Shown here one piece after another: positions 1 to 38,199 of a DNA stretch of 38,199 bases. The DNA is from Gammaproteobacteria bacterium (GTDB taxonomy: Bacteria > Pseudomonadota > Gammaproteobacteria > Arenicellales > Poriferihabitantaceae): contig WLWV01000005.1 of NCBI GenBank assembly GCA_012103395.1, forward strand, positions 1 to 38,199, read 5' to 3'. A program made the position numbers and the translations under genes. The notes below the pieces were generated by a model. It saw only the letters and a program-made list of their open reading frames with translations, was not told the DNA's origin and did no database searches. Numbering within the stretch: the stretch's first letter is position 1; every line of letters starts with the position of its first letter.

Positions 1-1
1 G

Positions 2-64
2 AGAACGCCGATGGAAACACTCATCGACGGTAAAGCGATCTGGAAAGAAAAGTTTGTAAACTAA
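2..64 (+). CDS. IS transposase, C-terminal fragment (integrase-core type)
   Basis: Partial gene entering from the left edge. The frame starting at base 2 reads RTPMETLIDGKAIWKEKFVN and then stops (TAA 62-64). The pattern RTPxETLxDGKxIWxEK is typical of the C-terminus of rve/DDE integrase-type transposases of the IS481/IS3 kind (family knowledge); the exact IS family cannot be fixed from 20 residues. It lies immediately upstream of a 56-bp stretch that also occurs in a hairpin element at 10.6 kb, so the two together look like the right end of one insertion sequence. The catalytic domain is outside the window. Confidence 0.65.
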   Translation, partial: RTPMETLIDGKAIWKEKFVN

Positions 65-71
65 ACTCTAT

Positions 72-127
72 CTGACAGACAGCTACTGATAAACGGGTAA
101 CTGTCAGCTCAAGTCTGAACTTCTACA
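72..127 (+). mobile_element. Right end of the IS with terminal inverted repeat
   Basis: These 56 bases are identical, reverse-complemented, to 10638-10693. The outer 27 bases (101-127) are the terminal repeat; 79-100 are a subterminal segment. They follow directly after the transposase stop at 62-64, as expected for an IS right end. The terminal repeat overlaps the 3' end of rimI and provides its last codons and stop (TGA read from 106-104). The other end and any target duplication lie outside the window. Confidence 0.7.
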
Positions 128-568
128 GATCATAACTGCATTCTCTCGACCTTTAGCATGTCGATAATAATTTTTGCGAATGCCTGACTGAATAAATCCA
201 AGCTGGCCATACAACTTCCTAGCACCCAAATTTGACTCTCGCACTTCGAGCCAAACCTCCGTCACAAGTCGATATCGACCCAGCCGCAAGACAGAGTCAA
301 TTAGAAAAGTACCGTATCCCATACCCTGTAAATCCCTGTCAATTACGATATTCAATATCTCCATTTCAGCGCCAATTAACTGCACGACACAATGCCCAAG
401 AATCTGGCCCTTCCTGGCCAGTTTGTAACAGTGATGATCTGATGCAACACTCGACGCTAGGTCTGATCTACTCCAGCCATAGCTAGTAGCACGTTGTTCG
501 AGATCGAAAATACGATCAACATCAGAGACCTGACATGGCATCACTCGCAACGACTCAAGACTAATCAT
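104..568 (-). CDS. rimI: Ribosomal protein S18-alanine N-acetyltransferase (RimI), C-terminus replaced by IS sequence
   Basis: GNAT-fold acetyltransferase that in the RimI family acetylates the N-terminal alanine of ribosomal protein S18. The acetyl-CoA loop is visible as QGMGYG (about residues 81-86), followed by the usual WLEVRESNLGARKLYGQLGF segment. RimI proteins normally end soon after a GREDAxxM-type motif. Here GRENAVMI is followed by CRSSDLS, which is translated from the IS terminal repeat, so the last native residues have been exchanged for IS-encoded ones. The catalytic core is complete and the protein is probably active. The 154-residue length is normal. It lies downstream of a uracil-DNA glycosylase on the same strand but behind a terminator-like hairpin. 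Confidence 0.85.
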   Translation of the reverse strand: MISLESLRVMPCQVSDVDRIFDLEQRATSYGWSRSDLASSVASDHHCYKLARKGQILGHCVVQLIGAEMEILNIVIDRDLQGMGYGTFLIDSVLRLGRYRLVTEVWLEVRESNLGARKLYGQLGFIQSGIRKNYYRHAKGRENAVMICRSSDLS

Positions 569-638
569 TTGTATAACTTTGCCCCCACTTTAGCAGGGGC
601 GATGGTAGCATTTCTTTAGAGAGTAGCCGTTCTAGCAC

Positions 639-660
639 AAAAAAGCCCGCAAACCAGGCG
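639..660 (-). terminator. Rho-independent terminator after the uracil-DNA glycosylase gene
   Basis: Read on the minus strand, a short GC hairpin (CGCC...GGGC, loop TGGTTTGC) runs straight into six T residues, 33 bases after the glycosylase stop. The stem is short but the layout is that of an intrinsic terminator. It would partly separate rimI from the upstream gene. Confidence 0.5.
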
Positions 661-692
661 ACCAAATGTTCTTAAAAATCGACTGATGTGGA

Positions 693-1532
693 CTAATTTT
701 TAGCTGCAATCTCTGATTCAACCAGCTGTCGCGCAAACCATAAGTCGTCCCAAGCCTTTGCTTTCTGATCTGGGCTACGTAACAAATAGGCGGGATGATA
801 GGTGGCTATTAATGGTATTCTATGCTCACCGTAGTGATGAATACGCCCCCTCACTTTCCCCAATGGCATTGTTGTTTTCAAGAGCAATTGAGCACTTATG
901 CGACCTAGTGCAACAATGACTTTCGGCTTCACCAACTGTACTTGCAGTTTTAAATATTGTTCGCACTCATCAACTTCGCTCGGGAGAGGATCCCGATTGT
1001 TTGGAGGTCGGCACTTAAGCACATTGGCCACATAGACATCTTCACGCCGCATGCCCAGAGCGGAAATCATGAGGTCTAACAGTTTCCCTGCTCGACCAAC
1101 AAACGGATTCCCCTCCAAGTCTTCTTGTTTCCCTGGCGCTTCGCCTATGAACATCCAATCGGAATCAGTATCACCATTGCCAAAAACTGTATTTGTCCGG
1201 CTTCGGTTCAAATCGCATAGCTGGCAGCCCGCCACATTACCTTTTAACTTTTCCAGTGACACCAGTGCATCGTTTTCGAAACTAGGCCCACTCGCTTGAA
1301 TTCGGTTTCCTTCCACAGGACGGCCTGGAGGGGTCGTCTGAGGATTGGGTTCGAAGTTCGATTCGGACCTCGTCGCCATGGCGTCGGCATCGATTGCTGA
1401 TGGCTCGTTAGCATGTACATTACTGTATGAAGATTTGGCTGGTTCTGATTCCGAGGCCGCGACCTCCCTCATGGTCCATACATCAATGCCCATCCTGGCT
1501 AGGAGTTGTAACTGGTAATTCGAATACGACAT
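693..1532 (-). CDS. Family 4-type uracil-DNA glycosylase (Fe-S)
   Basis: Removes uracil from DNA to start base-excision repair. The catalytic half carries GEAPGKQED (about residues 130-138), the GNPFVGRAGKLLD loop and the late YHPAYLLR motif. Four cysteines (CxxC near 103-106, then one in KCRPP and one in DECEQY) fit the 4Fe-4S cluster of family 4. The N-terminal 90 residues are a low-complexity extension beginning with the NYQLQLLARMGIDVW segment common in proteobacterial members. The open frame can also start at a GTG at 1544, but an AGG lies almost on top of that codon, whereas it is about 11 bases from the ATG at 1532, so ATG was chosen. Its pairing with rimI is commonly seen in Pseudomonas-like genomes. 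Confidence 0.85.
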   Translation of the reverse strand: MSYSNYQLQLLARMGIDVWTMREVAASESEPAKSSYSNVHANEPSAIDADAMATRSESNFEPNPQTTPPGRPVEGNRIQASGPSFENDALVSLEKLKGNVAGCQLCDLNRSRTNTVFGNGDTDSDWMFIGEAPGKQEDLEGNPFVGRAGKLLDLMISALGMRREDVYVANVLKCRPPNNRDPLPSEVDECEQYLKLQVQLVKPKVIVALGRISAQLLLKTTMPLGKVRGRIHHYGEHRIPLIATYHPAYLLRSPDQKAKAWDDLWFARQLVESEIAAKN

Positions 1533-1604
1533 CGCTGTTGACACCTATATCTACTATTCTCAATGACCAAAAAAAAGACATCCAAAATTCGGTATTCATG
1601 AGGT

Positions 1605-1647
1605 AAAAACCGATCGACAAAGGTATCTGTAACTCGATACCTTTGTC
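1605..1647 (-). terminator. Rho-independent terminator of leuA
   Basis: A perfect 12-bp stem (1616-1627 with 1636-1647, 8-base loop) starts 13 bases after the leuA stop. On the minus strand it is followed within a few bases by five Ts (1609-1605). The stem itself is not very GC-rich but is long and perfect. Confidence 0.7.
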
Positions 1648-1660
1648 TCCGAACGATCCT

Positions 1661-3265
1661 CTATATTGCTTGAGTCATTTGAGGGTGCATTTTCCCTTCG
1701 GGGCTACACAATTTATTATATATTGCTTGAGTCATTTGAGGGTGCATTTTCCCTTCGGGGCTACACAATTTATTAAGTGCATTAACATAAGCCTTTGCCG
1801 AAGCAATAACGATATCCAAGTCAGCACCGTGACCGTTAACAATTTCACCATTTTTTTCGATTCTGACGCTGACTTCACCTTGAGCATCAGTGCCGCTTGT
1901 AATACTATTAACAGAATAAAGCTGCAGCAAGCCCCCTGAATTGACAATCTTTTCTATGGCTTTGAATGTGGCATCTACCGCCCCATTTCCTTCTTCTTGC
2001 GCTGTCGAATCTTCGCCATCAACCTCCACTACCACCGTCGCCACTGGAGTTAATCCTGTTTGTGAACGTGTTTCGATGTGCTTGAGGGTGAATCGTTCAT
2101 TTTCAGCGATATTCCCAGACTCAGTCACGAGAGCCTGCAAGTCGTCATCAAAGATCTCATGCTTTCGATCCGCCAGATCCTTGAATCGAGCGAAAGCAGC
2201 GATCGAATCTTCTTCTGATGCAAACACAAAACCCAAAGCCTTCAACCTTTCCTTGAATGCGTTACGACCCGAATGCTTACCAAGCACCATGCGATTAGCT
2301 GCCCATCCCACATCTTCGGCCGACATGATCTCATAAGTTTCTCGTGCTTTGATGATTCCGTCCTGATGAATTCCCGCCTCATGGGCAAATGCATTAGCAC
2401 CAACAATGGCTTTATTCGGTTGCACAGGGAAGCCGGTGATATTCGACACTAATCTACTAGCCGGAACAATTTGAGTGGTCTCGATATTGGTATCACAGGC
2501 GAACTCATCCTGGCGCGTTCTGACAGTCATAACAATCTCTTCTAAAGATGCATTACCTGCACGTTCACCTAATCCGTTGATAGTACACTCTACTTGTCTT
2601 GCCCCCTCCATCACTGCAGCTAATGAATTAGCAACTGCTAGCCCAAGATCGTTGTGGCAATGGACCGAAAATATTGCTTTATCAGAGTTCGGTACTTTTT
2701 CGAGCAAGTCTTTTATCAACTTGCCAAATTGAAACGGTAGGTTGTATCCAACCGTATCTGGAATATTGATCGTTGTTGCCCCCGCACCAATCGCCACCTC
2801 CACTACTCGACAAAGGAAATCCAAGTCTGATCTACCCGCGTCTTCTGGTGAAAACTCAACATTATCTGTAAAGTTACGGGCCTGCTTTATCGCCGCAACA
2901 GCATGTTCGATCACCTCTTCTGGTTGCATTCTTAACTTGTGCTGCATATGGATAGGAGAGGTTGCAATAAAAGTATGTATGCGGGAGGACTCTGCAGGCC
3001 TTAATGCTTCACCTGCTTTTTGAATGTCCTTTGGGTTCGCTCTGGCTAATCCACAGATAGTGCTATTTTTAATTATCTCAGAAATTGCACTAACAGACTT
3101 GAAGTCCCCGGGGCTAGCTGCAGGAAAACCCGCTTCAATTACATCGACTCTCATTTTTTCCAGCAGCCTGGCAATTCTGACTTTTTCTTCCTGAGTCATC
3201 GAAGCGCCCGGACTCTGCTCTCCGTCCCGTAACGTGGTATCAAAAATCACTAATTTGTCTTTCAT
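1661..3265 (-). CDS. leuA: 2-isopropylmalate synthase with duplicated C-terminal block
   Basis: First committed step of leucine synthesis: condenses acetyl-CoA with 2-oxoisovalerate. The N-terminal TIM barrel opens with [13 protein letters not shown], and carries HCHNDLG and [13 protein letters not shown]. The C-terminal leucine-sensing domain follows a linker near residue 390. At 534 residues it is about 19 longer than expected, which equals the 57-bp tandem duplication at its end. The extra block lies at the end of the allosteric domain, so catalysis is probably unaffected, while feedback inhibition may or may not change. A leucine-rich leader peptide lies upstream and a strong hairpin terminator downstream. 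The ribosome site before ATG 3265 is weak, which would suit control through the leader. Confidence 0.95.
1662..1775 (-). repeat. 57-bp perfect tandem duplication inside the 3' end of leuA
   Basis: Bases 1662-1718 and 1719-1775 are identical. The period is 57 bp, or 19 codons, so the reading frame is kept. The protein therefore ends with two copies of a block starting [12 protein letters not shown]. The absence of any difference between copies points to a recent event (or an assembly error). Confidence 0.9.
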
Positions 3266-3309
3266 TGTTCTAGGTGCATCTAGCTAAAGTTAAAATTTAA
3301 TTGTTAGTT

Positions 3310-3337
3310 CCCTACCTATCTTATAGATAGAAAAGGG
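3310..3337 (-). promoter_or_regulatory. Hairpin between the leucine leader ORF and leuA
   Basis: Stem 3316-3321 with 3325-3330 (CTATCT/AGATAG), plus an outer CCCT/AGGG pair at 3310-3313 with 3334-3337. It lies between the leader stop and leuA, where an attenuator would be. It lacks a clean T-run, so it is not a textbook terminator. Confidence 0.4.
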
Positions 3338-3362
3338 TAGTTAGCGAGGAGAGGGGGAAGTA

Positions 3363-3449
3363 TTAGTGCGCCAAGCGGCGCAGCAGTAGAACAAGCAGGG
3401 GATTGACGTAGGCACGCACAGGCGTAGTACCTGTGTCGTTATTCAACAT
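3363..3449 (-). CDS. leuL: Leucine operon leader peptide
   Basis: A 28-codon ORF about 100 bases upstream of leuA whose second half is crowded with leucines: NPLLVLLLRRLAH then TAA. Six of its last 11 residues are leucine, and two of the Leu codons are TTG/CTA, which are often slow. This is the classic layout of a transcription-attenuation leader, in which ribosome stalling on Leu codons senses leucyl-tRNA. An in-frame ATG at 3470 would add seven residues (MAKAIQF), but the ATG at 3449 has AAGG about 11 bases upstream and is preferred. No clear U-tailed terminator follows, so the mechanism (attenuation or translational coupling) is open. Confidence 0.65.
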   Translation of the reverse strand: MLNNDTGTTPVRAYVNPLLVLLLRRLAH

Positions 3450-3540
3450 AAATTGAATTGCCTTAGCCATTGGTTCAGTCTATTACAAGGACATCCCTAT
3501 ATGCAAGCACATTTTTAACTGTGCCATATAGATTTCTGCA

Positions 3541-4317
3541 CTAGTCTTTATGTTCCCCACCGTCGTCGTCGTCCGGCAAAAATGCAGGGGCTCCCTTCTC
3601 TCCCTTGTTTCGCCTAATTAGCCACCCGATAGGACCTGAAGCGACATACCCTAGAGCAAATATGAACAGCACCCGAGGTGGATCAAATGAGATTAGTACA
3701 AACGTTACTAAAAGTGCGATCAGGACGAAAAACGGAATTTTGTGTTTTGGATCAAAGTCTTTAAAACTTCGAAACTTAACGTTACTCACCATCAACACAG
3801 CCATGGTTAATGTTGCCGCAGCGCTCTCCCAAGTCATCGATTCACCACGAATCTCCGTTACGTGAAAATTCCAGACCCAAAAAACAATAAAGGCAGCAGC
3901 TGCAGGGCAGGCCAACCCATAAAAATATCGACTCTCTTTGATCACCAGCGTATTAAAACGGGCCAAGCGCAATGCAGTAGCAGCGGCATAGAGAAATGCG
4001 ATTAGCCAACCAGTTTTACCGAGATATTGTAATGACCAAAAATACATAATCAACGCTGGTGCCAATCCAAACGCAACAAGGTCGACAAGACTATCGTATT
4101 CTTTTCCAAAATCACTCGCTGTGTTTGTCCACCTTGCCACACGACCATCCAGCCCATCCATAATCATCGCAATTAGCAACCCCACCGCCGCACTAGAAAA
4201 GTTATTCTGGGTTGCCTGAATAATGGCATAAAAACCAAAAAACAATCCTGCGGTAGTAAATAGGCTAGGTAAAAAATAGATACCTTTTCTGGCGCTCTTG
4301 CTTTCTTCTTTATTCAT
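3541..4317 (-). CDS. pssA: CDP-diacylglycerol--serine O-phosphatidyltransferase
   Basis: Membrane enzyme making phosphatidylserine from CDP-diacylglycerol and serine. The CDP-alcohol phosphotransferase signature is present: MDGLDGRVAR, then FGKEYDSLVD with its spaced aspartates, around residues 54-80. About eight hydrophobic segments cover residues 15-235, and the C-terminal tail is charged. The 258-residue length fits the Bacillus/Pseudomonas-type PssA rather than the soluble E. coli enzyme. It lies directly downstream of psd, so two successive steps to phosphatidylethanolamine are encoded together (the decarboxylase comes first in the transcript). Confidence 0.92.
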   Translation of the reverse strand: MNKEESKSARKGIYFLPSLFTTAGLFFGFYAIIQATQNNFSSAAVGLLIAMIMDGLDGRVARWTNTASDFGKEYDSLVDLVAFGLAPALIMYFWSLQYLGKTGWLIAFLYAAATALRLARFNTLVIKESRYFYGLACPAAAAFIVFWVWNFHVTEIRGESMTWESAAATLTMAVLMVSNVKFRSFKDFDPKHKIPFFVLIALLVTFVLISFDPPRVLFIFALGYVASGPIGWLIRRNKGEKGAPAFLPDDDDGGEHKD

Positions 4318-4400
4318 ATAATATCAATTCGACCTTGCGTCATGTCTACCGAAATCTGCATATATTCAAACCACAGATTTTGCGCTTTACTCGTAACAAC

Positions 4401-5060
4401 TCACTTAACTGAAATCATACCGATAACATCATTTCCAGAGCTAACCCACTGTCCCAGTTTCACTGACAACCGGGTTTCCAAAGGTAGATAAAGATCGACC
4501 CTGGACCCGAACCGGATAAATCCATAACGTTGACCAGTTTCCACTTCATCACCTTTTTTAACATAACAAAGAATACGACGTGCGATCAATCCCGCTATCT
4601 GCACGCTCACTATATCATTTCCTTCTTTAGTTCGAATCCACACAGCGTTCCTCTCATTCTCTGAAGATGCTTTGTCTAGCGCGGCGTTGACAAATTTCCC
4701 GGGATAATACCAAACATCCTTTACCTCTCCACTGAATGGAATAAGATTCGAGTGCACGGAAAAAACATTCATAAAAACGCTAACCTTAAGTGATGTCACT
4801 CCTTCAAGGTAAGGGTTTGCCTCCTCTTCGATGGAGACGATCTTCCCACTTGCAGGAGAGACCACTGTACCTGGCTGGGTACTGATGTTCCTTTTCGGAT
4901 CTCGAAAGAATTGGACAACAAACAAGACAAGAACCCAAACGGGTATAGAGCCAAACCCCCAAAGCCATGTAGCCAAAAAACCACAGAAAAATGCAATACA
5001 TAGATGAATCGTTCCCTCTCTAGCAATCAAGGGATAGTCGAACTGTTTTATTTTGGGCAT
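4401..5060 (-). CDS. psd: Phosphatidylserine decarboxylase (short, archaetidylserine-type)
   Basis: Converts phosphatidylserine to phosphatidylethanolamine. The proenzyme cleaves itself at the serine of an (F/L)GS motif to form the pyruvoyl group; here that is RFGSRVDLY near residue 184. Two hydrophobic segments at about residues 18-48 anchor it, and VSPASGKI and FMNVFSVHSN are family motifs. The 219-residue length matches the short PSD-A class often linked to pssA. It lies between the ilvC relic and pssA, an arrangement (ilvI-ilvH-ilvC-psd-pssA-leuA) seen in many proteobacteria. Confidence 0.9.
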   Translation of the reverse strand: MPKIKQFDYPLIAREGTIHLCIAFFCGFLATWLWGFGSIPVWVLVLFVVQFFRDPKRNISTQPGTVVSPASGKIVSIEEEANPYLEGVTSLKVSVFMNVFSVHSNLIPFSGEVKDVWYYPGKFVNAALDKASSENERNAVWIRTKEGNDIVSVQIAGLIARRILCYVKKGDEVETGQRYGFIRFGSRVDLYLPLETRLSVKLGQWVSSGNDVIGMISVK

Positions 5061-5377
5061 GATCTATTCATGGTAGAACCATGAAACTCGAATTGATGGG
5101 GTGTTCCAGCGCAACATGTTAGTTCATGTTAAACCAGAGACACGCAACGGTTTTTAGGTGAGAAATACACGCGGTTGTTGTATCACTCTACGCGGGCAAA
5201 CCTCTATCTAACAACAGACAAACTCGGACACAGTTATAAGTGCATCGGAGCATTAACATATAGGTCCAAAAAACTAAAACTATTAGTGAGCTCTTTGTCT
5301 TATAGTTTTTCTACTTCCAGTCCAAGAGATATCCTGGAACGGGATTTTTTGCCAACCTCTTAACTTTGGCAAGGCGA

Positions 5378-5690
5378 CATCTTCGACGAATTACTAAAAA
5401 ATGCTTGCCAACAATGGCGTCTTCATTCTTGCCCTTTCGCTCACAATCTCCGGAGCACGTATCAAATCGCTAACCCCAACAATTGTAAGCCCGACTTACT
5501 CTAATTTCGTACGACTTGAAGAGCCTCCCCTAACAACATCCACTCGATCGCTCTTGAAGTTACTGACATCGCGTATCCATTCTAAAACCAACGAAGTGAC
5601 TATTTTGAGATTTAAGCTGCTACATATCGTCACCAACATCGTCAAAACCTGCAATCTTCGTGTCTTTACTATCACATATCCGTCGACAAG
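5378..5690 (-). pseudogene. ilvC: Decayed ketol-acid reductoisomerase (ilvC) relic
   Basis: About 700 bases between ilvH and psd hold no intact gene, but the minus strand carries ilvC debris. Around 5489-5562 one frame reads NFKSDRVDVVRGGSSSRTKLE, a stop, then VGLTIVGVSDLIRAPEIV. This follows the IlvC stretch NLKDSGVDVxVGLRxGSxxxxKAExxGLKVxxVxxAVxxADVVM nearly residue for residue. Immediately upstream (5565-5590) the DNA resembles the Gly-rich NAD(P)H loop with a one-base loss. Directly after it, at 5378-5440, the reading ERARMKTPLLASIF and the next bases resemble the IlvC end GEKLRAMMPWIAANK...SKN. So the N-terminal fifth is joined to the last ~20 codons by an internal deletion, with stops and frameshifts. 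The position is exactly where ilvC sits in related operons. The rest, 5061-5377, holds nothing I recognise. Confidence 0.75.
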
Positions 5691-5758
5691 CATACAGCTA
5701 CAATAATCACATTAACTAGCGCCAGCTAGAAAAGTAGTGTTCATTTTCTTCGAAGCAA

Positions 5759-6259
5759 CTATGCTTTTAATGCACGTTTTCCACGGCCAATGCCAGAAAC
5801 ACCTGAGCGAACAACCTCAATGATTTCTACTTGGGACAAAGCATCCAAAAAGGCATCTGCCTTACTCGTACTGCCAGTCATTTCTAATGTATAGGTCAAT
5901 TCAGTCACATCGATAATACGACCTCGAAAAATGCCGATAAGACGGGCAACTTCCTCTCTTTGTTCGCTATTAGAAGCCGTTACCGTTACCTTCACCAGCA
6001 TCAACTCTCTTTCGATATGAGCGCCTTCTGTAAGATCGATCAACTTCACTACATCAACCAGTTTATTCAACTGTTTGGTAATTTGTTCGATAATCGCATC
6101 AGTTCCCCGGGTAACGATCGTCATCCTAGAAAGAGATGGATCATCAGTAGGGGCCACGGTTAAAGACTCAATGTTGTACCCCCGAGCCGAAAACAAGCCT
6201 GCAACCCGAGATAATGCGCCTGCTTCGTTCTCCAGCAAAACGGAAATAATTCTCCTCAT
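5759..6259 (-). CDS. ilvH: Acetolactate synthase small (regulatory) subunit
   Basis: Regulatory partner of IlvI; binds valine and activates and feedback-inhibits acetolactate synthase. The N-terminal ACT domain opens with MRRIISVLLENEAGALSRVAGLFSARGYNIESL (residues 1-33), and a second ACT-like domain fills the C-terminal half. With the start at 6259 the protein has 166 residues, normal for IlvH. The longer frame to 6295 would run into ilvI. The start overlaps the ilvI stop by one base (TAATG), which implies translational coupling and equal production of both subunits. The next gene in the operon, ilvC, is a relic. Confidence 0.93.
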   Translation of the reverse strand: MRRIISVLLENEAGALSRVAGLFSARGYNIESLTVAPTDDPSLSRMTIVTRGTDAIIEQITKQLNKLVDVVKLIDLTEGAHIERELMLVKVTVTASNSEQREEVARLIGIFRGRIIDVTELTYTLEMTGSTSKADAFLDALSQVEIIEVVRSGVSGIGRGKRALKA

Positions 6260-7992
6260 TATGCTAATTCCCTCTCTTGTTGATCTTTCCCACAACCGGG
6301 TTTCAGCACCATCTCATTATGTCCCTTTCCGGCAGCGATCATGGGGTACACATTCTCAGTATGATCAGTCATAACATCAATGAAGACCAGCCTATCTTTC
6401 ATCTCAAAAGCTTCTTTTAGGGCCACTTCAACATCCTGTGGTTTTTCTACACGCATGCCGACATGGCCAAAGCTCTCGGCCAGAGACACAAAATCAGGCA
6501 GCGCATCCATGTATGAATGGGAATATCGCCGATCATAGAAAAACTCCTGCCATTGCCGAACCATCCCCATATATCGATTATTCAGATTTAGTACTTTAAT
6601 TGGCAAACCATACTGCAAGCAAGTAGAAAGCTCTTGAATACACATAATGATACTCGCATCACCTGTAATGCACACAACAGTTTCATCGGGATGAGCTAGC
6701 TGAACACCAATAGCTGCCGGTAAACCAAAGCCCATGGTTCCTAAACCACCTGAGTTTATCCATCTACGGGGGTTTTCGAAGGTATAGTATTGCGCAGCCC
6801 ACATTTGATGCTGCCCCACGTCGGACGTAATGTAGGCATTCCCGTTAGTGAGCTCCAGTGCCTTCTCGACCACGAATTGAGGCTTAATAACGTCATCACT
6901 TGGGTTATAAGCCAGAGAATCAATTGAACGCCACTCACTAACCAGATTCCACCATTGATTTATTGCAGGTCGGTCAATCTCGTCGAGCCTACCAGCTAAT
7001 TCCTTAGACATAGCAGCTAACACTTCCGCACAATCGCCAACGATTGGTACTTCAACCTTGACGTTTTTCCCAATTGAAGATGGGTCAATATCGATTTGAA
7101 CAATGCGTGTATCGGGTGAGAATTTCTCTAGATCTCCTGTCACCCTGTCGTCAAATCGAGCACCGATTGCGATCATTACATCACAATCGTGCATTGCCAT
7201 ATTGGCTTCATAAGTCCCATGCATACCCAACATACCAAGAAAGTCAGGATCTGATGCAGGAATGGCACCGAGCCCCATCAATGTGCTAGTACTAGGGTAT
7301 TTCAGCAAACTAACCAGTTCACGTAGCTGTTCAGATGCGTTGCCAATAACAACACCGCCACCGGTGTAAATAATGGGCTTTTTTGCGCTCAACAAAAGAT
7401 CCACACCTTTAGTAATCTGTTTCGGATTACCTTTGGTATTTGGCTGGTAGGAACGCATAGAAACAGAATCAGGATAGCTATATTCTGTTTGTTCTGCAGT
7501 TATGTCTTTGGGAACATCTACGACAACCGGCCCTGGCCGTCCTGACATCGCGATATGGAAGGCTTTTTTCATGGTACTCGCGATGTCATTGACATCTTTG
7601 ACCAAAAAGTTATGTTTCACACAAGGCCTTGTGATGCCGACTGTATCTACTTCCTGAAAAGCGTCATCGCCAATCAACCCCGAAGGAACTTGCCCACAAA
7701 TGACAACCATAGGGATAGAGTCCATATAAGCAGTAGCTATTCCGGTAATGGTGTTTGTCACACCGGGACCAGATGTCACCAGTACCACACCTGGCTTGCC
7801 TGTCGATCTGGCATAACCATCCGCAGCGTGGGTAGCCCCTTGCTCATGCCTTACAAGAATATGCTTAACCTGATCCTGTTTGTAGATCGCGTCATAAATG
7901 TGCAACGCGGCTCCACCCGGATAACCAAAAATATGTTCAATTCCCTCATCCTGCAAACATCGGACAAGGATATCAGCACCAGTTATTGTCAC
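6259..7992 (-). CDS. ilvI: Acetolactate synthase large (catalytic) subunit
   Basis: Thiamine-diphosphate enzyme condensing pyruvate with pyruvate or 2-oxobutyrate, the first common step of valine/isoleucine/leucine synthesis. The ThDP-activating glutamate lies in LVRHEQGATHAADGYAR (about residues 46-62). The central FAD/TPP domain is complete, and the ThDP/Mg motif is TGDASIIMCIQEL...NLNN (about residues 443-473), with Ala in place of Gly in the usual GDG. The start codon is GTG 7992-7990, preceded by AGAGGT. A terminator-like hairpin with seven Ts ends only 19 bases upstream of the start, suggesting attenuation. Length 577 residues, normal. Confidence 0.93.
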   Translation of the reverse strand: MTITGADILVRCLQDEGIEHIFGYPGGAALHIYDAIYKQDQVKHILVRHEQGATHAADGYARSTGKPGVVLVTSGPGVTNTITGIATAYMDSIPMVVICGQVPSGLIGDDAFQEVDTVGITRPCVKHNFLVKDVNDIASTMKKAFHIAMSGRPGPVVVDVPKDITAEQTEYSYPDSVSMRSYQPNTKGNPKQITKGVDLLLSAKKPIIYTGGGVVIGNASEQLRELVSLLKYPSTSTLMGLGAIPASDPDFLGMLGMHGTYEANMAMHDCDVMIAIGARFDDRVTGDLEKFSPDTRIVQIDIDPSSIGKNVKVEVPIVGDCAEVLAAMSKELAGRLDEIDRPAINQWWNLVSEWRSIDSLAYNPSDDVIKPQFVVEKALELTNGNAYITSDVGQHQMWAAQYYTFENPRRWINSGGLGTMGFGLPAAIGVQLAHPDETVVCITGDASIIMCIQELSTCLQYGLPIKVLNLNNRYMGMVRQWQEFFYDRRYSHSYMDALPDFVSLAESFGHVGMRVEKPQDVEVALKEAFEMKDRLVFIDVMTDHTENVYPMIAAGKGHNEMVLKPGCGKDQQERELA

Positions 7993-8123
7993 TCTATACC
8001 TCTATGCCTAGAAAAAAAGATCCGCATCAATGTGCGGATCACCGTAAAATTAGAACGCGATAGTATAGCGATGTTTCGTTTGAGATACCAAGGAATTACC
8101 AGTAATTTCTCAAATAGACACAT
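7989..8123 (-). other. Candidate branched-chain leader ORF upstream of ilvI
   Basis: A 44-codon ORF starting at ATG 8123 contains KLLVIPWYL and RNIAIL, so it is rich in Leu, Ile and Val before the terminator hairpin. It has GAGG very close to the ATG. It reads on through the hairpin and stops at a TGA overlapping the ilvI GTG start. Reading through the hairpin is unusual for a classical leader peptide, so this may be chance. Confidence 0.25.
8012..8040 (-). terminator. Intrinsic terminator / possible attenuator just before ilvI
   Basis: On the minus strand, a perfect 8-bp stem GATCCGCA/TGCGGATC with a 6-base loop is followed by seven Ts. It lies about 150 bases after the ffh stop and 19 bases before the ilvI start. 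It could simply end ffh transcription, but its position next to the ilvI ribosome site is that of an attenuator. Confidence 0.75.
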
Positions 8124-8191
8124 GTCCTCGAATTTCAGCTGCTTCCAGTGGGAAGATCATCGCACATCAGACTAAGTCAGCTCACGCAGAT

Positions 8192-9553
8192 TCAAAAAGG
8201 CATGCCCGGCATGCCACCACCTCTGAATTGGTCCATCATTCCCTTCATCCCCCCTTTCTTCTTCATTCTTTTCATCATCTTCTGCATTTGCATAAATTGT
8301 TTCAGCAAGCGATTCACATCTTGAACCTGGGTACCGGCCCCCAAAGCGATTCGTTTTTTTCTTGACCCTCTCAATGTTGCAGGAAACCTTCTCTCATTTG
8401 GCGTCATAGAATTAATGATCGCGATAACTTGTTTTGTTTGCTTATCTCCGAACTGGTCCATCGCCTTTGGCGGTAAATTATTCACCCCAGGCAACTTATC
8501 TACCATGCTCATAACTCCTCCCATTTTCTCCATTTGCTCCATTTGCTCCTTATAGTCTTCCAGATCAAATCCCTTTCCTTTAGCTAGCTTTGTCGCCAGT
8601 TTCTCCGCCTTTTTCTTGTCGACTTTGCGCTCCACTTCTTCAACCAGGGTCAAGACGTCTCCCATTCCAAGGATACGCGAGACAACACGATCTGGATGAA
8701 ATGGCTCTAGCGCATCCATTGCCTCTCCCGTTCCTAGAAACTTAATGGGCTTACCTGTTACATGTCGAATCGACAATGCAGCACCACCCCGAGCGTCACC
8801 GTCAGTCTTAGTCAGCACCACTCCGGTCAAAGATAATGCTTGATCGAACGCTCTTGCACTATTGGCAGCATCCTGACCTGTCATACTATCAACAACAAAC
8901 AGTGTTTCAATTGGATTAATCGCTTGATGGAGTTCGCGAATTTCGGCCATCATCTCCTCATCCACGTGCAAACGACCGGCAGTATCCACAATCACAACGT
9001 CAATACCATTCTTACGCGCATGGTCTACCGCATTAGTTGCTATATCCACAGGCCTTTGTGTGGTATCACTTGGAAAAAACTGTAGGTTCAGCGTCTCAGA
9101 CAACAACTGCAGTTGTTCGATTGCAGCAGGTCGATAAATATCCGTACTAACCAAAAGCACCGACTTCTTTTCTCGTTGCTTAAGTAAATTGCCTAATTTC
9201 CCGGTAGTGGTGGTTTTACCTGCGCCCTGTAGACCTGCCATAAAAACAACCGCAGGAGGCTTCGTGGAAAGATTTAAACGATCATTTTCTTCCCCCATAA
9301 GAGTGACCAGCTCATCATTTACGATCTTCACTACGGCCTGGCCCGGAGTCAAGCTGTTGAGCACTTCCTGCCCAATCGCTTGGCTTTTGACTCGCTCAAT
9401 AAAAATCTTGGTCACTTCTAATGAAACATCTGCCTCAAGCAACGCCATTCTTACCTCTCGCATTGCTTCAGAGATATTGACTTCAGTCAGTCTACCTTTT
9501 CCGTTCAGGCCTTTGAATGTACTCTTAAGCCTATCACTTAGCTGATCAAACAT
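8192..9553 (-). CDS. ffh: Signal recognition particle protein Ffh
   Basis: SRP GTPase that binds 4.5S RNA and hydrophobic signal sequences and delivers ribosomes to FtsY at the membrane. N domain at residues 1-90. G domain with AGLQGAGKTTTTGKL (about 104-118), DTAGRLHVDEE (about 190) and TKTDGDARGGAALS (about 247). Methionine-rich M domain from about residue 325, ending KMMKRMKKKGGMKGMMDQF. The 453-residue length is normal. The gene is divergent from the ypjD-like gene, as in many gammaproteobacteria. Confidence 0.96.
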   Translation of the reverse strand: MFDQLSDRLKSTFKGLNGKGRLTEVNISEAMREVRMALLEADVSLEVTKIFIERVKSQAIGQEVLNSLTPGQAVVKIVNDELVTLMGEENDRLNLSTKPPAVVFMAGLQGAGKTTTTGKLGNLLKQREKKSVLLVSTDIYRPAAIEQLQLLSETLNLQFFPSDTTQRPVDIATNAVDHARKNGIDVVIVDTAGRLHVDEEMMAEIRELHQAINPIETLFVVDSMTGQDAANSARAFDQALSLTGVVLTKTDGDARGGAALSIRHVTGKPIKFLGTGEAMDALEPFHPDRVVSRILGMGDVLTLVEEVERKVDKKKAEKLATKLAKGKGFDLEDYKEQMEQMEKMGGVMSMVDKLPGVNNLPPKAMDQFGDKQTKQVIAIINSMTPNERRFPATLRGSRKKRIALGAGTQVQDVNRLLKQFMQMQKMMKRMKKKGGMKGMMDQFRGGGMPGMPF

Positions 9554-9609
9554 AAGTTTTCTATTTTGTATTCGGGTTTAAAATCCACAGCATGCGGGAA
9601 ACAGGCGTG

Positions 9610-9615
9610 TATAAT
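9610..9615 (+). promoter_or_regulatory. Possible -10 box in the ffh/ypjD divergent region
   Basis: A consensus TATAAT on the plus strand lies about 125 bases before the ypjD-like start in the 185-base divergent intergenic region. I see no good -35 at 16-18 bases, so this is only a candidate promoter. Confidence 0.25.
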
Positions 9616-9738
9616 TAGATCTAATAGTTATTTGAATGGCGCCAGTGCAAAGAACTTCGCCGTATTTAAAGCTCGATAAACCTCCGGTTAAAGAACGACA
9701 AATATCTCCCTGTTCAGAAAAACGCCCATTAATCATCA

Positions 9739-10575
9739 ATGACCATTATATTCATAACTGCTCTAGTATGTTACACCGTGAGCATTGGAGCCGTTTTCTC
9801 CATGGTAAAACAAACTAGGGATAACAAAAAGGGAAAATCACAGAGCAAAACGGAAAGCATCTGTCGTTTACTAGTTCTAACGAGCGTTGTACTGCATGCG
9901 ATCGCATTATATATGACTAATCTCCATGATGGAGGATTTAACCTTTCATTGGGACGCGCTATTTCCCTGTCAGCTTGGATGTCGACAACCCTTTATCTTA
10001 TTTTTTCGCTATTCTCCAGAACACTTAGTCTTGGGATCATTATGGTCCCTATTGGGTTGTTCGGCCTATTAGCGGGATACCTAACACCTGGGTCGCCAGT
10101 TCCTCTTAGTGTGCTAGCTGACGGCCAGGAACTTCAAAGTATGACGGTCCATATCATCGTTGCAATTCCCGCCTATGGAGTGCTATGCATTGCCTTCGCC
10201 CAAGCCATCTTATTGTTCATACAAGAAAGTCAGCTACATAGACCTAATCCGGCGTCGCATCTCCGGTTTCTACCTTCCATTGAAACAATGGAATCCAACC
10301 TGTTTTGGTTAACCTATATCGGTTTTATTTTGTTGACTCTCAATTTAATCATGGGGACATATTCGGCCTGGTATCACTATGGCAAAGTCTTATGGGTCAA
10401 TCATCATATACTGCTCTCATTGCTGTCGTGGTTTTGCTTTGGTTTTTTGCTGATAGGAAGGAGGTTATTTGGGTGGCGTGGACAACATGCTGCAAAATGG
10501 ACAATGTCCAGCTTCGCCATTCTAGCATTGGGCTATTTTGGGACTCGTTTCGTGAGAGATGTTATCCTTGCGTGA
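9739..10575 (+). CDS. ypjD: YpjD/CcsA-like cytochrome c assembly-domain inner membrane protein
   Basis: Integral membrane protein with about eight hydrophobic segments across 278 residues and the cytochrome c assembly (CcsA/CcmC) fold. It has LSAWMSTTLYLIFS, the central PLSVLADGQELQSMTVHI, and YSAWYHYGKVLWVNHHILLSLLSW near residues 212-235. The conserved histidines are those used for haem handling in the family, but the precise role of YpjD is not settled. In E. coli the homologue also lies divergent from ffh, which supports the assignment. After its stop (TGA 10573-10575) comes the IS-derived mini-element instead of the usual CorC/YfjD-type gene. Confidence 0.85.
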   Translation: MTIIFITALVCYTVSIGAVFSMVKQTRDNKKGKSQSKTESICRLLVLTSVVLHAIALYMTNLHDGGFNLSLGRAISLSAWMSTTLYLIFSLFSRTLSLGIIMVPIGLFGLLAGYLTPGSPVPLSVLADGQELQSMTVHIIVAIPAYGVLCIAFAQAILLFIQESQLHRPNPASHLRFLPSIETMESNLFWLTYIGFILLTLNLIMGTYSAWYHYGKVLWVNHHILLSLLSWFCFGFLLIGRRLFGWRGQHAAKWTMSSFAILALGYFGTRFVRDVILA

Positions 10576-10637
10576 TTCCCGAAACACCGATAGAGGTCGC
10601 TAGGTTCGAAACCGTTACCATACCTACAATGTTAAGA

Positions 10638-10713
10638 TGTAGAAGTTCAGACTTGAGCTGACAGTTACCCGTTTATCAGTAGCTGTCTGTCAGCTCAAGT
10701 CTGAACTTCTACA
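10638..10713. mobile_element. 76-bp MITE-like internal-deletion derivative of the IS at the left edge
   Basis: Two perfect 27-base inverted repeats (10638-10664 and 10687-10713) flank a 22-base centre. The right arm plus the centre are identical to the IS right end at 72-127. The left arm is the same terminal repeat inverted. The join lies at the 7-base sequence CTGACAG, present both in the terminal repeat and just inside the right end. This indicates that the whole transposase was lost by a microhomology deletion, leaving a solo hairpin. I see no clear target-site duplication (flanks AAGA and GTTT). Confidence 0.75.
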
Positions 10714-10810
10714 GTTTATGGAACGCCCAAGTTTTTATAGACAAGCAACAGGTCGAAGAAATTCGGTTTGAAGTGCTTTGCTAGTAACCAGTCAAAAATC
10801 CAAACTGCGA

Positions 10811-11500
10811 CTATGTTCTTTTCGAATTAACGACCTGATTTCGCACATAACTTGCTCGTAGGTTAAGTGCACCAGTGGAACACGTGAGTCCTCTTGTCAT
10901 GGCTAACTGATTCACGAAACGAGCTTCCGGATACCAATTACTTTTCCAATTCGAATCAAATCTAGTCTCTTTGTTCCAAGTAGGAACTTTCAACCCCCCT
11001 ACGATTTCTTTGTCATATTGCTCCCATCCACTGCCGAGTCCAAAAAGATCGCGATTTCCAATGGTAAAAGGGACTTCATCAGGATAGCAGACAACGGGGC
11101 TGACTAATTCTGTTACTCCACACTCGGTATCATATAGGCCGCAATATATTTGCCCCATGCGCGCATCCAAAGCGGGCAAAACCAGCTTTCCTTTTTGCGA
11201 TGCCGCCAGCGTTTCTAAAGAACTCACCCCTATCACTGGAAGATTCGTACCGTATGCTAGCCCTTGAATCACCCCTATTCCGATCCTCACTCCAGTAAAG
11301 GATCCAGGGCCAATATCAACGCCCATCACATCTAACTTGGAAAAAGAAACCTCCATTTCCGCACATAAACTTGATATCAACGCCAAAATCAAATTTGAAT
11401 GCCCTACACGTTCGGAACTGGTTCTCTGTACTGTTTCACCTTTGTAGGTAATTGCGACCGAACAAACGTCCGTCACTGTATCAATGGAAAGGATATTCAT
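10811..11500 (-). CDS. tsaB: tRNA threonylcarbamoyladenosine synthesis protein TsaB
   Basis: Scaffold partner of TsaD (with TsaE) in making the universal t6A37 modification of ANN-decoding tRNAs. ASKHA-fold protein: MNILSIDTVTDVCSVAI at the N-terminus, then GVDIGPGSFTGVRIGIGVIQGLA (about residues 61-83) and LPALDARMGQIYCGLY (about 109-124). 229 residues, normal. Its ATG overlaps the stop of the upstream helicase gene (ATGA at 11500-11497), so it is translationally coupled; this helicase-tsaB pairing is conserved in gammaproteobacteria. Confidence 0.92.
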   Translation of the reverse strand: MNILSIDTVTDVCSVAITYKGETVQRTSSERVGHSNLILALISSLCAEMEVSFSKLDVMGVDIGPGSFTGVRIGIGVIQGLAYGTNLPVIGVSSLETLAASQKGKLVLPALDARMGQIYCGLYDTECGVTELVSPVVCYPDEVPFTIGNRDLFGLGSGWEQYDKEIVGGLKVPTWNKETRFDSNWKSNWYPEARFVNQLAMTRGLTCSTGALNLRASYVRNQVVNSKRT

Positions 11501-13425
11501 GCTTCAAATTTCTCGAAAAAGCTCCTCACATCTAAAATCGATCCGGTTATTGGCATCGGAGGTAAACTATTGATGAATTTCGCTCCATATCTCTTAGTAG
11601 TCATTCTTGAATCACACACGACCAAAACTCCATAGTCCGATTCAGATCGAATTAATCTTCCGACGCCCTGTTTCAGGGTAATTATCGCATTTGGAACCTG
11701 CAGATCAATGAAGGGGTTTTTTCCTTTCTCCTCGCAAGCAGACAACTTACTTTTTATAACCGGATCACCTGGTGAAGCAAAAGGCAGTTTATCAATGATC
11801 ACACAACTTAATGACTGACCTTTAACATCTACACCCTCCCAAAAACTATAGGTCCCCAAAAGAACAGAATTGGGTGTCGACTTAAATTTATTTAGCAATT
11901 GCTGTTTAGGCGACTCGCCTTGTACTAGCATCGGGAAATCAAGTCTCCCCCGTAAGTTTTGCCGAGTTTTCTCCATCATGGAATAACTAGTAAAAAGACA
12001 AAAAGCTCGTCCAGAGCTCGCATCAGTAATTTGTAGAATCTGATCGGCCAGTGCATAAGCAAATTCATCATCCCTTGGATCTGGCATTCTAGGGGGCAAG
12101 TAAATCAAACCATTGTTGTCAAAATCGTATGGGCTTTGCCACCTCCGTTGCTCAACCTCTGACAGTCCCAGCTCATCGCAAAAAGTAGAAAAATCATCAC
12201 CCACCGCCAATGTTGCTGAGGTGAAAATCCAAGACAGCTTATTCCCCTCCATCATACTTTTGAACCGACTGCTGACACTTAGTGGAGTCGCAACTAAACG
12301 AAAAGACTTCGATGTTGATTCAACCCATAGAACGAGCTCTCGGTCTCTTCCTTCAATCCATACATCCAAGCGATTCTGTAGATCCAAACACCGATCATGA
12401 CAACGATTCAGCTCTTCACCAACCATCGCGGCCTCACTCAAAAGCTGCTCTAGTTGGTCAAGGCAAGCCTGAAACTGCTTCAATAAATCGTCAAAGGCTT
12501 TCGTTTGAACCTGCGCAAAACTCAACGATTTTCGCCCTGATTTAGAAATCTGTGATTGCAACTCCTGAATCAGCTTATCCAAAATGGAAAGTATCAGACG
12601 AAAATCTTGGGCGCTGTTTTCTTTTTTCTCTGCCGCGAGAATGTCTCTATTCAGCTCTCTGACTTGGTAGCTGGAAACTGAAAAGCCAAAAAACAAAGAC
12701 GCGACTTCGGCAATGTTATGGGCCTCATCGAAAACTACCACCTCATGGTCTGGCAACAGCTCACCAAAACCATCTGTTTTCAAGGTAAGGTCTGAGAAAA
12801 AAAGATGGTGGTTTACCACTACAATATCAGCCTTAAGTGCTTTTTGCCTTGCCTTGTTGACAAAACATCTTGAGAACTCTGGGCATTTCCCCCCTAGACA
12901 GTTGTCCGCTGTAGAAGTAACTTGCCGCCATACAGCTGATTCTTCACCAATTCCAGACACTTCAGATATGTCACCGGTGGACGTCGTTTTTGACCACTTT
13001 TCAATAGCAGCGTAGGATCGCTGATTTTGCTTACCAATCAAATCAGTCTGCTCCTGATGCTCTTTAAGGTAGTATCGACAGAGGTAGTTTGACCTTCCTT
13101 TGAGAAGCACAGCATTAACCGGAACGCCCAAATTGCTAGCAACCACTGGCAAATCTCTCAAAAAGACCTGCTCTTGTAGATGCTTTGTGGCTGTTGAAAT
13201 AATGCCCTTTTTCCCAGAGAGAATAAGAGGAACCAGATATGCATACGTCTTACCAGTACCCGTTCCAGATTCAGCAACTAGGCAACCGTCAAATGTGATA
13301 GCATCCTCAACTGCCTGCGCCATTTCCTGTTGAGCAGTCCGAGGTGTAAAGCCAGAGATATTATTGTGGAATACGCCTTTTTCGGCCAGCACCTTAACAC
13401 TTTCCATTGGTTTTTCAGCACTCAT
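11497..13425 (-). CDS. yoaA: DinG/YoaA-family ATP-dependent DNA helicase
   Basis: XPD-like superfamily 2 helicase, 642 residues. Walker A ESGTGTGKT (residues 52-60), DEAH box (233-236), four cysteines at 116, 176, 181 and 187 for the 4Fe-4S cluster, and the motif VI region GVGRLIRSESDYG near the C-terminus. Length and linkage to tsaB fit YoaA rather than DinG, which is longer. YoaA is reported to work in replication-fork repair with HolC. The last four bases overlap tsaB. Confidence 0.85.
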   Translation of the reverse strand: MSAEKPMESVKVLAEKGVFHNNISGFTPRTAQQEMAQAVEDAITFDGCLVAESGTGTGKTYAYLVPLILSGKKGIISTATKHLQEQVFLRDLPVVASNLGVPVNAVLLKGRSNYLCRYYLKEHQEQTDLIGKQNQRSYAAIEKWSKTTSTGDISEVSGIGEESAVWRQVTSTADNCLGGKCPEFSRCFVNKARQKALKADIVVVNHHLFFSDLTLKTDGFGELLPDHEVVVFDEAHNIAEVASLFFGFSVSSYQVRELNRDILAAEKKENSAQDFRLILSILDKLIQELQSQISKSGRKSLSFAQVQTKAFDDLLKQFQACLDQLEQLLSEAAMVGEELNRCHDRCLDLQNRLDVWIEGRDRELVLWVESTSKSFRLVATPLSVSSRFKSMMEGNKLSWIFTSATLAVGDDFSTFCDELGLSEVEQRRWQSPYDFDNNGLIYLPPRMPDPRDDEFAYALADQILQITDASSGRAFCLFTSYSMMEKTRQNLRGRLDFPMLVQGESPKQQLLNKFKSTPNSVLLGTYSFWEGVDVKGQSLSCVIIDKLPFASPGDPVIKSKLSACEEKGKNPFIDLQVPNAIITLKQGVGRLIRSESDYGVLVVCDSRMTTKRYGAKFINSLPPMPITGSILDVRSFFEKFEA

Positions 13426-13593
13426 CGCTTACCTCCATTCAGTGATTTTTCTGGTCGTAAGAAATTTCACAACAAACGAAATTAACGCCATCCATAACAA
13501 CAGAGTCACATCTCATTATGTCTATTTTTTGATACACACCACAATAACTGATTTTAGAAACAGAAATCGGGGAGATATAATGGTCAACAACCA

Positions 13594-14460
13594 CTAACCT
13601 GATTGTAGACAATAGCTCAAAGCTGTCTGCCAATGGGGCAACTCTTGCCCATAAACATCCTTTAATTTTTGGTTAGATAGGACCGAATAGGTAGGGCGTG
13701 GGGCTGGTGTAGGATATTCCGTGCTCGAAATCGCATTAATGATAGTTTCGTCATTGAACGTTTCCTTCATAATTTGCTTACAAAACTCGTACCAAGTTGT
13801 CTCTCCTTGTCCCGTAGCATGAAAAACCCCTCCCTGATGGACAACCCGATGATTTGCAATATCCAACAGTATGCTTACCGTAACTTCAGCAAGGTCTTTG
13901 GCAGATGTTGGGCTTCCAAACTGGTCATTGACCACGTTAATCGAGGGCTTCTCTTCGGCTAGACGCAACATAGTGTTAACGAAATTATTACCCTTCTTAG
14001 CATAAACCCAAGCAGTTCTCAGGATGATAGCGTTAGAGAGTCTTGCTAGTATCGCAAGCTCGCCGGCGAGTTTGCTCTTACCATAAACACTTTGGGGGTT
14101 GGGTTTAGCCTCTTCCACATAGGGGTGATTACCCATGCCATCAAAAACATAGTCAGTAGAGTAATGAATGAAATTCGCATTAATCTCTGCACAGGTAGTG
14201 GCAATATACTCTGGGGCCTCAGCATTCAGTCTAAAACAACGATCTGAATCACTTTCTGCTTTATCAACTGCTGTATAAGCAGCAGCATTGATAACCCAAT
14301 CTGGATTGTGCTTAGTAATAAATGAGTTAATCCGACCAATATCCATCAAGTCTAGATCATTACGATTAAATTCAATCAGATCAAGTTGTGATTGATCTTC
14401 CATGAGCTCAACCAAACAACTCCCTACCTGTCCACTTTTTCCGAAAACGAGAACTTTCAT
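13594..14460 (-). CDS. rfbD: dTDP-4-dehydrorhamnose reductase
   Basis: Last step of dTDP-L-rhamnose synthesis: NAD(P)H reduction of dTDP-4-dehydro-L-rhamnose. Extended SDR fold, 288 residues. N-terminal dinucleotide loop VFGKSGQVGSCLVE (residues 4-17), INAAAYTAVDKAE (about 57-69) and the catalytic SxnYxxxK set YSTDYVFDG...SVYGKSKLAGE (about 99-135). It lies 130 bases downstream of rfbC on the same strand. No rfbA or rfbB is present in the window, so the first two pathway steps must be elsewhere. The 130-base gap 14461-14590 holds nothing I recognise. Confidence 0.92.
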   Translation of the reverse strand: MKVLVFGKSGQVGSCLVELMEDQSQLDLIEFNRNDLDLMDIGRINSFITKHNPDWVINAAAYTAVDKAESDSDRCFRLNAEAPEYIATTCAEINANFIHYSTDYVFDGMGNHPYVEEAKPNPQSVYGKSKLAGELAILARLSNAIILRTAWVYAKKGNNFVNTMLRLAEEKPSINVVNDQFGSPTSAKDLAEVTVSILLDIANHRVVHQGGVFHATGQGETTWYEFCKQIMKETFNDETIINAISSTEYPTPAPRPTYSVLSNQKLKDVYGQELPHWQTALSYCLQSG

Positions 14461-14590
14461 CCTGGTAAATACTAACTAAGGCGATGGGCTAAACTGAGCG
14501 AGCAGCATTGAGATAGCGGTTTATTGGTCACTGAGCTACGGGCCGTGGGCAAAATCGCGACTTGAGCCACGCCCAAAGGCAGAACTAACA

Positions 14591-15127
14591 TCAAAGTGCT
14601 GGAATAGCAGAAAGCAATGGAGCCGAGCGGTCTTTTTCCGAAACTTCGGGATTCACCACAGGCCAAGCGATATTTATTTCTGGGTCATCCCATCGAATTC
14701 CTGCATCATCAGTCGGTTTATACAGGGAGGTGCACTTGTAAACCACATCGGCCACATCGCTAACAACACAAAAGCCATGAGCAAAGCCTGGGGGAATATA
14801 CAATTGCTGTTTATTTTCTTCACTCAGATAGAAACCGACCCACTTCCCAAAACTCGGAGAATCAGTCCTGATATCGACGGCGACATCGAATATCTCTCCT
14901 GTTACGGCCCTTACCAACTTACCCTGCCATTGCGGATATTGATAGTGAAGCCCTCTTAGGACACCCTTAGTAGAGCGAGAGTGGTTATCTTGCACGAATG
15001 CTTCGGGCAAATTATGTTGGGCAAAAGCGGACTGATTAAATGTCTCCATAAAGAACCCCCTTTCATCATCAAAGACGCGGGGAGTTATCAATACCACACC
15101 CGGTAAATCTGTTTTTTCTATCTGCAA
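14591..15127 (-). CDS. rfbC: dTDP-4-dehydrorhamnose 3,5-epimerase
   Basis: Cupin-fold epimerase that acts immediately before RfbD in dTDP-L-rhamnose synthesis. Family motifs are complete: VVLITPRVFDDERGFFMETFN (residues 11-31), QDNHSRSTKGVLRGLHYQ (about 46-63) with the catalytic His, DVAVDIRTDSPSFGKW, and YIPPGFAHGF (about 111-120). 178 residues, normal. It lies 68 bases downstream of dnaJ with no evident terminator between them, so some transcription may arrive from the chaperone operon. Confidence 0.93.
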   Translation of the reverse strand: MQIEKTDLPGVVLITPRVFDDERGFFMETFNQSAFAQHNLPEAFVQDNHSRSTKGVLRGLHYQYPQWQGKLVRAVTGEIFDVAVDIRTDSPSFGKWVGFYLSEENKQQLYIPPGFAHGFCVVSDVADVVYKCTSLYKPTDDAGIRWDDPEINIAWPVVNPEVSEKDRSAPLLSAIPAL

Positions 15128-15195
15128 GAGGGTATCCGAGTTATGATTGAAACCATCGTAAGACTAGGCCAAAAAATCGACCATGATCATCACTA

Positions 15196-16314
15196 TCATG
15201 TCACTAAATCATCAAAGAACGATTTTATCTTGTCTGTCCAGCTTCCGCTACGAGGGGAGTGGCGATTTCCACCCTCCGAGATGCTTTTCTCGAACTCTTT
15301 GAGCAATTCTTTCTGTTGTTTAGTCAGGTTAACCGGAACTTCAACCACTATTTTGCAGTACAAATCACCTTGATTACCATTTCTTACGTTTCGAACCCCT
15401 TTACCCCGAAGTCGAAAAACTTTCTCGGATTGACTCTCAGCAGGTATTTTCAGATTCGCCCTCCCAGAAAGAGTGGGCACCGCGATATCTCCTCCCAATG
15501 CCATAGCACTGAAACTTATGGGCACCTCACAATGTAGATCATCCCCATCTCTTTCGAAGATAGGATGCTTTCGAATTCTCACTTGTACATAGAGATCGCC
15601 CGGAGTCGTTCCGGGCCCACCGCTTTCACCTTCGCCGGACAAACGAACCTGATCGCCTTCATCAACCCCAGATGGTATTTTCACCGAAAGGGTTTTTTCA
15701 TCCCGCACCATGCCTTGCCCATGACAAGATGAACAAGGGTCCGAAATGACCTTTCCTTGACCTTTACAATTCGGGCAGGCTTGCTGGACCGAAAAGAAAC
15801 CCTGTTGCATTCTGACTTGACCTTGGCCATTACAGGTTCCACAAGTCTTCGAATCCGACCCTGGACGCGAGCCTGATCCTGAGCAAACAGCACAATCCGA
15901 CATTTTGGGTATACGGATCTTTTTCTCAACCCCCTGAACTGCTTCTTCCAAAGAAAGCTCAAGATTGTATTTCAGATCAGAGCCTCGATTTCTTCGACGT
16001 CCGCCGCCAGCTCCCCCAAAGATATCACCAAAAATGTCACCGAAAATGTCACCAAAGCCGTTTGCATCCGCCCCACCACCAGCGGAGCGGTCAACACCCG
16101 CATGACCAAACTGATCATATGCTCCTCGTTTTTGACCATCGCTTAAAACACTATACGCTTCCTTGGCTTCTTTGAATTTCTCCTCAGCCTCAGCGCTCCC
16201 CTCGTTTCTATCGGGGTGGTGCTTCATCGCTAAACGGCGATATGACTTTTTAAGTTCATCATCGCTCGCATTGCGATCGACACCCAATACTTCGTAGTAA
16301 TCTCTTTTCGACAT
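15196..16314 (-). CDS. dnaJ: Co-chaperone DnaJ
   Basis: Hsp40 partner of DnaK that stimulates its ATPase and delivers unfolded protein. J domain at residues 1-70 with HHPD (about 32-35), a Gly/Phe linker containing three DIFG units, and four zinc-finger CxxCxGxG repeats ([32 protein letters not shown]; about residues 145-215), then the two C-terminal substrate domains. 372 residues, normal. It is separated from dnaK by 164 bases that contain two strong hairpins, one of terminator type directly before the start codon. Confidence 0.97.
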
Positions 16315-16328
16315 AGTTCTATTTACGC

Positions 16329-16351
16329 AAAAACGGGATCATGTGATCCCG
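16329..16351 (-). terminator. Terminator-like hairpin between dnaK and dnaJ
   Basis: Perfect 8-bp stem CGGGATCA/TGATCCCG with a 2-base loop, followed on the minus strand by five Ts, 15 bases before the dnaJ ATG. It should end part of the dnaK transcription and reduce dnaJ relative to dnaK. Confidence 0.75.
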
Positions 16352-16394
16352 CTTATTGTTAGCAATACAAACTGACCATATTAAGCTAGATCAG

Positions 16395-16423
16395 CCCGGG
16401 TAACGATGATTTCGTAACCCGGG
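16395..16423 (-). other. Second strong hairpin in the dnaK-dnaJ spacer
   Basis: Inverted repeat CCCGGGT/ACCCGGG, extended by ACG/CGT across one mismatch, with a 7-base loop. It has no T-run. It could protect the 3' end of the dnaK message from exonucleases. Confidence 0.55.
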
Positions 16424-16478
16424 AGCTGTATTTACATCGTGTACCTCTCGTGCTAGTTCCCATGAACAAACGTCGATT

Positions 16479-18395
16479 CTAGGTCTTCTTATCATCATCG
16501 TTGACTTCTTCAAATTCAGCGTCCACCACGTCATCTGAATTCGAAGAACCGCCCTGATCTGCTTGGGCCCCTTCTTCAGATTGAGCATACATCTGCTCTG
16601 CCAATTTATGACTAGCCTGAGTCAGCGCTTCAGTTTTTTCATTAATGGCGTCGAGATCATCACCTTTAAAGGTCTCTTCAAGTTCCGAAATAGCGGTATC
16701 GATGTTCGACTTCTCTTCCGCGTCGAGTTTATCACCTAACTCAGTCATCGATTTTTGAACACCATGGATCATGGCTTCTCCCTGATTGCGAGCATCAACA
16801 AGTCCCCTCGTTTTACGATCCTCATCAGCATGCTCTTCAGCATCCCGAACCATTTTATCTATTTCGTCATCGGAGAGACCAGAACTCGACTTGATAACAA
16901 TCTTGTTCTCTTTTCCCGTTGCCTTATCTTTCGCTGAAACGTTCAAAATCCCATTAGCATCAATATCAAAAGAAACCTCAATTTGAGGAACCCCTCTCGG
17001 CGCTGGGGGAACTTCGGTTAAATCAAACCGACCCAGAGACTTATTGCCATTTGCCATTTCACGTTCACCCTGCAGCACATGAACCGTCACAGCTCCTTGA
17101 TTATCATCAGCGGTAGAGAAAACCTGACTGGCATTAGTCGGAATAGTTGTATTCTTATCTACCAATTTGGTCATCACACCACCTAGGGTTTCGATACCAA
17201 GAGACAGCGGTGTCACATCTAGCAACAGCACGTCTTTTACATCGCCACCCAAAACACCACCCTGAATCGCGGCGCCCATGGCCACGGCCTCATCTGGGTT
17301 TACATCTCTTCGGGTTTCCTTACCAAAAAACGCTTCAACCACTTCCTGAACTTTAGGCATCCGAGTTTGACCACCGACCAAAATCACATCATCAATTTCA
17401 GATGCGCTAAGGCCCGCATCTTTCAGTGCTGTTTTGCAAGGATCTAGGGTTCGTTGAAGAAGAGTGTCCACTAACGATTCCAACTTCGCCCGAGTTAACT
17501 TCATCGTAAGGTGCTTGGGTCCGCTAGCATCAGCCGTGATGTAAGGCAGATTGACTTCGGTTTGAGAACTGGAAGAAAGTTCTATTTTCGCCTTCTCAGC
17601 GGCTTCTTTAAGTCGTTGCATCGCCAAAGGATCACCTTTCAAGTTCATTCCTTGATCCTTTTGAAATTCATCAGCAAGATAATCGATCAAACGTCGGTCG
17701 AAGTCTTCACCACCTAGGAATGTATCACCATTTGTCGATAGCACTTCAAATTGATGTTCACCCTCGATTTCTGCAATTTCGATAACTGAAACGTCAAACG
17801 TACCTCCGCCTAAATCGTATACTATAATTTTGCTATCGCCTTGGGATTTATCCATTCCATACGCTAAAGCAGCAGCGGTTGGTTCATTAATAATCCGACG
17901 AACTTCAAGACCTGCAATTCGCCCCGCATCTTTCGTTGCTTGACGTTGTGAATCATTAAAGTAAGCAGGAACAGTGATTACTGCTTCCGTAATTTCTTCA
18001 CCCAGATAGTCTTCAGCTGTTTTCTTCATCTTTTGGAGGATTCTTGCAGAAACTTCGGGCGCGGCCATCTGCTTACCCCCCGCTTCAACCCAAGCATCAC
18101 CATTTTTCGCTTTGATGATTTTATAAGGCATTAAGTCCTTATCTTTTTGAACCACACTTTCATTGAACTGACGACCGATCAATCTTTTGACAGCGAAAAT
18201 AGTGTTCTCTGGATTGGTGACAGATTGCCGTTTCGCAGACTGACCAACCAGTACTTCACCATCTTTCGTGAAAGCAACAACGGAGGGGGTGGTGCGGTCA
18301 CCTTCACTGTTTTCTATAACTTTGGGTACATTCCCTTCCATTACCGCAACGCAGGAATTGGTTGTACCCAGATCGATACCAATAATTTTTGACAT
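16479..18395 (-). CDS. dnaK: Chaperone DnaK (Hsp70)
   Basis: ATP-dependent Hsp70. The N-terminal nucleotide-binding domain opens with [18 protein letters not shown] and carries [13 protein letters not shown] (about residues 169-181) and [12 protein letters not shown]. The linker [15 protein letters not shown] (about 389-403) leads to the beta-sandwich substrate domain, the helical lid and the acidic tail [11 protein letters not shown]. 638 residues, normal. Between grpE and dnaJ on the same strand. Confidence 0.98.
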
Positions 18396-18440
18396 TTTGT
18401 GTTGTCCTCTGTAAAACCTGAGATAATTAAACTGAATCTG

Positions 18441-18468
18441 ATATAGGGCTTAATACTTGAATAACAAG
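18441..18468 (-). promoter_or_regulatory. Possible second sigma-32-type promoter before dnaK
   Basis: On the minus strand, CTTGTT (18468-18463), 14 bases, then CCCTATAT (18448-18441), against the heat-shock consensus CTTGAA-N13-15-CCCCATNT. It lies about 45 bases upstream of the dnaK start in the 118-base grpE-dnaK gap. The match is partial. A 9-base inverted repeat, ACTTGAATA (18455-18463) with TATTCAAGT (18506-18514), frames the same region. Confidence 0.4.
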
Positions 18469-18513
18469 GCTGTTTTTAATGCACGGCACTAAAAAGGCAC
18501 ATCAGTATTCAAG

Positions 18514-19131
18514 TTAGCCGGATTGTGCAACGACGACCATAGCAGGCCGTAGTAAGCGATCTTTCAATATAAATCCTTTTTGCATAACATCAACAATATG
18601 GTCTGGCTCAATTTCACCGCCGGAGATCATACTAATTGCCTGATGGTATTCGGGATTGAATTTAGTACCCGGTTCTGCCTCTACCTCCGTCACTGAAAAC
18701 CGGGAAAGAGCGGCATCCAACTGTTTAAGGGTCAGCTCCAAACCCTCTTTCATCTTCTCTGTGGACTCGGTCTGAGATTCCCCTAATTCGACTTTGGACG
18801 CCTGATCCAAGCTATCTTTCACACTCAGCAGCTCTTGAGCGAATCCCTCAATTGCATATTTACGAGCGGATATAATTTCGTTTTGCGTTCTACGTCGAAT
18901 ATTCTCGACATCTGCCTTAGCTCGGAGATAACCATCTCTCATGTCAGAGATTTTCTGGTTTGCTTCATCTAACTGAGCAATTAACTCATCCCTAGACATT
19001 TCTGCGACCACGGCATCATCGGCATTTTCAGCCGGATCTACATCGGTGTTCTCTTCCAAAGGCGCCTTGACCTCGGAATCAACGTCATTCGGTTTCTCAG
19101 AATCATGACTGTCTTTTTCTTCGTTGTTCAT
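18514..19131 (-). CDS. grpE: Nucleotide exchange factor GrpE
   Basis: Releases ADP from DnaK. Acidic disordered N-terminus (residues 1-45), long dimerising coiled coil from about 45 to 110 (LIAQLDEANQKISDMRDGYLRAKADVENIRRR region), then the beta-wing with VTEVEAEPGTKFNPEYHQAIS and the end GFILKDRLLRPAMVVVAQ. 205 residues, normal. First gene of the chaperone operon, directly behind a near-consensus heat-shock promoter. Confidence 0.95.
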   Translation of the reverse strand: MNNEEKDSHDSEKPNDVDSEVKAPLEENTDVDPAENADDAVVAEMSRDELIAQLDEANQKISDMRDGYLRAKADVENIRRRTQNEIISARKYAIEGFAQELLSVKDSLDQASKVELGESQTESTEKMKEGLELTLKQLDAALSRFSVTEVEAEPGTKFNPEYHQAISMISGGEIEPDHIVDVMQKGFILKDRLLRPAMVVVAQSG

Positions 19132-19178
19132 ATGTGACGGAATTCGTATATAAATTTGAAATTAACTGAATTTTCGGC

Positions 19179-19207
19179 AATATGGGGGCATCGATATAAA
19201 CCTCAAG
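19179..19207 (-). promoter_or_regulatory. Sigma-32 (RpoH) heat-shock promoter of grpE-dnaK-dnaJ
   Basis: On the minus strand CTTGAG (19207-19202), a 14-base spacer, then CCCCATATT (19187-19179), about 48 bases upstream of the grpE ATG. This is nearly perfect to the gammaproteobacterial RpoH consensus and stands in the expected place. Confidence 0.8.
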
Positions 19208-19725
19208 GCCTCAAACAAAATAAAAATAGAAATAGATCGGAAATTTCAATAGAACCATAGCCCTACCCAGGTTTACCAAAATCCGACAAACCTACTCGAT
19301 GAAGGAAGGGACATTCGCTAATCCCAAATTAGCGTTCTCGACGAAACCATCGGCTACCTTCTGATTCACGACTCAAAGTGCTAGCCTATAAAGTTAGCAG
19401 CGATAACCGGGACGTCCCTTTTCGCTAAAAAGCAAAAAAAAACGTGAAACCTGATTTCCAACTTTACCTACCCATGGACCCCATATGTTTTTGTAGCTCC
19501 CTAGGATAGAAAAGAAGAAAAGACAGCGCCAAAGAACCTAGCAGTTAGTGAGTCTCTGAATAGGTTTGAACGAATTTAAGTTGAAAGGTAATAATGAGTA
19601 AGGTCTAGGCACAGAGCCCTCACCCACAACAAAATTAGGACCAATTCGATTGCGAAGCTTTTAAAACTCAGAGGCTGCCCATTCTAGACTTGAGTCGATC
19701 GGTCACAGCTCGTTGAGCGGTTTCT
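19208..19725. other. Gene-free stretch between grpE and erpA
   Basis: About 520 bases with no credible reading frame on either strand. It contains a 7-bp hairpin CGCTAAT/ATTAGCG (19316-19334, loop CCCAA), a GGGACGTCCC palindrome near 19408 and a run of nine As near 19440. I do not recognise a decayed gene. Confidence 0.5.
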
Positions 19726-20058
19726 TCAGATCGAAAAAGAAGACCCGCAACCACAGGTAGTCGATGCATTCGGATTATTTACGAGAAACCGGCTACCTAG
19801 CAAATCATCTTTATAATCAATCTCCGCACCATTTAGGTATTGAAGACTGAGCATATCGACCAACACTGTAATGCCTTCCTTCTCAACCGTAATGTCATCG
19901 TCCTGTGAGTCTTTGTCGAATTGAAATCCGTATTGGAAACCCGAACACCCACCGCCTTGGATAAAAACCCTAAGCATCAAATTAGGATCATCTTTGGTCA
20001 ACAATAACTGATTGATTCGGTTTACCGCGCCATCAGAAATTTTAAGGTCGGTTTGCAT
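19726..20058 (-). CDS. erpA: A-type iron-sulfur insertion protein ErpA
   Basis: Carrier that hands Fe-S clusters to apo-proteins, including those of isoprenoid synthesis. The three cluster cysteines are visible: GGGCSGFQYGFQFD (about residue 38) and STTCGCGSSFSI at the C-terminus (about 102 and 104). 110 residues. The N-terminal DLKISDGAVNRINQLL and central LVDMLSLQYLNGAEIDYKDDLLGSRF match ErpA more than IscA or SufA. A TATAAT-like box lies 32 bases upstream (20095-20090). Apparently monocistronic. Confidence 0.9.
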   Translation of the reverse strand: MQTDLKISDGAVNRINQLLLTKDDPNLMLRVFIQGGGCSGFQYGFQFDKDSQDDDITVEKEGITVLVDMLSLQYLNGAEIDYKDDLLGSRFLVNNPNASTTCGCGSSFSI

Positions 20059-20462
20059 AGGATGAGAATTAGCAGGTTATAGAGGACTGATTATAAGCCA
20101 AGGCGAAGTTTCTTCACACTAACTTCCGACTAATTCCAAAACAAAATCGGAATGAATTATTCGTAAATACCTGCTTTGTTTCTGAGTAGTTATTCATCAA
20201 TCAATTTGGCGAGTTCAATTGCGGCTGTTTTGAGACCAGTAATATGTTGTTTTACCACTGCCATTTTCATTCTCATTTGACAACAAAAATTTCAACGGTA
20301 CCAATCAAATAAGGAATCGGATAGTTCAATTAACTGCCAACAATGATCACTGCTGTAGCACAGCAGTTGGCTACTTACGACAGGCACGAAAGTGTGCCAA
20401 ATTTTCCTAAAAAGCTGCTCCCATACTCCTCGGCTGATGATCGAGAACAGCCCGGATATTGG
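20059..20462. other. Intergenic region upstream of erpA
   Basis: About 400 bases between erpA and the hairpin element. It holds a TATAAT-like box for erpA (20095-20090), a palindrome ACTGCTGT-AGC-ACAGCAGT (20349-20367) and a weak GGCAC/GTGCC hairpin (20383-20398) followed by AAATTTT. A 28-codon minus-strand frame (20190-20276, MRMKMAVVKQHITGLKTAAI...) looks protein-like but I cannot assign it; it may be a gene remnant. Confidence 0.4.
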
Positions 20463-20602
20463 GGTAGTGTACCCTGAGGTCTGTAATTTAGCTTTCTATT
20501 GCAGCTTCGCTATTGGCTTTGGCTTCGTTCGCTACGCTCACTTCGCCTAAGCCAAACGAACATCGCTAAAGAAATAAATTACAGACCTCAGGGTACACTA
20601 CC
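20463..20602. mobile_element. 140-bp hairpin mini-element with 28-bp perfect terminal inverted repeats
   Basis: Bases 20463-20490 and 20575-20602 are perfect reverse complements (28 of 28). The 84-base centre contains a smaller hairpin (TTGGCTT...AAGCCAA) around CGTTCGCTACGCTCACTTCGC. This architecture is that of a MITE or a REP/ERIC-like element. It is unrelated in sequence to the element at 10638. It stands exactly where the hydrolase reading frame departs from its family, so it most likely inserted into or deleted the end of that gene. No target duplication is evident. Confidence 0.7.
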
Positions 20603-21438
20603 GTTAGTGTCACTTCGATGTTTGCGTGGCGCATTTTTGTGGCCAATCTGATCGCGCTACTCATTAATAAATCACGGGTGCCGGTAGAGATAAATGTAGG
20701 CGGAAACCCCATGGAATAGTCAGCGAAAAGAGGCGAAACAGTTTGATCGCAGTGATTCACATTAGGGGCAAACATCTGTGCCGCACGCGCAACCAGAGAT
20801 ACTGATAAAGTTGGGTCTCTTCCATCGTTGAAATCCACCGAGTCACCGCTCATGGAGATATCAGCCCAAGGTGATAATAGAGCGCAAGCTGTTGGCAACC
20901 TTATCCCATCAGTCGATGCACGAAGGGTTGTTTGCAAAGCCAAGTGTCCACCCGCTGACTCTCCAACAACGACAATGTGTCCATTATCATGTTCATCTAG
21001 TAATGCCCGGTAGACCGCTGACGCATCCTCAAGCGCCGCTGGAAACGGATGCTCTGGCGCGAGGCGGTATCGGGGACAAATCGATCTTATGCCCAGCTTA
21101 TTCGAAATAGCAGCGCTAATTGGCAAATCTTCCTCTGGACTACCCAAAATATAGCCTCCACCAAATAGATAGAGCATCACCACGTCACCTTTTTTCTGGT
21201 CTCTATATTTTGGATTAATTTGCATACAGTCAACTCCTCCAATGGAAACATCTTGGATTGATTGGGTGTGTTTATTCTGCGCTGATTCAAAGGCCCTTCG
21301 ATACTCTTCACGGGCTTGCTTGCGCAAGAAGCCGATATTGCTCGCATCTGGCAATGTACTTTGATCAGATGCAGCGTTTCGCCGTAAGAATAGTCTGGCT
21401 TCTTCGCTTAATGATGTATCGGACATTGAGCATTCCAT
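20566..21438 (-). pseudogene. Alpha/beta-hydrolase (HSL family) cut off before the catalytic histidine
   Basis: Hormone-sensitive-lipase-type esterase. It shows the oxyanion region YLFGGGYILGSP (Phe replaces the usual His of HGGG), the nucleophile elbow GESAGGHL with Ser, and the acid in STGTRDLLM. HSL enzymes continue with a strand and a GMxHxF/W motif carrying the catalytic His. Here, after IEVTLT, the frame enters the hairpin element and ends VVYPEVCNLFL, so that part is gone. The remaining ~290 residues are otherwise intact. A second ATG at 21426 has a better ribosome site. With the His missing and HGGG altered, an inactive protein is likely. Divergent from the Rieske gene. Confidence 0.8.
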
Positions 21439-21590
21439 CTTAAAATTTGAGAAAACAGAACAATTAAGATTCAGGTTTTATGCCAAGAGGTCTAGCAAAC
21501 CAGAGTGGGCAAAATAGCACCGAACAAGGCCTTAAGAAACAAGAGCGATATCACTGTGGTTACGAGTTAGACGACCGAAGCAGTCTGTCA

Positions 21591-21620
21591 TTGAAGTTAA
21601 AACCAAATGAAGTGTACTAT
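21591..21620 (+). promoter_or_regulatory. Possible sigma-70 promoter for the Rieske gene
   Basis: TTGAAG (21591-21596), 18 bases, then TACTAT (21615-21620), about 33 bases before the Rieske start codon. Moderate match in the 214-base divergent region. Confidence 0.35.
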
Positions 21621-21652
21621 AACAGGCAACACTTGCCCCACTAACTGGAGAG

Positions 21653-22852
21653 ATGCACGTGACAACACCCTATCCACACGATGCTCCATTCAGCATTGAT
21701 AGTTTTAGTGGCCCAATTGAGTCCATGACCGGACTGCCAAACGTTGCCTATCAATCCAGCGAATTCGCTCAGTTTGAAAGGGATCATGTTTTAGCAAACA
21801 CATGGGTGTGTATTGCAAACCAAGCACAACTTGAGCAAAGCAAAAGTGGGTGGCTGTGTCCCATCGATATACTTGACTTGCCTTTGTTAATTGTCCGAAA
21901 CCAGGACCGTACTATCAGCGTTTTTCACAATGTCTGCTCCCATCGCGGAATGAGGCTAGTTGACTCATCCCGCCCCACAAACGGGATCATCACCTGCCCA
22001 TATCATGGATGGTGCTACAAAAATGGAGGAGAGCTAAGTGCTACCCCTCATATAGGAGGTGAAGGAATACATCAGGATAACCGTTTTGACCCTTCTCTTC
22101 ATGGATTGAAGCCGGTTCGAAGTCATCTCTTCGCGGGAATGATTTTTGTCAATCTTTCAGGGAATGCAACTGATTTCGAGACATTCATCGAGCCCGTTAC
22201 AAACCATTGGCATGAAATGGATTTCGACCTTTATCCCCACGGAGGAAGCAGTTCATGTTGGGAAATTGAACTACAAAGCAATTGGAAATTCGCCCAAGAG
22301 AACCATGTTGACGGATACCATCTCCCGTTTGTTCACCCCGGATTGCATAGTTACTCCCCATTAGGGAATCACTATCCTTTAATAGTAGAAGGCCTTGCAT
22401 CAGGGCAAGGTAGCATTGATCAGGCCCATAGTGATGCTCTGGGAGATGCTCAGCTACCAATGAATCACCACATGAGTGAGTCATGGCAAAATGGCCGTGC
22501 TGAATTCCTCAGCGTATTCCCAAACATCATGATTGGAGTACAAGCCGACCATTTTTGGACGGTCCATCTCATCCCCATTACAGCCTCTAAGACCATAGAA
22601 AGAATGGATCTGCATTATTTTGAAGAAGGCTCAACATCATCTCGTTACGAGCATCTGCGGGCTAAGAACCGTGCCCGTATGCTCGAGATCTTCGAAGAAG
22701 ATAGGTTCGTGGTAGAAGGGATGCAAAAAGGACGGAAGTCGTCCGCATTTACTGGCGGGGCTCTTTCACCAGAAATGGACTTACCCGCCCACCATTTTAA
22801 TAAAATTGCCGCCAATGCGATTATTTCTGCTCTGAAAAAATTACCACTCTGA
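21653..22852 (+). CDS. Rieske non-haem iron oxygenase, large subunit
   Basis: Aromatic-ring-hydroxylating or quaternary-amine-type Rieske oxygenase. The [2Fe-2S] ligands are C95, H97, C115 and H118 (CSHRG...CPYHGWCY). The mononuclear iron site is in ENHVDGYHLPFVHPG (D220, H223, H228 by family analogy). 399 residues is the length of choline/glycine-betaine/stachydrine-type monooxygenases as well as of some ring hydroxylases, and I cannot tell the substrate. A reductase partner is not in the window. A GTG two codons downstream has better spacing from GGAG than the ATG, so the true start is uncertain by two residues. Being 8-14 kb from a carnitine cluster, a role in betaine demethylation is possible but unproven. 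Confidence 0.82.
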   Translation: MHVTTPYPHDAPFSIDSFSGPIESMTGLPNVAYQSSEFAQFERDHVLANTWVCIANQAQLEQSKSGWLCPIDILDLPLLIVRNQDRTISVFHNVCSHRGMRLVDSSRPTNGIITCPYHGWCYKNGGELSATPHIGGEGIHQDNRFDPSLHGLKPVRSHLFAGMIFVNLSGNATDFETFIEPVTNHWHEMDFDLYPHGGSSSCWEIELQSNWKFAQENHVDGYHLPFVHPGLHSYSPLGNHYPLIVEGLASGQGSIDQAHSDALGDAQLPMNHHMSESWQNGRAEFLSVFPNIMIGVQADHFWTVHLIPITASKTIERMDLHYFEEGSTSSRYEHLRAKNRARMLEIFEEDRFVVEGMQKGRKSSAFTGGALSPEMDLPAHHFNKIAANAIISALKKLPL

Positions 22853-23019
22853 AAGATGTAGACTCCTAACTCCGTTTAACAGACAATCTTGCTCTTGATC
22901 TGAAACACAACAGGAAAACCTCTAATCTGTCTTATTAGAAATAGCCTTAAGGAAAGACTTTGAGGACTATAATCATTATTTACCCTGACTTACATTCACC
23001 AAAACCCAGAACCAATTAA

Positions 23020-24258
23020 ATGCAATTAGATATTAACTTTGTAAGAAATCAGTTCTCACAACTAGATGATGATCCAAATTTCGTTTTTTGCTCTAACGCT
23101 GGAGGAAGTTATGTTTCAAACCAGGTTCAAGCCGTCATGGAGCACTATAATCGGCACACTCGAGTGCAGCCGTATGAAAGATATAGAACCTCAGCTGAGG
23201 CAGGGAAAGCCATGGATCGGGCAATTCATGGATGGGCAAATGTGCTAAACATCACCCCCGCAGAGCTAACCATTGCTCCATCGACATCCATTAACACTTA
23301 TGTCATGGCCAATGCAATTGGGTATTCTCTTAAAAGCGGCGACGAAATCATTGTAACCAATCAGGACCATGAAGCGAACAGCGGTGTTTGGCGACGCAAA
23401 GCAGAAGAACGCGGAATTGTCTGCAAAGAGTGGCGAGTAGATCCTTTGTCAGGACTATTAGATACGGAATCCCTCTATGAATTAGTGACAGAAAACACCA
23501 AATGGGTGTTCTTCACCCATTGTTCCAACATTGTGGGCACAAGTAATCCAGTGCAAACAATCACATCTGAAATTAAGAAACGATCCAACGCTAAAGTCTT
23601 TGTGGACGCGGTGGCTTATGCTCCACATCATATCAGCGACCTAAAAGCACTCGATGTGGATGGGTATGTGTTTAGCCTGTATAAAGTATTTGGCCCACAT
23701 CAAAGCCTGATGTACGTTAAAAAGGAGACGCATGAAGAACTCACTCCACAGTGTCACTATTTTAATCATGGTTATAGTGACAAGCTTCTAAACCCTGCGG
23801 GGCCCCAGCATTCTCAGGTAGCAAGTTGCGCCGGTGTACTAGACTACTTTGACGATTTGTACGATCATCACTTCGACGATGGTACGTTATCCGCATCGCA
23901 AAAAATGGGCGAATTGTACGCGCTAATTTCGCAGCATGAAGATACGTTGGGAGCACCGCTATTAGATTACTTATCCAATAGTAAAAAAGTAAGGCTAATC
24001 GGAAAGGCCCACACCAAAGACCAAGACCGTGCTCCAACGATTGCGTTTGCTCCTATCGAGCAGAGCGCGTCCCAAGTGGCGACAAAAATGCAGGACCAAG
24101 GCATTGGTACCGAAAGTGGCGATTTCTATGCACATCGATTAATCAGCGACCTTGGAATCAATCCAAATGACGGCGTTGTTCGAATATCTTTGGTTCACTA
24201 TGGCACAGATCAAGATGTAGAAAAGATTCTACTCGCGCTCGATCAAGCATTAAACTAA
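23020..24258 (+). CDS. Class-V aminotransferase-fold PLP enzyme (cysteine desulfurase-like)
   Basis: PLP fold-type I enzyme, 412 residues. The Schiff-base lysine is K222 in SLYKVFGPH, the cofactor-stacking His is in TNQDHEANSGVW (about 117), and the PLP-binding Asp/His are in VFVDAVAYAPHH. The N-terminal FVFCSNAGGSYVSNQV is characteristic of the selenocysteine lyase/isopenicillin-N-epimerase-like branch. I see no mobile-loop Cys that clearly marks a cysteine desulfurase, so the reaction is unknown. It follows the Rieske gene by 167 bases on the same strand and could be co-transcribed with it. Confidence 0.8.
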   Translation: MQLDINFVRNQFSQLDDDPNFVFCSNAGGSYVSNQVQAVMEHYNRHTRVQPYERYRTSAEAGKAMDRAIHGWANVLNITPAELTIAPSTSINTYVMANAIGYSLKSGDEIIVTNQDHEANSGVWRRKAEERGIVCKEWRVDPLSGLLDTESLYELVTENTKWVFFTHCSNIVGTSNPVQTITSEIKKRSNAKVFVDAVAYAPHHISDLKALDVDGYVFSLYKVFGPHQSLMYVKKETHEELTPQCHYFNHGYSDKLLNPAGPQHSQVASCAGVLDYFDDLYDHHFDDGTLSASQKMGELYALISQHEDTLGAPLLDYLSNSKKVRLIGKAHTKDQDRAPTIAFAPIEQSASQVATKMQDQGIGTESGDFYAHRLISDLGINPNDGVVRISLVHYGTDQDVEKILLALDQALN

Positions 24259-24289
24259 ATATTTTGATCATGAAGGGACGTCAGTAAGT

Positions 24290-24315
24290 GTCTCTGATGT
24301 AAAATCATCAGAGAC
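24290..24315 (+). terminator. Hairpin after the class-V aminotransferase gene
   Basis: Perfect 10-bp stem GTCTCTGATG/CATCAGAGAC with a 6-base loop, 32 bases past the stop codon. No T-run follows, so it is a weak terminator candidate or a message-stabilising structure. Confidence 0.45.
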
Positions 24316-24330
24316 TAACCGAGAAAGGTC

Positions 24331-24768
24331 GACGACATAAATTTCTTCCCAACGAAGCCTTTAAGTTCGGGCGAAAAGCTCAAGCATTTGTCGTTGACAG
24401 CATCAGCTCAGAAATTGGTCGGGCCGCAGCGAGGTACTTTACCGACGCCGGTGCCATCGTGATCGAAAGAACCAAAAAAGAAGTATCATCAATTTTCCTA
24501 AAGATCATCAGCGCGGACAATATTGCCAGTCACGTAGCCACAGACCTAACCGAAAATTGACACTTCAGGAGATCACGTTCATTAGTTGCTATACTCATAC
24601 ACGAGTGGGTCCCGCCACATCCTTTGCCAAATTAATAGTAGTGCTTTAGTTCGCTTGGATTGTTTAGGCAGTCACCCTTTTTATGATGGAGCAACTGCGT
24701 TCAAAAACCTTGTTAACGACAAATACGCGGCGTCGAAGATTATGCTGAGCAGCTATTCGATTCAGTAG
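24331..24768 (+). pseudogene. Short-chain dehydrogenase/reductase (SDR) relic
   Basis: Two collinear fragments of one SDR. Around 24361-24560 one frame without a start codon reads GRKAQAFVVDSISSEIGRAA and on through FTDAGAIVIERTKKEV to ATDLTEN and a stop. This is the SDR N-terminus with the TGxxxGxG loop eroded to DSISSEIG. From about 24600 to 24768 a second frame has SGSRHILCQINSSAL, resembling the GRIINISSA strand with the catalytic Ser, then NDKYAASKIMLSSY, which matches the YxxxK active site. The 110-codon spacing between loop and active site is shorter than the usual ~140, implying an internal deletion. No functional product is expected. Confidence 0.55.
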
Positions 24769-24814
24769 AAACGGGCTAATATCCATTTCTGCTACTACTT
24801 AGTCGGTTTTAATA

Positions 24815-25270
24815 ATGCCATTACCACGAACAACCATGTGGGATAGACTTCTGACCGTAAAGCAATTGGAATTTGAAGCTAAATCAGATAACAAAAAGAT
24901 AGGTTGGAACGGCCACGGCCAAGGAAGCGTCCAGGCTCGTTTGATGGATTCAAACACCCTTATTTACGAAGAATCTGGGGTCTGGCAAATCCCCAATGGA
25001 CATAAAGTTGGTTTCAACAATGTGTTTAAATGGCAGTACAACAAGGACCATACCATTGCACTTTCTCATTTAAGATATGGACCAAATCAACCTGTTTTTC
25101 TATTTCTACTGAAAGCCGAGAATGAACGCCATTGGAAATCGGTTGTTCCACACCAATGTAATGCTGACCAATACTAGGCAGAAATACTACTAGGCCCACA
25201 TTGTATTAGCGCAAACTGGAGGATTTCTGGACCTAAGAAGGCAGAGAATCTTCATTATACGTACACTTAA
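24815..25270 (+). pseudogene. DUF6314-family protein interrupted by an in-frame TAG
   Basis: The first 120 codons end at TAG 25175-25177, but the same frame continues for 30 more codons to TAA 25268-25270. Both sides fit one protein: LIYEESGVW, then HLRYGPNQPVFLFLL and VPHQCNADQY before the stop, and ANWRISGPKKAENLHYTY after it. This is the order seen in DUF6314 proteins (…PHxCxxDxY… WxVxGPxKxxxxxxxY), whose function is unknown. A single base change explains the stop. Either the gene is newly broken or the amber codon is read through; suppression is unlikely without evidence. Its neighbours are an SDR relic and a damaged thioesterase. Confidence 0.6.
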
Positions 25271-25444
25271 TCAGTTGATACTCGATGTTGTCCACGATTA
25301 GTGTTTGAAAGACAAGCTAACTCTCCTTTAGAGCTTTCATCATAGAGAAAAATGGTAGAAAAAGTTTTAATGGGTCTTCGCCCCGGATATCAATAATCAC
25401 GAAATAGACCATTCAGGTTGAACAACGGAGCTGGATAGAGTCTC

Positions 25445-25843
25445 ATGAGACACAAACTGCTTAGAGCGGCGTACAAACATGGGGCCCAATCTAAAAAGCT
25501 TGGCACGACGACCTTGTTATCTGAATGGCCCGACTACAACGACCACATAGATGTCGCATACTGTTATCTTGATGAATTGGTAGTCGGTGATGAATTCGAT
25601 TTCAATGCACGACGATTAGACTACAGCGAAAAAAGCATGTACATTTTCATGACAATGTATAACCTGAAGGACCAAACAACCACAGCAACACCTGAAACGC
25701 CGCTTCTCAATGTGGATCACAAAACTCGGGAATCAAAGCCTTATGACAAAAATATCTACAACAACATTTATCGTAGATATCAGCTACAAACCAATGTAGA
25801 AATTTCTCCAAAAGTCGGACACCCTATCGCCATTCGACGCTGA
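25445..25843 (+). pseudogene. Hotdog acyl-CoA thioesterase with internal deletion (betainyl-CoA thioesterase-like)
   Basis: 132 residues with a split hotdog domain. SEWPDYNDHIDVAYC matches the EWxDYNGHMNVAYY active-site segment of 4HBT-type thioesterases associated with carnitine dehydrogenase. Then YLDELVVGDEFDFNARRLDYSEKSMYIFMTMYN follows at once, matching the YLxELxxGDxxxVxTxLLDYDxKRLHxFHxMYH part. The ~35 residues normally between them (the FDxATDAxxxxLGxG helix) are missing. The rest (LLNVDHKTRESKPY and the end VGHPIAIRR) is family-like. In-frame stops upstream (TAA, TAG) show no longer N-terminus survives. Probably inactive. In many bacteria this domain is fused or next to L-carnitine dehydrogenase, which is encoded 5 kb away here. 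Confidence 0.6.
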
Positions 25844-25862
25844 TCTTATTACCCCAAAAAGT

Positions 25863-27062
25863 TTACAAAGACGTCACCCTTGGCGTTACCATGACATCAT
25901 TCAACAATTCCTGATATCGGTTTTTGACTCTCTCATTATTCACCGAAAATTGCTCAAGGAATTGAGTATTTGCGACGTCAGCCGCTTGAGGGTCATGGTT
26001 TTTCAGCGCTTCCATTAATTTCTTTTTGCCTATTCTGACATTGAATTCAGGATAGTAATACCCAACATCAAGATAATATGGTGAGTTGTGCACTAATGGA
26101 ACTCCCATGTATAGCGCCTCCATGTAAAGGTAATTTAGTCCGTTATAGTGCTGGAAAGCGAGCATCACATCTGCTTTTTGAAACACATCAAAAATCCGGA
26201 ACCGACCTGCAAAGAATACCTTATTCTTCTGGGATGAAAGGTATGTCAGATTTTGCACTACGTTATTGAGAAAGTAGGGTTCGTTGTAAAAATCCAATGA
26301 ATTCAATATCGTTGCTTTTTCAAAAGCCTCTGGGGCTTCTCGACAAACCTCATTCAAAATAGCTAACGGAATCAATGCATTTTTCAACACGCTGGTATTG
26401 GGTTCCATCACGACTACATCAAGCGGACCCACGGTTTCGCTCGGATCGAACTTTTTCGGCACAAATACGGGCTCCCAGATAAATGGCGCAAGCTCTACCC
26501 TCGCTTGATAAAGAGCTTCAATGTAATAAATTGACTTATCAAAGTGAGGGCTAATCCAAACCATCTCAGGCTTTGAGTGGTGGCAATCCGATGACGGGGA
26601 GCCCTTTACAAACAATCTTTCCATATCCAAAAAAAGAGAATTTCCGTAACGAACACAAACTATACGCGCCCCACAGTGCTCCCTAAAAAAAAACCTGTCC
26701 CGTTGTATCAGTCCCAATCCAGCTTCAAATACAATATCAAACGCTAATCCCTGCTGAATAATCTCAGTTGCCGACTTTGTCTTGTACTGCTTCCCTTCTA
26801 TTTCGATAAATTCAAACTCGCTTTCATCAAGGATCATATAGACATCGTGACCAAGGGAATGAAAGAGATCGTAGAGAAACATCACATTCTGGTTGAGCCC
26901 ACTCCCACCAATCAACTGAGAGAGTTCTTCCCCTGTGTTAAAAGTGATACCTAAAGTAAGAGTAGACATCTCAATTGCGCATACTGATGAAAAACCTAAG
27001 ATACAGAAAACCCAAATGGAAGCTTTGCCCTCAACACCTAAGTGAGAGCGCAATTTCGGCAT
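25863..27062 (-). CDS. DUF2827 glycosyltransferase-like protein
   Basis: Uncharacterised family with a GT-B-like look. Recognisable DUF2827 segments are GLNQNVMFLYDLFHSLGHDV near the N-terminus, APFIWEPVFVPK, VVMEPNTSVLKNALIPL, FAGRFRIFDVFQKADVMLAFQHYNGLNYLYMEALYMGVPLVHNSPYY (split: about residues 275-325 of the longer form) and GYYYPEFNVRIG. The Glu in YMEALYMGVPLVHNS recalls the nucleotide-sugar site of glycosyltransferases. The ATG at 27062 is 5 bases after the preceding stop and has AGG at a good distance; it adds a hydrophobic stretch (SIWVFCILGFSSVCAI). Family alignment suggests instead MSTLTLGITF at 26969. Translationally coupled to the SPOR protein upstream. Confidence 0.7.
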   Translation of the reverse strand: MPKLRSHLGVEGKASIWVFCILGFSSVCAIEMSTLTLGITFNTGEELSQLIGGSGLNQNVMFLYDLFHSLGHDVYMILDESEFEFIEIEGKQYKTKSATEIIQQGLAFDIVFEAGLGLIQRDRFFFREHCGARIVCVRYGNSLFLDMERLFVKGSPSSDCHHSKPEMVWISPHFDKSIYYIEALYQARVELAPFIWEPVFVPKKFDPSETVGPLDVVVMEPNTSVLKNALIPLAILNEVCREAPEAFEKATILNSLDFYNEPYFLNNVVQNLTYLSSQKNKVFFAGRFRIFDVFQKADVMLAFQHYNGLNYLYMEALYMGVPLVHNSPYYLDVGYYYPEFNVRIGKKKLMEALKNHDPQAADVANTQFLEQFSVNNERVKNRYQELLNDVMVTPRVTSL

Positions 27063-27067
27063 ACAGC

Positions 27068-30000
27068 CTAATTCAAATCGATTTTCTGATCAAAATCCGA
27101 CAACCCTCTCACCACTTTTGAGAACTTACGAAGCTTCGGTTTGTACTCCTTTATTTGCTCAAGGGGAAAAGTCTTTATCCAAAGCTTAGCTGATTTTCGA
27201 GAGTCGAAAACCCCAATGATAGTTTTGTAGTTTTCCTTCTTAGTTTGATAAACAACGCTATTGCCTAAATTATACTTTTTGATAAACGCAATGGAATCCC
27301 GGGGCGTCTTAGCACTGTGCATTTCAATGGTATAACTGACTGGGTCCTGCTGCCGAATCCAAAGCGAGTCTTTATCTACTGAGTGTGAGGACGATTCCTT
27401 GAGCGCTAGAAACTGGACAACACTTTTCTTAATATCAGAAAACGCTAAAATAGAAACAGCCAAGTCTGAAAACAATCCCGGAAGTCCATCAATAGCCTCT
27501 TGAGCCTGTTTTCTATCAACAAAGACGCCTGAAATCACGCGGCTATTGCCTCCGAGTTGTGGATATATCGCTGCATTAGTGAGTGCATAGCTTGCAACAA
27601 ATCCCATGGCTTCAGCTTCAGATTTTCCTTCATATAAAAGCACACTCAATTCGGCATCACTTCTTTCTAAGATCCAGTTCAATCCCAAGACCCCACTCTC
27701 GCTTTCAATGGTTTTCGGTGCAAGCTCTAACAACACATTCCGATATGAAAGGGGTTGTGGAGCGAAGAGCCTAAGTTCTTGAGGCAAACCGTCTACCGCG
27801 TCTATAGCAGCGGCCTCGTTGGGAAACTTGCCCCCAATGACGCCGAAAGTATTGTCCTTTCGCTTATAAAAACTGGCTCCCGAAATGTTAAATTGTCCAA
27901 CGAAATTTCTCGCATCACTCTCGTTTGTGCTACTGTAGAGTAATACAGTGTATATCTCTTGAGAAGGATCCTGTTGTCCCCAAAACTCTTCAAAGCTCAC
28001 AGGAACACCTGGTGGCACTGCAGCGGGTGGGGTCGCACTCGCTTCAGACAAACCTGCTTCGCTGTATAAGTAACCGAAACTGATTGGTTTGGGCTTAAAG
28101 AATCTTATTTTTTCTGGCAGCTTGGAAATGGTCTCGTTAGCCGTAGCTTCATCACTAAAGACACCAGCTATTGCACCGAAGTTACTCTCACCCATCTTGT
28201 AGACAATGCCATTTAGCACTTGGTATTGCTCCAAAAATAACTTCACACGCTGTATATCACTAGAAGAAAACAGCAAAATCGTAAACTCTTCAGGCTTCCT
28301 CCCAAGGGTCCAATCAACTAATCCAACCGATGATTCAATTGGTTTAGTATTAGCGTTGTTCTGTACATTTCGTGGTTCAGAAGATGTCCTAGTTGGTTTA
28401 GTTGGCGGATTCAGTGCCGCCTTCACTTTCGTAAATTCTCGAGGGAACGGTTTATGCTGTTTCAGAACGGCTGGGAGCTTGTCAATTCTTGAACGAACCT
28501 GGCCAACACCGGAATAGACCCCATCGATAACGTCATAATTGTTCGCCGCAGTTCGGTATATGGCAGGATTTTTGAGCTTATGGCGCTTAACAAATTGCAC
28601 AGCCAATTTGTAGGTTGATAATCTCACCATCTGCATCGTATAACTTTTCGAGTTCTGCGCTAATATCCATGATTCAGCAGGAATACCGTCCTCACCCAAC
28701 TTAGATACGCCCATTGATGCCAGTCCTGCTACTTCACCAGATCCCTGGGTGATAGGCTGTGTCAATACTTTGTTGGCAGAATCAAATTTAGGTGCATTTA
28801 GTACAACATGTATCACGGAAAATTGCTGGGGGAATGGTCCGTATCGTTTGAGTGAATTGGGTAAACCGTTAATCGCATTTTGAGCGAGCGCTCTGGTTTT
28901 ATACACTCCTGCCGTAACGATGTTGTCTCCGTTTTGTGCATGATGAATCGCCGCACCGCTGATTAGGTATTGATTAATGAATTCGATAGCGCGAGAGCGT
29001 GTAGGACTCCTAACAAACTGAACTGTGTAATAGTTAGAGTTTTGCTGGACAACCCAGTTCCTGCCGTATGCGCCCAGCTGGGTATTCGATAGACCCTCAT
29101 TTTTAGGTTCCGCAGACTCTTGGACTGCCGCGTTAGAAGTTGGTGCATTCTTCTCAGCGACGGTCGATAAAAATGTGGCGTTACTGGTTGGTTGTGATAC
29201 CCGTGTTGTCAGACTCTTTTTAATCGGCTGCAATTCTGCTTGAATCGCTGAAAATATGCGCGCTCTGGGTTTATACTGCTTGACGGAATCTGGCAATTTA
29301 CTAATATCAACAAGCGCGCTTCCCGGGTTTTCATAAACACCAGACAACACGGTAAAGTCACCATACTGGGACTGGTATATCGCCGCATTATCAAGGGAGC
29401 TAAAAATAACAAATTCTCGTGCTTCGGACTTTGTCGAACCGCGGTAGTATTCGAGCGTATAAAGTTCTGGATTTTGCCTCCGAACCCATTTGTCGTCGAA
29501 AGTAATCACAGTCGCTATTTCAGCTTCAACTTGGGCTAACAGCTCAATTGCTTCTTGGTGATGCTTTTGCGCAGCCTGTTTCAACCACCTTTTGGCGGTC
29601 AAAATATCCCTTGGTATCTCTTCTCCCTCGATCAGCGCTGACGCTAGTCTAGTTTGTGCATGAACATCTCCCTTTTCCGCTGCCTTAATCCACCAGTATA
29701 GGGCTTCATCAATGTTTTTAGGGAAACTTGGATTACCTTTGTAGTAAAGCGAGCCCAGTGCGAAACTAGCCAGACTATAGCCACCTTCAGCGGATGTTCG
29801 ATACCAGTGCGCTGCGATACCCCAGTGTAAATCAACACCCTGCCCTAGCTCATAGAGTATCGCTAGATTAAATTGAGAAGGGGGCTCTCCCGCTTCTGCG
29901 GCAATTAGCCATTTTTTTGCTGCTGTGTCGTAGTCGCCTTTCTTATATGCATTCACCCCATCGGTAAAATTGTCTGTATTTCCTTGGATAGAAGTGAGCG

Positions 30001-30079
30001 ACAATATTAATAAGCAACAAAAAGCAATTGCTCGACGCCAATACAAACACTTGGATTTTAGGGGAGTAGAAATAACCAT
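27068..30079 (-). CDS. Exported Sel1-repeat protein with seven DamX-like SPOR repeats
   Basis: Very large envelope protein, 1003 residues from the ATG at 30079 (ATAGGT just upstream; the frame also reaches a TTG at 30094). Residues 9-35 form a signal peptide or anchor (KCLYWRR then AIAFCCLLILSLTS). Residues 38-175 are Sel1/TPR-like repeats (AAKKWLIAAEAG, GIAAHWYRTSAEGG, ALYWWIKAAEKGD, AKRWLKQAAQKH). Then seven SPOR-like units at about 197-283, 341-427, 470-556, 589-673, 699-785, 801-885 and 906-992. Each has a W...P..YT strand, an Y/VIxGVF strand and a KLP...KP end, as in the DamX SPOR domain. SPOR domains bind glycan strands stripped of stem peptides at the division septum. Linkers are Ser/Pro/Thr-rich. 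Seven copies in one chain is very unusual. The DUF2827 gene follows by 5 bases. Confidence 0.78.
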   Translation of the reverse strand: MVISTPLKSKCLYWRRAIAFCCLLILSLTSIQGNTDNFTDGVNAYKKGDYDTAAKKWLIAAEAGEPPSQFNLAILYELGQGVDLHWGIAAHWYRTSAEGGYSLASFALGSLYYKGNPSFPKNIDEALYWWIKAAEKGDVHAQTRLASALIEGEEIPRDILTAKRWLKQAAQKHHQEAIELLAQVEAEIATVITFDDKWVRRQNPELYTLEYYRGSTKSEAREFVIFSSLDNAAIYQSQYGDFTVLSGVYENPGSALVDISKLPDSVKQYKPRARIFSAIQAELQPIKKSLTTRVSQPTSNATFLSTVAEKNAPTSNAAVQESAEPKNEGLSNTQLGAYGRNWVVQQNSNYYTVQFVRSPTRSRAIEFINQYLISGAAIHHAQNGDNIVTAGVYKTRALAQNAINGLPNSLKRYGPFPQQFSVIHVVLNAPKFDSANKVLTQPITQGSGEVAGLASMGVSKLGEDGIPAESWILAQNSKSYTMQMVRLSTYKLAVQFVKRHKLKNPAIYRTAANNYDVIDGVYSGVGQVRSRIDKLPAVLKQHKPFPREFTKVKAALNPPTKPTRTSSEPRNVQNNANTKPIESSVGLVDWTLGRKPEEFTILLFSSSDIQRVKLFLEQYQVLNGIVYKMGESNFGAIAGVFSDEATANETISKLPEKIRFFKPKPISFGYLYSEAGLSEASATPPAAVPPGVPVSFEEFWGQQDPSQEIYTVLLYSSTNESDARNFVGQFNISGASFYKRKDNTFGVIGGKFPNEAAAIDAVDGLPQELRLFAPQPLSYRNVLLELAPKTIESESGVLGLNWILERSDAELSVLLYEGKSEAEAMGFVASYALTNAAIYPQLGGNSRVISGVFVDRKQAQEAIDGLPGLFSDLAVSILAFSDIKKSVVQFLALKESSSHSVDKDSLWIRQQDPVSYTIEMHSAKTPRDSIAFIKKYNLGNSVVYQTKKENYKTIIGVFDSRKSAKLWIKTFPLEQIKEYKPKLRKFSKVVRGLSDFDQKIDLN

Positions 30080-30509
30080 ATTACCTATCACCAAAGATTG
30101 AAATCAGTGAATCCTCTGATACCTCTTTTATGAAAACACCTTTAACTTTATTGGTGAATGCAAAGCTAAAGAACGGTCTTCACTTACTATTTACTGTATC
30201 AAATACTTGATCTGACTACGGGTTAGTTGGGATTCACCCTAACTTTGGAATCAACCACATAATCCACAGCAAAACACCATCTTCACAAGATTGCATATTA
30301 TCCTAATACACCAGCGAATCAAACGGTATTTTCATAAAGAAAACGCGATACCAAGAGTAAGGTGACGTACCTGGGTGTAGGTTCACAGAGTACAAAAATC
30401 AACCATCGGGAAGGTAAAGGTATGGGAAAGACACCGTTGGGTCTTTATCGTTTATACCCACCGTGACCCAATCAGGTGATCCTATACTGATACTTGTAGC
30501 AAACCCTAA
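30080..30509. other. Intergenic region with a possible L,D-transpeptidase fragment
   Basis: 430 bases without an intact gene. At about 30345-30466 on the plus strand one frame reads VTYLGVGSQSTKINHREGKG then MGKTPLGLYRLYPP and a stop, loosely like the YkuD pattern (VSTGxG…TPxGxYxI). It has no catalytic Cys/His and no start, so at best it is a remnant. The remainder should contain the promoter of the SPOR gene, but I see no convincing boxes. Confidence 0.3.
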
Positions 30510-31449
30510 CTATTCAGGACGGCCTTTCTTCATTTTTGCAATCTCGACCAATCCGGCGTTCATTTTTTTCGTTAAGCTGGTGAAATCTTCCCCTTGTGTC
30601 ATTTGTTCACAACCATCCACCATCTCTTTTCGTAATTCAGGTGTTAGTTCTGGAGCTATCAATCTAGTCCATGGCAGCTTTAGTGCTGGTCCAAATTGAT
30701 CGAGGCAATAGGACATGCCACCTTCTCCACCGCCAACATGAAAGATTTCACAAGGCCCCATAAGTGCCCACCGTGGGCCAGGGCCGTTAATAACTGCTTG
30801 ATCAATTTGTTCAACTGTGGCCTCACCATTCGCAACCATATGCAATGCTTCTCGCCATATCGCTTCCTGCAAACGTGTAGCGATAAACCCAGGTACTTCC
30901 TTTTTGAGCACTAAAGGTGCCTTACCCGCCACTTTGTAAAACGCTTCAGTCCATTCAATCGTGGCTGGATCCGTTTTTTCTCCCCCAATCATTTCCACTA
31001 GCGGTAGGAGGTAGGGCGGATTAAACGGATGTCCCACCACTGTTCTTTGGGGAGTGTTGCAATAAATCTGAATATCAGTCATAGACAATCCAGATGTACT
31101 GGAAGCGATCACTACGTTTCGATTCACTAAATCGCCCAATTCTCTATAGAGAGACTGCTTTAACGATAACACCTCCGGCACACTCTCCTGAATGAACTCG
31201 GCATCTTTTACCGCCTCCTCGAGACTATTCGACCAATTAAAGTTTTCCAGAGTCGCACCGGGAGAAAGCCCCATCTCAGAAAGGCTTTCCCATGCGTTAT
31301 TTAGTAACCGCATCAACCTCGGCCGGATCGTGGACATAAGTCATTACCTTATAGCCTTTCGAGAGAAAGTATGCGGCCCACCCACCCCCTATAGGGCCTG
31401 CGCCAATACAAAGAATATTCTTAACCGTTTTGGGGTCTCTTGTTAACAT
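30510..31449 (-). pseudogene. L-carnitine dehydrogenase with a frameshift near the N-terminus
   Basis: 3-hydroxyacyl-CoA-dehydrogenase-fold enzyme oxidising L-carnitine to 3-dehydrocarnitine with NAD. The N-terminus lies in one frame (ATG 31449 to TAA 31297): ILCIGAGPIGGGWAAYFLSK is the GxGxxG NAD site. The rest is in another frame (open from 31337 to 30510): LLNNAWESLSEMGL, FIQESVPEVLSLKQSLYREL, VVGHPFNPPYLLPLVEMIGG and NGPGPRWALMGPCEIFHVGGGEGGM, all typical of carnitine dehydrogenases. One extra base (or two missing) between about 31300 and 31337 joins the halves. Without correction the product lacks its cofactor site. It could be a real mutation or a sequencing error. Confidence 0.8.
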
Positions 31450-31645
31450 TGTGGGCCTCTTATTGTTCTATGATCATCGAATTTAGATAGGCTAAGCGGC
31501 GGGACACACGTAATATTTAGTGAGGGAGAATACCCACTTCAGCCGCTGCTTATTCATTTTCACCTGCTCAACTTTACGGTTTCTGACTTCAACCGCAACC
31601 ACTCGGTGTCACTTTTCGCTTAAGAAATACAGACATTCATATACT

Positions 31646-32455
31646 CTAATTTCCTTTAAAATCAGGTTCTCGTTTCTCGACAAAAGCGCTCACTCCTTCC
31701 TGCGCATCCGACGACTGAAGCATCGAACGGTAGATCGGTAAATCATCGTTGCGCATTTTTTGGAAAGAGTTTTGGATACTCTCACTGTCAATGGATCTAA
31801 GCACCTCTTTGATCGATTGCAACGCCAATGGTGCCACATCAGCCAGTTGCTCAGCCCATTTATATGCACAACTCATCAATTCATCGCCACTGACGACTTT
31901 ATTCACTAGTCCATAACTGGCTGCTTCCCCAGCCTTCATACGTCGACCAAGATACAACATCTCCAATGCAATATTGTACGGCAAACGTCTGGGCAACCTC
32001 TGCAACGCCCCGGCATCAGGAACAATCCCAAGCGGTAATTCTGGTAACGCGAACTCCACATGATCCGCTGCGATAATTAAGTCACAAGCGAGAGCAATTT
32101 CGAACCCTGCACCAATCGTCAATCCATTCAATGCCGCAATCACGGGCTTATTCAGGTTCCACATTTCAGTGATTCCAGCGAAGCCACCTAAATCTGGATC
32201 TTCATTTTCCCACCAGTTATCCAATTGCGCATCACCGCTGTCCAAAGATTTCAAATCCCATCCAGCAGAAAAGATTTTCTCCCCTGCTCCGGTAATAATA
32301 CAAACCTTGAGATCTGGATTGTCCCTAAAGTAGACCAGCGCCTCTCCCATCTCCCGACTAGTGGAGGTATCTATCGCATTCACCTTAGGTCGATCTATTG
32401 TTATCAACAAGACCGCTTCTGTTTCTTTCAATACAATCCCGTTTTCTCCTGTCAT
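31646..32455 (-). CDS. caiD: Crotonobetainyl-CoA hydratase (CaiD-like enoyl-CoA hydratase)
   Basis: Crotonase-fold enzyme, 269 residues, very close in pattern to E. coli CaiD: RPKVNAIDTSTSREMGEAL (about residues 23-41), GAGEKIFSAGWDLK (about 57-70), NKPVIAALNGLTIGAGFEIALACD (oxyanion region), FALPELPLGIVPDAG with the catalytic Glu, and the end AFVEKREPDFKG. It interconverts crotonobetainyl-CoA and L-carnitinyl-CoA. It is divergent from the acyl-CoA dehydrogenase gene and transcribed toward the carnitine dehydrogenase, with a 196-base gap (31450-31645) in which I see nothing notable. Confidence 0.82.
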   Translation of the reverse strand: MTGENGIVLKETEAVLLITIDRPKVNAIDTSTSREMGEALVYFRDNPDLKVCIITGAGEKIFSAGWDLKSLDSGDAQLDNWWENEDPDLGGFAGITEMWNLNKPVIAALNGLTIGAGFEIALACDLIIAADHVEFALPELPLGIVPDAGALQRLPRRLPYNIALEMLYLGRRMKAGEAASYGLVNKVVSGDELMSCAYKWAEQLADVAPLALQSIKEVLRSIDSESIQNSFQKMRNDDLPIYRSMLQSSDAQEGVSAFVEKREPDFKGN

Positions 32456-32604
32456 TATGAACTCTCATTGGTCGTTGACTTATTCAAGTGGAAGTCTATT
32501 CGACGTTTCAACAAAATGGTATATCATTACCCAAGTTTTCAGGCACAGCGCGCTAATTTTCTTTGGCGGCTAACTTTCAGAGCACTTGATATCAATTTTC
32601 TAAC
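32456..32604. promoter_or_regulatory. Divergent promoter region of the gamma-butyrobetaine/carnitine cluster
   Basis: 150 bases between the start codons of the hydratase and the dehydrogenase genes. Both directions must be promoted from here. No operator palindrome or strong -35/-10 pair is obvious by eye. Confidence 0.45.
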
Positions 32605-33771
32605 ATGGCTATCGACTATCCAATAACGCAAGAGCAACAAATGCTAGTTGATTCAGTTCGGATGTTTGTTGAACAGGAATTGGCGCCTCACGAAGCAGAG
32701 GTCGACAAAGCCGGTGAGGTCCCCGAAGAACTCGGCATGCATATTAAAAGCAAGGCTCGGGAAAAAGGGCTCTATGCGCCGAACCTACCTGAATCCATCG
32801 GCGGTGGCGGACTTGATTATAAGAGCCTCGCCCTCCTTGAGAGAGAACTTGGTAAAACAAGCTATGGATTACACGGCTTTATTCATCGCCCGTCAGAAAT
32901 ACTGATGGCCTGTGAAGGTGAGCAAGTGAGCCAATATTTATTGCCATGCGTGACTGGAGAGAAAAAAGAGGTATTCGCCCTGACCGAGCCCGGCGCAGGT
33001 TCTGACATTATGGCAATGCAAACCAAGGCGGTTCGACAAGGCAATGAATTCGTTGTGAATGGATCTAAACACTTCATCAGCAGTCCGGTGATCCCGGATT
33101 TCGCAATTCTTTTTGCGCAAACAGGTACTACCTCCACTTCCCGAGGTGATCGCAAGCTAGTGACCGCTTTTCTCATCGATGCCGACACTCCAGGGTTCTC
33201 CATTGAGCGGGGCCCTAAATGCACCAGTCAGCGGGCTTATCACACCTGGCAGCTCTCATTCAACGGTTGTCGAGTGAGTGAAAATCAGATACTGGGAGAA
33301 GAACATGCAGGATTTGATCTAGCGGATAAATGGTTAAAGATGGGACGAATATGGGTAGCTGCTGCGGCATGCGGCAAAATGGAAAGATTGCTGACACTTG
33401 CGACAAAATGGGCCGCCGATCGTAAACAGTTTGGGCAGCCAATCGGTCGTTTTCAGGGAACCTCTTTTAAGCTTGCCGACATGGCAACCGACTTAAAAGC
33501 GTCAGATTTACTTGTAATGAGCGCTGCTAACAAAGCAGATAATGGAATAATGACAAATGAAGATGCCGCAATGGCTAAACTATTTGCATCGGAAGCCGTT
33601 GGTCGTGCCGCAGATAATACGATTCAAATATACGGTGGAATGGGTTTGATGGAAGAGCTTCCTATTGAACGAATATGGAGAGACGCAAGGCTTGATCGAA
33701 TTTGGGATGGTACATCTGAAATCCAGCGACATATTATTTCCCGTTCGTTGTTGAGGGAGCATAATGGCTAA
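32605..33771 (+). CDS. Acyl-CoA dehydrogenase, likely gamma-butyrobetainyl-CoA dehydrogenase
   Basis: FAD flavoprotein, 388 residues, with all three ACAD domains: N-terminal helical domain, FALTEPGAGSDIMAMQTKA (about residues 128-146) in the flavin-binding middle, and the C-terminal ADRKQFGQPIGRFQ, IYGGMGLMEELPIERIWRDARLDRIWDGTSEIQ signatures (in pieces, residues 270-380). The context, next to a CaiD-like hydratase and a CoA ligase, suggests oxidation of gamma-butyrobetainyl-CoA to crotonobetainyl-CoA, the reverse sense of CaiA in anaerobic E. coli. Substrate is inferred from neighbours. Its stop overlaps the next start by one base (TAATG), so the ligase is coupled. Confidence 0.8.
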   Translation: MAIDYPITQEQQMLVDSVRMFVEQELAPHEAEVDKAGEVPEELGMHIKSKAREKGLYAPNLPESIGGGGLDYKSLALLERELGKTSYGLHGFIHRPSEILMACEGEQVSQYLLPCVTGEKKEVFALTEPGAGSDIMAMQTKAVRQGNEFVVNGSKHFISSPVIPDFAILFAQTGTTSTSRGDRKLVTAFLIDADTPGFSIERGPKCTSQRAYHTWQLSFNGCRVSENQILGEEHAGFDLADKWLKMGRIWVAAAACGKMERLLTLATKWAADRKQFGQPIGRFQGTSFKLADMATDLKASDLLVMSAANKADNGIMTNEDAAMAKLFASEAVGRAADNTIQIYGGMGLMEELPIERIWRDARLDRIWDGTSEIQRHIISRSLLREHNG

Positions 33772-35885
33772 TGTCGATTAGAAAAGAAAACCTGAAACGC
33801 CTACTTGCCCCCAAGAACATCGCATTTATTGGTGGAAAAGATGCCGCATTCTCTGCACGTCAATGCGCAGAACATTTTCCCGGGCCAGTCTGGGGAGTAA
33901 ACCCCAAACGTGAATACCTTGGTGGGCAACCCTGTTACCCAACAGTGTTCGACCTTCCCGAATCACCCGACGCCGTGTTTCTCGCCACACCTCGCGTATT
34001 TACCACTGAAATCGTTGCCCAGCTAAATACCATCGGTGCCGGGGGCGTTGTTTGCTTTACCGCAGGCTATGGCGAACTCGGTGAAAATGGACGAGACTCC
34101 GAACAAAAACTGATAGAAGCTGCGGGAGACTTGGCCTTGGTTGGGCCAAACTGCTATGGGCTTGTCAGCTATGTTAATAATGCCGTTTTATGGCCATTTG
34201 GAGCAGGGCAACCGCGATGCGAAAAAGGAATTGCGCTGATAATGCAAAGTGGAATGATCGCAGCTAATCTCATCATGAACCAACGATCAGTTCCTTTCGC
34301 CTATGTTATCTCCGCCGGAAATCAGTCTATTCTGGCGATAGAGGACTACATTGACGTTTTTGCAGACGATCCAGCGGTATCCGCGATTGGACTCTATGTT
34401 GAAGGGATCGTCAATATGGAAGCATTTGCCAACGCCTCAATGAAAGCATTACGCGCAAACAAGCCCATTGTCGTTTTAAAAGGTGGTAGCTCGGCCATAG
34501 GTTCTCAACTAACAGTCAGCCACACGGGGTCTTTATCAGGCACGGACGATGCCTACGATTCGTTATTTCGGCAACTTGGAATTCTGCGAGTGGATTCGCC
34601 GGAGGCCATGCTGGAAACGTTAAAGTTTATTACCATTTCCGGCTTACCAAATGGAAATCGTCTTTTTGCCTTTACATGTTCCGGGGGTGACGCCGCACTG
34701 GTGGCGGATTACTGTGAGAAGAGAGACCTAAATTTGATACAACCCCAAGGTGACCAGAAACATAACTTAAGCGAGCTGTTACCGGATATCGCCACAGTTT
34801 CCAACCCTTTGGATTACACCACTCCCTTGTGGGGGAATACCGACGTTCTTCCCAACGTTTTTCGAGCGGCGATGACCAACAGCTGTGATATGGCGATATT
34901 TATCCAAGATTACCCTCCCACAGAGATTCATCCTGATAATTCTGCCTATGTGTCTGACGGACTGTCATTTATGAAAGTAGTAAATGAATTGGAGATACCC
35001 TCGGGCATATGCAGCGATATATCAGAAAATATCGATTCTGACTCTCGCCAACGGATGATTGATCGCGGTATTACGCCTATGCAAGGAATAGATCGTGGAT
35101 TGAACGCCTTAGCAGATGCACTTTGGTTAAACGATAAACGACAAGAATTGCTTTCCAATCTTCATGATCACTCTGTCTTTCGGCTCATTAAGCCAAAAAT
35201 AGAGCCATCTGCTGATGGTGAATTGATCACTCTTGACGAGTGGGAAAGTAAACATCTGCTGAAAGATTTTGGTATCGCTGTCCCGAGATCCTTGCTCCTT
35301 GATACGACAGAAATCACCGGCCAGATAGTAAAGCACCACCTGAAATTCCCGTTAGCAGTTAAAGCTGTTAGCTCAGAACTCACTCATAAAACAGACGTTG
35401 GAGCAGTATGGCTTAATGTAGGATCAGATTGCGAAATCATCGATGCTATTGAAAAAATGAAACAATCTTTCCTCGAAAAAGAATTGGATCTTACAAAAAG
35501 CGTTTTTCTTGTTGAAGAGATGATTACTGAAACTACCGCTGAGTTATTGATTGGAGTTCGCTTGGATCAGCAATTCGGACTCGTGATGGTGATCGCCAGT
35601 GGGGGGATCTTGGTAGAGCTGATAAGCGACGGTCAGACCCTACTTCTTCCAACGACTAAAACCCGAATACAGTCTGCCCTTGAATCCCTCTCATCCTATC
35701 GTTTACTGTTGGGGTATCGAGGTAAAGCTGGGGCCAACATACCTCTAATTGTTGACACTATCTTGAAGATTGCATCGTTTGCAGAATCTCGCGCCGACAA
35801 TTTATTCGAGATGGATATCAATCCACTTATCGTAGGGGCTGATTCTGCATACGCGGCAGATGCATTGATACGCTTACACCAATAG
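33771..35885 (+). CDS. NDP-forming acyl-CoA ligase (acetyl-CoA synthetase/succinyl-CoA synthetase-like fusion)
   Basis: 704 residues joining the parts of an ADP-forming acyl-CoA synthetase. CoA-binding Rossmann domain (LLAPKNIAFIGGKDAAFSAR, ...VGPNCYGLVSY), ligase/flavodoxin-like domain with the phosphorylated His in SHTGSLSGTDDAYDSLF (about residue 247), then the ATP-grasp domain (KAVSSELTHKTDVGAVWLNV, VEEMI...LLIGVRLDQQFGLVMV, MDINPLIVG). It should form a CoA ester reversibly with ATP. In this cluster the likely acid is gamma-butyrobetaine, a job done by the AMP-forming CaiC or the CaiB transferase in enterobacteria; this is inference. Coupled to the dehydrogenase by a one-base overlap. Confidence 0.8.
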   Translation: MSIRKENLKRLLAPKNIAFIGGKDAAFSARQCAEHFPGPVWGVNPKREYLGGQPCYPTVFDLPESPDAVFLATPRVFTTEIVAQLNTIGAGGVVCFTAGYGELGENGRDSEQKLIEAAGDLALVGPNCYGLVSYVNNAVLWPFGAGQPRCEKGIALIMQSGMIAANLIMNQRSVPFAYVISAGNQSILAIEDYIDVFADDPAVSAIGLYVEGIVNMEAFANASMKALRANKPIVVLKGGSSAIGSQLTVSHTGSLSGTDDAYDSLFRQLGILRVDSPEAMLETLKFITISGLPNGNRLFAFTCSGGDAALVADYCEKRDLNLIQPQGDQKHNLSELLPDIATVSNPLDYTTPLWGNTDVLPNVFRAAMTNSCDMAIFIQDYPPTEIHPDNSAYVSDGLSFMKVVNELEIPSGICSDISENIDSDSRQRMIDRGITPMQGIDRGLNALADALWLNDKRQELLSNLHDHSVFRLIKPKIEPSADGELITLDEWESKHLLKDFGIAVPRSLLLDTTEITGQIVKHHLKFPLAVKAVSSELTHKTDVGAVWLNVGSDCEIIDAIEKMKQSFLEKELDLTKSVFLVEEMITETTAELLIGVRLDQQFGLVMVIASGGILVELISDGQTLLLPTTKTRIQSALESLSSYRLLLGYRGKAGANIPLIVDTILKIASFAESRADNLFEMDINPLIVGADSAYAADALIRLHQ

Positions 35886-35991
35886 AATCAATGCACTCGT
35901 CTTCCGGTACTAGCCAGATAGCTTTTCATTGCATAATAAGTACACATCATCGATGGCACACACTAAATTGTATGTGCCAAACTCCAATCGA

Positions 35992-36873
35992 CTAGGCTTT
36001 CAAACCTATTTTTTCTCTTGCCTGCTTTGGCGAGAGTACCTTGGCCCCCAATTTTTGAATAATTTCCACCGCCCTTTCCACAAGCATACCATTGCTAGCC
36101 AAAACACCTCGATCCAAATAAATATTATCTTCCAAACCCACCCTAACGTTACCCCCCAAGAGTACTGCCTGAGCAACCATGGGCATCTGAGTCCGACCAA
36201 TTCCAAAGCCAGCCCACAAAGCACCATCAGGCAACGCCTGCTTCATGGCTGTCATAGTTTCAGTATCTGCGCCAGCCCCCCAAGGAATACCGAGGCAAAT
36301 CTGGAACATCGGTGGAAGATCAATCAATCCTTCATCAATTAGCGCCCTCGCAAGTCGTATTTGCCCTAAATCAAAGACTTCCAATTCAGGTTTTACGCCT
36401 AATTCTTGGGCAATACTCGCCATCGTCCTAAGATACGGGGCGGTATTGATATACGTATTGTTTCCATTACCAAAATTCATGGTGCCACAATCAAGGCTGC
36501 AAATATCCGGTAAGCACTCGATGACGTGGGCCAACCTTTCCTCCGGCCCAATCATATCCGTACCAGGACCTGGCATAGACGGGTTCTCAACATCCGGAAC
36601 CCAGTCACCACCCATACCTGCCGTAAGATTTATGATCACCTCACAGCCACTATCCCTCACTCGGTCCACAGTTTCTTTAAACAGAGCTGTATCCCTTGAT
36701 CCATCGCCAGTTTTTGGATCTCTAACGTGAATGTGGGCCACTGCAGCGCCCGCGTTCGCAGCCTCAATTGCGGCATTTGCGACCTGTTCTGGGGTCACCG
36801 GGACATATTTGCTCTTGCTCGTTGTGTCTCCTGCACCAGTCACCGCACAGGTGATAATTACGTCGTTGTTCAT
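35992..36873 (-). CDS. BKACE-family beta-keto acid cleavage enzyme, likely 3-dehydrocarnitine cleavage enzyme
   Basis: 293-residue TIM-barrel zinc enzyme (formerly DUF849). Zn ligands in [11 protein letters not shown] (H47, H49), substrate loop [40 protein letters not shown] with the catalytic Glu/Asp, and the late [17 protein letters not shown] enzymes split a beta-keto acid with acetyl-CoA to give acetoacetate and a new CoA ester. Beside carnitine dehydrogenase this is expected to be 3-dehydrocarnitine to betainyl-CoA plus acetoacetate. Convergent with the ligase gene; a 9-bp imperfect hairpin (35955-35978) in the 106-base gap may serve both messages. Confidence 0.83.
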
Positions 36874-36970
36874 CGTTTTAGTATCAGTGAGATTGTTTTA
36901 ACATTGATTAAAAAAATAGCAGAATAACAACAAACTAACAACCCATTTTAAGAGGGCCGAAAAAATGCTA

Positions 36971-38032
36971 TCACCTATTCACAATACCCTCGAACGCTTT
37001 TTGCATGTTTTCTGCAAAGACCTTGGAATTGCACAATACTGAATTTTGCATCGTACTTCTCAGTTCTCTTTTTAAGGTCAGCAACCTACTACTGTTGCTA
37101 GCTAGCGCAATGATGTTACTGACATAGTCTTCCTCCGTCTCTGACGATAAATCATCTAAGCCTAATCGACAAAGGATGCTTTTACTTACACGACTGCGAT
37201 GGGAGTTTCCACTAAGAGTAACAACAGGAACTCCCATCCACATTGCCTCACAGGTCGTAGTGGTCCCATTGTATGGAAACGTATCCAGTGCTATATCAAT
37301 TTCATTGTACAGAGTCAAGTGCTCCCTGTATCCAGGGGAATGCTGCAACAAACTAATTCGGCTTTCATCCACTCCCGACTTTTGAAAGCAAGAAAGCAAC
37401 TCTAGCCTTACCACCTTGTCAGCAAATGCCTTACTTTTGAGAACTAGGAGCGAATTTGGAATTTCGAGCATTGCCCTTGACCAGGTCTCTATTACCCTAT
37501 CGGTTATCTTACTAATGTTGTTAAAGCTACCAAAGGTAACATTATTTTTGTGGGCTGATGGTGGACTCTCGCTCACCTGAATCGACTCATCACCTAGATA
37601 ACACAAAAAGCCACTCTGTATCCTGATGAGTTTTTCTGAATGCAATTTGTCCGCAATACCGATTGGATCGGCCACTTCATCCGTTATCCGGTAATCCATG
37701 GCAGCTAGCCCCGTCGTATTTGGGTACCCAAGCCAACTTACTTGGACAGGCGCAGCACGGGATAAAAAGATGGGCAACCTGTTACTAGCCGTATGCCCCG
37801 ATAGATCGACCAGAATATTAATCTGATCAGACCGTATGGTGTTAACAGCCTGCTCGTTAGTTAATCCAACTATCGAGTGCCAACCGTGCACTGTTTGTCT
37901 AATACGCTCGGTAACGCCATCTTCTCGCTCAACGTTTGAGTAACAATAGAGTTCATATTTTTCCGAGTCCATACCACAGATCAATGGCTCAAAAAAATAG
38001 GCGATGGAATGTTGACGCAAATCCCCCGACAC
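36971..38032 (-). pseudogene. O-GlcNAc transferase-like (GT41) catalytic domain, 5' end cut off by an IS
   Basis: The C-terminal SPINDLY/OGT catalytic region: LVDLSGHTASNRLPIFLSRA, APVQVSWLGYPNTTGL, VTFGSFNNISKITDRVIETW, and LDTFPYNGTTTTCEAMWMGVPVVTL with the UDP-sugar site. The listed start is a GTG at 38032, but the frame upstream still reads native family sequence (IDDLIAPVKPIRIGFVSGD, a standard OGT entry) up to about 38078. It then meets IS sequence and a TAG at 38087. The TPR repeats that normally precede this domain are absent, so the gene is truncated by insertion. Whether the remaining 353-residue catalytic part is made from the GTG is unknown. The 97-base gap to BKACE (36874-36970) shows nothing notable. 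Confidence 0.75.
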
Positions 38033-38078
38033 AAACCCAATTCGAATAGGCTTAACTGGTGCTATTAAGTCGTCGATT

Positions 38079-38199
38079 GTGCAACCCTACGTCTGTAACT
38101 TCGGTTTAGTTTGAGTCATTATTGTCGTTCCACACGATATATCGCTTGTCGGCATTGCTCCATTCATCGTCAATCTCAACGAGAATGGCACTGACAAGC
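38079..38199 (-). mobile_element. End of the IS256-type element that interrupts the OGT gene
   Basis: Between the transposase stop (38106) and the last OGT-like codons (about 38078) lie some 27 bases that should hold the terminal repeat; the edge is near TGTGCAACCCTACGTC at 38079-38094. The exact end cannot be fixed without the other terminus. Confidence 0.5.
38106..38198 (-). CDS. IS256-family transposase, C-terminal fragment
   Basis: Partial gene leaving the right edge. The minus-strand frame reads LVSAILVEIDDEWSNADKRY and then IVWNDNNDSN and TAA. The pattern AxLxExxDEW....RY is the typical end of IS256/mutator-type transposases (family knowledge). The DDE catalytic residues lie outside the window. 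Transcribed toward the truncated OGT gene. Confidence 0.65.
   Translation of the reverse strand, partial: LVSAILVEIDDEWSNADKRYIVWNDNNDSN

Follow-up and report, generated by a model that had tools for sequence, protein, structure and literature searches.

A Sel1-repeat protein with seven diverged SPOR units, and the linkage of its relatives to trimeric autotransporter genes

Seven SPOR units follow Sel1 repeats in a single protein of a gammaproteobacterium. All seven are retained in a sister species, most have diverged at the residues by which characterised SPOR domains contact glycan, and the nearest one-SPOR relatives of the protein are encoded close to genes for trimeric autotransporter adhesins with a YadA anchor (TAAs), of which the protein may be an accessory. 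The DNA analysed, here called the window, is a whole stretch of 38,199 nucleotides (contig WLWV01000005.1, 1–38,199, assembly GCA_012103395.1, Gammaproteobacteria bacterium; genome G000).

The seven-SPOR protein and its conservation

The reading frame opens on a TTG at 30094 and stops at 27068; an alternative ATG at codon 6 (30079) coincides with the end of the feature in an earlier, sequence-only reading of this DNA. The whole protein scores well above the Pfam cut-offs for both SPOR (PF05036; 66.6 bits, cut-off 21) and Sel1 (PF08238; 62.9 bits, cut-off 30.7), and with 1008 residues and a signal-peptide-like start it bears out the chain of about 1000 residues with signal peptide and Sel1 repeats first described (Table 1). 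The signal-peptide-like part is 45% identical in the sister species, versus 74% for the Sel1 part. No lipobox was seen in residues 1–42, and no hydrophobic 19-mer scores above 1.5 after residue 45, where an internal transmembrane segment was sought. The protein is probably secreted to the periplasm, judging by its N-terminus. Its SPOR units, of 87–89 residues (n = 7), are joined by linkers of 14–57 residues, in most of which small and polar residues predominate. Promoter and terminator scans gave nothing better than chance.

Table 1. Positions of the array gene, its parts and two neighbouring genes in the window
Feature	Positions	Strand	Basis or remark
DUF2827 gene	25863..27062	-	Pfam PF10933, 193 bits; weak glycosyltransferase-like similarity
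Sel1 + seven-SPOR protein, 1008 aa	27068..30094	-	ORF; Pfam SPOR and Sel1; full-length sister orthologue
N-terminal signal-peptide-like segment, aa 1-42	29969..30094	-	hydrophobic stretch aa 22-36
Sel1 repeats, aa 43-195	29510..29968	-	Pfam PF08238; Foldseek
SPOR unit 1, aa 202-288	29231..29491	-	Gln position = Glu
SPOR unit 2, aa 346-432	28799..29059	-	Gln in both species; pI 10.1
SPOR unit 3, aa 475-561	28412..28672	-	Gln here, Arg in sister; pI 10.4
SPOR unit 4, aa 594-680	28055..28315	-	Leu at the Gln position; acidic; SPOR fold in the model
SPOR unit 5, aa 703-791	27722..27988	-	Leu at the Gln position; acidic in this species but not in the sister
SPOR unit 6, aa 806-892	27419..27679	-	Leu at the Gln position (Val in the sister species); acidic
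SPOR unit 7, aa 911-998	27101..27364	-	Glu at the Gln position; strongly basic (pI 10.1)
GT41-family glycosyltransferase, truncated 5' at the contig end, or disrupted	36971..38032	-	Pfam PF13844, 165 bits

The units share only 21–39% pairwise identity, yet profile HMMs built with one unit left out recovered every omitted unit at 57–80 bits, versus at most 12 bits in 1000 shuffles. Searched against the PDB, the seven-unit profile had a single significant match, the SPOR domain of Escherichia coli DamX (2lfv; E 1e-9), so that the seven diverged, DamX-like units of the sequence-only reading stand. Pfam applied to isolated units places only units 2 and 5 over the cut-off, matches units 3, 6 and 7 weakly, and finds no SPOR in units 1 and 4; by itself it would give a count of two, and it was rejected as a unit count because it misses most units.

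Unit 4, one of those missed by Pfam, was modelled alone with AlphaFold from 77 aligned units. The model (pLDDT 90.8) has the RNP-like order beta-alpha-beta-beta-alpha-beta, and its similarity is highest to the SPOR domain of DamX (Z 9.7), with the SPOR domain of RlpA (7.5), CwlC (6.8) and DedD (5.6) also matched; Foldseek (E 2e-5) and VIA-align (Z 9.7) both place DamX first. The structural check proposed for the repeats has therefore come out in favour of SPOR, and the fold is supported for all seven units, by the model for unit 4 and by homology to it for the others. Part of a Burkholderia exported protein, BPSS2145 (PDB 6ozd), also resembles unit 4 (Z 9.0, rmsd 3.7); it was not recovered by sequence search. 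A model of the whole protein from two sequences (pLDDT 51, pTM 0.22) was discarded as unusable for domain arrangement; Foldseek of this low-confidence model returned matches to Sel1 structures.

A second species of the genus encodes a full-length orthologue, also of 1008 residues, that is 60% identical and has the same neighbours (public MAG contig JAALKB010000118.1, Gammaproteobacteria bacterium MH1_Bin6). A search of genome contigs for related loci found nothing beyond this sister species. Between orthologous units identity is 54–80%, and no unit has more than one gap; the linkers are 25–50% identical and gapped. In a tree of the units each pairs one to one with its sister orthologue at 100% bootstrap, and (2,3) and (4,5,6) form duplicate clades. 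The tree places the one-SPOR units of a relative, G034, among the array units; built on few columns, it does not reject a single clade for the array (p-AU 0.26). The seven-unit array predates the split of the two species, in agreement with the earlier view that it is not recent.

Glycan-contact residues and a proposed division role

The SPOR domain is regarded as an almost universal reader of denuded septal glycan. In structures of RlpA with glycan, Q270 (Q351 in DamX, Q251 in FtsN) is the conserved contact made by a side chain, together with a basic patch; W416 is also required in DamX, and most of the RlpA contacts are made through the backbone (PMC6895207). Of 85 other DamX-type units recovered by the same profile, 78 have the Gln and 72 the Trp. 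The array departs from this pattern. Its residues at the Gln position, from unit 1 to unit 7, are E, Q, Q, L, L, L and E in the window species, and E, Q, R, L, L, V and E in the sister; the Gln is thus kept in two units (2 and 3) and in one (unit 2), respectively. None of the seven has the equivalent of DamX W416 (units 2 and 3 have Phe there), and in units 4–6 a hydrophobic residue stands in place of the basic K418. Units of DamX type in family f3 (L039 and L044) can also carry Glu at the Gln position (seven of 85 units in all); their frames, of about 560 residues, lie outside the TAA-linked subfamily described below.

Charge is likewise uneven along the chain. Units 2, 3 and 7 are strongly basic in both species (pI about 10), units 4 and 6 are acidic in each of them, and unit 5 only in the window species. 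All ten residues of the site face are the same in both species in unit 2 (p 0.01, uncorrected for seven units), and for the other units conservation of this face above the average is not significant. On sequence, only unit 2, and unit 3 in the window species, look like canonical binders, and units 4–6 look incapable of the canonical glycan mode. Given the losses of Gln, Trp and basic residue, one or two units look canonical, and a seven-valent binder is unsupported by the sequence.

These data bear directly on the function first proposed, in which several SPOR units cap or cross-link amidase-denuded glycan during division, or scaffold division enzymes. This has become rather unlikely, and seven copies of a septal-glycan site are not supported: the Gln is lost from five units (six in the sister) and the Trp from all, and units 4–6 lack the basic residue too and are mostly acidic, a poor fit to an anionic ligand. 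Several points nonetheless agree with it, including SPOR fold or homology throughout, the unchanged site of unit 2, and the fact that every SPOR protein studied so far acts in division or morphogenesis (PMC6895207). Moreover, since the RlpA contacts are mostly made by the backbone (PMC6895207), side-chain loss need not abolish binding. The division complement of the genome is also compatible: by reading, G000 encodes FtsN-like (by argS), RlpA-like (by mltB/dacA) and DedD-like (by folC) proteins, but no DamX was detected, nor any DamX-type SPOR besides the array; no DamX-type SPOR was found in the other family f1 genomes outside the genus either.

Genomic setting of the array and its relatives

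The distribution of arrays was surveyed with DamX-type SPOR units in about 870 genomes, drawn from the order (109), class (369) and phylum (398) in sets that overlap in part. Outside the genus, none of the matches listed has more than two such units in one reading frame, which is consistent with the statement that Sel1 with many SPOR domains was not a known architecture. The related statement that SPOR domains usually occur once needs qualifying: a single copy is the usual state, yet proteins with two SPOR domains are common in the class, as AAA-IPT-SPOR-SPOR (by reading) and Sel1-SPOR-SPOR-Sel1. Sel1 with one SPOR is a common combination. Among the open-literature hits, no paper on a SPOR array or on Sel1-SPOR proteins with autotransporters was recognised. 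The one-SPOR Sel1 proteins of family f10 (L125–L128) have a conserved gene order that reads as amtB, Sel1-SPOR, prfB, lysS, which suggests a separate conserved role for them.

A profile of the Sel1 part plus the first SPOR unit, searched in the order, delimits a subfamily at E 5.7e-91 or better, the next match being at 1.7e-53. Its members are confined to G000, the sister (G001), G034 (two loci), G039, G030, G044 and G049; all but G049 supplied rows of the profile, so that G049 is the sole independent recovery. The first SPOR unit lacks the Gln at seven of seven loci, versus its presence in 78 of 82 other units (Fisher 5e-8, uncorrected for relatedness), and across the subfamily the site residues are replaced by E, H, K or L.

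In this one order, and partly as found by looking outward from the relatives, a TAA gene lies within 10 kb of the Sel1-SPOR gene at five of five judgeable loci outside the genus and in none of 11 control regions. The linked loci mostly also carry GT41 or GT9-TPR, FkbM or sulfotransferase genes. At G034:C151 a 1115-residue TAA with YadA anchor is directly upstream of the Sel1-SPOR gene, and at G034:C229 the order is TAA, GT41, Sel1-SPOR. G039:C111 has two GT9-TPR genes, a TAA and a sulfotransferase; G030:C10 has FkbM, Sel1-SPOR, a sulfotransferase, two GT9-TPR genes and a 2360-residue TAA; and G044:C54 has two TPR glycosyltransferase-like genes (GT9-TPR homologues) and a 2534-residue TAA. On the 5.2-kb contig G049:C54 the same sulfotransferase and GT9 genes flank Sel1-SPOR. 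The 11 controls, which are other Sel1-SPOR or DamX-type regions, have neither TAA nor glycan-modification genes, and several show the amtB–prfB order. Genes with a YadA anchor occur in 18 of 60 relatives, so that a TAA alone is not rare and it is the adjacency that counts as evidence; both TAAs of G034 and the sole one of G039 adjoin Sel1-SPOR genes.

Within the window genus, the gene closest to the array is that for a DUF2827 protein, five bases downstream on the same strand, an order kept in the sister. DUF2827 was found in only three of 60 relatives: the two species of the genus and G034, which hold the array proteins and their nearest Sel1-SPOR relatives. The orthologue in the sister (L007, 4632–5743) is split into two overlapping frames, by a frameshift or a sequencing error, and sister contig C188 carries a second, intact copy. 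The DUF2827 of G034 (L118, 1665–3512) heads a 615-residue protein whose C-terminal part is methyltransferase-like by eye, and the frame upstream resembles FkbM methyltransferases. The linkage at G034:C66 joins DUF2827 to a SPOR fragment and an FkbM-like gene.

At the far end of the window, the GT41 gene (36968–38197 on the minus strand) is interrupted by an in-frame stop some 36 codons in from the contig edge, and its terminal 150 bp or so do not align to the 646-residue gene of the sister, pointing to a disrupted gene or an assembly error. Sister contig C138 is colinear with window positions 32761–38040 and then continues into a TAA, the gene after GT41; it shares an overlap of 126 bp, identical at 118 positions, with C80, the contig with the sister array, and this join puts the TAA some 9 kb away from the array. 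Genes of acyl-CoA metabolism lie between the two in the genus. A close homologue of this TAA is found on contig C27 of the window genome, beside a second DUF2827, a GT9-TPR and an FkbM-like gene. C27 probably joins the window end; a search for an exact overlap between the two found none. The neighbourhood points to a TAA and glycan-modification locus, with no division genes beside the array, and it speaks against the division role.

This setting also invites a different explanation, in which the SPOR folds were taken over as a rod for protein or glycan interactions, free of peptidoglycan binding, in a pathway of surface glycans or glycoproteins around DUF2827; the TAA link would then arise through shared glycosylation. 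The proximity of DUF2827 to the array, its linkages at G034:C66 and G000:C27 (GT9, FkbM and TAA) and the replaced site residues of the subfamily would fit such a rod. The basic character of units 2, 3 and 7 in both species and the conserved site of unit 2 fit it poorly, and it is unlikely.

A possible adhesin partner and known systems

The reading that we tentatively favour, on sequence features, on gene linkage in relatives and by analogy, is that the seven-SPOR protein may work in the periplasm, as accessory or anchor, for a glycosylated TAA system; its units 2, 3 and 7 would be turned towards peptidoglycan and units 4–6 repurposed. Because the nearest relatives adjoin TAA genes and most units lack the Gln, such a role is more probable than that of division glue. 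The array would have grown in the genus from one SPOR domain to seven. The Sel1 solenoid would bind a protein partner, such as the TAA translocator, a passenger segment or another component of the locus, and the array, on its flexible linkers, would provide attachment to the sacculus. Units 2 and 3, which keep most of the denuded-glycan site, and the strongly basic unit 7 would face the peptidoglycan, and the 4-5-6 clade, devoid of Gln and basic residue, would bind a protein partner or act as a folded spacer. Some points stand against the anchor: in the genus itself the TAA is about 9 kb away and the immediate partner is DUF2827, and the need for seven units is left without account. Neutral growth, in which a one-SPOR ancestor was lengthened by duplication with little functional gain, is highly improbable: relatives do manage with one SPOR, and the units are diverged and include duplicate clades, but an unselected array would erode, and the seven units are far better kept than their linkers, almost free of gaps.

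It is possible, if doubtful, that these proteins are a new family of periplasmic TAA partners in which SPOR has been turned from septal glycan to the wall-anchoring of giant glycosylated adhesins, one genus having built a seven-module, charge-segregated array with separate peptidoglycan- and partner-facing units. If so, a conserved array that keeps the fold but loses the known contacts, and is tied to adhesin loci, would be a case of the SPOR fold re-used. The array would also serve as a natural test of which SPOR residues matter.

Among known systems, DamX is the closest for the units themselves, which are of DamX type and have its SPOR domain (2lfv) as sole significant PDB sequence match and best structural match. 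The array differs in having seven units, against one or two in DamX proteins, with a short beta2–beta3 loop and with other residues in place of most of the glycan-site Gln and Trp; a DamX-style AAA part was not found, the sound Pfam matches of the protein being Sel1 and SPOR only. The Sel1-SPOR and Sel1-SPOR-SPOR-Sel1 proteins of Gammaproteobacteria (such as L086, L088, L093 and L022, and those linked to amtB–prfB) likewise combine secreted-looking Sel1 repeats with DamX-type SPOR, but they have one or two units, nearly always with the Gln, and other neighbourhoods. Closest overall are the TAA-linked one-SPOR Sel1 proteins (G034, G039, G030 and G044, and G049 by its neighbours), which belong to the same subfamily and lack the site Gln; they differ in having one unit, and a TAA within 10 kb on one contig, against about 9 kb by way of a contig join in the genus.

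TpgA, which carries an OmpA-like peptidoglycan-binding domain, offers a parallel of another kind. In the periplasm it partners the trimeric autotransporter AtaA (PMC13082670). The domains of the two proteins are different, as the seven-SPOR protein has no Pfam match to the OmpA-like domain at E up to 1, and they are likened by suggested role: each would be a periplasmic protein holding a TAA. If this likeness is true, the array hints at a means by which trimeric adhesins of great length are tethered in some Gram-negative bacteria.
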